Assembly (NCBI GenBank): GCA_017398585.1
Contig: JAFQFS010000174.1
Span: forward strand, 1 to 42,608
Direction: 5' to 3'
Length of the DNA stretch: 42,608 bases
DNA from: Clostridia bacterium
Lineage (GTDB): Bacteria; Bacillota; Clostridia; Oscillospirales; CAG-272
Shown here piece by piece: positions 1 to 42,608 of the stretch. Positions within the stretch are counted from its first letter, which is position 1, and every line of letters begins with the position of its first letter. A model generated the notes under the pieces. It had not been told where the DNA came from, searched no databases, and worked only from the letters and a program-made list of their open reading frames with translations. The translations under genes were made by a program, and so were the position numbers.

Positions 1-44
1 GGGCATGAAAAAAGGTCCACTCTCTTGATTTATAGGAGCATATC

Positions 45-216
45 GGGTAAAACTTTTTTGAAAAAATGTTTTCCCCAAGCCCCTTTCAAAAAACTTCAAA
101 CGATTCCATTGACAGAGTAAGTATGGATTTTCCACCGGCTTTGTCCGTTTAATTCGTTTGAAAGTTTTTGAAGATGGGGTTTGGGGAAGGAACTTTTTGA
201 AAAAAGTTCCTTCCCC
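45..216. repeat. Composite palindromic intergenic element, copy 1
   Basis: Two hairpins in mirror orientation enclose a core. The left one (45-76) pairs GGGTAAAAC with GTTTTCCCC with one mismatch, and is followed by CCCC and TTTCAAAAAACTT. The right one (183-216) pairs GGGGAAGGAAC with GTTCCTTCCCC perfectly and is preceded by GAAAGTTTTTGAAGATGGGG. The core contains a TTGACAGAGTAAG motif like that of other copies. The right hairpin ends 13 bases before the rimP start. Bases 1-44 show nothing I can assign. Confidence 0.85.
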
Positions 217-229
217 AAAAGAAAAAATT

Positions 230-709
230 ATGAAACAGAAAAAAAACGTCGCGGATACCGTCCGTGACATCGCAGAGCCGCTTGCGGAATCCTTCGGCTA
301 TGTTCTCTGGGACGTGGAATACGTCCGTGAAGGTGCGGACATGATCCTGCGTATCACCATCGACTCCGACAAGGAAGGCGGTATCGACATCAACGACTGC
401 GAAAAAATGCACCGTGCAATCGACCCGCTCCTCGATGAAGCCGATCCCATCGAAGGTGCGTACATGCTCGCCGTTTCCTCCCCCGGGGTGGAACGCGTCC
501 TGACGCGTCCGGAACACTTCGAATGGATGGCAGGCGAAGACGTCATGCTGAAGTTCTTCGCGGCATCCGAAGAAACCGGCGGCACCAAATCCCTCCGTGC
601 GACCCTCGAAGGTCTTGACGGAGACGACATCGTCGTCACCGTAAACGGCGAAGAAAAGCGCTTCGCAAAGAAAGCGGTTGCAAAATGCGAAACCGTGTTT
701 GATTGGTAA
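230..709 (+). CDS. rimP: Ribosome maturation factor RimP
   Basis: RimP is a cytoplasmic factor for maturation of the 30S ribosomal subunit. The 159-residue product has the usual length and the family pattern: an N-terminal half with the DVEYVREGADMILRITID strand region and the ISPGVER-like turn (here VSSPGVERVL), then a small C-terminal beta domain ending near residue 159. I chose the ATG at 230 because an upstream in-frame reading would translate the hairpin at 183-216. There is no clear Shine-Dalgarno, only an A-rich stretch after the hairpin. It is first in the rimP-nusA-rnpM-ylxQ-infB order typical of Firmicutes; nusA begins 68 bases downstream. Recognition is by family pattern and operon position. 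Confidence 0.93.
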   Translation: MKQKKNVADTVRDIAEPLAESFGYVLWDVEYVREGADMILRITIDSDKEGGIDINDCEKMHRAIDPLLDEADPIEGAYMLAVSSPGVERVLTRPEHFEWMAGEDVMLKFFAASEETGGTKSLRATLEGLDGDDIVVTVNGEEKRFAKKAVAKCETVFDW

Positions 710-777
710 ACCGCCGGATCCGATTTTTACTATTTCAACAACTACATTTATTACATTGAAAGGCTTGGACAAATGTC

Positions 778-1824
778 ATGAACGCAGAGCTTTTTGAAGC
801 ACTTGAACTGCTTGAAAAAACCAAGGGTATTCCGGTTGATTACATGCTCGAAAAGGTCGAAGCAGCGCTCGTATCCGCATTCAAGAAGGAATACAACAGC
901 GCTTCGGTCAGAGTTGAAATCAATAAGGATAAAAAAGATGTCAAGGTATACCGCCGCCGTACGGTAGTTGAAACCGTCACCGACCCCAAGGCGGAAATCT
1001 CCTACGAAGACGCTCAGGCAATCAGCCGCCGTTACGAACTCGGCACCGTCATCGAAGATGAAATCAAGACGAAGAACTTCGGCCGCATCTCCGCGTCCGC
1101 TGCAAAGAACGTCATCAAGCAGGGCATCCGCGAAGCCGAAAAGAGCAACATCGCGAAAGAATACGACAAGAAGCGTGAAGAAGTCATCACCGCTCTCGTT
1201 GTAAAGCGCGACGAAATCACCGGCGACGTTGACGTCGATACCGGCACCAGTATCGTTGCTCTCCTGAAGAACGAACAGATCCCCGGCGAAGACCTCTACG
1301 TCGGCGACCGTATCCGCGTCTTCATCACCGAAGTCAACCACGATCACAGCATGGAAGCGGACAGCAAGCCGGCAGCAACCCTCTCCCGCGTCCACCCCAT
1401 GATGATCAAGCGTATGTTCGAAGTGGACATCCCTGAAATCACTACCGGCACCGTCCTCGTCAAGAGCGTTGCCCGCGAAGCCGGCTCCAGAACCAAGATC
1501 GCCGTCTTCTCCCGTGACCCCGAAGTCGACGCCGTCGGCGCCTGCATCGGTAACCGCGGTATGCGTATCGGTACCATCGTTGAAGAACTCCGCGGCGAAA
1601 AGATCGACGTCATTCAGTACTCCGAAAAGCCCGAAGAGTTCATCGCCGCTGCCCTCTCTCCCGCCGAAGTCCTCGACGTCGAGTTCGACGGCGAACGCAG
1701 CGCAACCGTTCACGTCTCCGGCGACCAGCTCTCCCTCGCAATCGGCAAGGAAGGCCAGAACGTCCGCCTCGCCGCAAAACTCACCGGCTGCAAAATCGAC
1801 ATCAAAGGCGTTAAGCCTAACTGA
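778..1824 (+). CDS. nusA: Transcription termination/antitermination factor NusA
   Basis: NusA binds RNA polymerase and nascent RNA and controls pausing, termination and antitermination. The 348-residue protein has the N-terminal polymerase-binding domain (about 1-130), an S1 domain (about 135-200) and two KH domains; the KH loops GACIGNRG near 254-261 and IGKEGQNVRLAAKLTG near 322-337 are clear. It lacks the C-terminal acidic repeats of proteobacterial NusA, which is normal in Firmicutes. The ATG at 778 is used because an ATG five bases upstream runs into a stop after two codons. A composite palindromic element lies between it and rnpM, splitting an otherwise tight operon. Confidence 0.97.
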   Translation: MNAELFEALELLEKTKGIPVDYMLEKVEAALVSAFKKEYNSASVRVEINKDKKDVKVYRRRTVVETVTDPKAEISYEDAQAISRRYELGTVIEDEIKTKNFGRISASAAKNVIKQGIREAEKSNIAKEYDKKREEVITALVVKRDEITGDVDVDTGTSIVALLKNEQIPGEDLYVGDRIRVFITEVNHDHSMEADSKPAATLSRVHPMMIKRMFEVDIPEITTGTVLVKSVAREAGSRTKIAVFSRDPEVDAVGACIGNRGMRIGTIVEELRGEKIDVIQYSEKPEEFIAAALSPAEVLDVEFDGERSATVHVSGDQLSLAIGKEGQNVRLAAKLTGCKIDIKGVKPN

Positions 1825-1838
1825 CAGGGGGATGTCTT

Positions 1839-2060
1839 CCGGGAAGGAACTTTTTAAAAAAAGTTCCTCCCCGGACCCCTCTTCAAAAACTTTCAGACGA
1901 TTGTGTTGACAAAGTACCGTGCAGATTTGAAGTAAGAAACGGCTGTGCAGCCGATAAAATTATATTTACGTCAAATCTGCACTCACTAAGTCATCCATAA
2001 TAGATTGAAGCTTTTTGAAAGGGGTTCGGGGAAAACTTTTTCTCGAAAAAGTTTTCCCCG
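1839..2060. repeat. Composite palindromic intergenic element, copy 2 (archetype)
   Basis: This 222-bp copy shows the full architecture. Left hairpin 1839-1874 pairs CCGGGAAGGAAC with GTTCCTCCCCGG around a TTTTTAAAAA loop, with one unpaired base. An inner inverted repeat pairs GTGCAGATTTGA (1919-1930) with TCAAATCTGCAC (1971-1982) and encloses the palindrome GGCTGTGCAGCC (1941-1952). Right hairpin 2027-2060 pairs CGGGGAAAAC with GTTTTCCCCG. Between hairpins and core lie CCCCTCTTCAAAAACTTTC and its mirror, GAAGCTTTTTGAAAGGGG. It sits inside the nusA operon, upstream of rnpM. Confidence 0.9.
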
Positions 2061-2096
2061 ATAACCTCCCTTCTATAAAAAAGGAGCGTGACCAAT

Positions 2097-2402
2097 ATGG
2101 CTGAGACTAAGCCGAAACAGCAGGTAAAGAAGAAGATTCCGGAACGGCGGTGCGTCGGATGTCAGGGAACGTTCCCGAAGAAGGAGCTTCTGCGTGTCGT
2201 TCGGTCGCCCGAAGGGATGATCTCGATCGACTTCACCGGAAAGAAGTCCGGGCGCGGAGCGTATGTCTGCCAGAACGAAGCCTGCTTCCGGAAGGCAAAG
2301 AAATCCGGAATACTGCACCGCACTCTGGAATGCGAGATCTCCGAAGAGATCTACGCGGAACTTGAGAAGGAGATCCGGATCTCCGAAGAAAAAAATTCCT
2401 GA
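2097..2402 (+). CDS. rnpM: RNase P modulator RnpM (YlxR, DUF448)
   Basis: The 101-residue basic protein carries the YlxR signatures RRCVGCQ (residues 17-23, with C19 and C22) and GRGAYVC about 35 residues later. The family binds RNA, and the Bacillus member modulates RNase P. I chose the ATG at 2097 over an in-frame GTG at 2088: AAGGAG at 2081-2086 sits 10 bases before the ATG but only one base before the GTG. The neighbours nusA and infB are the usual context. The ylxQ start follows 12 bases after the stop. Confidence 0.92.
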   Translation: MAETKPKQQVKKKIPERRCVGCQGTFPKKELLRVVRSPEGMISIDFTGKKSGRGAYVCQNEACFRKAKKSGILHRTLECEISEEIYAELEKEIRISEEKNS

Positions 2403-2414
2403 CTGGAGAATGAA

Positions 2415-2831
2415 TTGACGGATCGTAAACTTGAAAACTACATCGGCCTGTGCCGCGCGGCAGGCGGTGTGACCACCGGGTTTGACCTGGTGCTCGGCGA
2501 AGTACGGAGAAAGAAAGCCGTGTTCGTCCTCATCGCAGACGACGCGTCGGAACGTACCAGAAAACAGATCAGCGATAAATGCGGTTCCTATCAGGTGCCG
2601 TATTTCCCCGCCGGCATGACGTCGGAGGAACTCGCAGGACTCATCGGCAAAAAATCCGCCTGCGCGGCCGCCGCGTTTACCGGCAAAGGACCGTGCCGTC
2701 CGCTTCTCTCCATATATGAGGAACGTGCGCGCGAAACCATGAACGAAAACCAGAACCAGACGAAAAACGAGAATGCCGCGATGACAGAAAGGATGATAGT
2801 GGATGGCAGCAAAACAAACATCGACGTTTAA
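2415..2831 (+). CDS. ylxQ: L7Ae-family RNA-binding protein YlxQ
   Basis: This 138-residue protein belongs to the L7Ae/L30e/S12e/Gadd45 family, small proteins that bind kink-turn RNA. Support comes from its position between rnpM and infB and from the core [19 protein letters not shown] followed by a [10 protein letters not shown] strand near residue 40. It starts with TTG at 2415, five bases after GGAGA (2405-2409). Its 3' end overlaps infB by 29 bases, which suggests translational coupling. The last 40 residues are polar and rich in N and Q, unlike the core domain, and may simply be a spacer carrying the infB ribosome-binding site. Confidence 0.85.
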
Positions 2832-5800
2832 AGTAAATCAGCTTGCAAAAGACCTCGGTGTCAAGTCCAAGGATCTCTGCGGAGAACTGAGTGAACTCGG
2901 AATCGCCGTAAAAAGCAATTCCGCCAGCCTCGCTCCCGAGGAGGTCAACCTCCTGTTCGAGCAGCTCACGGCAAAGGCACAGATCAAGGATATCGACGGC
3001 TACATCAGCGGAAAAACTTCCATAACTATGCCCGAATCCCCCGCAGAACGTGAAAAACGCGAAGCCGAAGCCAAAGCAGCCGAAGAAGCCGCAAAAGCAA
3101 AGGCGGAAGCCGAAGCACGTGCCAGAGCAGAAGCCGAAGAGGCTGCCCGCCGTGCCGAGGAAGCACGTAAGGCAGAGGAAGCACGCAAAGCCGAAGAAGC
3201 GCGTAAGGCAGAAGAAGCTCGCAAAGCCGAAGAAGCGCGTAAGGCAGAAGAAGCTCGCAAAGCCGAAGAAGCGCGTAAGGCAGAAGAAGCTCGCAAAGCC
3301 GAAGAAGCACGCAGAGCGGAAGAAGCTCGCAAAGCCGAAGAGGCACGCAAGGCAGAAGAAGCACGTAAAGCAGAAGAAACGCGCAAAGCCGAAGAAGCTC
3401 GCAAGGCAGCAGAAGAAGCTGCACGTAAAGAAGAAGAAAAACGCGCCGAAGAAGCCAGAAAGGCGGCAGAGGCTGCGGAAAACAATACAAATCAGCAGGA
3501 AAGAATGCAGGGTCAGCGTATGCAGGATGGACAGCAGCAGGGTAAGCCGCAGAACAACGGCGGCATGAATAACAATTCCGGCGTAAACAACAACGCCGGC
3601 CAGAATCGTCAGCAGAACCAGAACCGTGACGGCAATCGTCCGGAACGCCGTGACTTTAACCGCGACGGTAATCGTCCCAACAATGGCGATCGTACCGACC
3701 GCAATAACGGCGAACGCCGTGACTTCAACCGTGACGGCAATCGTCCCAATAACAACGGCGATCGTCCGGAACGCCGTGATTTTAACCGCGACGGCAATCG
3801 TCCCAATAACAACGGCGATCGTCCGGAACGCCGTGATTTTAACCGCGACGGCAATCGTCCCAACAACAGCGATCGTACCGACCGCAATAACGGCGAACGC
3901 CGCGACTTTAACCGCGACAACAACCGCGACGGTCAGTTCCAGCCGAGACAGCAGCAGAGCGCACCGGCACAGCCGAAGCCGGCAGCTCCGCAGCCTCAGG
4001 AACAGGGCGCTGCAAAGAAGCGTACCGGTACCACCCGTGTCGTTGACACCCGCGGCGGTTCCTCCGTTGACCTTTCCAAGTACGACGAACGTCTCGACAA
4101 CTTCACTTCCGACATCGACGATACCCAGTCGAACAAGCAGAAGCTGAAGAAGCAGAACCAGAAGGGTGAAAACCGCGGTACCGGCAAGAAGTCCGACAAG
4201 GAACGCCAGGCAATGGAAAAGCTCCACCGCGCCAACATCGAAAAGGCAAAAAAGGCACCTCTCAAGATTACCCTTCCCGACGAAATCACCGTCAGCGAAC
4301 TCGCTCAGAGACTGAAGGTCAAGGAAGCGGAATGTGTCAAGCGCCTTATGATGATGGGTATGATGGTCACTGTCAACCAGGTCATCGACTTTGACACCGC
4401 ATATCTCGTAGCCGACGAACTCGGCGCACAGGTCACCCGTGAAGTCAAAGTCACCATTGAGGAAAAACTCTTCACCGAAGCGGAATCCACCGATGAAGAA
4501 CTCGTCACCCGTGCACCCGTCGTCTGCGTCATGGGTCACGTTGACCACGGTAAGACTTCCATCCTCGACGCGATCCGTCACGCACAGGTAGCGGACGGCG
4601 AAGCGGGCGGTATCACACAGCACATCGGTGCGTACCGCGTCAACCTCGGCGAACAGGGCATCACCTTCCTCGACACTCCCGGTCACGAAGCATTCACCGC
4701 AATGCGTGCCCGCGGCGCACAGTGCACCGACATCGCGATCCTCGTTGTAGCCGGTGACGACGGCATCATGCCGCAGACCGTTGAATCCATCAACCACGCA
4801 AAGGCAGCGGGCGTCGACATCATCGTTGCAATCAACAAGATGGATAAACCGACCGCAAATGCCGAAGCGGTCATGACCGAACTCACCAAGTACGAACTCG
4901 TTCCCGAAGAATGGGGCGGCGACGTCATCTGCGTGCCGGTTTCCGCGCACACCAAGATGGGTATCGACGATCTTCTCGAAAACATCCTTCTCATCGCGGA
5001 CGTTAAGGAATACAAGGCAAATCCGGCAAAGCGTGCGCGCGGCGTCGTCATCGAAGCGAAGCTCGACAAGGGCCGCGGCCCGGTCGCAACCGTTCTCGTA
5101 CAGGACGGTACGCTCCATGCAGGTGATATCGTGATCGCAGGCACCGCCGTCGGCCGTGTCCGCGCCATGACCAACGACCGCGGTCAGCAGCTCAGCGAAG
5201 CAGGACCGTCCGTACCGGTTGAAATCATCGGTCTCGCAGAAGTTCCGGTAGCCGGCGACGAATTCAACGCCGTTGAAGACGAACGCATGGCACGTGAACT
5301 CGCCGACCAGAGACGCGAAAAGGCAAAGGAAGAACTGTTCAAAGCGAACGCGAAGGTCAGCCTCGACGACCTCTTCGCACAGATCTCCGAAGGTGTCAAA
5401 GAACTGAACATCATCGTAAAGGCAGACGTAGGCGGCTCCGCAGAAGCGGTCAAGCAGTCCCTCGAAAAGATCTCGACCGACGAAGTCAAGGTCAAGGTCA
5501 TCCACTCCGCCGTCGGTGGTATCACCGAATCCGACGTCATGTTCGCGGCTGCATCCAACGCCATCATCGTCGGCTTCAACGTACGTCCCGACAAGGGCGC
5601 GATCGACTCCTCCGAACGTCAGGGCGTTGACATCCGCACCTACCGTATCATCTACGAATGCATCGAAGAAATCACCGCCGCTATGAAGGGTATGCTGGCT
5701 CCGACCTATAAGGAAGTTCTCCTCGGTCACATCGAAGTCCGCCAGACCATCCGCGTACCGAACGTCGGTATCATCGCCGGTTCCTACGTACAGGACGGTA

Positions 5801-6003
5801 AGGTCACCCGCCAGGCACAGATCCGTATCGTCCGTGACGGTATCGTCATCATGGAAGACAAGATCAGCTCCCTCCGCCGTTTCAAGGACGACGTCCGCGA
5901 AGTAGCAACCGGCTACGAATGCGGTATCGGTCTCGAAAAGTGCATGGACATCCAGGTCGGCGACATCCTCGAAGCCTTCATCATGGAAGAAGTTGCTAAG
6001 TAA
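2803..6003 (+). CDS. infB: Translation initiation factor IF-2
   Basis: IF-2 is the GTPase that delivers initiator tRNA to the ribosome. At 1066 residues this one is long. The order is: an IF2_N domain (about 1-50); a charged helix of repeated KAEEAR units (about 75-225); an N/R/D-rich stretch of repeats such as [13 protein letters not shown] (about 260-390); a second IF2_N region (about 485-545); then the G domain with GHVDHGKT (578-585), DTPGHE (from 624) and NKMD (678-681), and the elongation-factor-like domains. The start at 2803 lies inside ylxQ, about nine bases after an AAAGGA motif. The usual downstream rbfA is absent; a terminator hairpin and a convergent regulator follow. Confidence 0.98.
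3199..3306 (+). repeat. Tandem 36-bp repeat inside infB
   Basis: Three identical 36-bp copies (3199-3234, 3235-3270, 3271-3306) each encode two KAEEAR-type hexapeptides with alternating codons. Diverged units continue on both sides from about 3160 to 3420. Perfect copies next to diverged ones suggest recent expansion by slippage or recombination, always in frame. Confidence 0.9.
3640..3925 (+). repeat. Tandem NRDGNRPNN-coding repeats inside infB
   Basis: Several in-frame near-copies encode [13 protein letters not shown] followed by [11 protein letters not shown] or NGDRPE variants. Codons are largely conserved between units, which points to DNA-level duplication. The encoded linker is very hydrophilic and probably disordered, lying between the helical arm and the second IF2_N region. 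Confidence 0.85.
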
Positions 6004-6020
6004 TATCAAATAGAGTTTCT

Positions 6021-6128
6021 CGGGGAGGACCTTTTTAAGGAAAAGGTCCTCCCCGAACCCCTCTCCAAAACCTTTTTGGACCGGAAAAGAAACAACGTCC
6101 GTGCAGATTTTTCGTCTGCACGGACGTT
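6021..6128. terminator. Palindromic element copy 3 with terminator between convergent genes
   Basis: The first hairpin (6021-6055) pairs CGGGGAGGACC with GGTCCTCCCCG. The second (6094-6128) pairs AACGTCCGTGCAGA with TCTGCACGGACGTT, a perfect 14-bp stem with a 7-base T-rich loop; CTGTTTT follows on the plus strand and GTTTCTTTTC on the minus strand. It can serve infB and the convergent regulator. The GTGCAGATTTT core of the palindromic family forms this stem, so this is a compact form of the element. Confidence 0.85.
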
Positions 6129-6133
6129 CTGTT

Positions 6134-7141
6134 TTACGGACATTCTCTGTATTCGTCCAGTCCGAATTCCTTATATGTTTTGCGGTACTGCGCCATGATA
6201 TCGTCGTATTGTGTCTCAAATTCGTCGTCCCATGCGTGGGAGATGATGTCGTATGCACGGTCGATCGCCTTTCCGCATTCGTCCGCACGTCCGAGTTTCA
6301 GCAGGCATCCCGCCATTTCGAGATACATGCACATATGGTTCGTCTGCGAACCGCCGATCGGGTACGCATCATAGCAGATTTTCTCCCCGATCATAAACCG
6401 TTCGACCACATCCGCCGCTTCCCGGAAGGATTTCAGCGCGTTTTCGTAATCGCCGACCTCCCAGTAGCCCATTCCTTCGTGATCACACGCGCAGAACAGT
6501 TCCTGCCATTCGATGATTTTCCAGTCTTTCACCTCCGCCAGACGGTCTTCGCCGCGCAGATGATACGACGTACAGCGCATTTTGTCGTTGAGCTGATACG
6601 GGTACATATACGGCAGCGTGCCGATCACTTCCTTTGCGTCCGCGTACCGATCCTGCATGATATAAATCGATGCCAGCGTATCCTTCGCACTGCACACAGC
6701 AAACAGATCGGCAGACTCCCCGATCAGCCGTCCCGCCATTGCAACCGCGTTCTCCGCCAGTTCCATCCGCCCGAACGACCGCATGTGGCACTCGTACAGA
6801 GACAGCAGTCTCTCCTTGAGCCGGTCGGAATCGGGATAATCCTCGAGTCCCTTTTTGTAAATTTCCTCTGCTTTTTCGAAGTTCCCCCAGAAATACCGTC
6901 CGGCTTCGTCGAGGATTTCGTCGATCTTCTGCTGTTTTTTCGTGATGTCGAAATCGAACAGCACGTCCAGACTCACGTCAAAAAAGTTTGCAAGGACGGG
7001 AATCAGCGTCATGTCGGGATAGGACGCTTCAATCTCCCATTTGGAAACGGCTTGCGGGGACAGCCCGAGTGCATTTGCGAGCTGTTCCTGCGTCAGCCCC
7101 TTTTTCTTCCGCAGTTCGCGGATCTTTGTACCGAGATTCAT
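6134..7141 (-). CDS. XRE-family transcriptional regulator with TPR-like C-terminus
   Basis: The N-terminal 60 residues are a Cro/C1-type helix-turn-helix: IRELRKKKGLTQEQLANALG followed by SPQAVSKWEIE as recognition helix. The remaining 270 residues are helical with spaced aromatic residues, compatible with tetratricopeptide-type repeats as in Rgg/PlcR-like sensors, though I see no clean TPR consensus. The 335-residue length fits that group. The start has AAGGAG about eight bases upstream. A perfect 14-bp palindrome between promoter and start suggests autoregulation. It is convergent with infB and divergent from luxS. The target genes and any ligand or peptide are unknown. Confidence 0.85.
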   Translation of the reverse strand: MNLGTKIRELRKKKGLTQEQLANALGLSPQAVSKWEIEASYPDMTLIPVLANFFDVSLDVLFDFDITKKQQKIDEILDEAGRYFWGNFEKAEEIYKKGLEDYPDSDRLKERLLSLYECHMRSFGRMELAENAVAMAGRLIGESADLFAVCSAKDTLASIYIMQDRYADAKEVIGTLPYMYPYQLNDKMRCTSYHLRGEDRLAEVKDWKIIEWQELFCACDHEGMGYWEVGDYENALKSFREAADVVERFMIGEKICYDAYPIGGSQTNHMCMYLEMAGCLLKLGRADECGKAIDRAYDIISHAWDDEFETQYDDIMAQYRKTYKEFGLDEYRECP

Positions 7142-7169
7142 TCTGTTATCTCCTTCATGGTTCAGAAGT

Positions 7170-7219
7170 TCAAAGCGCTTTGACTGATTTTATTTTACCA
7201 CAAATCCACCGGAAATCAA
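7170..7219 (-). promoter_or_regulatory. Promoter and palindromic operator of the XRE regulator gene
   Basis: On the minus strand a TTGATT box (7214-7219) lies 16 bases from a TAAAAT box (7192-7197). Just downstream is the perfect 14-bp palindrome TCAAAGCGCTTTGA (7170-7183), placed where a bound repressor would block initiation. The palindrome is seen directly; binding by the adjacent regulator is inferred. Confidence 0.55.
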
Positions 7220-7299
7220 CAACGCCGTTTTTGAAAAAATTCTACTGATGGTTGCGTCGGTTGAGAAACGCCTATTTTTCATACAGAGCACATTCTTTC

Positions 7300-7328
7300 T
7301 TGACGAATCCCCAAAATACTGCTATAAT
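7300..7328 (+). promoter_or_regulatory. Promoter of luxS
   Basis: TTGACG (7300-7305) and TATAAT (7323-7328) are separated by 17 bases, close to the sigma-A consensus, 34 bases before the luxS start. Confidence 0.85.
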
Positions 7329-7362
7329 TGAACTATATAATCGCCAGAAGAGGTACACAAAA

Positions 7363-7818
7363 ATGCAGAAAATCGCCAGCTTCACTGTTGACCACAATAA
7401 GCTCTCCCCCGGCATCTACGTCTCCCGCCGCGACGGTGACATCACCACCTATGACCTCCGCACCCGTACGCCGAACGCAGGCAACTACATGGACAACCGC
7501 ACCATGCACACCGTTGAGCACATGTTCGCGACCTTTGTCCGCAATTCCGAAATCAGGGACGACGTCATCTACTTCGGCCCGATGGGCTGCCAGACCGGCT
7601 TCTATCTCCTCACGAGAAACGTCCCCGACGAGACCGTTCTCGCCGTGACGAAGGACGTCCTCCGGGGTATTCTCGCCTACGAAGGCGAAGTGTTCGGCGC
7701 GTCCGCCGTTGAATGCGGAAATTACGCCAATCTCAACCTCGCCGACGCAAAAAAGGAATGCGCGGCATATCTTAATGTCCTCGAAACCAAGATAAACGAC
7801 TTCAAATACGCAGAATAA
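7363..7818 (+). CDS. luxS: S-ribosylhomocysteine lyase LuxS
   Basis: LuxS cleaves S-ribosylhomocysteine to homocysteine and the autoinducer-2 precursor DPD in the activated methyl cycle. The 151-residue length is normal. The metal site is complete: HTVEH (H49, H53, with E52 as catalytic base) and C118 in VECGNY; the catalytic C76 lies in GPMGCQTGFY. I chose the ATG at 7363 because it follows AAGAGG by nine bases and lies downstream of a consensus promoter; an upstream in-frame start would precede the -35 box. It is apparently a single-gene unit; no partner gene such as pfs/mtnN is adjacent. Confidence 0.97.
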   Translation: MQKIASFTVDHNKLSPGIYVSRRDGDITTYDLRTRTPNAGNYMDNRTMHTVEHMFATFVRNSEIRDDVIYFGPMGCQTGFYLLTRNVPDETVLAVTKDVLRGILAYEGEVFGASAVECGNYANLNLADAKKECAAYLNVLETKINDFKYAE

Positions 7819-7837
7819 CCCCATTTCACTTTTCCCT

Positions 7838-7897
7838 GTCTGAAAGTTTTTGAAAAGGGGTTTGGGGAAAAACTTTTTTCAAAAAGTTTTTCCCCAA
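7838..7897. repeat. Palindromic element, right half (copy 4)
   Basis: GAAAGTTTTTGAAAAGGGG leads into a hairpin (7862-7897) pairing TTGGGGAAAAAC with GTTTTTCCCCAA. It ends 32 bases before the GH31 start and could also terminate luxS transcripts. Confidence 0.85.
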
Positions 7898-7929
7898 GAA
7901 ACATCCCACTATAAAATGGAGGTTTCCAT

Positions 7930-9633
7930 ATGAAGAAATTCACCCTCGGTACCCCCGAACAGTTCGTCCCCTCGATGTTCTGCGATAACTTCAACTACAT
8001 CGAAACGGACGTCCGTTACCCCGCATCGAACTTCACCTGCCGCCAGACCGCCCGTGGCTTCCTTGTGGAGTTCCCCATTGAGGACGACTGCCACGTCTTC
8101 GGCTTCGGTCTGCAGCTCAAGCAGTTCGATCACCGCGGACGCAAGCTCCGCCTCGATGTCAACGCCGACCCCGTGACGAACAACGGCGAATCCCATGCCC
8201 CCGTTCCCTTCTTCGTCACCAACAAGGGGTACGGCATGTACTTCGACACCGCCCGTTATGCGGAATTCACCTGCGGCAAGCCGAAGAACACCGCGTCCCG
8301 CACCCTCGCGGAAGGCGGTGCCGCCGACAACACCAATGACCTCTACGCCGTCCGCACCGAATCCGGTGCTGTCATGAGTGCTCTCATCCCCGCTGCACAG
8401 GGCGTCGATGTTTACGTCATCGAAGGCGACACCATCACCGATATCGTAAAGCAGTACAACATGCTCGCCGGCGGCGGATGCGACGTTCCCGAATGGGGGC
8501 TGGGTACCCTCTACCGCTGCTACACCGGCTGGAATTCCGAACAGATCAAGAAGACCGCCGACTATTTCCGCGACAACGACATCCCCTGCTCCATCATCGG
8601 TCTCGAACCCGGCTGGCAGACCCACGCCTATTCCTGCACCTACAAGTGGAGTGACCGCTATCCGGACCCGAAGGAATTCATCGACTACCTCAGGGAACGC
8701 GGCTTCCATGTCAATCTCTGGGAACACGCCTTCACTCACCCGGACAGCCCGATCCACGACGACATCGCGCCGTATTCCGGCGACTATCTCGTCTGGGGCG
8801 GCGTCGTACCGGACTTTGCAACCCCCGAAGCACGTAAAATCTTCGCCGACTACCAGCGTAAAGCCCTCGTTGAACTCGGCGTCGACGGCTTCAAGCTCGA
8901 CGAATGCGACTCGAGCGACAACACCGGAAGCTGGAGCTTCCCGCTCCACGCCGAATTCCCGTCCGGTCTCGACGGAGAACAGTACCATTCCCTCTTCGGC
9001 ACCCTCTATGCAAAGACCATCCTCGACGCACTCGGCGATACCCTGACTCTCTCCGAGATCCGTCAGATGGGTGCACTCGGCGCACCGTATCCGTTCGTCC
9101 TCTACAGTGACCTGTACGACCATAAGGACTTTCTCCGCGGCGTAGCCAACTCCGGTTTCTCCGGTATCCTCTGGACGCCCGAATTCCGCGACGCACCGGA
9201 CCGTGACGTCTGCATCCGCCGTGTCCAGGCAATCGTCTTCTCCGTACAGTGCCTTATCAACGCATGGTACTACGACGGTATTCCGTGGGTCGGCCACGGC
9301 TGCGAAAACGAAGTACGCGAACTGCTGAAGCTCCGCGAAAAACTCATCCCGATGCTCAAGAAGGCATTCGAAGAGTACCATACCACCGGCAAGCCCCCGG
9401 TACGTGCACTTGTCATGGACTACACGGACGACGCGGAAACCTACAAAATCGACAACCAGTGGCTCTTCTGCGACGACCTGCTCGTTGCTCCGATCGCGGC
9501 AGGCACCGGCGACGAACGCGACGTCTACCTTCCCACAGCAGAAAAATGGGTGGACTACTTCACCGGCGAACCCGTCGAATCCGGCTGGCACCACGTCAGC
9601 ACCAAGGGCATCCCGGTCTATAAAAAAGCATAA
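7930..9633 (+). CDS. Glycoside hydrolase family 31 protein
   Basis: GH31 enzymes are retaining alpha-glycosidases (alpha-glucosidase, alpha-xylosidase and relatives). The 567-residue protein has an N-terminal beta domain (about 1-180), a TIM barrel starting near PEWGLGTLYRCYTGW, the nucleophile in DGFKLDE (D324), a TPEFRDA segment near 415-421 where the acid/base is expected, and the typical C-terminal block with LFCDDLLVAPI followed by YLPTAEKWVDYFTGE. It has no signal peptide, so it should act on imported oligosaccharides. GGAGG lies seven bases before the ATG. It heads a run of sugar genes (GH106-like, PfkB kinase, HAD). Substrate cannot be read from the sequence. Confidence 0.88.
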   Translation: MKKFTLGTPEQFVPSMFCDNFNYIETDVRYPASNFTCRQTARGFLVEFPIEDDCHVFGFGLQLKQFDHRGRKLRLDVNADPVTNNGESHAPVPFFVTNKGYGMYFDTARYAEFTCGKPKNTASRTLAEGGAADNTNDLYAVRTESGAVMSALIPAAQGVDVYVIEGDTITDIVKQYNMLAGGGCDVPEWGLGTLYRCYTGWNSEQIKKTADYFRDNDIPCSIIGLEPGWQTHAYSCTYKWSDRYPDPKEFIDYLRERGFHVNLWEHAFTHPDSPIHDDIAPYSGDYLVWGGVVPDFATPEARKIFADYQRKALVELGVDGFKLDECDSSDNTGSWSFPLHAEFPSGLDGEQYHSLFGTLYAKTILDALGDTLTLSEIRQMGALGAPYPFVLYSDLYDHKDFLRGVANSGFSGILWTPEFRDAPDRDVCIRRVQAIVFSVQCLINAWYYDGIPWVGHGCENEVRELLKLREKLIPMLKKAFEEYHTTGKPPVRALVMDYTDDAETYKIDNQWLFCDDLLVAPIAAGTGDERDVYLPTAEKWVDYFTGEPVESGWHHVSTKGIPVYKKA

Positions 9634-9679
9634 AATTCAGGCTTTGCCCATTCCCCTTCCTTAAAAAGGTTTGGAGATT

Positions 9680-9731
9680 CCAAAGAACCTTTCCTCAAAA
9701 GGTTCTTTGGCGGGGTTTGGGGCAGAGCCCC
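9680..9731. repeat. Variant hairpins upstream of the GH106-like gene (copy 5)
   Basis: CCAAAGAACC (9680-9689) pairs with GGTTCTTTGG (9701-9710); then GGGGC-AGA-GCCCC (9719-9731) forms a second hairpin after GGGGTTT. The sequence differs from the other copies but keeps the layout of hairpin plus GGGGTTTGGGG. It ends 9 bases before the AGGAGA ribosome-binding site. Confidence 0.7.
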
Positions 9732-9751
9732 AAGAAATACAGGAGAACATC

Positions 9752-12676
9752 ATGAAACAAACCATCGAAACCATCCGTTCCCTCTCTCCTTCCTACGGCA
9801 GCATCCCGTTCTGGAGCTGGAACGACAAACTCGAAGAATCCGAACTCCGCCGCCAGATCCGCGACATGAAGGATCTCGGCATGAACGGCTTCTTTATGCA
9901 CGCACGCGGCGGTCTCGAAACCGAGTACCTCTCCGATGAATGGTTCGACTGCATCAATGCCTGCGTCGATGAAGCGCGTAAGCTCGGCATGGAAGCATGG
10001 TCCTACGACGAAAACGGCTGGCCCTCCGGTTTTGCGGGCGGCGAACTTCTGAAGGACAAGAAAAACTTCGCTCTCGCCGTCGAACACAAGACCGACAAGT
10101 TCCCGGTTATTGACGAAGATATCATCGCCGTCTACAAGAAGAACGCCGACGGCAGCTTCACCCGCGTGACCGAAGATATCGGCGAAAACGAATACCTCAT
10201 CCTTTACAAGCGCTACGACGAAAGCTACGTCGACACCCTCGACGGTACCATCACCGACCTCTTCATCGAAGCGACCCACGAAGAATACAAGAAGCGCGTC
10301 GCTCCCGAAGATTTCGGCTCCGGTAAGGCAATGCCCGGATTCTTCACCGACGAACCGCAGTACTACCGCTGGGGCAACCCGTACTCCAACACGCTCCCGC
10401 GCGAATTCATGAATGCGTACGGTTACGACATCCTCGACAAGCTCCCCGCGATCTTCTTTGACTTCGACGGTGCAGACAAATTCCGTTACGACTACTACCT
10501 CCTCATCCATAAGCTGTTTATCAACAACTTCATCAAGAAAATCTACGACTGGTGCGAAGCAAACGGCGCAGAAATCACCGGCCATGCGGTCGAAGAATCC
10601 TCTCTCGGCGGCCAGATGATGTGCATCGGCGGCGTCATGCCCTTCTACCAGTACGAACATATCCCGGGCATCGACTATCTCGGACGCGGCATCGCCGACG
10701 ACATCGCGCCGAAGCAGCTCGGCAGTGCGTGTTCGCAGCTCGGCAAGAAAAAGAGACTCTCCGAAATGTTCGCCTGCTGCGGCTGGGACGTTTCCCCGAC
10801 CGAACTCAAGCGCATCGCGGAAATGCAGTATGCGGGCGGCGTCAACCTCATGTGCCAGCACCTCTACCCGTACTCCGAACGCGGTCAGAGAAAGCGCGAC
10901 TATCCCCTCCACTACTCCGAACACAACCCGTGGCAGGGCAAGATGCGCGAATTCGACCTCTACTTCAACAACCTCGGCACCGCGCTCGCACAGGGCGAAG
11001 AATACGCACCGATCCTCGTGATCCATCCGATCCACGGCGCATACTGCAAGTACAAGAAGAACACCGACTCTCTCCGCGAAATCGAAGGCAAGTTCTTCGA
11101 ACTCTCCCGCCTCCTCGGCTACAACCAGATCCCGTACCACTACGGCGATGAATGGATGATGGCAGACATGGCGGAAGTCATCGGCGACAAAATCAAGGTG
11201 GGGCTCTGCACCTACGACACCGTCATCGTTCCCTTCACCTACTCTCTCGACAGCACCACCGTCGAACTTCTGAAGAAGTATGTGGAAAACGGCGGTAAGG
11301 TCTGGATGTTCGCGGACGTTCCCCCGTACATCGACGGTGCGGCAGCCAATATCGACTGGCTGAAGCCGAACATCACCTTCGACGACATCAAGGCAAAGCG
11401 CGACGTCGTCATCACCAAGGACGGCAAGAACGTATCCCAGCTTCGTAAGACCACCCGCGTGATCGGCGATGAACGCCTCGTATACATCACCAACATCACC
11501 ACCGACACACTCTATCCCGTCAAGGTAACTCTTCCTGCCGGTAAGTGGGCGATCCTCGATATGAACACCCTCGAAACGAAGCCTATCTGCTTCACCGACA
11601 AGGGCGATTCTGTCGAAGTAACCCTCGCCTTCGCGGACGCACAGTCCTACGTTCTCATCTCCGGCGACGACGTTGTCCCGGAAACCGCAGCAGATCCGAA
11701 GCCCGTCACCGATTTCATTCCCGTTCCGCGCACCGTTGCCCTCACAAAGACCGTGGACAACACCCTCACCCTCGACACCGCGGCGCTCTCCAAGGACGGC
11801 ATCCGCTATGACGAACCTCTGTCCGTCATGGGCATCAAGGACAACCTCCTCCGCGAACGTTACGACGGCAAGGTATGGCTGAAGTTCACTTACGATGCGG
11901 ACTACACACCCGCCGCTCTCCGCGTTGCCATCGAACCGATGTACGAACGCGTGACCGTCAACGGCACGGAAGTCACCCCCGACAAGAACAACACCTGGTT
12001 TGACAAGTCCTTCGCGACCGCGGATATCGCTGCGCTGACGAAGCCCGGCGTGAACGAAATCGTGATCGAAGTGAACCACCACCAGCGCGACTACGTCTAC
12101 TACGTTCTCTACAGCGGCGTATCGGAATCCCTCCGCAACTGCCTCGTATTCGACGTTGAAATCGAAAACATCTACCTCATTGGTGACTTTGCGCTCCGCA
12201 CGAACGGCGTTTTCACCGACAGCGTACGCTCGTCCGTCCTCTACGACGGCGGATTCACGCTCGTCCGTCAGCCGAACGTCGTTCCGGCACGCGACATCGT
12301 ACGCGGCGGCTTCCCGTTCTACGGCGGCGAGATCGCAACAAAGTTCACCTACAACTACGCAGCAGGCAAGCCGACCACCCTCAAGCTCGACGGTCGTTTC
12401 GCAACGGCAGCGATCACCGTAAACGGTGAAGCGGCAGGTACCATGATGTTCGAACGCACGCTCGATCTCGCCGCATGGCTGAAGGAAGGCGCAAACGACA
12501 TCGAAGTGACGATCTGCAACTCCATGCGCAACACGATGGGTCCGCACCACCGTCACGATCCCGAACCGTACGGCGTCGGTCCCGGCACCTTCTCCTACGA
12601 AAAGGAATGGCGCGGCCGCGAATGCCGCGGTTACGTCGACCGTTACGCATTTGTAAGATACGGTATGAAGAAGTAA
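9752..12676 (+). CDS. Glycosyl hydrolase, GH106-like (alpha-L-rhamnosidase type)
   Basis: The 974-residue protein opens with SIPFWSWNDKLEESELRRQI, then GMNGFFMHARGGL and EAWSYDENGWPSGFAGG, the N-terminal signature of the large GH106-like group in Firmicutes; characterised GH106 members release alpha-L-rhamnose. FFTDEPQ (about 197-203) and GHAVEE near 280 supply acidic residues suited to catalysis. A long barrel is followed by beta-rich, carbohydrate-binding-like regions (about 620-970). No signal peptide is seen. The ATG at 9752 has AGGAGA five bases upstream; starting earlier would translate the hairpin element. It lies downstream of the GH31 gene and upstream of a sugar kinase. The group is recognised with fair confidence; rhamnose as substrate is inferred. 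Confidence 0.75.
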   Translation: MKQTIETIRSLSPSYGSIPFWSWNDKLEESELRRQIRDMKDLGMNGFFMHARGGLETEYLSDEWFDCINACVDEARKLGMEAWSYDENGWPSGFAGGELLKDKKNFALAVEHKTDKFPVIDEDIIAVYKKNADGSFTRVTEDIGENEYLILYKRYDESYVDTLDGTITDLFIEATHEEYKKRVAPEDFGSGKAMPGFFTDEPQYYRWGNPYSNTLPREFMNAYGYDILDKLPAIFFDFDGADKFRYDYYLLIHKLFINNFIKKIYDWCEANGAEITGHAVEESSLGGQMMCIGGVMPFYQYEHIPGIDYLGRGIADDIAPKQLGSACSQLGKKKRLSEMFACCGWDVSPTELKRIAEMQYAGGVNLMCQHLYPYSERGQRKRDYPLHYSEHNPWQGKMREFDLYFNNLGTALAQGEEYAPILVIHPIHGAYCKYKKNTDSLREIEGKFFELSRLLGYNQIPYHYGDEWMMADMAEVIGDKIKVGLCTYDTVIVPFTYSLDSTTVELLKKYVENGGKVWMFADVPPYIDGAAANIDWLKPNITFDDIKAKRDVVITKDGKNVSQLRKTTRVIGDERLVYITNITTDTLYPVKVTLPAGKWAILDMNTLETKPICFTDKGDSVEVTLAFADAQSYVLISGDDVVPETAADPKPVTDFIPVPRTVALTKTVDNTLTLDTAALSKDGIRYDEPLSVMGIKDNLLRERYDGKVWLKFTYDADYTPAALRVAIEPMYERVTVNGTEVTPDKNNTWFDKSFATADIAALTKPGVNEIVIEVNHHQRDYVYYVLYSGVSESLRNCLVFDVEIENIYLIGDFALRTNGVFTDSVRSSVLYDGGFTLVRQPNVVPARDIVRGGFPFYGGEIATKFTYNYAAGKPTTLKLDGRFATAAITVNGEAAGTMMFERTLDLAAWLKEGANDIEVTICNSMRNTMGPHHRHDPEPYGVGPGTFSYEKEWRGRECRGYVDRYAFVRYGMKK

Positions 12677-12686
12677 TGGGGGAACA

Positions 12687-12780
12687 TTGGGGAAGGAACT
12701 TTTTAAGAAAAGTTCCTTCCCCAAACCCCATCTTCAAAAACTATTAAACAAATGGTTTGACAAAGTTTGTGCAGACTGTT
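12687..12780. repeat. Palindromic element, left half (copy 6)
   Basis: The hairpin 12687-12724 pairs TTGGGGAAGGAAC with GTTCCTTCCCCAA. It is followed by ACCCCATCTTCAAAAAC and by the core motif TTGACAAAGTTTGTGCAGA. The right half is missing; the PfkB gene starts 24 bases later. Confidence 0.85.
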
Positions 12781-12803
12781 TTTTTCAATTTGAGGATTTA
12801 CCT

Positions 12804-13829
12804 ATGATTACTACTTTCGGTGAAATCATGCTTCGTCTGTCTCCGCCGGGGGCATACCGGATCGCGCAGACGGATTCGTTTGACGCAGTATACGGCGGTG
12901 CGGAGGAAAACGTGGCGATCGCGCTGGCATCGTTCGGCGAGCACGCAGCGTACGTCACGAAGCTGCCGCAGAATGCCGTAGGGGATGCGTGCCTGAACAG
13001 CATCCGGAAATGGGGTGTGGATACCTCGCACATTCTGCGCGGCGGCGACCGTCTGGGACTGTACTATCTCGAAAAGGGCGCATCCCTGCGTGCCTCGGCG
13101 GTAACCTACGACCGCAAAGGCTCCGCATTCGCCCTGTCCGGCATCGACGACTACGACTGGAACGTCATTCTCCCGCAGGACGACTCGGAATCCCATAAAA
13201 ACACCTTCTTCTGGACGGGCATCACCCCCGCCGTCGGCGAAAACCTTCCCGGCATCCTCCTCGACGCACTTGAAGTCTGCCGCAGCCGCAAGATCCGCAC
13301 TTACTGCGACCTAAATTACCGCGCGGCCCTCTGGACGCCGGAAAAAGCGGGCGAAGTCATGCGCGACCTGCTCCCCTACACGGACGTCTGCGTCGCGAAC
13401 GAGGAACACGCGGAACTTCTCTTCGGTATCACATCGGCACATTCCGATCGCACCGACCGTCTCCGCGACATCGCGGAACAGATGTGCAGGACGTTCGGTC
13501 ATTCCCGCGTGGTCATGACAATGCGCCGGAGCCTGTCTGCGGACGACAACGAGGTCAGTGCGGCGACGCTCAACGCAAAAACAGGCGAATTCACCGTCTC
13601 GCGTACCTATCCCGTTCACATCATCGACCGGGTCGGCGGCGGCGATGCCCTGTCGGCGGGCATCATCTACGCCGAACACAACGGTTTTGACGAATCGCAC
13701 CTGATCGAATTCGCCAGTGCCGCGAATGCGTTCAAGCATTCCGTTCACGGCGACGCGCTCATCGCATCGGCGGCGGAAATCGACGCGATCGCTCAGGCAA
13801 AATCCGGCGAAATCCGAATGAAACGTTAA
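12804..13829 (+). CDS. PfkB-family carbohydrate kinase, 2-keto-3-deoxygluconate kinase-like
   Basis: PfkB (ribokinase-like) enzymes phosphorylate sugars with ATP. The 341-residue protein begins TFGEIMLRLSPPG, as 2-keto-3-deoxygluconate kinases do, has the substrate-side YGGAEENVAIALASFG, and ends with the anion-hole/catalytic motif VGGGDALSAG (base D281), a GG variant of the usual GAGD. GAGGA lies seven bases before the ATG at 12804; a longer in-frame reading would run through a hairpin element. A kinase for KDG would suit breakdown of uronic acids from pectin-like glycans, in line with the neighbouring GH106-like gene, but no KDPG aldolase or isomerase is adjacent, so the sugar is not certain. 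Confidence 0.82.
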   Translation: MITTFGEIMLRLSPPGAYRIAQTDSFDAVYGGAEENVAIALASFGEHAAYVTKLPQNAVGDACLNSIRKWGVDTSHILRGGDRLGLYYLEKGASLRASAVTYDRKGSAFALSGIDDYDWNVILPQDDSESHKNTFFWTGITPAVGENLPGILLDALEVCRSRKIRTYCDLNYRAALWTPEKAGEVMRDLLPYTDVCVANEEHAELLFGITSAHSDRTDRLRDIAEQMCRTFGHSRVVMTMRRSLSADDNEVSAATLNAKTGEFTVSRTYPVHIIDRVGGGDALSAGIIYAEHNGFDESHLIEFASAANAFKHSVHGDALIASAAEIDAIAQAKSGEIRMKR

Positions 13830-13834
13830 GTATT

Positions 13835-13994
13835 CCGGGGAAACCCCATCCCAAAAACTTTTAACTGGATAAATCAACAAAGTTTGTGCAGGATTTTTGT
13901 TGGATTTGCACCATGCTTTGTTCATTCATTTGTTTGAAAGTTTTTGAAGATGGGGTCCGGGGAAGAAACTTTTCTCAAAAAGTTTCTTCCCCGG
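13835..13994. repeat. Composite palindromic element, copy 7 (left hairpin lost)
   Basis: The left end keeps CCGGGGAAACCCCATCCCAAAAACTTTTA but the hairpin arm between CCGGGG and ACCCC is deleted. The core has ACAAAGTTTGTGCAGG and the mirror TTTGCACCATGCTTTGT. The right hairpin 13957-13994 pairs CCGGGGAAGAAAC with GTTTCTTCCCCGG. It ends 25 bases before the HAD gene. Confidence 0.85.
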
Positions 13995-14019
13995 AAAAAT
14001 ATTATTCAAGGAGAAAACC

Positions 14020-14781
14020 ATGCACATTTTAGCAACCGACTACGACGGCACCCTCAACCGCGGCGGCGTCTCGCAGGCGGACCGTGACGCCATCGACCGC
14101 TTCCGCAAGGCAGGGAACCTGTTCGGCATCGTAACCGGACGTGCAAGCGACATGTACGCCTCCCTCGTCCGCGACCATGTTCCCTTCGACTTCGTGATCG
14201 TCATGAACGGCGCAATGTCGATCGACACGGACGGCAACACCGTTTTCGAAGAAACGTGTGACCCGTCCTGCATCCGCGGAATCACAGAGCTGATCGGAAA
14301 TGAAGAATTTTCGAGCTATCTCAGCTGCGTGAACCACAAAACCCGCTACACGTTCCACGCGGCACATCCGGACGGCAGCGACAAATACGATCCGCTGTCA
14401 AAAATCGACGAAATTCCGATTTTCACCCAGCTGAACACCTGGGTGAAGACAGACGAACTGGCATCAAAAGCAACGGCGGCGATCAATGCCAACTTCGGCG
14501 AATACGTCAACGCACTCCAGAACGGCACCTGCATCGACATCCCGCCGTGCGGCATCGACAAGGGCGTCGGCGTGGCACGCTACGCGGATCAGATGGGCGT
14601 TCCGCACGAAAACGTATGGTGCGCGGGCGACAACATGAACGACATGGCGATGATCACCCGTTTCCACGGCTGTGCGGTATCGAATGCACGCGAAGAAGTG
14701 AAGGCAGCGGCGGAAGCGACGTACGACGGTATCAACACCATCATCGACCACATTCTCACAGTGTCGGAATCTGCCGAATAA
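14020..14781 (+). CDS. HAD-superfamily hydrolase, Cof/sugar-phosphatase type
   Basis: The 253-residue protein is a HAD phosphatase of the Cof (type IIB) group, usually acting on sugar phosphates or flavin nucleotides. Motif I is ATDYDGT (nucleophile D7, D9), motif II is VTGRA near 40-45, and motif IV is GDNMND (D204, D208), with a long cap domain between. AAGGAG lies six bases before the ATG. It ends the sugar block and is followed by the pduL promoter. Cof-type sequences do not reveal their substrate. Confidence 0.9.
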   Translation: MHILATDYDGTLNRGGVSQADRDAIDRFRKAGNLFGIVTGRASDMYASLVRDHVPFDFVIVMNGAMSIDTDGNTVFEETCDPSCIRGITELIGNEEFSSYLSCVNHKTRYTFHAAHPDGSDKYDPLSKIDEIPIFTQLNTWVKTDELASKATAAINANFGEYVNALQNGTCIDIPPCGIDKGVGVARYADQMGVPHENVWCAGDNMNDMAMITRFHGCAVSNAREEVKAAAEATYDGINTIIDHILTVSESAE

Positions 14782-14793
14782 CGGGAATTCCGG

Positions 14794-14867
14794 TTGACAA
14801 TTTCACCCACGCGTGATATAATAAAAACGATAAAAATCTAAAAAATCCGCAGGTCTCCCCTGCGGAT
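14794..14867 (+). promoter_or_regulatory. pduL promoter and 5' leader hairpin
   Basis: TTGACA (14794-14799) and TATAAT (14817-14822) are 17 bases apart, a full consensus promoter. The leader then forms a perfect 9-bp hairpin, ATCCGCAGG (14845-14853) with CCTGCGGAT (14859-14867) and a TCTCC loop. It has no U-tract, so it is more likely a stability or translation element than a terminator. Confidence 0.85.
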
Positions 14868-14889
14868 GACATAATGGAGGAATAGTCCA

Positions 14890-15462
14890 ATGGCAAAGGT
14901 ATTAGTTGAAACCAGCGCACGTCACGTACATCTTTCTGAAGAACACATCAAGATCCTGTTCGGCGAAGGCGCAACTCTCACCCACAAGAAGGATCTGTCC
15001 CAGCCCGGTCAGTTCGCATGCGAAGAACGCGTTACCGTTGTTGGCGCGAAGAAGTCCATCCCGAACGTAATCATCCTTGGTCCTGCACGTCCTGCAACCC
15101 AGGTTGAAATCTCCCTCACCGACGCACGTACCCTCGGCGTAACCGCTCCCGTACGTGAATCCGGTGACGTAGCTGGTTCCGGCGCATGCAAGCTCGTAGG
15201 TCCCTGCGGTGAAGTTGAAATCGCTGAAGGCGTAATCGCAGCAAAGCGCCACATCCACCTCACCCCTGCTGATGCAGAAGAATTCGGCGTATCCGACAAG
15301 GAAATCGTATCTGTAAAGATCGACTCCGACGGCAGAAGCACCGTTTTCGGTGACGTTGTTGTCCGCGTAAGCCCGAAGTTTGCTGCAGCAATGCACATTG
15401 ACACCGACGAATCCAATGCAGCATGCGCATTCGGCGAATGCTACGGCGAAATCATCAAGTAA
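14890..15462 (+). CDS. pduL: Phosphate propanoyltransferase PduL (phosphotransacylase)
   Basis: PduL swaps CoA for phosphate on acyl groups, giving an acyl phosphate for ATP synthesis by an acyl kinase. The 190-residue protein has the two related PTAC halves, with metal-binding histidines in ARHVHLS (H12, H14) and KRHIHLT (H121, H123), and no N-terminal microcompartment-targeting extension. No shell-protein or diol dehydratase genes are nearby, so it probably acts as the cell's phosphotransacetylase. GGAGG lies nine bases upstream. Valine, leucine and alanine codons (GTA, GTT, GCT, GCA) differ from the C-ending codons of its neighbours, which with the consensus promoter suggests high expression. 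Confidence 0.95.
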   Translation: MAKVLVETSARHVHLSEEHIKILFGEGATLTHKKDLSQPGQFACEERVTVVGAKKSIPNVIILGPARPATQVEISLTDARTLGVTAPVRESGDVAGSGACKLVGPCGEVEIAEGVIAAKRHIHLTPADAEEFGVSDKEIVSVKIDSDGRSTVFGDVVVRVSPKFAAAMHIDTDESNAACAFGECYGEIIK

Positions 15463-15470
15463 GACTGGTT

Positions 15471-15917
15471 TTATAAGGAAGAAAAAAGCACCTGACGGTG
15501 CTTTTTTCAATTTTAATGCCACTACGCGTGGCGGCGCACAAGAGGTCCTCGCGCGGGACCTCTTGTGAATCACCCGCGCCAGAGGAGGGGAAGTGTCCCC
15601 TCCTCTGGACTCTTCCCCTCGGACGTAGCGCTAACCGCGGGGGCTGAGGTTTTCGCCCGGCTTCTCGCCGAAAGTTGGGCTTTTCCCGCGGTTAGCCTAT
15701 ATCTGCGCAACCCTTGCACCGGTATGTGCGTGTCGAGTTTTGTCTGAATTGTTCAACTGCAAGAACAAGAGATGTCCAGAGGATACTTCCTCTGGTCGGG
15801 GTGATTCACAAGAGGGCCGCGACCGGCGGAGGTCACGTAGTGACCTCCACTTGTGCGCCGTGCCGCGCAGGCACATAAAATTTGAAAAACGCCTTCAGGC
15901 GTTTTTCTTCCTTATAA
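15471..15917. ncRNA. Large structured repeat, copy A (candidate non-coding RNA)
   Basis: This 447-bp intergenic element is bounded by a perfect 16-bp inverted repeat, TTATAAGGAAGAAAAA (15471-15486) and TTTTTCTTCCTTATAA (15902-15917). Inside, in order: GCCAC-TACGC-GTGGC (15518-15532); a 12-bp hairpin 15537-15548/15556-15567 whose loop GCGCG can pair with CGCGC at 15575-15579; a 13-bp hairpin 15579-15591/15596-15608; GCTAACCGCGGG (15630-15641) with CCCGCGGTTAGC (15685-15696); CCAGAGGA-TACT-TCCTCTGG near 15777; a branched stem beginning CACAAG; GTGCC-GCGCA-GGCAC (15860-15874); and the border hairpin 15884-15907. Copy B (38793-39198) keeps the architecture with compensatory changes. Short frames through it differ between copies and look non-coding. 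Family and transcribed strand are unknown; a MITE-like element is the main alternative. Confidence 0.75.
15482..15507 (+). terminator. Terminator of pduL / left border hairpin of structured repeat A
   Basis: AAAAAAGCACC (15482-15492) pairs with GGTGCTTTTTT (15497-15507) around TGAC, a strong intrinsic terminator. It is also the left border of the 447-bp repeat. Confidence 0.9.
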
Positions 15918-15976
15918 TTAAAGGACAAAAAATCAAAATTTCCTTCATTTTTTCAGAAAAAAATCCAAAAACCCTC

Positions 15977-16005
15977 TTGCATTTTGTGTCAAACTATGGT
16001 ATGAT
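15977..16005 (+). promoter_or_regulatory. Promoter upstream of the glycine riboswitch
   Basis: TTGCAT (15977-15982) and TATGAT (16000-16005) lie 17 bases apart, with TGG just before the -10 box as an extended -10. Transcription would start shortly before the riboswitch region. Confidence 0.75.
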
Positions 16006-16029
16006 TATCCGCATAGTGTAATACAGACA

Positions 16030-16243
16030 AACGAAGTTTTCAGAAAAAGCGTATCCGCGCTGCCCATGGGGTTACACTCTCAGGCGTACTGCAGTGTGTC
16101 TCACACCCTGCGTACAAAGACTGAAAATGGATGTGTCTCTGGAGAACGCCGAGTTTCCAATAAAAGGAAATACGTCGGCTGCCGAAGGTGCAAGGCTTCT
16201 CTCACCGGAAACCGAATCTCTCAGGCAAAAGGACAGAGTCTTT
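16030..16243 (+). promoter_or_regulatory. Glycine riboswitch (one canonical aptamer, degenerate upstream copy)
   Basis: The aptamer at 16116-16243 has a 7-bp P1, AAAGACT (16116-16122) with AGTCTTT (16237-16243), the conserved GCCGAAGGTGCAAGG segment (from 16181) and CTCTCAGGCAAAAGGACAG (from 16218), the hallmark of glycine riboswitches. Upstream, about 16030-16100, CTCTCAGGCGTACTGCAG resembles the 3' part of a second aptamer, but the GCCGAAGG part is not preserved, as in singlet riboswitches with a ghost aptamer. It precedes an AGCS symporter gene, a usual target. Whether glycine turns expression on or off cannot be read directly. Confidence 0.9.
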
Positions 16244-16302
16244 AACCCATACCGCTTCCTCTGCTGCGGCATATTGGGCTATCGCCTGCATACTTTTCTC
16301 CG

Positions 16303-16334
16303 GAGCTGTCTTTTCGTGACGGCTCTTTCTTTTT
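16303..16334 (+). terminator. Riboswitch expression-platform terminator
   Basis: GAGCTGTC (16303-16310) pairs with GACGGCTC (16318-16325), 8 bp with one G-U pair, followed by TTTCTTTTT. It lies between aptamer and start codon, so premature termination is the likely output. Confidence 0.8.
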
Positions 16335-16366
16335 CCCCTCATCTCATTTTTCTTGGAGGAAGCATT

Positions 16367-17743
16367 ATGGATGCCCTTTTAAAAATCGTTCAAACCATCA
16401 ATATGTACCTGTCAGACTATATCCTGATCATTCTTCTGATCGGTATCGGTCTCGTCTACTCGGTTAAAACCCGCTTCGTGCAGGTCCGCTGCTTCGGCGA
16501 AGGCATGCGCAAAGTATTCGGTAATATTTCCCTCCGCGGCGGCTCCGCCAAGGGTGGTATGAGCTCCTTCCAGGCTCTCACCACCGCAATTGCAGCACAG
16601 GTCGGTACCGGTAATATCGTCGGTGCCTGCGGCGCGATCCTCGTCGGCGGTCCCGGCGCGATCTTCTGGATGTGGATCATCGCTTTCTTCGGCATGGCTA
16701 CCATCTACGCCGAAGCTGTTCTCGCTCAGAAGACCCGCAAGGTATCCGCTGACGGCACTGTGTCCGGCGGTCCCGTTTACTACATCATGCACGCGTTCCC
16801 GAACAAGTTCGGTAAGTTCCTCTCCACCTTCTTCGCTGTAGCAGCCGTTCTCGCTCTCGGCTTCATGGGTGCAATGGTTCAGTCCAACTCCATGGCAGAA
16901 GCCTGCAACACCGCGTTCGGCGTTCCTACCTGGGTCATCGGTATCCTCGTAGCGGCAATCTCCGCGTTCATCTTCATCGGCGGCGTTAACCGTATCGCTT
17001 CCTTCACCGAAAAGGTCGTGCCCCTCATGGCATGTCTCTACCTCCTCGGCGGTCTGATCCTCATCGTCTGCCGCATCCAGTATCTCCCCGCAGCGTTCGG
17101 CATGATCTTCAAGTACGCGTTCGTTCCGCAGGCAATCATCGGCGGCGGCATCGGCTACGCACTCAAGACCGCGATCAGCCAGGGTGCAAAGCGCGGTCTC
17201 TTCTCCAACGAAGCAGGTATGGGTTCCACCCCGCATGCACATGCACTTGCTAACGTCGAAACTCCCCACGACCAGGGTGTTGTTGCCATGATCGGCGTCT
17301 TCATCGACACCTTCATCGTCCTCACCATGACCGCTCTCACCGTTATCGTTACTCTCTACGCCGGTGACGGCGTTCTCGCCAATATGGCAACGACCGGTAT
17401 TCCGGAAGGCGTTTCCAAGACCAATATGTCCCAGCTCGCCTTCTCCAGCATCTTCGGAAACGGTCTCGGCAACGGCTTCGTGGCAGTCTGCCTGTTCTTC
17501 TTCGCCTTCTCGACCGTTATCGGCTGGAACCTCTTCGGCCGTGTAAACATCAACTACCTCTTCGGCAAGAAGTCCAACCTCGTTTACTCCATCATCGCTC
17601 TCGTCTTCATCTTCCTCGGCTCCGTCCTCTCCAATGACCTCGTCTGGGAACTCACCGACATGTTCAACCAGCTCATGGTCATCCCCAACGCCATCGCCAT
17701 GTTCGCCCTGGTCAAGATGGTCTCCGGGAAGAGAGAAAAATAA
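16367..17743 (+). CDS. Alanine/glycine:cation symporter (AGCS family)
   Basis: AGCS proteins import alanine or glycine with Na+ or H+. The 458-residue protein has about ten to eleven membrane segments and the family signatures: GIGLVYSVKTRFVQVR at the start, SFQALTTAIAAQVGTGNIVG near residues 66-85, and KRGLFSNEAGMGSTPHAHA near 285-303. The ATG at 16367 has GGAGGA six bases upstream and lies after the riboswitch terminator; in-frame upstream codons belong to the riboswitch. Control by a glycine riboswitch points to glycine as a substrate, or alanine as well. It is a single-gene unit ended by two hairpins. Confidence 0.95.
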   Translation: MDALLKIVQTINMYLSDYILIILLIGIGLVYSVKTRFVQVRCFGEGMRKVFGNISLRGGSAKGGMSSFQALTTAIAAQVGTGNIVGACGAILVGGPGAIFWMWIIAFFGMATIYAEAVLAQKTRKVSADGTVSGGPVYYIMHAFPNKFGKFLSTFFAVAAVLALGFMGAMVQSNSMAEACNTAFGVPTWVIGILVAAISAFIFIGGVNRIASFTEKVVPLMACLYLLGGLILIVCRIQYLPAAFGMIFKYAFVPQAIIGGGIGYALKTAISQGAKRGLFSNEAGMGSTPHAHALANVETPHDQGVVAMIGVFIDTFIVLTMTALTVIVTLYAGDGVLANMATTGIPEGVSKTNMSQLAFSSIFGNGLGNGFVAVCLFFFAFSTVIGWNLFGRVNINYLFGKKSNLVYSIIALVFIFLGSVLSNDLVWELTDMFNQLMVIPNAIAMFALVKMVSGKREK

Positions 17744-17753
17744 TTGAATTTTA

Positions 17754-17789
17754 TTGGGGAGAAACTTTTCGGGAAAAGTTTCTCCCCAA
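17754..17789. repeat. Palindromic element, left half (copy 8)
   Basis: TTGGGGAGAAAC pairs with GTTTCTCCCCAA around a CTTTTCGGGAAAAG-like apex, followed by ACCCCTTTTCAAAAGCTTTCC. It follows the symporter stop by about 10 bases. Confidence 0.85.
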
Positions 17790-17878
17790 ACCCCTTTTCA
17801 AAAGCTTTCCATCTGGGTATTGGGATAGGTGGGTGCAGCTTTTTTACCTCAGCGGAATATATTCGTTTATCTCTCACG

Positions 17879-17909
17879 TTCGTACGGTGCAAACCGTACG
17901 AATTTTTTT
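17879..17909 (+). terminator. Intrinsic terminator before the padR gene
   Basis: TTCGTACGGT (17879-17888) pairs with ACCGTACGAA (17893-17902) around GCAA, followed by seven T. It should stop transcripts from the symporter unit. Confidence 0.9.
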
Positions 17910-17920
17910 GTTTTAACCCC

Positions 17921-17990
17921 TTGACAAATATATCGAAGTGCGATATAATATATACATCGAACCTCGATGCACAGAACTACAATACATCGA
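17921..17990 (+). promoter_or_regulatory. padR promoter with palindromic operators
   Basis: TTGACA (17921-17926) and TATAAT (17944-17949) are 17 bases apart. An inverted repeat TATATCG-N5-CGATATA (17929-17947) fills the spacer and overlaps the -10 box; a second, CATCGA-ACC-TCGATG (17955-17969), covers the start-site region; a half site CATCGAACC follows at 17985. The layout fits autorepression by the PadR protein encoded next. Confidence 0.8.
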
Positions 17991-18011
17991 ACCAAAATAT
18001 ACGGAGTACCT

Positions 18012-18335
18012 ATGGAAGACCGACTCAAACGAATCTATGTGCCGATGACGGAAACGGGATTCTACATCCTGTACTGCCTGCAGGATGAGATGCACGGTTA
18101 CAATATTGGAAAAAAAGTCAGCGAAATGACCGGCGGCGAAATCACGATCAGCCCCGGTACCATGTACGGAACCCTGTCCAAGATGGAAAAGGATGGACTG
18201 ATCGCTTTCGTCCGCGAAGAAGAAAAACGCCGTCTCTACCGCATCACGGAGCTTGGACGCGAGATCCTCACCATCGAACAGAAACGAATCGAACGACTTT
18301 ACAAGAACAGCATAGGAGAAACATATCATGGCTGA
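18012..18335 (+). CDS. PadR-family transcriptional regulator
   Basis: The 107-residue protein is a compact winged-helix PadR repressor: FYILYCLQDEMHGYNIGKKV near the start, then ISPGTMYGTLSKMEKDGLIA as the recognition region and RRLYRITELG as wing, with a short C-terminal helix. It lacks the longer dimerisation domain of PadR subfamily 2. ACGGAG lies five bases upstream of the ATG at 18012. It overlaps the DUF2812 gene by eight bases, a common PadR-partner arrangement. Inverted repeats across its promoter suggest autoregulation. The inducer is unknown. Confidence 0.93.
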   Translation: MEDRLKRIYVPMTETGFYILYCLQDEMHGYNIGKKVSEMTGGEITISPGTMYGTLSKMEKDGLIAFVREEEKRRLYRITELGREILTIEQKRIERLYKNSIGETYHG

Positions 18336-18903
18336 CACACGACGCGAATTTCATTATTTCCTGCTTCCCGACTACGAAAAAGAGGAAGAATTCCTCCGCG
18401 AAATGCACAACGACGGCTGGAAATTCACCCACGTCACCCTGCCGGGCATCTATCATTTTGAAGCCTGCGAACCGGAAGACGTCGTCTACCGCATCGACTT
18501 CAACCCGCAGACGGCGGACAAAAAGCGCGAATACATCCGGATGTTCGAGGACTACGGCTGGGACTATCTGCAGGATCTGAACGAATTCAGCTACTTCCGC
18601 AAGGCGGCATCCGACGCGGAAACGGAAGCGGATACCGAAATTTTCAGCGACAACGCCTCCAAGGTAGACATGATGCGCCGCATTTTCACGAAGCGCATGA
18701 TCCCCCTTCTTGTGGTTTTCCTCTGCTGTGTCCTGCCGAACACCGTCAATATCTTCCGGCTCGGCATCACGCACTTCTCCGCCTTCGAAGGCATCCTCAT
18801 CGGGCTGGTCTACGCCATGTTCGGACTTTATATCGCCATCATCACGCATTGCTTCATCGGATTCCGCCGCCTTTCGAAAAAATATTCCCAGTCCGAAGAA
18901 TAA
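18328..18903 (+). CDS. DUF2812 membrane protein
   Basis: The first 110 residues match the DUF2812 pattern: a FHYFLLPDYEKEEEFLREMHNDGWKF start, then GIYHFEACEPEDVVYRIDF and YGWDYLQDLNEFSYFRK. After a charged linker come two hydrophobic segments (about 123-145 and 153-180), so the soluble domain is probably cytoplasmic and membrane-anchored. DUF2812 genes commonly follow padR genes in Clostridia; the biochemical role is not known. Start overlap with padR implies translational coupling; AGGAGA lies about eight bases upstream. A hairpin terminator follows 34 bases after the stop. Confidence 0.85.
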   Translation: MADTRREFHYFLLPDYEKEEEFLREMHNDGWKFTHVTLPGIYHFEACEPEDVVYRIDFNPQTADKKREYIRMFEDYGWDYLQDLNEFSYFRKAASDAETEADTEIFSDNASKVDMMRRIFTKRMIPLLVVFLCCVLPNTVNIFRLGITHFSAFEGILIGLVYAMFGLYIAIITHCFIGFRRLSKKYSQSEE

Positions 18904-18937
18904 ATAATTTCCGCCGTTCTCCGCACAATAAGAACAC

Positions 18938-18973
18938 AAAACGCCGTCGTATACGCATACCGTACGGCGTTTT
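18938..18973 (+). terminator. Terminator after the padR-DUF2812 operon
   Basis: AAAACGCCGT (18938-18947) pairs with ACGGCGTTTT (18964-18973) around a 16-base loop, followed by CCTTTTG. The T-run forms the 3' arm end. Confidence 0.7.
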
Positions 18974-19004
18974 CCTTTTGAATCCAACAGAACGGAGAAA
19001 AAAT

Positions 19005-19376
19005 ATGCCCATTCTTCTCCTCCCAGAGGACGCGGAATATCTCGCCCGGTCGATGACACGGGAGTGCAGCGAACACGACATCTCCTATGCCGCCCGTGTA
19101 GGGATCGCCTCCGTCGTTCTCAACCGCATGGAGGACGACCGCTACCCGGACACTGCCGCCGCCGTTATCGCCTCCTGGGACGCCTTTCTGCCCGCGGAGG
19201 ACTATCCGATCCCCGACTATGAACGCGAATACCGCCTGTGCATGGACGCCTGCCGGAGCGCCGGAGACGGCGCTGACCCGACGGGCGGTGCCCTCTACTT
19301 CGAATTCCTCGAAAAAGACGTTGTCAACGACTCCCCCTACTACACCGTCATCATCGACAACACCGCGTTTTGGTAA
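19005..19376 (+). CDS. SleB/CwlJ-like cell wall hydrolase domain protein
   Basis: The 123-residue protein resembles the Hydrolase_2 (SleB/CwlJ) domain: LARSMTRECSEHDISYAARVGIASVVLNRM matches the family's catalytic-Glu helix and VLNR motif (E20 as likely catalytic residue), followed by YPDTAAAVI and, near the end, GALYFEF. These enzymes cleave peptidoglycan, in spore formers often cortex during germination. It has no signal peptide or wall-binding domain and is shorter than most members, so export is unclear; some CwlJ proteins also lack one. GGAG lies seven bases upstream. It is convergent with the SLH protein gene, sharing a terminator. Confidence 0.8.
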   Translation: MPILLLPEDAEYLARSMTRECSEHDISYAARVGIASVVLNRMEDDRYPDTAAAVIASWDAFLPAEDYPIPDYEREYRLCMDACRSAGDGADPTGGALYFEFLEKDVVNDSPYYTVIIDNTAFW

Positions 19377-19409
19377 AAAAATCCCCGAAGAAAATCTTCG
19401 GGGATTTTT
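19377..19409. terminator. Bidirectional terminator between convergent genes
   Basis: AAAAATCCCCGAAGA (19377-19391) pairs with TCTTCGGGGATTTTT (19395-19409) around AAA, with A and T runs on either side suited to both directions. Confidence 0.9.
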
Positions 19410-19424
19410 ATTGTCCTGTAAGGA

Positions 19425-22400
19425 TTAACCGTTCTTATCCAGAACCTTGGTGCAGAAACCGTGGAGGAGCATCGCGAGTTCGCAGCGGAGAGCGTTTTCG
19501 GTAGGAGTAAGCTTACCGCCGGTGGTGATGAGGATGCTGTTCTGGCTTGCAAACTTTACACCTTCCACTGCCCAGTCAGCGATTTCGTCCGCATCGCGGA
19601 TGCCGGAAAGGCTGGCGTTGGTGAGAGGAGTGTTATAGTTTTCAATAAACATCGCATAGCGGTACATGAAGAGGTACATCTGCTGATGAGTAATCGGATC
19701 GTTCGGGCTGAACTTGCCGTTGCCGGTACCGTTGGTGATGCCGTTCTGAACTGCCCATTCAATGTAGGGTGCTGCCCAGGAAATCTGCTGGTCGCTTCTG
19801 GAAACGTCCGTGAAGCTGGTGCCGGAGAACTTGGCAACATCAACGCCTGCAAGACGACCGAGAACCGTTACGAACATCGCACGGGTCATGGTGGTGGTAG
19901 GCTCGAACTTGGTCGCGGTCATACCGTTAAAGAGACCTTCGCTGCATACAAACGCAACTGCGTTGTAGTACTGTGCGCTCTTGGAGATGTCCGTGAAGGG
20001 GTTCGTCCAGTTCGCAGCAGAGGAAGTGGACGAGGATGCCGTACCCTTCTTGAAGGTCACCGTCAGCTTCACATCCGCAGTGATGTTTTCCTTCTTGTAA
20101 GTACCAACGCCCTTGGAGCTTACCGTGTAGCCGGAAGCCGCAGCGCTGATGGTCTTCGTACCGTCCTTGACGGAGGAAATTTCATAACCTTCATTCGGAG
20201 TAATGGTAAAGGTCACGGTACCGCCGTGAGCAACCGTATCCTTGTTGGGGTTCACGGTAACCTTACCGTTGGTCACGGGAACTACTTCAACCTTGTAAAT
20301 ACCGGGGATCTTGTCTTCTTCGAAGGTCAGTGCAGAATCAGTGTAAGCAAGAGAAAGCGAAGTGTTCGACAGGTCGGTATAAGTAAGAGTAGCCTTCTTG
20401 TCCTTGTTGGTGTTGTTGATCTTCACAACGAGGTCGTCGCAGTCACCGTAATCGATCCATTCGGACTTAAGCTTGAGCGTATAGCCGTTGAGGTCGATAT
20501 ATACTGTCGTATCGTAATCGGGAGCAAAGATGAAGGTAGTAAGGTTCTGATCCTTGCCGAGCTTCATGCGGACAACGAAAGAGTCTTCATAATCGTCGTC
20601 AATATCGAAGATGTCCAGAGCATCATCATGATCCTCAAGATCTTCGAGGGCTTCCTTGAGCGAATCGTAAACCTTGGTCTTGAGGAGTGCGGAAGAAGAA
20701 GTGGAATTGCCGTTCTTATAGATGGAAACGGTGCATTCGGCGTCGGAATCCATCGGGATTACACCTTCGGTGAACTTAAGATTGGAACCGTCGGTCACAA
20801 CGAGAGACGCATCAAGGTCGTCGTAAACCAGAGTTCCGTGATCGTCATCGTTGGTATTGGTGATAACGATCTCGATATCTTCGTTTTTGCTGTCGTACTC
20901 GATCCATTCGGAATCCAGCGTAAGTTCACAACCGTTCAGGTCGATCGTAATCTTGTGCTCGTGATCGGGAGCGAATTCAAAGCCTTCAATATCCTGATCT
21001 TCCCCGAGCTTGATCTTTACAGCAAAGTTTTTCTCATAGCTGCTGCCAACATTGTATTCGTCGATAATATCGTCCTCGTCTTCCAGACTTTCCAGAGCTT
21101 CTTCGAGGTCATCGAACACCTTGGAATCGCCGGTCACAGAGGAGCTGGTAGCACTGCGGTAAATCGTTACGGTGCAGGCTACACCGGAAATCGGCATATC
21201 GAAGCTGAGGCTGTAGGTTTTTCCGCCGTATTCAAGATACAGCTTGAGGGAAACTTTACCGTTCTTGATATCGTCTTCTTCTACAGTATCAGCGTCAGAA
21301 CCATCCTTACCGGAAACATTCACATACATCTTCGCGCCCGCACCGAGCCAGTCTTCGAGATCGTCTTCATCCTTGATTTCCTTGTACTTGGTGGTGCCGG
21401 AGGAATTCTTGTACTTGAAGCTTACGGATTCGAAGAGGTCTTCCCAGTCGAGTTCGTCATCAATCTTGACCTTTGCGTCTTCGTCAAGAACCGCCTTGTT
21501 GCCAGTAGTATTTGCAAAACCGGTAACATCCACAAAGGTGCCGACCGTAACTTCAAAGGTTGCGGAACCGGAACCGAATTCATCGGTATAGGTTACGGTA
21601 ACATTCTGGGTTCCTTCCCTGGTGAACTTCTCAACATTTGCGCTGATCCTGGAGGAGTTCTGAGAATATGTTTTTGTCACATACTGGTTATTGGTACTGT
21701 CGGAATATTTCACCGCCAGAACAAGACCGGTCAGATCCAGTTTTTCGTTGGTGGTGTATACCGTCTTGGTAGGCGCGGTATATACCTTAACGTCGGTAAG
21801 GGTCTTGGTCACCTTTTCAGCAACCGAGATCGCGATGGACGCGGTCTTGCCGGAATAGGATACCGTCAGAGCCTTGTCCGACGCGGTAAGCGCACCACTC
21901 GGAGAGAAGGTAATCTCGCTGTAATCCGCTGCGGAAATGGTGTACTTGTCGCCGCCGCTGCGCGTTACCTTGATGGAAACGTCCGATCTCTGAATGGTAT
22001 CCCCTACGGTATACTTGGAACCGTTCGCGGGCGAAACGATCTCGATGCCGGTAACGCTGTCCGCCGTAACCTTGATGCCGGTTACCTCACAGGTTTTTCC
22101 TGCATAAGTGATCGTTACGGAAGTATCTTCCTGCGCAAGAATACCGGAGGGCTTTACGGTGTATCCGGTAACCGTTTCGGAAGTACCATCGTTATAATGG
22201 GCGACCACAGATGCGGAACCCATGCTGAACGATTCGCCTTCCGTATATTCCTTCTTGGGTGTTCCGCTCACGGAAATGGATTCCACTTCCCGCTTTACGA
22301 CCCGAACCGTACAGGAATCATTCTTATCCTTGGAATATGCGTAAATTGTTACGGACTTGCCGGCAGTATGACCGGTAACCACACCGCTGGAGGAAACACT

Positions 22401-22913
22401 TGCAACGGAATCATCGTCGGAATCCCACATTACATCGTCATAGCCTTCCACCTTCAGCTGGATGGTCTTGCCGCCGTCCGTATATACTGTAAGATCGTCG
22501 TCACAGGTGATTTCAAAATCATCCTTTTCATCCGGAGTTTCCGGTTCTTCCGGGTCTACGGGTACCATCGGAGTTTCGTTTTCACCGGGCTTGGCAGTAT
22601 CGTCAATCACTTCAAAGGTGAAAGTCTGAGGGTCCCCTGCAGTACCATTCTGAACACGAGTTGCCGTTATGGTAGCTTCGCCTTCTGCGACTCCGGTAAC
22701 CGTCGCTTTTCTATTGTCCTGTTTTTTCGCTACAGTCGCTACCCCTGTATCGGAACTTTCCCAGTTTATCGTAGAGAAGGTGCTTCCCATATCCACTGAT
22801 ATATCTTTCGATTCACCGACTTTGATCGTATAGTCCGCTGCCAAAGCCGCCGTCGGCAGAATCATCACGACAGCCAGTACCGTCGAAACAATCTGCAAAA
22901 ACTTCTTTTTCAT
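19425..22913 (-). CDS. Secreted SLH-domain protein with Ig-like domains and a duplicated module
   Basis: The 1162-residue protein has a signal peptide (cleavage after AALA, about residue 25) and three C-terminal SLH repeats (about 980-1155: NPFTDISKSAQYYNAVAFV, TSFTDVSRSDQ, then LSGIRDADEIADWAVEGV), which dock to pyruvylated wall polysaccharide. Between them are Big2-type Ig-like domains (WESSDTGVATVAKK; DDDSVASVSSSGVVTGHTAG), Big-type regions with YTEGESFSMGSASVVAHYNDGT, and two tandem acidic modules of about 148 residues (about 578-724 and 726-874). A GYEISSVKDGTKT repeat (about 880-955) follows. It is probably an adhesin or surface-layer accessory protein; no enzyme domain is seen. GAGG precedes the ATG at 22913. 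I see no convincing promoter. Confidence 0.9.
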   Translation of the reverse strand: MKKKFLQIVSTVLAVVMILPTAALAADYTIKVGESKDISVDMGSTFSTINWESSDTGVATVAKKQDNRKATVTGVAEGEATITATRVQNGTAGDPQTFTFEVIDDTAKPGENETPMVPVDPEEPETPDEKDDFEITCDDDLTVYTDGGKTIQLKVEGYDDVMWDSDDDSVASVSSSGVVTGHTAGKSVTIYAYSKDKNDSCTVRVVKREVESISVSGTPKKEYTEGESFSMGSASVVAHYNDGTSETVTGYTVKPSGILAQEDTSVTITYAGKTCEVTGIKVTADSVTGIEIVSPANGSKYTVGDTIQRSDVSIKVTRSGGDKYTISAADYSEITFSPSGALTASDKALTVSYSGKTASIAISVAEKVTKTLTDVKVYTAPTKTVYTTNEKLDLTGLVLAVKYSDSTNNQYVTKTYSQNSSRISANVEKFTREGTQNVTVTYTDEFGSGSATFEVTVGTFVDVTGFANTTGNKAVLDEDAKVKIDDELDWEDLFESVSFKYKNSSGTTKYKEIKDEDDLEDWLGAGAKMYVNVSGKDGSDADTVEEDDIKNGKVSLKLYLEYGGKTYSLSFDMPISGVACTVTIYRSATSSSVTGDSKVFDDLEEALESLEDEDDIIDEYNVGSSYEKNFAVKIKLGEDQDIEGFEFAPDHEHKITIDLNGCELTLDSEWIEYDSKNEDIEIVITNTNDDDHGTLVYDDLDASLVVTDGSNLKFTEGVIPMDSDAECTVSIYKNGNSTSSSALLKTKVYDSLKEALEDLEDHDDALDIFDIDDDYEDSFVVRMKLGKDQNLTTFIFAPDYDTTVYIDLNGYTLKLKSEWIDYGDCDDLVVKINNTNKDKKATLTYTDLSNTSLSLAYTDSALTFEEDKIPGIYKVEVVPVTNGKVTVNPNKDTVAHGGTVTFTITPNEGYEISSVKDGTKTISAAASGYTVSSKGVGTYKKENITADVKLTVTFKKGTASSSTSSAANWTNPFTDISKSAQYYNAVAFVCSEGLFNGMTATKFEPTTTMTRAMFVTVLGRLAGVDVAKFSGTSFTDVSRSDQQISWAAPYIEWAVQNGITNGTGNGKFSPNDPITHQQMYLFMYRYAMFIENYNTPLTNASLSGIRDADEIADWAVEGVKFASQNSILITTGGKLTPTENALRCELAMLLHGFCTKVLDKNG
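20280..21185 (-). repeat. Duplicated acidic module in the SLH/Ig-like protein
   Basis: Two tandem copies each run from CTV[TS]IY to the phrase ending GVIP or DKIP. Shared motifs are a KVFDDLEEALESLED / KVYDSLKEALEDLED helix, a K[IM]KLG[EK]DQ segment, FAPD followed by a predicted strand with IDLNG, and LDSEWI/LKSEWI. The copies have diverged at DNA level, so the duplication is old. Confidence 0.75.
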
Positions 22914-23119
22914 TTTATTTCCTCACTTTCTGAATAATAGCCAATTCAATTTTCCGCACCCGTACAAAGGTACAGTACTTCATTGCTATAATATCACATC
23001 ACAGGGCAAATTGGTAGGTTTTTCAGCCAAAATTTACAATGTTTTAACACAACCCGCCCGTTTCTTATTAGACGTTTCAGATCAGCAAAAAGTTCCGTAA
23101 AATCCAAATTTTTTTATCC

Positions 23120-23178
23120 GTCCAAAAGTTTTTGGGAAGGAGCGTGGGGAGTACCTTTTCCAAAAAGGTACTCCCCAC
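23120..23178. repeat. Palindromic element, right half (copy 9)
   Basis: CCAAAAGTTTTTGGGAAGGAG leads into a hairpin (23144-23178) pairing GTGGGGAGTACC with GGTACTCCCCAC. It lies just downstream of the sialidase-like gene and may terminate it. The rest of 22914-23120 holds the 5' region of the SLH gene with nothing else I can name. Confidence 0.8.
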
Positions 23179-23188
23179 AAAAACATTC

Positions 23189-24283
23189 CTATAAACTTAC
23201 CTTCCGGATCCGCGTGCGTACCAGACACATTTCGTCGCCGTCCTCCGCGCCGCCCGCGCAGTACGACAGCATCGCTTCCCTTTCACTGAGAAACAGCATC
23301 GCCGGATAACAGAACCCCGCCTCCGGATCGTCCTCGATCACGCGCGGTGCGCCCCAGCGGATGCCGCATCCGCCGAACTCGCCTTCCGCGATCACCAGCG
23401 GACTGCGTCCGCCCGTCCATACCTTTGCCTTCGGTCTGCCGTAATACTCCGGCACCGGATTCCACACCGCGTACAGCTTTCCGCTGGCTTCGTTCCGCTT
23501 GATGAGCAGCGGAGACGCCGGTCCCGTAAACCGCGACGGCTGCACCGGCGTCCACGAGACCCCACCGTCCACCGACACGCTCTCATAATGCCGTCCGAGG
23601 TCGGTGCGGAAGTACGCGTAAAGCACGCCGGGCGTCAGTTCGATCAGCCCCGGTTCCTGCAGACCCGTTCCGGAATACGCACCGGACGGCAGCGTGAGCA
23701 TCGCGGAGATCCGCTTCCATGTCCGCCCGTCGTCATCGGATGCGTAGAACGCCGCTTCCGCACGTCCGTCGCAGGTGACCTTTCCGTAATGTCCCATCGC
23801 GGACGGATGGTGTGCCGCCGGAACGATGAGCCGTCCGCACGCCATCCGGATCACGCGGTCGTTATTGACCACATAATATCCGGGCATGTCGGACGCTACG
23901 CAGAGTACCGGCTCACCGAACGTCTCCATTTCGTCGGAGGAACGGCGGAGCAGGTATTCCGATACAATGTTGTTCCGCTTGAGCAGGTAGAACAGCCCGA
24001 CGTCCCCGTTCGCCATACGCATGAGCGTCACGCTCATGCAGTTGGTCTCGTCGTATTCCTCTTCAAGCCTCGGACGGACGAGGATGCGCTCGTCCCCGAA
24101 CGTTTCGCCTTCGTCGGAGGAGAAAATGCACGCGATTTCCGCGTAAGCGTGGTCATCCGCGCTGTCGCCGGAATAGCGGCTGTAGGCAAATGCGATGCGC
24201 CCGTCGTTCAGGCGCAGAAAAGAACCTTCGCTGTTGCGCGGATTTCCGGGAATTTTCGTCTTATCGGGAGCTATATCAAACAT
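23189..24283 (-). CDS. Sialidase-like six-bladed propeller protein (BNR/Asp-box)
   Basis: The 364-residue protein has four Asp-box type motifs: SSDEGETF (55-62), SSDEMETF (115-122), SDDDGRTW (182-189) and SVDGGVSW (237-244), spaced as in sialidase/neuraminidase propellers. R16, R226 and R231 could contribute to an arginine triad, but I cannot confirm the catalytic set. No signal peptide is present, so the protein should be cytoplasmic, acting on imported glycans, or a non-sialidase member of the fold. AGGAGG precedes the ATG; the gene starts 11 bases after ktrA, so it is probably transcribed with potassium-uptake genes. Confidence 0.75.
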   Translation of the reverse strand: MFDIAPDKTKIPGNPRNSEGSFLRLNDGRIAFAYSRYSGDSADDHAYAEIACIFSSDEGETFGDERILVRPRLEEEYDETNCMSVTLMRMANGDVGLFYLLKRNNIVSEYLLRRSSDEMETFGEPVLCVASDMPGYYVVNNDRVIRMACGRLIVPAAHHPSAMGHYGKVTCDGRAEAAFYASDDDGRTWKRISAMLTLPSGAYSGTGLQEPGLIELTPGVLYAYFRTDLGRHYESVSVDGGVSWTPVQPSRFTGPASPLLIKRNEASGKLYAVWNPVPEYYGRPKAKVWTGGRSPLVIAEGEFGGCGIRWGAPRVIEDDPEAGFCYPAMLFLSEREAMLSYCAGGAEDGDEMCLVRTRIRKVSL

Positions 24284-24294
24284 AAAAATCCTCC

Positions 24295-24969
24295 TTACTG
24301 CAAGTCCTTCTCAAACTTATGAATCGAATCCGTCTTACCGATGACGGTGATGCTGTCGTCGGCGTGGAGAACCATATTCGGCAGAATGTCCGTCGAAATG
24401 GTGTCACCGCGCCGTCTGGCGATGATGTTCAGTCCGTACCTGCTGCGGAGGTTCATTTCGATAACCGTCTTCCCTTCCGCTTTTTCGCTCAGTTTGATTT
24501 CCATGATGTCGATTTCATCACTCAGCGAAATGTACTCGAGAATGTTCGGGGAAATCAGCTTTCCCGCGAGCCGCAGTGCCATATCCCGTTCGGGATAGAC
24601 CACTTCCGCACCGAGCAGCTTCAGCACCTCGCCCTGTTCCGCGCTCGACGCCTTCGAAATCACCTGCGGTACACCCAGCCGCAGGACCGTCAGGGTCGTC
24701 AGGATGCTCACATCGATCTTGTCACCGATGCAGATCACCGCAACGTCTGCTTCCGCAATCCCCGTCTCCTCCAGATTCTCGCGCGTCATTTCGTCCACGA
24801 CAAACGCGTTGTCCGTGAAATCCGACGCCGCTTCCACCCGGTTCCGGTCGCGGTCAACGACCATCACGTCGCAGCCCTTCGCCGCCAGTTCTTCCGCCAG
24901 CGCAAAACCGAAACGTCCCAGTCCGATGACCGCGTACAGTTTATCCGATTTTTTATTCTTTTTTGCCAT
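24295..24969 (-). CDS. ktrA: Ktr/Trk potassium uptake regulatory subunit (RCK protein)
   Basis: KtrA is the cytoplasmic nucleotide-binding ring that gates the KtrB potassium channel. The 224-residue protein has an RCK-N Rossmann domain (VIGLGRFG, G18-G23; acidic VVDRD near 39-43) and an RCK-C domain (about 145-224) that ends SITVIGKTDSIHKFEKDLQ. I chose the ATG at 24969 because GGAGA lies about seven bases upstream; a seven-codon longer start lacks a ribosome-binding site. ktrB lies upstream, separated by a composite palindromic element of 225 bp. Confidence 0.93.
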   Translation of the reverse strand: MAKKNKKSDKLYAVIGLGRFGFALAEELAAKGCDVMVVDRDRNRVEAASDFTDNAFVVDEMTRENLEETGIAEADVAVICIGDKIDVSILTTLTVLRLGVPQVISKASSAEQGEVLKLLGAEVVYPERDMALRLAGKLISPNILEYISLSDEIDIMEIKLSEKAEGKTVIEMNLRSRYGLNIIARRRGDTISTDILPNMVLHADDSITVIGKTDSIHKFEKDLQ

Positions 24970-24989
24970 ATTTTTTCTCCAATCTATCA

Positions 24990-25214
24990 TTGGGGAGGGA
25001 CTTTTTGAAAAAAGTCCCTCCCCAAACCCCTCTTCAAAAACTTTTATACTGGATATGGCAGACGAAGTGCAGTGCGGATCCGGAATACCAAACCGGCTGT
25101 ACAGCGGACAGAATTATAATTACTGCAAATCTGCACTTACTCTGTCATCCCCAATAGTATAAAGTTTTTTGAAAGGGGTTTGGGGAAAACTTTTTTTCAA
25201 AAAAGTTTTCCCCA
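24990..25214. repeat. Composite palindromic intergenic element, copy 10 (between ktrB and ktrA)
   Basis: Left hairpin 24990-25025 pairs TTGGGGAGGGAC with GTCCCTCCCCAA; right hairpin 25181-25214 pairs TGGGGAAAAC with GTTTTCCCCA. The flanks carry CCCCTCTTCAAAAACTTTT and AAAGTTTTTTGAAAGGGG. The core has GTGCAGTGCGG and the mirror CTGCAAATCTGCACTTACTCTGTCAT. It splits ktrB from ktrA, and on the minus strand its last hairpin ends 20 bases before the ktrA start. Confidence 0.9.
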
Positions 25215-25225
25215 TATATCCATCA

Positions 25226-26584
25226 TCACCCGATCGGAATTTCTTCTTCCGGTCTGGATATACCTTTCTGCGGTGTCACCCACATCGTCGCGATTGTGAG
25301 CGGACCGAGACGGCCGATGTACATCGTAACAATAATAATCAGTTTCGACAGTGTGCCGAGCGTCGGAGTCACATCCATCGACAGCCCGACCGTCGCGACC
25401 GCCGAAACAGTTTCAAACAGAACCTCCGACAGCGAAAGCTGCGGTTCCAGCATCGTCAGCAGGAACGATGCGAAAATCACCCAGCACAGACCGAGCGATA
25501 TAATCACAAACGCCTTGTGCAGCGCGTCATCCTTGATTTTCTTCCCGAACGCCACGGCTTCCTTCCCCGTTGCCGTCGAAATCAGCGATTTGATGAGGAC
25601 AAACATCGTCGTCGTCTTCATACCGCCGCCCGTGGAGCCGGGGTTGGCGCCGATGAACATCAGGATGCACATCACGATCACGCCCGCCATCGAGAATTCC
25701 GTGAACGCAAACGTCGTGAAGCCCGCCGTCCGCGCGGTCATGCTCGAGAACAGCGCACCCATCCATGTAATATTGTCTCCTTCGGTCAGCTTCAGCAGAA
25801 CGCCGCCGCCGAGGTAGAGTACCGCCGTCATCATCAGCACCACTTTCGTGTGCAGGGTCAGCCGAGGCTTTTCCTCGTACAGCTTCCGTTTGCTGACTTC
25901 GCCCGCCTTTTTCAGACGGTACAGCCGCACCAACGAACGGAGATAATCGAAAATGTCCCGCGTCGCAAAGAAGCCGAAACCGCCCGCGATCACAAGGAAC
26001 GTCGTCGTGAAGTTCATCCAGCCGTTGTCCGCATAGCCGGTGAGACTCACGCCGCCGCCGAAAATGTCAAAACCCGCGTTATTGAACGACGCAACCGAGT
26101 GAAACACGGAAACCCAGACGGCCTCGCCAAATGGATATTCGTGAACAAAGGTAAAGAACGCCAGCACCGCGCCGATCAGTTCCGTCGAAAAAGTCACCGC
26201 CAGTACCGCACGGATCAGCGGCAGAACGTCCTTGAACGTCGGATAGTTGAGCGCTTCGCGAACCAGATTGTTTTCCCGCTGGTTCAGCTTGCCGCCGAGC
26301 AGCGCGACCAGCCCGGCGCCGAGGGACGTGATCCCAAGCCCGCCGACCTGAATCAGCAGCGCGATCACAGCGTGCCCGAACGTCGAGAAATCCCAGCCCG
26401 GGTCAAGCGTGTTCAGCCCGGTGACGCAGACCGCGCTCACCGCCGTGAACAGCGCGTCCACAAACCCGATCCGCGTCCGTCCGGTGTGGGACACCGGCAG
26501 TATCAGAAGAATTGTCCCGACCGCAATCACGCCGAGAAAGCCGCACGCGATGATTTTTGTTGGCGAAATACGTTTTTTTCTCAT
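25226..26584 (-). CDS. ktrB: Ktr/Trk potassium transporter membrane subunit
   Basis: KtrB is the K+-conducting subunit of the superfamily of K+ transporters. The 452-residue protein has four pore loops with filter motifs CVTGLNT, FNNAGFD, RTAGFTT and ATVGLSM, and the gating loop NPGSTGGGMKTTT before the last repeats. I chose the second ATG (26584), eight bases after AGGA; the ATG three codons earlier is too close to that site. The gene follows the oadBG terminator by only 30 bases and I see no promoter there, so expression may depend on read-through. Confidence 0.94.
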   Translation of the reverse strand: MRKKRISPTKIIACGFLGVIAVGTILLILPVSHTGRTRIGFVDALFTAVSAVCVTGLNTLDPGWDFSTFGHAVIALLIQVGGLGITSLGAGLVALLGGKLNQRENNLVREALNYPTFKDVLPLIRAVLAVTFSTELIGAVLAFFTFVHEYPFGEAVWVSVFHSVASFNNAGFDIFGGGVSLTGYADNGWMNFTTTFLVIAGGFGFFATRDIFDYLRSLVRLYRLKKAGEVSKRKLYEEKPRLTLHTKVVLMMTAVLYLGGGVLLKLTEGDNITWMGALFSSMTARTAGFTTFAFTEFSMAGVIVMCILMFIGANPGSTGGGMKTTTMFVLIKSLISTATGKEAVAFGKKIKDDALHKAFVIISLGLCWVIFASFLLTMLEPQLSLSEVLFETVSAVATVGLSMDVTPTLGTLSKLIIIVTMYIGRLGPLTIATMWVTPQKGISRPEEEIPIG

Positions 26585-26613
26585 AGAGATCATCCTGTAA
26601 ACGATAAATAAGC

Positions 26614-26642
26614 AAAAAACGGCAAAATTTCTGCCGTTTTTT
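26614..26642 (-). terminator. Terminator after oadG
   Basis: AAAAAACGGCA (26614-26624) pairs with TGCCGTTTTTT (26632-26642) around AAATTTC. It lies between oadG and ktrB on the minus strand. Confidence 0.85.
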
Positions 26643-26653
26643 AGTTTTGTTGA

Positions 26654-26875
26654 TTATTCTGCGGAATCGTCGTCGGACTTTTTCACGCGGGTCGTAATCT
26701 TTTCGAGAAGAACGACCACGGCAACGATTGCCACGATGACGATGAAGATACAGATCATACCGGTGCCCATGTACTTGAGGTTTTCCACGAAGCTCATGGG
26801 ATGGAATTCAAAATTCGAGAAGAAGGACGAGAGGTATACCGGCAGAAATACCGTGAGATATGTCATAAGATTCAT
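26654..26875 (-). CDS. OadG-like small membrane subunit of a Na+-pumping decarboxylase
   Basis: The 73-residue protein has one hydrophobic segment (about 36-57) followed by a short charged tail rich in K and D, as in OadG-type gamma/delta subunits that hold the decarboxylase complex together. An earlier hydrophobic stretch (about 4-20) may be a second segment. AGGAGG lies eight bases before the ATG and the gene follows oadB by 15 bases. Assignment rests mostly on size, topology and position. Confidence 0.7.
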   Translation of the reverse strand: MNLMTYLTVFLPVYLSSFFSNFEFHPMSFVENLKYMGTGMICIFIVIVAIVAVVVLLEKITTRVKKSDDDSAE

Positions 26876-26890
26876 AATCAGTACCTCCTA

Positions 26891-28012
26891 TCACATGAAG
26901 AAGCTCAGGATCAGACCGCCCGCGATAACGGATGCGATCTGGCCGGAAACATTAACACCGATGGAGTGCATGAGGAGGAAGTTCTGGGGGTCTTCCTTCA
27001 GACCCATCTTGTGAACGATACGGCCGGACATCGGGAACGCGGAGATACCTGCCGCACCGATCATCGGGTTGATCTTTTTCTTGAGGAACAGGTTGAGAAG
27101 CTTTGCGAAAAGTACGCCGCCCGCTGTGTCGAATACGAACGCGAACAGACCGAGGCAGAGAATGAGAATGGTTTCGAAATTGAGGAACTGTTCCGCATTC
27201 ATCTGGGACGCGATGGTAATGCCGAGGAAGATGGTGATGAGGTTTGCAAGAACCTTCTGCGCGGTCTCGGAGAGAGAGTTCAGCACACCGCATTCACGGA
27301 TGAGGTTACCGAACATCAGGAAGCCGACGAGCGCAACGGATGCCGGAGCAACGAGACCCGCGATGATCGTGATCACGATCGGGAAGAGGATCTTGGTAGT
27401 CTGGGAGACCTGCTTGCCGGTGTAGTCCATGCGGATCATACGTTCCTTCTTGGTGGTAAGGAGACGGATGACCGGGGGCTGAATGATCGGAACGAGTGCC
27501 ATGTACGAGTACGCCGCAACCATGATCGGAGCGAGGTACTTGGAATTGAGCTTGTTTGCAACAACGATCGCCGTCGGGCCGTCGGCCGCACCGATGATCG
27601 CGATGGATGCCGCGTCGTTGATTTCAAAAAACATGGACGCAAGGCAGAGGGTAAAGAAGATACCGAACTGAGCCGCCGCACCGAAGATCATGAGCTTCGG
27701 ATTGGAAAGCAGGGGACCGAAGTCGATCATCGCGCCGATCCCGATGAAGAGGATCAGCGGGAAGAGTTCGTTCGAGATGCCGGCGTTGAACAGGGTAGTC
27801 AGTGCACCGTGTTCGACTTCGCCGCTTGCGAGAACCTGGTCAATGGCGCCGGAATTCGGCAGGTTTACAAGAATCGTACCAAAACCGATCGGGAGGAGCA
27901 GGGTAGGTTCCATGTCCTTTTTGATCGCAAGGTAAATGAGGATTCCGCCGATGATCCACATGATCACATAGCGGATATCCATCTGGAGAATATTTTCGTA
28001 AAGTATTTCCAC
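26891..28012 (-). CDS. oadB: Sodium ion-translocating decarboxylase beta subunit (OadB family)
   Basis: OadB-type subunits couple decarboxylation of a biotin-bound carboxyl group to Na+ export across the membrane. The 373-residue protein has about nine to eleven membrane segments, the conserved IIGAADGPTAIVVANKL region with the key aspartate, and the GRIVHKMGLKEDPQNFLLMH stretch plus GVNVSGQIASVIAGG near the end. It starts with GTG at 28012 after AAGGAAAGG. The carboxyltransferase and biotin-carrier subunits are not in the window, so it could be oxaloacetate, methylmalonyl-CoA or glutaconyl-CoA decarboxylase. Confidence 0.92.
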   Translation of the reverse strand: MEILYENILQMDIRYVIMWIIGGILIYLAIKKDMEPTLLLPIGFGTILVNLPNSGAIDQVLASGEVEHGALTTLFNAGISNELFPLILFIGIGAMIDFGPLLSNPKLMIFGAAAQFGIFFTLCLASMFFEINDAASIAIIGAADGPTAIVVANKLNSKYLAPIMVAAYSYMALVPIIQPPVIRLLTTKKERMIRMDYTGKQVSQTTKILFPIVITIIAGLVAPASVALVGFLMFGNLIRECGVLNSLSETAQKVLANLITIFLGITIASQMNAEQFLNFETILILCLGLFAFVFDTAGGVLFAKLLNLFLKKKINPMIGAAGISAFPMSGRIVHKMGLKEDPQNFLLMHSIGVNVSGQIASVIAGGLILSFFM

Positions 28013-28057
28013 GATGTTTTCCTTTCCTTACGGGTAAAAATCCACATATTTAAATGT

Positions 28058-28086
28058 ATTTTACTACTTTTCCGACCGGATGTCAA
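28058..28086 (-). promoter_or_regulatory. Promoter of oadB
   Basis: On the minus strand TTGACA (28081-28086) and TAAAAT (28058-28063) are 17 bases apart, about 45 bases before the GTG start. Confidence 0.85.
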
Positions 28087-28145
28087 GAGTTTGTGAAAGT
28101 ATAGTGAAGGGAAAGTTTCCGCAGAATTTCGGACCGATGAATATT

Positions 28146-30407
28146 TTATCGCTGTCCCCGCACCAGACCGTGCGCGGTCTTCAGATCCTCACGGCAGCGT
28201 TCGCGCATTTCCGCGGCACGTTCCGCCAGTGTCCGTCCGATCTCGACGCGGTTTCCCATGATCCGGCAGACGCAGCCGTACGTTTCGCCGCCGATATCCG
28301 CCGAATGTGCGAGATCCACCACAAACGGCTGACCGAGCGCCTTCATCATCGACGACACCTTCGGGTCGTATTCCAATCCGACCACCGGTACTTCCGCTGA
28401 CGACGCAAAGATGATCGAATGCAGGCGCATGCCGATCACGAACGCCGCTTTTGACAGCACGCCGATCAGTTCCGGTGCGTTCTCGGGCGTGTACAGCACC
28501 GCAGCACGTCCGCTGTTTTTCATCCGTTCGTTGTACTTCTCCGCAAAATAGCGGCAGATTTCGCCGTCCTGCACCCCCTGCATGGGAATCACGAACGGGA
28601 CAAGTCCGTATTCCTCCGTGATCTTCACGCAGGCGTCGACTACTTCATCCGCCACGTGCATGAGGGATGTATCCGTATTTTTCTGCACCGGAGGACGCAG
28701 GGACACAGCGAAAAAGCCGTCCTTTACCCCGATCCGGTCCATCGTCCGCGCGAGCCGGTGCTCATCGTACGGACGGATGAGGAACGCCGGGTCCGCCGTC
28801 ACGCGGATGTTCTCCCGCGTCACGCCGATACGGCGCAGCTCGTCCGCGGAATCCGCATCGCGCACGGAGACTTCCGCCGCGCGGTCGACCACCTTCGCGG
28901 TCAGCTTCCGGTTGGACTTATCGCGTACCGGTCCGATGCCGTTCGCGTAAACATACGATTTCACGCCGAACGCCTCGGCGATCCCGAGTACACCCGCATA
29001 ATATTTCAAACTTCTGCGGCTCGTGGAATCCTGCAGCAGGCTTCCGCCGCCGGAAACAAGCAGTTTCGCACCGCGTATGGTTCCGACCGCCGCCGGACTG
29101 AACCGCGATACACACCGCAGACCGGTCCGTTTGGCATCCGCTTTCGGGTGACGGGTAAGCGCAGCAATCTTTACATCCGGAATTTCCTCAGCCAGTGTCG
29201 CGGCGATCACATCGAGCAGGCTCTCGTCGCCCATGTTGCCGAATCCGTAGTAACCGCTGACGACGACGTCCGCTTTCCCCTTGAAGGGTACGGGGGCCGC
29301 CAGTGCGGCGCGGTACATTTCCTCATAATCCGCCGCCATCCGGTGCGCGGTGTAGTGTTCCATGACAAACGCACGGTTGAACGCTCCCATAGCCGCCCGT
29401 TCTTCCGGCGAACGGTTCAGGCAGTCTGCGATCCAGCCGTACAGGGTCTCGCCGTCCGCGAGGTCGAACCCGCGGCAACAGAAATTCGTATCAACGGCAG
29501 GGGTGACCTTCGTTTCGTCGAAAATACCGAGCGCGCCCTGACCACCAGCGACAATAACGGGCTTCGCCGCCGACATCGCCTCAAGAACGGAGCGTGATAC
29601 ACCGACGAACACATCCGCCGCAGATGCATATTCATTGATGTTCGACACCGCGCCCGTCATAGTGACCAGATTGCATCCGGTGTCTTTGTTCACTTTGTCC
29701 GCCATATCGCAGAGGGTCTCGAATTCCGTACCGCCGCCAACGACGAGGATATCGGTATCGGGAAAATTTTCAGCGATTTTCGGTGCAATTTCGATGAGCC
29801 GGTATGCGGGATCGGCGCGGTCGGCATCAAGACGGCTGATGTAAACGATCCGTCTGCGCTCTTTTTTCAGTCCGTGGGAAGCAAGCAGGTCATCAAAAGG
29901 TACGTCGGGCGAGAACTTCGCCGTGTCAATCCCGTTGATGGTGAGGTAGATCTTCTCGCGCGGGTAACCGTACTCGTCGACGAGGTAGTCGGCAATGTCG
30001 TCGGAGACCGCCATGACGCGCTCGCCCCAGCGGGAGATCTTCCGCCAGAGAGCATTCATTGAGAAGTTGAGATGCGCGGTCGTGACAAAGCGGAACTTCA
30101 TCCGGTCGTGCAGCAGCCCGCAGATGAATGCAGGGATTCTTGCGTGTGCGTGGACGAGGTCAAACCCGCCGTCGCGGATGAGCCGCTTCAGCCCGTTGTA
30201 GGACGTCATAACCGATGCGGGATTCTTCGTATGAAGGGGAAGCGTGACGTGCTTCACCCCAAGCGATATCAGCTCATCGGCGTAGACGCCGCCGAACGAA
30301 GCGAGCGTAACATCGTGCCCGATCCGGTTCAGCTCCCGGCACAGTTCCAGAATATGTGTCTCCGCCCCACCGATGTTCATTGCCATGGTGACCATTAGGA
30401 TTTTCAT
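28146..30407 (-). CDS. csaB: Fused GT4 glycosyltransferase and CsaB-type polysaccharide pyruvyl transferase
   Basis: The 753-residue protein joins two enzymes. Residues 1-370 are a GT4 (GT-B) glycosyltransferase: MNIGGAETHILELCRELNRIGH at the start and a C-terminal ASAADVFVGVSRSVLEAMSAAKPVI nucleotide-sugar site. Residues 377-753 are a CsaB-type pyruvyl transferase: SGYYGFGNMGDESLL, SGGGSLLQD, YANGIGPV and the MRLHSIIFA motif. CsaB adds ketal pyruvate from PEP to secondary cell-wall polymer, the ligand of SLH domains, and this window has two SLH proteins. The ATG follows a palindromic hairpin by 14 bases without a clear Shine-Dalgarno. A fused form is not the usual one, but both halves look intact. 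Confidence 0.9.
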   Translation of the reverse strand: MKILMVTMAMNIGGAETHILELCRELNRIGHDVTLASFGGVYADELISLGVKHVTLPLHTKNPASVMTSYNGLKRLIRDGGFDLVHAHARIPAFICGLLHDRMKFRFVTTAHLNFSMNALWRKISRWGERVMAVSDDIADYLVDEYGYPREKIYLTINGIDTAKFSPDVPFDDLLASHGLKKERRRIVYISRLDADRADPAYRLIEIAPKIAENFPDTDILVVGGGTEFETLCDMADKVNKDTGCNLVTMTGAVSNINEYASAADVFVGVSRSVLEAMSAAKPVIVAGGQGALGIFDETKVTPAVDTNFCCRGFDLADGETLYGWIADCLNRSPEERAAMGAFNRAFVMEHYTAHRMAADYEEMYRAALAAPVPFKGKADVVVSGYYGFGNMGDESLLDVIAATLAEEIPDVKIAALTRHPKADAKRTGLRCVSRFSPAAVGTIRGAKLLVSGGGSLLQDSTSRRSLKYYAGVLGIAEAFGVKSYVYANGIGPVRDKSNRKLTAKVVDRAAEVSVRDADSADELRRIGVTRENIRVTADPAFLIRPYDEHRLARTMDRIGVKDGFFAVSLRPPVQKNTDTSLMHVADEVVDACVKITEEYGLVPFVIPMQGVQDGEICRYFAEKYNERMKNSGRAAVLYTPENAPELIGVLSKAAFVIGMRLHSIIFASSAEVPVVGLEYDPKVSSMMKALGQPFVVDLAHSADIGGETYGCVCRIMGNRVEIGRTLAERAAEMRERCREDLKTAHGLVRGQR

Positions 30408-30421
30408 AAAATAGTGTTTTT

Positions 30422-30475
30422 CGGGGGAAACTTTTTTAAAAAAGTTTCCCCCGAACCCCTTTCAAAAAACTTTAT
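30422..30475. repeat. Palindromic element, left half (copy 11)
   Basis: The hairpin 30422-30453 pairs CGGGGGAAAC with GTTTCCCCCG around TTTTTTAAAAAA, followed by AACCCCTTTCAAAAAACTTT. It lies between ygiQ and the GT4-CsaB gene. Confidence 0.85.
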
Positions 30476-30504
30476 GCTGAAAAAACAAATGGGGATAGTT
30501 CAAA

Positions 30505-32547
30505 TTATTTCTTTTTGTTATTCGTTTTGCGCGTATCCGGACGTTTATAATCCGATTTCGCGTGATTTTTTCCGTCAGTTCTGCGGCTGTCCGCACGTTT
30601 TTCCTGCGGTTTCTGCGCGGATCTCAGCTTGTTCTGCTGTCCGGAACGGGAATGCCCCTCGTTTTTGTCTTTCTGCGGATGTGGATGTCCGTAACCGTTG
30701 TTCTTCTTCGGCATATCGTCCGCACGTCCGTCGCGCGGCATGCCGAGCAGTTCGCGCAGATCTGCCTTGCCCGCTTCCGTGCAATACTTCATCGCCTCAA
30801 AGATCATCGGACGGTTCTGCGGCTTTCTCCACTGCAGCAGCGCGCGCTGAAGCTGCTTTTCACGGTAATCCGTCGCCGTATACACCGGTTTTCCGGTGAA
30901 CGGATCGAGTCCCGTGTAATACATAACCGTCGACGCAGTGCCGGGAGTAGGGTAGTAGTCCTGCACCTGTTCCGGCGCGAGACCGATCTTTTTCGTATAC
31001 AGCGCGAGTCTCGCAGCATCATCCATGGTACTGCCGGGATGGCTCGACATCAGGTAGGGAACAAGGTACTGTTCCTTGCCGCATTCCTCCGACAGCCGCA
31101 TATATTTTTCGCGGAATTTATCGTACACCTCTACGGACGGCTTGCCCATGTGGGAAAGGACGTTCGGCGCACAGTGTTCCGGTGCAACCTTGAGCTGACC
31201 ACTGACATGGTCACGCACAAGTTTTTTAAAAAACGCGTCGGACCTGTCCGCCATCATGTAGTCGAAGCGGATGCCCGAACGGATGAATACCTTCTTGATG
31301 CCCGGCACGGCTTCAATGCGCTTCAGCAGTTCGATGTATTCGCTGTGATCCGCCTTGAGATTCGGGCACGGCTTCGGGAACAGACAGCGCTTGTTCGAGC
31401 AGACACCGTGTTCGAGCTGTTTGTCACAAGCCGGGCCGCGGAAATTCGCCGTCGGTCCGCCGACGTCGTGGATGTAACCCTTGAATCCGTCAAGTTTCGT
31501 GATGAGTTCGGCTTCCTTCACGCAGGATTCAATGCTTCTCGAGCGCACAGCACGTCCCTGATGGAATGCAAGGGCGCAGAAATTGCATCCGCCGAAGCAG
31601 CCGCGGTTGTGCGTAATGGAAAAACGTACCTCCGAGATTGCCGGAACGCCGCCCATTTCCTCGTACATCGGGTGATAGGTCCGCACGAAGGGAAGAGCAT
31701 AGACCTTATCCAGCTCCTCCTGTTCGAGCGGCGGCTGCGGCGGGTTGACGACGAGCATACGGTCGTCGTAATATTCTACGATCGCCTTGCCGTTCACGGC
31801 GTCGTTGTTCATATACTGCACGCGGAACGCGTCGGCATACAGTTTTTTGTCGATTTTCAGGTCGTCGTAATCGTACCCGTCCGCCTCACCCTGTTCAGGC
31901 TTCACGCCGAGACGTCCGGCGCAGGGGAAATGGATCTCATCGCCGCGCTTGCCGAGATACGCCGTCCCGCGCACGTCGCGGATCTTCTTCACGGGCACGC
32001 CCTTGTCGAGCAGTTCCGCGAGACGCAGAACCGACCGTTCCCCCATGCCATACATCAGGATATCGGCACGGCTGTCGATCAGAACCGACCGGCGCACCTT
32101 ATCTGTCCAGTAATCGTAGTGTGCGAACCGGCGCAGGGAAGCCTCCAGACCGCCGATGAGGATCGGGATATCGCCGTATGCCTCGCGGATCTTGTTGCAG
32201 TACACAATCACGGCGCGATCGGGCCGGAGTCCCGCTTTGCATCCGGGACTGTAGTAGTCCTCACTGCGGCGTTTTTTCGCGGCGGTATAGTGCGCGACCA
32301 TGGAGTCAATGTTCCCGGACGACACCAGGAACCCAAGCCGCGGCTTGCCGAACTTTTTAAAGTCGTCCTGCGTCCGCCAGTCGGGCTGACAGAGCATAGC
32401 CACGGAAAATCCGGCATCCTCGAGCACACGGCTGATGATCGCCGCCCCGAACGACGGATGATCCACATACGCATCACCGTTCACATAAACAAAATCCACC
32501 TGACCCTGAACTTCCTCAGGAAAAACGGGGAGAAAATGATTTGACAT
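30505..32547 (-). CDS. YgiQ-family radical SAM protein
   Basis: The 680-residue protein matches the YgiQ (UPF0313) family: an N-terminal B12-binding-like domain (FLVSSGNIDSMVAHYTAAKK near 73-92), the radical SAM cluster motif in CFGGCNFC (about 316-323, CxxxCxxC), the GGLEASLRRFAHYDYW segment, and a conserved C-terminal YPTPGTASTVMYYTG and CTEAGKADL block. The last 90 residues are basic and low-complexity (H, K, N, R), probably disordered. The family's reaction is unknown. The ATG at 32547 lies nine bases after a palindromic hairpin, with only a weak GGGAAA purine run partly inside it. Confidence 0.9.
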   Translation of the reverse strand: MSNHFLPVFPEEVQGQVDFVYVNGDAYVDHPSFGAAIISRVLEDAGFSVAMLCQPDWRTQDDFKKFGKPRLGFLVSSGNIDSMVAHYTAAKKRRSEDYYSPGCKAGLRPDRAVIVYCNKIREAYGDIPILIGGLEASLRRFAHYDYWTDKVRRSVLIDSRADILMYGMGERSVLRLAELLDKGVPVKKIRDVRGTAYLGKRGDEIHFPCAGRLGVKPEQGEADGYDYDDLKIDKKLYADAFRVQYMNNDAVNGKAIVEYYDDRMLVVNPPQPPLEQEELDKVYALPFVRTYHPMYEEMGGVPAISEVRFSITHNRGCFGGCNFCALAFHQGRAVRSRSIESCVKEAELITKLDGFKGYIHDVGGPTANFRGPACDKQLEHGVCSNKRCLFPKPCPNLKADHSEYIELLKRIEAVPGIKKVFIRSGIRFDYMMADRSDAFFKKLVRDHVSGQLKVAPEHCAPNVLSHMGKPSVEVYDKFREKYMRLSEECGKEQYLVPYLMSSHPGSTMDDAARLALYTKKIGLAPEQVQDYYPTPGTASTVMYYTGLDPFTGKPVYTATDYREKQLQRALLQWRKPQNRPMIFEAMKYCTEAGKADLRELLGMPRDGRADDMPKKNNGYGHPHPQKDKNEGHSRSGQQNKLRSAQKPQEKRADSRRTDGKNHAKSDYKRPDTRKTNNKKK

Positions 32548-32556
32548 AATGTTTCC

Positions 32557-32739
32557 CGGGGAAAACTTTTTTGAAAAAAAGTTTTCCCCGAACCCCTTTC
32601 AAAAAACTTCAATCTATTATAATAACAAAGTACAGCTTAAATTTTACGCAGAATAAGTCTGCACTTTCTCTGTTTCTGTTCCAGTCCAAAAGGTTTTGAA
32701 GAGGGTTTGGGGGAAACTTTTGAAAAAAGTTTCCCCCAA
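32557..32739. repeat. Composite palindromic intergenic element, copy 12
   Basis: Left hairpin 32557-32590 pairs CGGGGAAAAC with GTTTTCCCCG; right hairpin 32707-32739 pairs TTGGGGGAAAC with GTTTCCCCCAA. Between are ACCCCTTTCAAAAAACTTC, a core with TAACAAAGTACAG and AGTCTGCACTTTCTCTGTT, and CCAAAAGGTTTTGAAGAGGG. It separates ygiQ from the CotH gene. Confidence 0.9.
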
Positions 32740-32750
32740 CGTTCTCCCCC

Positions 32751-34472
32751 TCATTCATTAATTCCAAGTTCTTCTTCAATCCACGCGACGCGGTTGTTCA
32801 GCCAGTTCACGAAGTAGTCGACGTGTTCCGGATAGGTTTTCAGTTTGTCCACTTCGGGAAGGCTGCGCCACTGGCGGGAGCCGAGGAAGCCGTCCCAGCG
32901 GGTATAGTTCGCGTCAATGTCCGCCTGATAGAAGGACGCCGTTTCGTACAGCATCTCCGGAATGCCGTGGATGTATTCGTATTTTTCAAGCCAGCGTTCA
33001 ACAACAAGAGCGCGGAACTGTTCATTTTTGATCAGCTTGATGTACCACGAATGCGGAGAAGCCGCTTCCCATCCCCTGTAGTTGGCGCCGCCGTGTTCAG
33101 AACAGCCGGAGGACTGGTCATAGTCCCACAGCGGACCGAGGAACAGTTTTCCGCCCGGTTCCTTGTACGCAAAGAACACGTATCCCTGGTCGCCGGCGAG
33201 GATGTATTCTGTACAAATGAACGAATCCACGAACGACTGGATGTCTACCAGCTCACAGAGCTTGTCAAACTTGTCGTCTGCGATCGCCGTGACGACATCG
33301 TTCATGTAATTGTTGATGTATTTCACCTGATCGTTCGTAATCACATCCGCATCCGGACTCTTGATGACCACGGAGCCGGTCGATATGGACTTTTTCGTCT
33401 TCGGCCAGAAGACACGCTGTCCGTCGTTCGCACCGCCGTTGCCGCATTCCATGAGGAACCCGCAGTCTTCCGGTGCCGCGGGATTGCCGAGCGCATCGGT
33501 GCCGTCCCCGATATCGACGCGGTTTTCCCCCGCCTCGACCTGTTCCACGATCAGGAACAGACCGCGGTAATCGTCGTTGATGTAAACATGCGCAAACTGA
33601 CAGTCCGTCGTGTATTTCAGACCGGTGAACTGCTGCGCCATTTTGTATACCGTGAAGTTACGGAGCATCGACATATCGACCGTGTTTGCAAGAAGGATCC
33701 AGTCCTTCGCCTTGCCCATGCCGAACAGGTCTACCTTATTTTCAAATTTCAGACGGTACGGCTTCTTTTCATAGTAGGCCCAGGTACTGTTGCCGCGCCC
33801 GCGGATCTGCGCATTGAGATTCCGTTCGTTCCAGCTGTTCTTGTCGCTGACCACGTTGACGGTACAGTCGGTGTAAATACCTCTCTGGATGTTCGACGTC
33901 TTCGCATCGATGTAGATCACCGGCGCGTTCAGATTTTCCACCGCTTCCGTCGGGGTGGCGAAATTCGCCCATAACGTCATGTTTTCACAGATCTTCGTCT
34001 TGCCGGGTTCGTAGCGGTTGAGGCATTCCGGCTCAGTGTACCAGCCTTCGAAGGTCAGTCCACTGCGCTTCGCGGTCGGAGCATCCTCCAGAACCTTGCC
34101 GTATTCGACAGCATATACCTGCTTGCCGGTCACTCGCCCCAGCTCAGTGTCAAATTTCACCGTAAAAACGGCCGGCACCCAGTTGGCATAAACAGTTGTG
34201 TTTTCGTAAAGTTCTTCACCGGAATAACGGTTGACAAACTCCGGTTCGGTGTACCAGCCTTCGAGGGTGTAGCCCTCGTTCACGATATCTCCGTCGAGGG
34301 GAGGAAGGGTCTTCTTTCCGCGCGGGACGATCTGCACAGCCACTTCTTCCTCGCATCCTGTAACGAACGTCAGCCGGGGATGCGTAACGTACCATCCGGC
34401 GTAAACCGCCAGAAAAATCAGGCATACCGCCATGACCGCGCACCACAGTTTGTTTTCCTTAATAAAACTCAA
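32751..34472 (-). CDS. CotH-like kinase-fold protein with two InlB B-type repeats
   Basis: The protein has an N-terminal membrane anchor (about residues 8-30), two InlB B-type repeats with GYTLEGWYTEPEFVNRY (near 65) and GLTFEGWYTEPECLNRY (near 136), then a CotH domain: IRGRGNSTW (about 222-231), KPYRLKFENK, and the DYDQSSG metal-binding segment (about 449-455). CotH is an atypical protein kinase of spore coat in Bacillus, but anchored CotH proteins occur widely on cell surfaces. I prefer the TTG at 34472, which has AAGGAAG about six bases upstream; an in-frame GTG at 34496 has no Shine-Dalgarno. From 34472 the protein is 573 residues. Which proteins it phosphorylates, if any, is unknown. Confidence 0.88.
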   Translation of the reverse strand: MSFIKENKLWCAVMAVCLIFLAVYAGWYVTHPRLTFVTGCEEEVAVQIVPRGKKTLPPLDGDIVNEGYTLEGWYTEPEFVNRYSGEELYENTTVYANWVPAVFTVKFDTELGRVTGKQVYAVEYGKVLEDAPTAKRSGLTFEGWYTEPECLNRYEPGKTKICENMTLWANFATPTEAVENLNAPVIYIDAKTSNIQRGIYTDCTVNVVSDKNSWNERNLNAQIRGRGNSTWAYYEKKPYRLKFENKVDLFGMGKAKDWILLANTVDMSMLRNFTVYKMAQQFTGLKYTTDCQFAHVYINDDYRGLFLIVEQVEAGENRVDIGDGTDALGNPAAPEDCGFLMECGNGGANDGQRVFWPKTKKSISTGSVVIKSPDADVITNDQVKYINNYMNDVVTAIADDKFDKLCELVDIQSFVDSFICTEYILAGDQGYVFFAYKEPGGKLFLGPLWDYDQSSGCSEHGGANYRGWEAASPHSWYIKLIKNEQFRALVVERWLEKYEYIHGIPEMLYETASFYQADIDANYTRWDGFLGSRQWRSLPEVDKLKTYPEHVDYFVNWLNNRVAWIEEELGINE

Positions 34473-34522
34473 TCTAAACTTCCTTGCCCCTGACACGGGA
34501 GTGATATTTTAATACTGATTAA

Positions 34523-34551
34523 ATTATATCATACTCCGGAAAAACTGTCAA
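34523..34551 (-). promoter_or_regulatory. Promoter of the CotH-like gene
   Basis: On the minus strand TTGACA (34546-34551) and TATAAT (34523-34528) are separated by 17 bases: a perfect consensus. Confidence 0.88.
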
Positions 34552-34603
34552 TCGGGATAAAATAATGTTCGAGATTGTTCATAAAACGGACAAAAACAAA
34601 GGA

Positions 34604-34635
34604 AAACCCCTCCGGTAAACGGCCCGGAGGGGTTT
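34604..34635 (-). terminator. Terminator of the S-layer-like gene
   Basis: AAACCCCTCCGG (34604-34615) pairs with CCGGAGGGGTTT (34624-34635); on the minus strand the 3' arm ends in a short T-run, TTTTCCTTTG. Confidence 0.85.
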
Positions 34636-34675
34636 ATATCTTTAAGTTATAAGGTGTACTTAAAAGATGAGGAAA

Positions 34676-37600
34676 TTAGTGAGCGATTACTTCGTATGCA
34701 GGGAAGGAAACAAATTCAGTGTTGTTAGCTTCTACTGCGTATTCGATCTTAGCGGTGTCGTCTTCAACAACCCAAGAACCGTCGATGTTTACGAAGAGGC
34801 TGAAGTCGGTATCTTCGTCTTCGCCAGCGATGTCAACGTCGATCTTAACATTGTCACCAACTGCAACTACGCAAGCTTCGTTGAAGTCGATGTAGATGCT
34901 CTTAACGAGGTCGCAGTCATCGCAATCCTTGCCAGCTTCGGTGAGGTATTCTTCGTCAACGATGCAGCTGTAGAGAGCGTCTTCAACCCATTCAGCGTCG
35001 GTGTCGCTGTAGGTTGCATAGTTTACGGAATACTTTTCAGCGTAGTGGTCATCGGAGAGACCGAATGCGAGGCCGTTTTCAGCGATCTTGGAGTGGATAG
35101 CGTCAGCAGCAACTGCGTCGCCCTTGAAGAAGAACTTAACGCCTTCAACCTGGAACTGAGTAACCTTGCCATTTACAGTGGTGGTGGTGTATGCAACCTT
35201 ACCGTAAACGTCAGCGTCGTCAGCAACGTCAGCAACCTTGAATTCGTCGGACCATTCGAGGTCTTCGGTGGTAACAGTGATGATAGCGTCGGATTCAACG
35301 AGGTAGATAACGATGTCACAACCTTCTACATCATATACATAGAAGCCAGGAAGGATGGTCATATCGTTCTTTTCGATGCGCTTAGCGATCTTATCTCTGT
35401 CAATAGCGTAGATGTCTTCAACTTCGCCGTCCTTGAATTCGATTACTCTGTAAGATACGGAGTCAACCTTATCGCCACGGAACTTGTTGTAGGAATCATC
35501 ATTTACCTTACCAACGAGGAGCTTCTTTTCGATTGCGATCTTGTGAGCATCGTCCTTGTCGGAGATGTACAGATCTTCATCAGCAACGAGGTTAGCAATG
35601 GTGTTTGCTACATAAGTATCATTGTCAAGATATGCAGCCTTGATGGTGTCAACGATATCGAAGGTGGAAACAGCGAGCATGCCGAGGTCTTCGGTGAGAA
35701 CGCCGCTCTGAGTGTAATATACATGACCTTCGCGGAGCTTGATGTTGGTGCCGGCAGCAACTGCTTCGAGGTTACCGGTGTAGAGGTCTACAACGCCAAC
35801 TACGAATTCGGAAGAACCGAGTGCGTACCAGTCTTCATCATTGGTGCCATTGTAGCTTGCTTCGAGATAAGTGTCGTCAAGGAGAACAACGAGACCGGAC
35901 TTGTAGGTGTCATAAATGTTGGTTTCAGCATTTACGAATACATAGGTCTTGTTATTTCTGTCGTCAGAGTTGATTCTGTCGCCCTTAACATACCAGCCGT
36001 CCTTGAGCTTGCCTTCGTATACGATTACGGAAGCATAGGGTCTCTTTTCGGTGATTTCGGTGATGATAACATACTTGTCATCAGACTTCATCTTAACGGA
36101 CTTGCCGTTGTAATCCATGTAGCCGTCACCGTCAGCCGTGATGGTAACATCATAGAGGTTAACGTCATCAGTTACAGTGTAGGTGCCTTCTTCCCAGTCG
36201 AATGCGCCTGCGAGGTTTACATTGTAAACGTCTTCAGTTTCATCGTAGGAACGGATTGCATAGATAGCGCCCTTGGTGAAGGATTCCTTAGCGGTATCGT
36301 CGTCGAGCCAGTAGTAGTAGTCACCCTGTTCCCAACCATCGTAAGAAGCGATACGGAAGGTTTCGTATTCGAGGTCAGAGGTCTTGTAACCCTTAACGAG
36401 GATGTAGCCGTCGCTGGAGAGACCTGCGTAGGAATCAACAACGATAACTGCGCTCTTGGTCTGGCCAACTGCCTTAACTTCTACGAGTTCGCCGTCAACA
36501 ACAACGTACTGAACGAACTGGTTGAAGAGGTCACGGAGCTTAGCGGTGTAGCAAGCCTTGGTAACGAACTTCTTGGTAACGTACTTGAATGCGTTGCCTT
36601 CGAGTTCGTTGTAGTTGTCAACATCAAAGGTTTCGTCACCGATGGTGATGGTGCCCTTGTTGAGGTTGTAAGCGCGGAGAACGCCGGTAGCAACATAAGT
36701 GTCGTCGTCAGAACCGTCAGCGATGTTCTTTACAACCTTGATAGCGCCGGTTTCAGCGTCGTAGTTGTAAATTACGTAGCCAGCCTTGTAGCCGGTAGCT
36801 TCGCCGTCTTCGTCATAAGCGATTTCGGGTTCATAGCCTTCAACGAACCATGCACGGTCAGCATCGTCCTTGTCCTTGATGCCTTCCTGGATTTCGTTGA
36901 AAGTAGCGATACCAGTTACGGAGTAAGAGTCGTCCTTGCTTGCAGCGTCTTCAGCAAGACCGAATGCGTCGAGCGGAGAGATCTTGTAGGACTTGGAGTC
37001 AGAGTGCTTGTCTTCGGTGAAGTAACCGATTCTGTAGGATTCGTAGATACCGCGGTCAGCAACGCCGTTGAGGTCGGTATCATAGAGGTCGAGTGTTGCG
37101 TATGCGGAAGTGGAGATGGAGGTGATCGCCTTAGCGAAACCATAAACATCCTTGTCTTCCTTTTCAAAGTACTTTTCGTAGGTTTTTTCGAATTCAGCAT
37201 CAGACATCCAGTCGATACCGATTACGTTTTCGTACTTCTTGTCATACTTATAGTTGTAATACTTTTCAAGAAGGGTATTGTAGTACCATTCTACTTCGTA
37301 TACATACTGATCATCTACCATATCCTTGTCGGAAATCTTACCGTCTTCGTTAACGTCAACGGGAACGAGGATATCGCCGGTGATCCAGTCGATAGCAACG
37401 AGGTTGCCGTTGATAACGGTTTCGGTCATACCGCCGTTAGCAGCGAATACCATGATTTCGGGCTTGGTGGACTTGGTAACGTTGAGGTATTCACCGGTGG
37501 TGTACTTTTCAACGAGAGCGTAGTCGCCGAGGAATTCCTGGATTTCGTAATCCTGTTCATCACCGTCGTCGTCGGTCTTACCAGCGTTTACGAGGGTGTC

Positions 37601-38587
37601 AACCTTGAGGGATTCGTAAGCAACAACCTTTGCGAGGTCGGAGTCAGCGTCCTTTTCGAAGAGAACATAGTAAGCTTCGCCTACTGCGAGTTCGTCGTCA
37701 TGGATACCGTCGAGACCGAGTTCGGAAGCCTGAACGTAGTAAACGTCGTCAGCGAGAGAACCGTCATCGTTGAGAATCTGGAAGGTAACAAAGCCGGAAG
37801 CGGGCTTGTTGGAATCCTTGTAGTAAGGAGTGGTTTCGTCCTTCAGCGCCTTAGCTGCATCCTTCTTGTCTGCAACAAAGGTGTTGAGGTCGGAAGCGGT
37901 AACAACGATCTTTTCCCAACCGAATTCGATACCGAAGGAAGAGAGGCCGAGAGTGGTGCCGCTCTTGGTGGTTGCGAAGAGAGCATTGTAGATGATCTGA
38001 GCTACTTCACCACGAGTGAGTTCGTCGGTGTAAGCAACGCCAGTGATACCATCGGTGAGGCCGAGTTCAACTGCCTTCTGGATGTAACCCCAGGGCCAAT
38101 CGAGACCGGTGTAACCGAGAGTACGTACTACCATGGTAAGAGCATCCTGGTACTTGATGGAGTCGGTAGGACCGAACTTGCCATTGCCGTAACCTTCGAT
38201 GATACCCTTCTGGTTAGCGAAGGAGAGAGCACCGTAATACTTGTTTACGGGGTCTACGTCGATGTCGTTGAATTCGGACCAGTTTTCCGGACCGTCTTCC
38301 CACTGTTCATCGTCTACCCAACCGGTAGCGATACGACCTACGAACAGTGCCATCTGATAACGCTGGATAAGGTCTTCTGCACCAGTGTCATCAGCATTGT
38401 AACCCTTGAAGATACCGTAGTTAGCGAGGAATTCGATAGCCTTGTCGTACTGACCAGCTTCAACTTCTTCAACTACTTCTTCAACTGCAACAGGTTCATC
38501 AGCGATAGCGACGTCGTCAGCGAGAACTGCGGATGCAGAAGAAGCGGTCATCAGGAGGGCAAGAACAAGAGAAAGAACTTTCTTCAT
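34676..38587 (-). CDS. Secreted SLH-domain protein, probable S-layer protein
   Basis: The 1303-residue protein has a clear signal peptide (MKKVLSLVLALLMTASSASA, cleavage near 20-24) and three N-terminal SLH repeats (about 45-215: AIEFLANYGIFKGYN; YGALSFANQKGIIEGYGNG; IQKAVELGLTDGITG with LTRGEVAQIIYNALF). The remaining 1080 residues are rich in D, E, Y and V without a domain I recognise, typical of S-layer proteins. Codons are shifted to GTA/GTT and AAG/GAA with strong bias, and a consensus promoter with a structured leader precedes it, both suggesting high expression. AAGGAG lies about 13 bases before the ATG, rather far. It should bind the pyruvylated polymer made by the GT4-CsaB protein. 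Confidence 0.9.
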   Translation of the reverse strand: MKKVLSLVLALLMTASSASAVLADDVAIADEPVAVEEVVEEVEAGQYDKAIEFLANYGIFKGYNADDTGAEDLIQRYQMALFVGRIATGWVDDEQWEDGPENWSEFNDIDVDPVNKYYGALSFANQKGIIEGYGNGKFGPTDSIKYQDALTMVVRTLGYTGLDWPWGYIQKAVELGLTDGITGVAYTDELTRGEVAQIIYNALFATTKSGTTLGLSSFGIEFGWEKIVVTASDLNTFVADKKDAAKALKDETTPYYKDSNKPASGFVTFQILNDDGSLADDVYYVQASELGLDGIHDDELAVGEAYYVLFEKDADSDLAKVVAYESLKVDTLVNAGKTDDDGDEQDYEIQEFLGDYALVEKYTTGEYLNVTKSTKPEIMVFAANGGMTETVINGNLVAIDWITGDILVPVDVNEDGKISDKDMVDDQYVYEVEWYYNTLLEKYYNYKYDKKYENVIGIDWMSDAEFEKTYEKYFEKEDKDVYGFAKAITSISTSAYATLDLYDTDLNGVADRGIYESYRIGYFTEDKHSDSKSYKISPLDAFGLAEDAASKDDSYSVTGIATFNEIQEGIKDKDDADRAWFVEGYEPEIAYDEDGEATGYKAGYVIYNYDAETGAIKVVKNIADGSDDDTYVATGVLRAYNLNKGTITIGDETFDVDNYNELEGNAFKYVTKKFVTKACYTAKLRDLFNQFVQYVVVDGELVEVKAVGQTKSAVIVVDSYAGLSSDGYILVKGYKTSDLEYETFRIASYDGWEQGDYYYWLDDDTAKESFTKGAIYAIRSYDETEDVYNVNLAGAFDWEEGTYTVTDDVNLYDVTITADGDGYMDYNGKSVKMKSDDKYVIITEITEKRPYASVIVYEGKLKDGWYVKGDRINSDDRNNKTYVFVNAETNIYDTYKSGLVVLLDDTYLEASYNGTNDEDWYALGSSEFVVGVVDLYTGNLEAVAAGTNIKLREGHVYYTQSGVLTEDLGMLAVSTFDIVDTIKAAYLDNDTYVANTIANLVADEDLYISDKDDAHKIAIEKKLLVGKVNDDSYNKFRGDKVDSVSYRVIEFKDGEVEDIYAIDRDKIAKRIEKNDMTILPGFYVYDVEGCDIVIYLVESDAIITVTTEDLEWSDEFKVADVADDADVYGKVAYTTTTVNGKVTQFQVEGVKFFFKGDAVAADAIHSKIAENGLAFGLSDDHYAEKYSVNYATYSDTDAEWVEDALYSCIVDEEYLTEAGKDCDDCDLVKSIYIDFNEACVVAVGDNVKIDVDIAGEDEDTDFSLFVNIDGSWVVEDDTAKIEYAVEANNTEFVSFPAYEVIAH

Positions 38588-38638
38588 CTTTTTTTCTGTG
38601 CTCCTTATAAAAGTAAGTAAATAAAGTTAGGGATTCCG

Positions 38639-38698
38639 GGACGCCGTTTCGTCCTCACCCTACGCCGATATTATACCTCATGCAAATTTTTATTTCAA
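38639..38698 (-). promoter_or_regulatory. Promoter and 5' leader hairpin of the S-layer-like gene
   Basis: On the minus strand TTGAAA (38693-38698) and TATAAT (38670-38675) are 17 bases apart. The leader, about 75 bases, begins near 38663 and forms GGACG-AAACGG-CGTCC (38639-38654), which could stabilise the mRNA. Confidence 0.8.
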
Positions 38699-38792
38699 GA
38701 GATTTCCATGAGGTGTAATATAAGTGAAATATTAAGCAGAGTTTAATATTGGTAATGTTACAGAGATATTGTAACACAAAGAATATAAGGAA

Positions 38793-39198
38793 GAAAAACT
38801 CCCTGCGGGCGTTTTTCAAAATTGATGTCCCTACGCGGGACGGGCGCACAAGAGACCCGGTCGCGGGCCTCTTGTGAATCTCCGCGACCAGAGGAGGGGA
38901 AGAATCCCCTCCTCTGGACTCTTCCCCTCGGACGTAGCGCTAACCGCGGGGGGCTGAAGTTTTCGTCCGGCTTCACGCCGTAAGCATAAATTTATTTTGC
39001 GGTTAGCCTATATCTGCGCAACCCTTACACCGTATGAACGTGTCGGGTTATTTCTTGATTATTCAGCTGCAAGAACGAGAGGTGTCCAGAGGACACTTCC
39101 TCTGGTCGTGGAGAGTCAAGAGAGGACCGCGACCGGTCCTCTCTTGCGCCGCCCCGCGCAGGGGCATTAATTTTGAAAAACGCCTTCAGGCGTTTTTC
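38793..39198. ncRNA. Large structured repeat, copy B (candidate non-coding RNA)
   Basis: This 406-bp element matches copy A (15471-15917) throughout. Border hairpins are 38793-38817 and 39175-39198 (GAAAAACGCC-TTCA-GGCGTTTTTC, identical in A). GTCCC-TACGC-GGGAC (38827-38841) keeps the loop of copy A but changes both arms, as does GCCCC-GCGCA-GGGGC (39151-39165). The hairpin 38847-38876 has loop GGTCGC able to pair with GCGACC at 38884-38889. The 13-bp hairpin 38888-38917 and the segment CCTATATCTGCGCAACCC are nearly unchanged. It lies between the S-layer promoter and the amidase promoter. No reading frame is shared with copy A over its length. Confidence 0.75.
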
Positions 39199-39210
39199 TT
39201 CCTTCTTCTA

Positions 39211-39239
39211 TTGCAATTCCGCCCATTTTGTCGTATAAT
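39211..39239 (+). promoter_or_regulatory. Promoter of the amidase gene
   Basis: TTGCAA (39211-39216) and TATAAT (39234-39239) are 17 bases apart, starting 12 bases after the right border hairpin of structured repeat B and 35 bases before the amidase ATG. Confidence 0.8.
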
Positions 39240-39274
39240 AATGACAATTGTTAAAACTTCACCGGAGAACTGCA

Positions 39275-41161
39275 ATGATATCACACCGCGCCGTTTTGCG
39301 CAGAATCACTTCCTTTATTATAATAACAACGCTTTTCCTCTCCTTTATTCCCACGTTCGCGGTGCAGACTCATGCCGCATCCGAGAAAATCGTCATCGTC
39401 CTCGACGCCGGTCACGGCGGCTATGACGGTGGTACCGACGTCGGCATCCGTACCGAAAAAGAGTATAACCTCATCCTCACCCAGTACGTCGCCGAAGTCC
39501 TGCGGAACAACGGAAACTTTGAGGTCATTCTTACCCGCAACGACGACACCTACCTCAAATTCCTCCCCCGTGCGCTCTACGCACTCGAAAACAATGCCGA
39601 CGTCCTCATCAGCCTTCATTGCAACAGCAGCGACGCCGCCTCCGCAAAGGGAAATCTCGCCATTATCTCAAAAATCGAACAATTCAGTGCCTATACCCTC
39701 GCCGGAAAAATCCTCGACTCCATCAGCGGTGCCGTGGATCTCACCCGCGGCAAGGTCGAAACCCGCGCGGATACCGGCGACTCTCTCGGCGTTTACTACT
39801 GGAACCCCGACCTCCAGTGGGATATGCCCGCCGCTTCCCATCTCGGTCAGACGAGCGACTACTTCAGCATCAATACCTGGGCATCCAAGTTCGGAATCCC
39901 GTCCATCATCGTCGAGCACGCCTACCTCTCCAACGAACATGACCGTGAACTTATGGACAAGGACGAAAACCTCCGCGCCATCGCCAACGCGGAAGCGCAG
40001 GCAATCATCGACTTCTATACCGGACATACCCACCAGTTCCCGGCCTATCCGACGGTTGACCACCCCTCGAACTGTACTCTCACCGGGACACAGTCCTACC
40101 GCTGCACCATCTGCGGCATGAAAACCGGCACGACCTCCCTCGCCGGGGCATCCGACACGCCGCACTACTGGCGCCAGACCGGAAGCAAGGCGGCAACCTG
40201 CACGGAGGACGGCTTTATTGAATATATCTGCCAGATCTCGGACAACCTGAACAGTAAGGGTTACACCTGCGAAGTACACACCCAGACCGTGACCGTTGAG
40301 GCAAAGGGACACAGCTATCAGGTCATCGAAGACACGCCCGCTTCGCACGGACGCGATGGACGCTATCTGCAGAAATGCACAAACTGCGGGGACACCATCG
40401 ACGAAGTCCGTCCGGGCGATCCGCATCAGTACGAAATCACTTCCGATACCGAGCCGACCTGCACGGAAGACGGCGGCACAACCTACACCTGCCACGTCTG
40501 CACCGACTCGTACACCGAAACCAAACCCGCACCGGGGCACGATTACATCGAAACCGAACGCAAAGACGTTTACGGCGACGAAGACGGCTACGTAAAATAC
40601 ACCTGTCTCACCTGCGGCGAGGAAAAGGAAGAGATCCTCCACGCCTGCGAACACGTCTACGAAAACCGCACCGAAATTCCCGCGGACTGCGAAACGGACG
40701 GACGGATCTCGGAAACCTGTTCGGTCTGCGGCTACGTCCGCGAAGAAATCCTCCCGTCGTCCGGTCACGATCTGTCGGTCATGATGGACGTTCTCCCGTC
40801 CTGCGAAAGTGAAGGGTACTACCGCGCGGAATGCCGGATCTGCGATCACAAAATCATGGAATCCCGACCCGCGCTCGGACACACCTATAATATAAAGGAA
40901 GAAACCGGCACTCACGTGATCAAATCCTGCATACGATGCAAAACGGAGATCACAGAAGAGATCGAACACCGGAGTCTTCTCTCGATCTTCAAAAATCCGA
41001 TAATTGCTGTGGTCGTATCCGCGATTCTGATTCAGCTGATCGCAATCCCGGTAATCCTCCTGCAGCACCGCCACCATCAGAACAAACTGCGCGAAGCCCG
41101 TCTCCGCCGCACGGCGCACTTCTACGACGAAGAAGCGGAAACGGAAAATCTCAAAAAATAA
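39275..41161 (+). CDS. N-acetylmuramoyl-L-alanine amidase with Cys-rich repeats and C-terminal anchor
   Basis: The 628-residue exported protein cleaves peptidoglycan between MurNAc and L-alanine. After a signal sequence (about 1-34) comes an Amidase_3 domain with zinc ligands H47 (DAGHGG), E61 and H115 (SLHCNSS) and catalytic E214 (VEHAYLS). Then follow about six repeats (about 260-545) with CxxC pairs and motifs such as PTCTEDGGTTYTCHVC and GHDY, a surface repeat of Clostridia that may bind metal. A hydrophobic segment (about 573-597) and a basic tail end the protein, so it should remain membrane-bound. The ATG at 39275 has GGAG eight bases upstream; a longer in-frame start lacks one. Confidence 0.92.
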   Translation: MISHRAVLRRITSFIIITTLFLSFIPTFAVQTHAASEKIVIVLDAGHGGYDGGTDVGIRTEKEYNLILTQYVAEVLRNNGNFEVILTRNDDTYLKFLPRALYALENNADVLISLHCNSSDAASAKGNLAIISKIEQFSAYTLAGKILDSISGAVDLTRGKVETRADTGDSLGVYYWNPDLQWDMPAASHLGQTSDYFSINTWASKFGIPSIIVEHAYLSNEHDRELMDKDENLRAIANAEAQAIIDFYTGHTHQFPAYPTVDHPSNCTLTGTQSYRCTICGMKTGTTSLAGASDTPHYWRQTGSKAATCTEDGFIEYICQISDNLNSKGYTCEVHTQTVTVEAKGHSYQVIEDTPASHGRDGRYLQKCTNCGDTIDEVRPGDPHQYEITSDTEPTCTEDGGTTYTCHVCTDSYTETKPAPGHDYIETERKDVYGDEDGYVKYTCLTCGEEKEEILHACEHVYENRTEIPADCETDGRISETCSVCGYVREEILPSSGHDLSVMMDVLPSCESEGYYRAECRICDHKIMESRPALGHTYNIKEETGTHVIKSCIRCKTEITEEIEHRSLLSIFKNPIIAVVVSAILIQLIAIPVILLQHRHHQNKLREARLRRTAHFYDEEAETENLKK

Positions 41162-41191
41162 ATCCGCACAAATTCCCACCTTCCTATACAG

Positions 41192-41250
41192 ATTGAAGTT
41201 TTCTGAAAGGGGTGTTGGGAAATCTTTTCTCTGAAAAAGTCTTTCCCAAC
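41192..41250. repeat. Palindromic element, right half (copy 13)
   Basis: GATTGAAGTTTTCTGAAAGG precedes a hairpin (41214-41250) pairing GTTGGGA with TCCCAAC and, inside, CTTTTTC-like arms with mismatches. It ends 10 bases before the AEC transporter start. Confidence 0.8.
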
Positions 41251-41260
41251 AAATCATATC

Positions 41261-42205
41261 ATGTCATTCACCTCTCTCCTCTCCACGATCGCGACGCTGG
41301 CGCTGCTGCTGGCGGCAGGTATTATCACAGGAAAACTGAAGATCGTGGACGAAGTGTCCACGGCGAAGCTGTCCACGCTGATCGTCAAACTGGGTCAGCC
41401 GTTTCTGATCATCAACGCACTGATCGGGATCGAAGCAACACCGGAAAACATCAAAAGCGGTCTGTTGATCCTCGCACTCGGCACGGGGATCCACATTTTC
41501 ATGGCAATTCTCGCGTATCTTCTCGCGAAGCCGATCCGCGGCTTTGATGAGCGCAAACTGACAGAATTCGGGATGCTGTTCACGAACTGCGGCTTTATCG
41601 GGTTCCCGATTCTCGAATCGATCTTCGGCGAAACGGGTCTGTTCTACGGCGCGTTCTACGTCGTGAGCTTCCACATTTTCACATGGACCTGGGGACTCGC
41701 GATCCTCGCGCGCGGCCGTGACGATATAAAAATCACCCCGAAAAAAGCCCTCGTGAACTTCGGCACGATCCCGTCCCTAATCGGCATCGTCATCTTTCTC
41801 TCCGGACTGCAGCTGCCCGAATTCGTCACGGACTTCAGCGGCTACGTCGCCAGCCTCTGCACCCCGATCTCCATGCTCATCACTGGTGCCAACCTGAGCC
41901 GCCGCGGCATGAAATCCATGCTCACCAACCCTTCCGTCTACCTCACCTCCGTTACCCGCCTCATCCTCATGCCCCTTGCCGTCACGACCGCTCTCTGGCT
42001 CGTCGGTCTCCCCGACTACATGGTCGTCTTCGGCTGCGTCATGGCCGCCATGCCCACCGCCGCCGTCATTACCATGTTCGGCGAAATGTACCACATCTCT
42101 CCCGGCTGCGCCGCTGAGCTGGTCGGCTCGACATCCCTCCTGTCTGTGGCTACCCTGATGCCCGTGATTAAGTTTGCTGAGTTTTTGTGTCAGCACAGGA
42201 TATAG
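41261..42205 (+). CDS. AEC-family (auxin efflux carrier-like) transporter
   Basis: The 314-residue protein has about ten membrane segments in two halves of five, as in the AEC family: LALLLAAGIITGKLKIVD at the start, GMLFTNCGFIGFPILESIFG in the first crossover, and ANLSRRGMKSML before the second half. Bacterial members often carry malate or other organic acids, but substrate cannot be told here. The ATG at 41261 follows a palindromic hairpin by 10 bases and has no recognisable Shine-Dalgarno. No other gene is close enough to define its role. Confidence 0.9.
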   Translation: MSFTSLLSTIATLALLLAAGIITGKLKIVDEVSTAKLSTLIVKLGQPFLIINALIGIEATPENIKSGLLILALGTGIHIFMAILAYLLAKPIRGFDERKLTEFGMLFTNCGFIGFPILESIFGETGLFYGAFYVVSFHIFTWTWGLAILARGRDDIKITPKKALVNFGTIPSLIGIVIFLSGLQLPEFVTDFSGYVASLCTPISMLITGANLSRRGMKSMLTNPSVYLTSVTRLILMPLAVTTALWLVGLPDYMVVFGCVMAAMPTAAVITMFGEMYHISPGCAAELVGSTSLLSVATLMPVIKFAEFLCQHRI

Positions 42206-42212
42206 TTTTTTC

Positions 42213-42300
42213 CCGGGGGAACCTTTTCAGAGGAAAGGTTCCCCCGGACCCCCTCCAAACCTCTTTCATCTGTTACAGTGATTTTGACTGTGCAGATTTT
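42213..42300. repeat. Palindromic element, left half (copy 14)
   Basis: The hairpin 42213-42247 pairs CCGGGGGAACC with GGTTCCCCCGG, followed by ACCCCCTCCAAACCTCTTTC and the core motif TTTTGACTGTGCAGATTTTTT. It may terminate the AEC gene. Confidence 0.85.
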
Positions 42301-42608
42301 TTGTTTTTTGGGATTTTTTGATGGGTTTGTGCGTAGCCATTTAGTCTGTCCCAGCTGACAAAATGGGAGCGATCCAATTTCTGAGGAAAGGTGGAGACGG
42401 AAGTCAGGGGCCACATAAGACTTCCGGAGGAAGTCTTTTAGACCCATGACTTCCCACGCCGTATGGGATAACCTCGATATAGTGCGAAGGAGAGCAATCT
42501 CTCTACGTTGAGCAACTGCCCGCTCGGCTTGGCTGTCGCCGTCCTCGCTTCTGTCAGTTCTGTCAGCTGACATACAGTTTCAACTAACGCAAAGCACGAA
42601 CGGCGGCA
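42301..42608. other. Unassigned edge region with inverted repeats
   Basis: I find no gene with a convincing start here. The stretch has nested inverted repeats: GGAAGTCA and TGACTTCC around 42391-42453 enclosing AAGACTTCC-GGA-GGAAGTCTT, GAGAG-CAAT-CTCTC near 42492, and the 12-bp palindrome TGTCAGCTGACA (42561-42572). It may be a non-coding RNA, part of another repeat family, or the start of an element beyond the window. Confidence 0.4.

What the first reader, a model, noticed from the sequence alone, without database searches (positions are those of the whole stretch)
15471..15917. A 450-bp structured element present twice, with compensatory stem changes
Copies at 15471-15917 and 38793-39198 share the same order of hairpins. 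At two hairpins the loop is identical and both arms change together: GCCAC-TACGC-GTGGC against GTCCC-TACGC-GGGAC, and GTGCC-GCGCA-GGCAC against GCCCC-GCGCA-GGGGC. Such paired changes point to selection on RNA (or single-strand DNA) structure. Terminator-like hairpins bound both ends, so the element may be an independent transcript, or a mobile unit like a MITE. I cannot match it to a known class; large ornate bacterial RNAs and HEARO/omega-type RNAs are the families to exclude.
Basis: partly seen in the sequence, partly recalled or inferred. Interest (0 to 1): 0.78.

Follow-up and report, generated by a model that had tools for sequence, protein, structure and literature searches.

The report
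Mobile repeats with pseudoknotted single-strand arms
The two look-alike stretches belong to a large family of mobile, intensely folded DNA repeats in gut Clostridia, whose two halves each appear to keep a pseudoknotted fold on one strand only, which points to a function as RNA or single-stranded DNA rather than as ordinary double-stranded DNA.

Summary
The two window copies belong to a family of about 40 copies of this type in the window's own genome (capped list), with 123 arm matches to a covariance model. A full copy is a head-to-head pair of a short and a long unit; single units also occur. Each arm carries hairpins and an H-type pseudoknot that change by compensation across related genomes: 92.3% of cells paired, 13 of 18 pairs with two-sided changes, covariation 0.465 against 0.146 shuffled; the pseudoknot keeps one register (73% Watson-Crick, other registers 19-49%). 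In the main hairpin, read outward from the centre in both arms, G.T but no A.C mismatches occur (34:0 in 88 distinct forms), so selection acts on a single strand. Insertion differences between species show mobility. No Rfam family matches. No internal sigma-70 promoter is seen, and reverse transcriptase, TnpB, IS110 and Y1 genes were not found in this 73.6% complete genome. Best reading: non-autonomous mobile repeats built of a pseudoknotted single-strand unit, probably RNA; the mobilising enzyme is unknown.

The parts
15471..15917 (.). Element copy 1: head-to-head pair of a short unit (left, read on - strand) and a long unit (right, read on + strand), between the pduL-like gene and the glycine riboswitch/Na:alanine symporter
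   Evidence: flanking genes
15475..15486 (+). left terminal inverted repeat AAGGAAGAAAAA
15481..15508 (.). left bidirectional terminator-like hairpin
15518..15532 (-). outer hairpin H4, left arm (GCCAC-TACGC-GTGGC on +)
   Evidence: stem types
15513..15586 (-). left arm match to the pseudoknot-arm model R1
15537..15567 (-). S2 hairpin of left arm; its loop (15551-15557) pairs with S1 strand 15573-15579 to make the pseudoknot
15579..15608 (-). H6 hairpin, left arm
15684..15882 (+). long unit, right arm, as aligned in A3 (5' domain, variable hairpin, H6, pseudoknot S1/S2, H4)
15776..15795 (+). H6 hairpin, right arm
15794..15855 (+). pseudoknot of right arm: S1 GGTCG 15794-15798 with CGACC 15820-15824; S2 CACAAG 15807-15812 with CTTGTG 15850-15855; a 21-base hairpin is inserted at 15828-15848
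15860..15874 (+). outer hairpin H4, right arm (GTGCC-GCGCA-GGCAC)
15884..15907 (.). right bidirectional terminator-like hairpin
15902..15913 (-). right terminal inverted repeat
38784..39204 (.). Element copy 2, between an SLH-domain gene and an amidase gene; absent at the orthologous place in G004
38787..38798 (+). left terminal inverted repeat, copy 2
38822..38895 (-). left arm match to model R1, copy 2
38827..38841 (-). outer hairpin H4, left arm (GTCCC-TACGC-GGGAC on +)
38995..39192 (+). long unit, right arm, copy 2
39098..39170 (+). right arm match to model R1, copy 2
39151..39165 (+). outer hairpin H4, right arm (GCCCC-GCGCA-GGGGC)
39175..39198 (+). right terminator-like hairpin, copy 2
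39193..39204 (-). right terminal inverted repeat, copy 2

Best explanation
The element is a non-autonomous mobile repeat. Its building block is a unit of roughly 150-230 nt, read outward from the element's centre to its end, that folds as a single strand: a 5' domain, hairpins, an H-type pseudoknot, an outer hairpin and, in most copies of this species, an intrinsic-terminator-like hairpin. The full 450-base element is two such units head to head. SHOWN: many copies, insertion differences between species, the fold and its compensatory changes, the fixed pseudoknot register, and the strand polarity of the main hairpin. INFERRED: that the working molecule is RNA rather than ssDNA; that an enzyme encoded elsewhere recognises the folded unit and moves it; and that the end hairpins reduce damage to neighbouring genes by terminating transcription, which would suit insertion just behind stop codons.
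For: Copy number: about 40 copies of this type in G000; 123 arms to model R1 (at most 150 candidates scored per genome). Mobility: copy 2 has no counterpart in G004; where G004 has an element, the flanking alignments lie 5 bases apart in the window (26601/26607) against 522 in G004, and G022 lacks it too. Context: in 31 copies flanking-gene directions are mixed (8 convergent, 8 and 7 codirectional, 6 divergent, 2 with one side unknown). Structure: 54 chosen arms of 172, 92.3% of 967 cells paired, 13 of 18 pairs with two-sided change, covariation 0.465 vs 0.146 sd 0.010 (0 of 500), slid structures 0.043-0.092. Pseudoknot: own-arm pairing 5.75 vs 4.47 sd 0.094 for swapped arms, none of 200 shuffles; register i+j=18 73% Watson-Crick in 89 distinct arms against 19-49% in 14 other registers. 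Polarity: 34 G.T and 0 A.C in 88 distinct S2 hairpins from both arms; hairpins in a variable stretch of the long unit 29 G.T and 1 A.C in 28 distinct forms.
Against: No mobilising enzyme is identified. No target-site duplication could be defined. No sigma-70-like promoter lies inside, which weakens the RNA reading, and terminator hairpins are missing at some ends. Polarity is not uniform in every tally: all 118 hairpins of the S2 scan give 42 G.T, 8 A.C, 56 other; right arms before filtering 32:14, or 17:7 over distinct hairpins; the H6 region 12:8 or 20:9, both mixed with misregistered strings; the outer hairpin H4 goes the other way, 0:6 or 1:5, the latter at outermost positions or in misregistered forms; the pseudoknot register 62:13. 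The sequences are related, so independent events are fewer than these counts, and I chose the anchors and the hallmark filter after seeing the pattern. 28 of 117 arms (Agathobaculum-like and GTGGAC loops) were set aside before the 73% figure; with them it is 60% against 23-39%. Own genome is 73.6% complete.
Confidence: 0.6

Rival explanations
1. The unit acts as folded single-stranded DNA: an enzyme recognises hairpins on one strand of the unit, as IS200/IS605-type or attC-type systems do, and RNA is not involved.
For: Strand polarity fits any single strand. No internal promoter. Terminators are not universal.
Against: No Y1 transposase in the own genome. A covarying 5-8 bp H-type pseudoknot is more usual for RNA (general knowledge). 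The two arms keep opposite strands, so a single-strand intermediate of the whole element does not fit unless the unit, not the element, is what moves.
Confidence: 0.22
2. One reading: one independent, functional noncoding RNA gene of about 450 nt present in many copies, not primarily mobile.
For: Strong fold and compensation; terminators at the ends.
Against: Opposite polarity of the two arms; no internal promoter; presence or absence differs between close species; no fixed gene context; solo units exist.
Confidence: 0.06
3. Ordinary palindromic DNA repeat (MITE or REP/BIME-like) whose stems stay complementary through template switching or gene conversion, with no selection on single-strand structure.
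For: Hairpins look exchanged as whole modules; arms are inverted repeats of each other; the outer hairpin H4 and the H6 region give no clear strand polarity.
Against: G.T without A.C in S2 on one strand per arm, and a pseudoknot in a fixed register between segments that are not simple palindromes, are not expected from copying one hairpin arm into the other.
Confidence: 0.08
4. Bacterial retroposon: the unit's RNA is copied by a reverse transcriptase supplied in trans (SINE-like).
For: Single-strand selection plus mobility.
Against: RVT_1 found in only 3 of the 12 genus genomes with 36 or more arms (none in G000, G022, G012) but in 9 of the other 13.
Confidence: 0.04

Closest known systems
Mobile/repeat sequence candidate MRSC-65-2 (PMC11109978; passages read)
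   Same: Covarying structure, dozens of copies per genome; the authors leave RNA or DNA form open and treat inconsistent orientation to genes as a sign of such repeats
   Different: A single long stem with UYCCGG repeats, spread over diverse phyla; here a pseudoknotted unit, head-to-head pairing, and a narrow host range in what was sampled
MITEs (miniature inverted-repeat transposable elements)
   Same: Short, non-coding, multi-copy, terminal inverted repeats, intergenic, insertion differences between relatives
   Different: No parent transposon or target duplication found; single-strand pseudoknot kept in each arm
REP/BIME repeats with RAYT (Y1) transposases
   Same: Intergenic palindromes, paired inverted units (recalled)
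   Different: Much longer, pseudoknotted; no Y1 domain in the own genome
HEARO/IscB and TnpB omega RNAs
   Same: Structured RNA carried by mobile DNA, with pseudoknots (recalled)
   Different: No Rfam match at gathering score in the element; TnpB C-terminal domain in 0 of 12 high-copy genomes
Large ornate RNAs (ROOL, GOLLD, OLE)
   Same: Large folded non-coding sequence
   Different: No Rfam match; tens of copies per genome; paired inverted units

Membership tests
Any Rfam 15 family | score above the family's gathering cut-off | tested here: not met
   only a glycine riboswitch outside the element; 18 sub-threshold matches, lowest E 0.017 (a microRNA family, 23.3 bits against a cut-off of 90); on 8 relatives' loci: tRNA and 6S outside the elements only; 2 sub-threshold matches
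HEARO / omega RNA systems | association with IscB or TnpB | tested here: not met
   PF07282 in 2 of 25 genus genomes at E<=0.001 (1 over cut-off), neither with 36 or more arms. IscB itself was not searched
IS110 bridge-RNA systems | IS110 transposase present | tested here: not met
   PF02371 in 5 of 25 genomes; 1 of the 12 high-copy genomes; none in G000
REP/RAYT or IS200/IS605 | Y1 transposase in the genome | tested here: not met
   PF01797 0 matches in G000, which is 73.6% complete; relatives not searched
MITE | multiple short non-coding copies with terminal inverted repeats | tested here: met
MITE | target-site duplication | tested here: inconclusive
   flanks at the empty sites do not align closely enough
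MITE | parent transposon with matching ends | tested here: inconclusive
   58 exact AAGGAAGAAAAA sites in G000 (14 for the reversed control pattern); 16 sites not explained by a listed copy were fetched, most with 2.3-3.2 kb, two with 1.2 kb or less. One pair of outward long units lies about 1.5 kb apart (G000:C43, L014:4309-5853) around a gene, but that gene is a single-copy metallo-beta-lactamase-fold gene also present in G004 and G022 at 92-95% identity, so a host gene. No transposase-bearing version was seen; variant ends were not searched genome-wide
Retroposon (SINE-like) | reverse transcriptase in genomes with many copies | tested here: not met
   3 of 12 high-copy genomes
Autonomous ncRNA gene | own promoter | tested here: not met
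   no sigma-70-like promoter in copy 1 and none inside copy 2; in 23 copies the best scores average 4.61 rightward and 6.39 leftward against 4.74 for shuffled sequence, at most 8 matches of 12 and at no constant place. Other sigma factors not tested

The most novel reading that the evidence does not exclude
A new kind of bacterial mobile genetic element whose mobile unit is a pseudoknotted structured RNA of about 150-230 nt, spread in trans by an unknown ribonucleoprotein or host machinery without a reverse transcriptase, TnpB or IS110 enzyme, and usually fixed as head-to-head pairs in rumen and gut Clostridia.
Probability: 0.2. Interest if true: 0.9.

Novelty: new variant of a known kind. Interest (0 to 1): 0.62.

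Why it matters
Bacterial repeats of this size are usually filed as palindromic DNA or MITEs. Here sequence alone suggests that each half is selected as one strand, through a wobble-pair polarity test and a fixed-register pseudoknot. If the unit is RNA, this would be a mobile RNA-bearing element with more than a hundred arms per genome and no recognised mobilising enzyme. The polarity test is simple and could be applied to other repeat families to separate RNA or ssDNA selection from DNA palindromes.

Tried and rejected
Rfam at gathering and permissive thresholds: nothing credible. Viral contigs with two exact patterns, phage records and plasmid records: no match. Literature: five full-text searches; listings only were seen, and no listed title concerned this family; one paper, PMC11109978, was opened and passages read. 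This is not proof that nothing is in print. Internal promoter: none convincing. Autonomous parent element: none seen. Cross-arm pairing as the conserved fold: rejected, since left and right types mix between copies. RNAalifold on the long unit recovered H6 and S2 but also proposed a long-range stem that I do not rely on. The H6 and H4 polarity tallies mix real and misregistered stems; they are reported under evidence against.

Full report
Observation. The two copies at 15471-15917 and 38784-39204 read as described, including both paired stem exchanges. The 12-base end repeat AAGGAAGAAAAA occurs only at the four element ends in the window. The fold of copy 1 is extreme on either strand (z about -15.4). 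Neither copy matches Rfam at gathering level, and the sub-threshold list for copy 1 is chance-like.

Family and hosts. With a covariance model of the arm (R1, built from 54 chosen arms of 172) the own genome has 123 arm matches and 18 of 25 genus genomes have some (at most 150 candidates are scored per genome). In 391 genomes spread over the class 5 match, the own genome included; three of the other four belong to one further genus and one match is weak (E 9e-4) (stricter filters). A pattern scan of named genomes found 88 stretches, of which 80 are listed, in rumen and gut Clostridia MAGs and in Agathobaculum (A. butyriciproducens, A. desmolans and others). That the second genus is Agathobaculum is inference.

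Anatomy. An alignment of 23 full copies and of unit sequences shows that a full element is a short unit on the left and a long unit on the right, head to head. Read outward, each unit runs: 5' domain beginning GCGGTTAGC, a variable hairpin stretch in the long unit, hairpin H6, pseudoknot S1/S2, outer hairpin H4, and in most copies here a terminator-like hairpin and the end repeat. Single units occur beside ordinary genes (L199, L201, L203-L206; two in G022, L050 and L051). On contig C43 two long units face outward about 1.5 kb apart around a metallo-beta-lactamase-fold gene (L014:4309-5853, L212); that gene is single-copy in G000 and 92-95% identical in G004 and G022, so I take it for a host gene. 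Some copies carry another outer module or extra hairpins inserted into loops.

Pseudoknot and compensation. The strand just before the conserved (R)GATTC pairs with the loop of the CACAAGAGG...CCTCTTGTG hairpin. In 103 distinct combinations own-arm pairing averages 5.75, against 4.47 (sd 0.094) when loops are swapped between arms, with none of 200 shuffles reaching it; 70 of 103 score 5 or more. At register i+j=18, 73% of 712 cells in 89 distinct arms are Watson-Crick, against 19-49% in the 14 other registers tried; with the 28 excluded Agathobaculum-like and GTGGAC-loop arms put back it is 60% against 23-39%. On 54 aligned arms S2 is paired in 99.8% of cells and S1 in 82.9%, with many pair types; covariation 0.465 against 0.146 shuffled and at most 0.092 when slid. 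The arms were chosen by me and are related, so shuffles are not probabilities.

Strand polarity. If only double-stranded DNA mattered, G.T and A.C mismatches in stems would be equally tolerated. Scoring both alike, 88 distinct S2 hairpins from both arms and several species, read outward, contain 34 G.T and 0 A.C, with 20 other mismatches. The 30 hairpins outside the hallmark filter, many of them visibly chance hits of the anchor, bring the totals to 42, 8 and 56. Left arms alone give 23:2 (8:2 over distinct hairpins); right arms before filtering 32:14 (17:7), including chance stems in the core. A variable stretch of the long unit gives 29:1 over 28 distinct forms, though the best stem is not the same one in every copy. 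Other tallies are mixed or contrary: the H6 region 12:8 and 20:9, with misregistered strings inside; the outer hairpin H4 0:6 and 1:5, the latter at outermost positions or in misregistered forms. I conclude that the outward strand of each arm is selected as a single strand, on the strength of S2 and the pseudoknot. A one-strand transcript of the whole element does not explain this.

Mobility. The window aligns with 53 kb of G004 contig C135 and with two G022 contigs. Copy 2 has no counterpart in G004, nor in the G022 stretches I read, which are rearranged there. G004 has an element between alignments that lie 5 bases apart in the window and 522 in G004, and G022 has none there. Behind the pduL-like gene both G000 and G004 carry an element, but with different cores, while G022 has only a terminator-like hairpin. 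In G004 the symporter gene lies inverted between two inverted copies, suggesting recombination between copies. Target duplications could not be defined. In 31 copies flanking genes have no preferred direction. Where a gene ends at the element it does so within 60 bases in 24 of 33 cases; where a gene starts there it lies 75 bases or more away in 24 of 27 (counted; home-made gene caller, and small overlaps are ignored; one copy overlaps a called gene by 23 bases).

What moves it. The own genome has no Y1 transposase, RVT_1, TnpB C-terminal domain or Transposase_20 match. Among the 12 genus genomes with 36 or more arms the last three occur in 3, 0 and 1. Genomes are incomplete, but the pattern argues against each as the general driver. 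Other transposase families were not searched. No sigma-70-like promoter is found inside. No phage, plasmid or viral-contig match was found for the sequences searched.

Verdict. The element is a non-autonomous mobile repeat built of a pseudoknotted unit selected as a single strand, more probably RNA than ssDNA. It works like a MITE in its spread, and has not been shown to be a member of any transposon-derived MITE family. The nearest published category seen is the mobile/repeat sequence candidates of PMC11109978 (passages read).

Noticed in passing
window 16129-16246 (+): Glycine riboswitch aptamer (62.4 bits) just ahead of a Na:alanine symporter gene, directly downstream of element copy 1.
   Followed up: no
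window about 43-101, 2000-2064, 6008-6077, 7831-7910, 12687-12766, 13927-14005, 17749-17817, 24990-25072, 25130-25214, 30400-30481, 32543-32615, 32676-32742: A second short repeat family of roughly 50-80 bases, GGGGAGAAACTTTT...AAAAGTTTCTCCCC-like at the one place where I read it (17749), cross-matching many places of G004 and G022.
   Followed up: partly
L191-L193 (G004:C135), joined positions 17341-20103: The symporter gene is inverted relative to the window and lies between two inverted element copies, as if the copies had recombined.
   Followed up: partly
L014:4309-5853 (G000:C43): A single-copy metallo-beta-lactamase-fold gene lies between two outward-facing long units.
   Followed up: partly
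L067:6922-7116 (+): A 6S RNA gene about 100 bases before an Agathobaculum element copy.
   Followed up: no
L009, L027, L030, L033, L035, L038, L199, L201, L204, L212: The small hairpin GAGACACTTCGTGTCTC (with variants) appears inserted in several loops and also next to some element ends.
   Followed up: no
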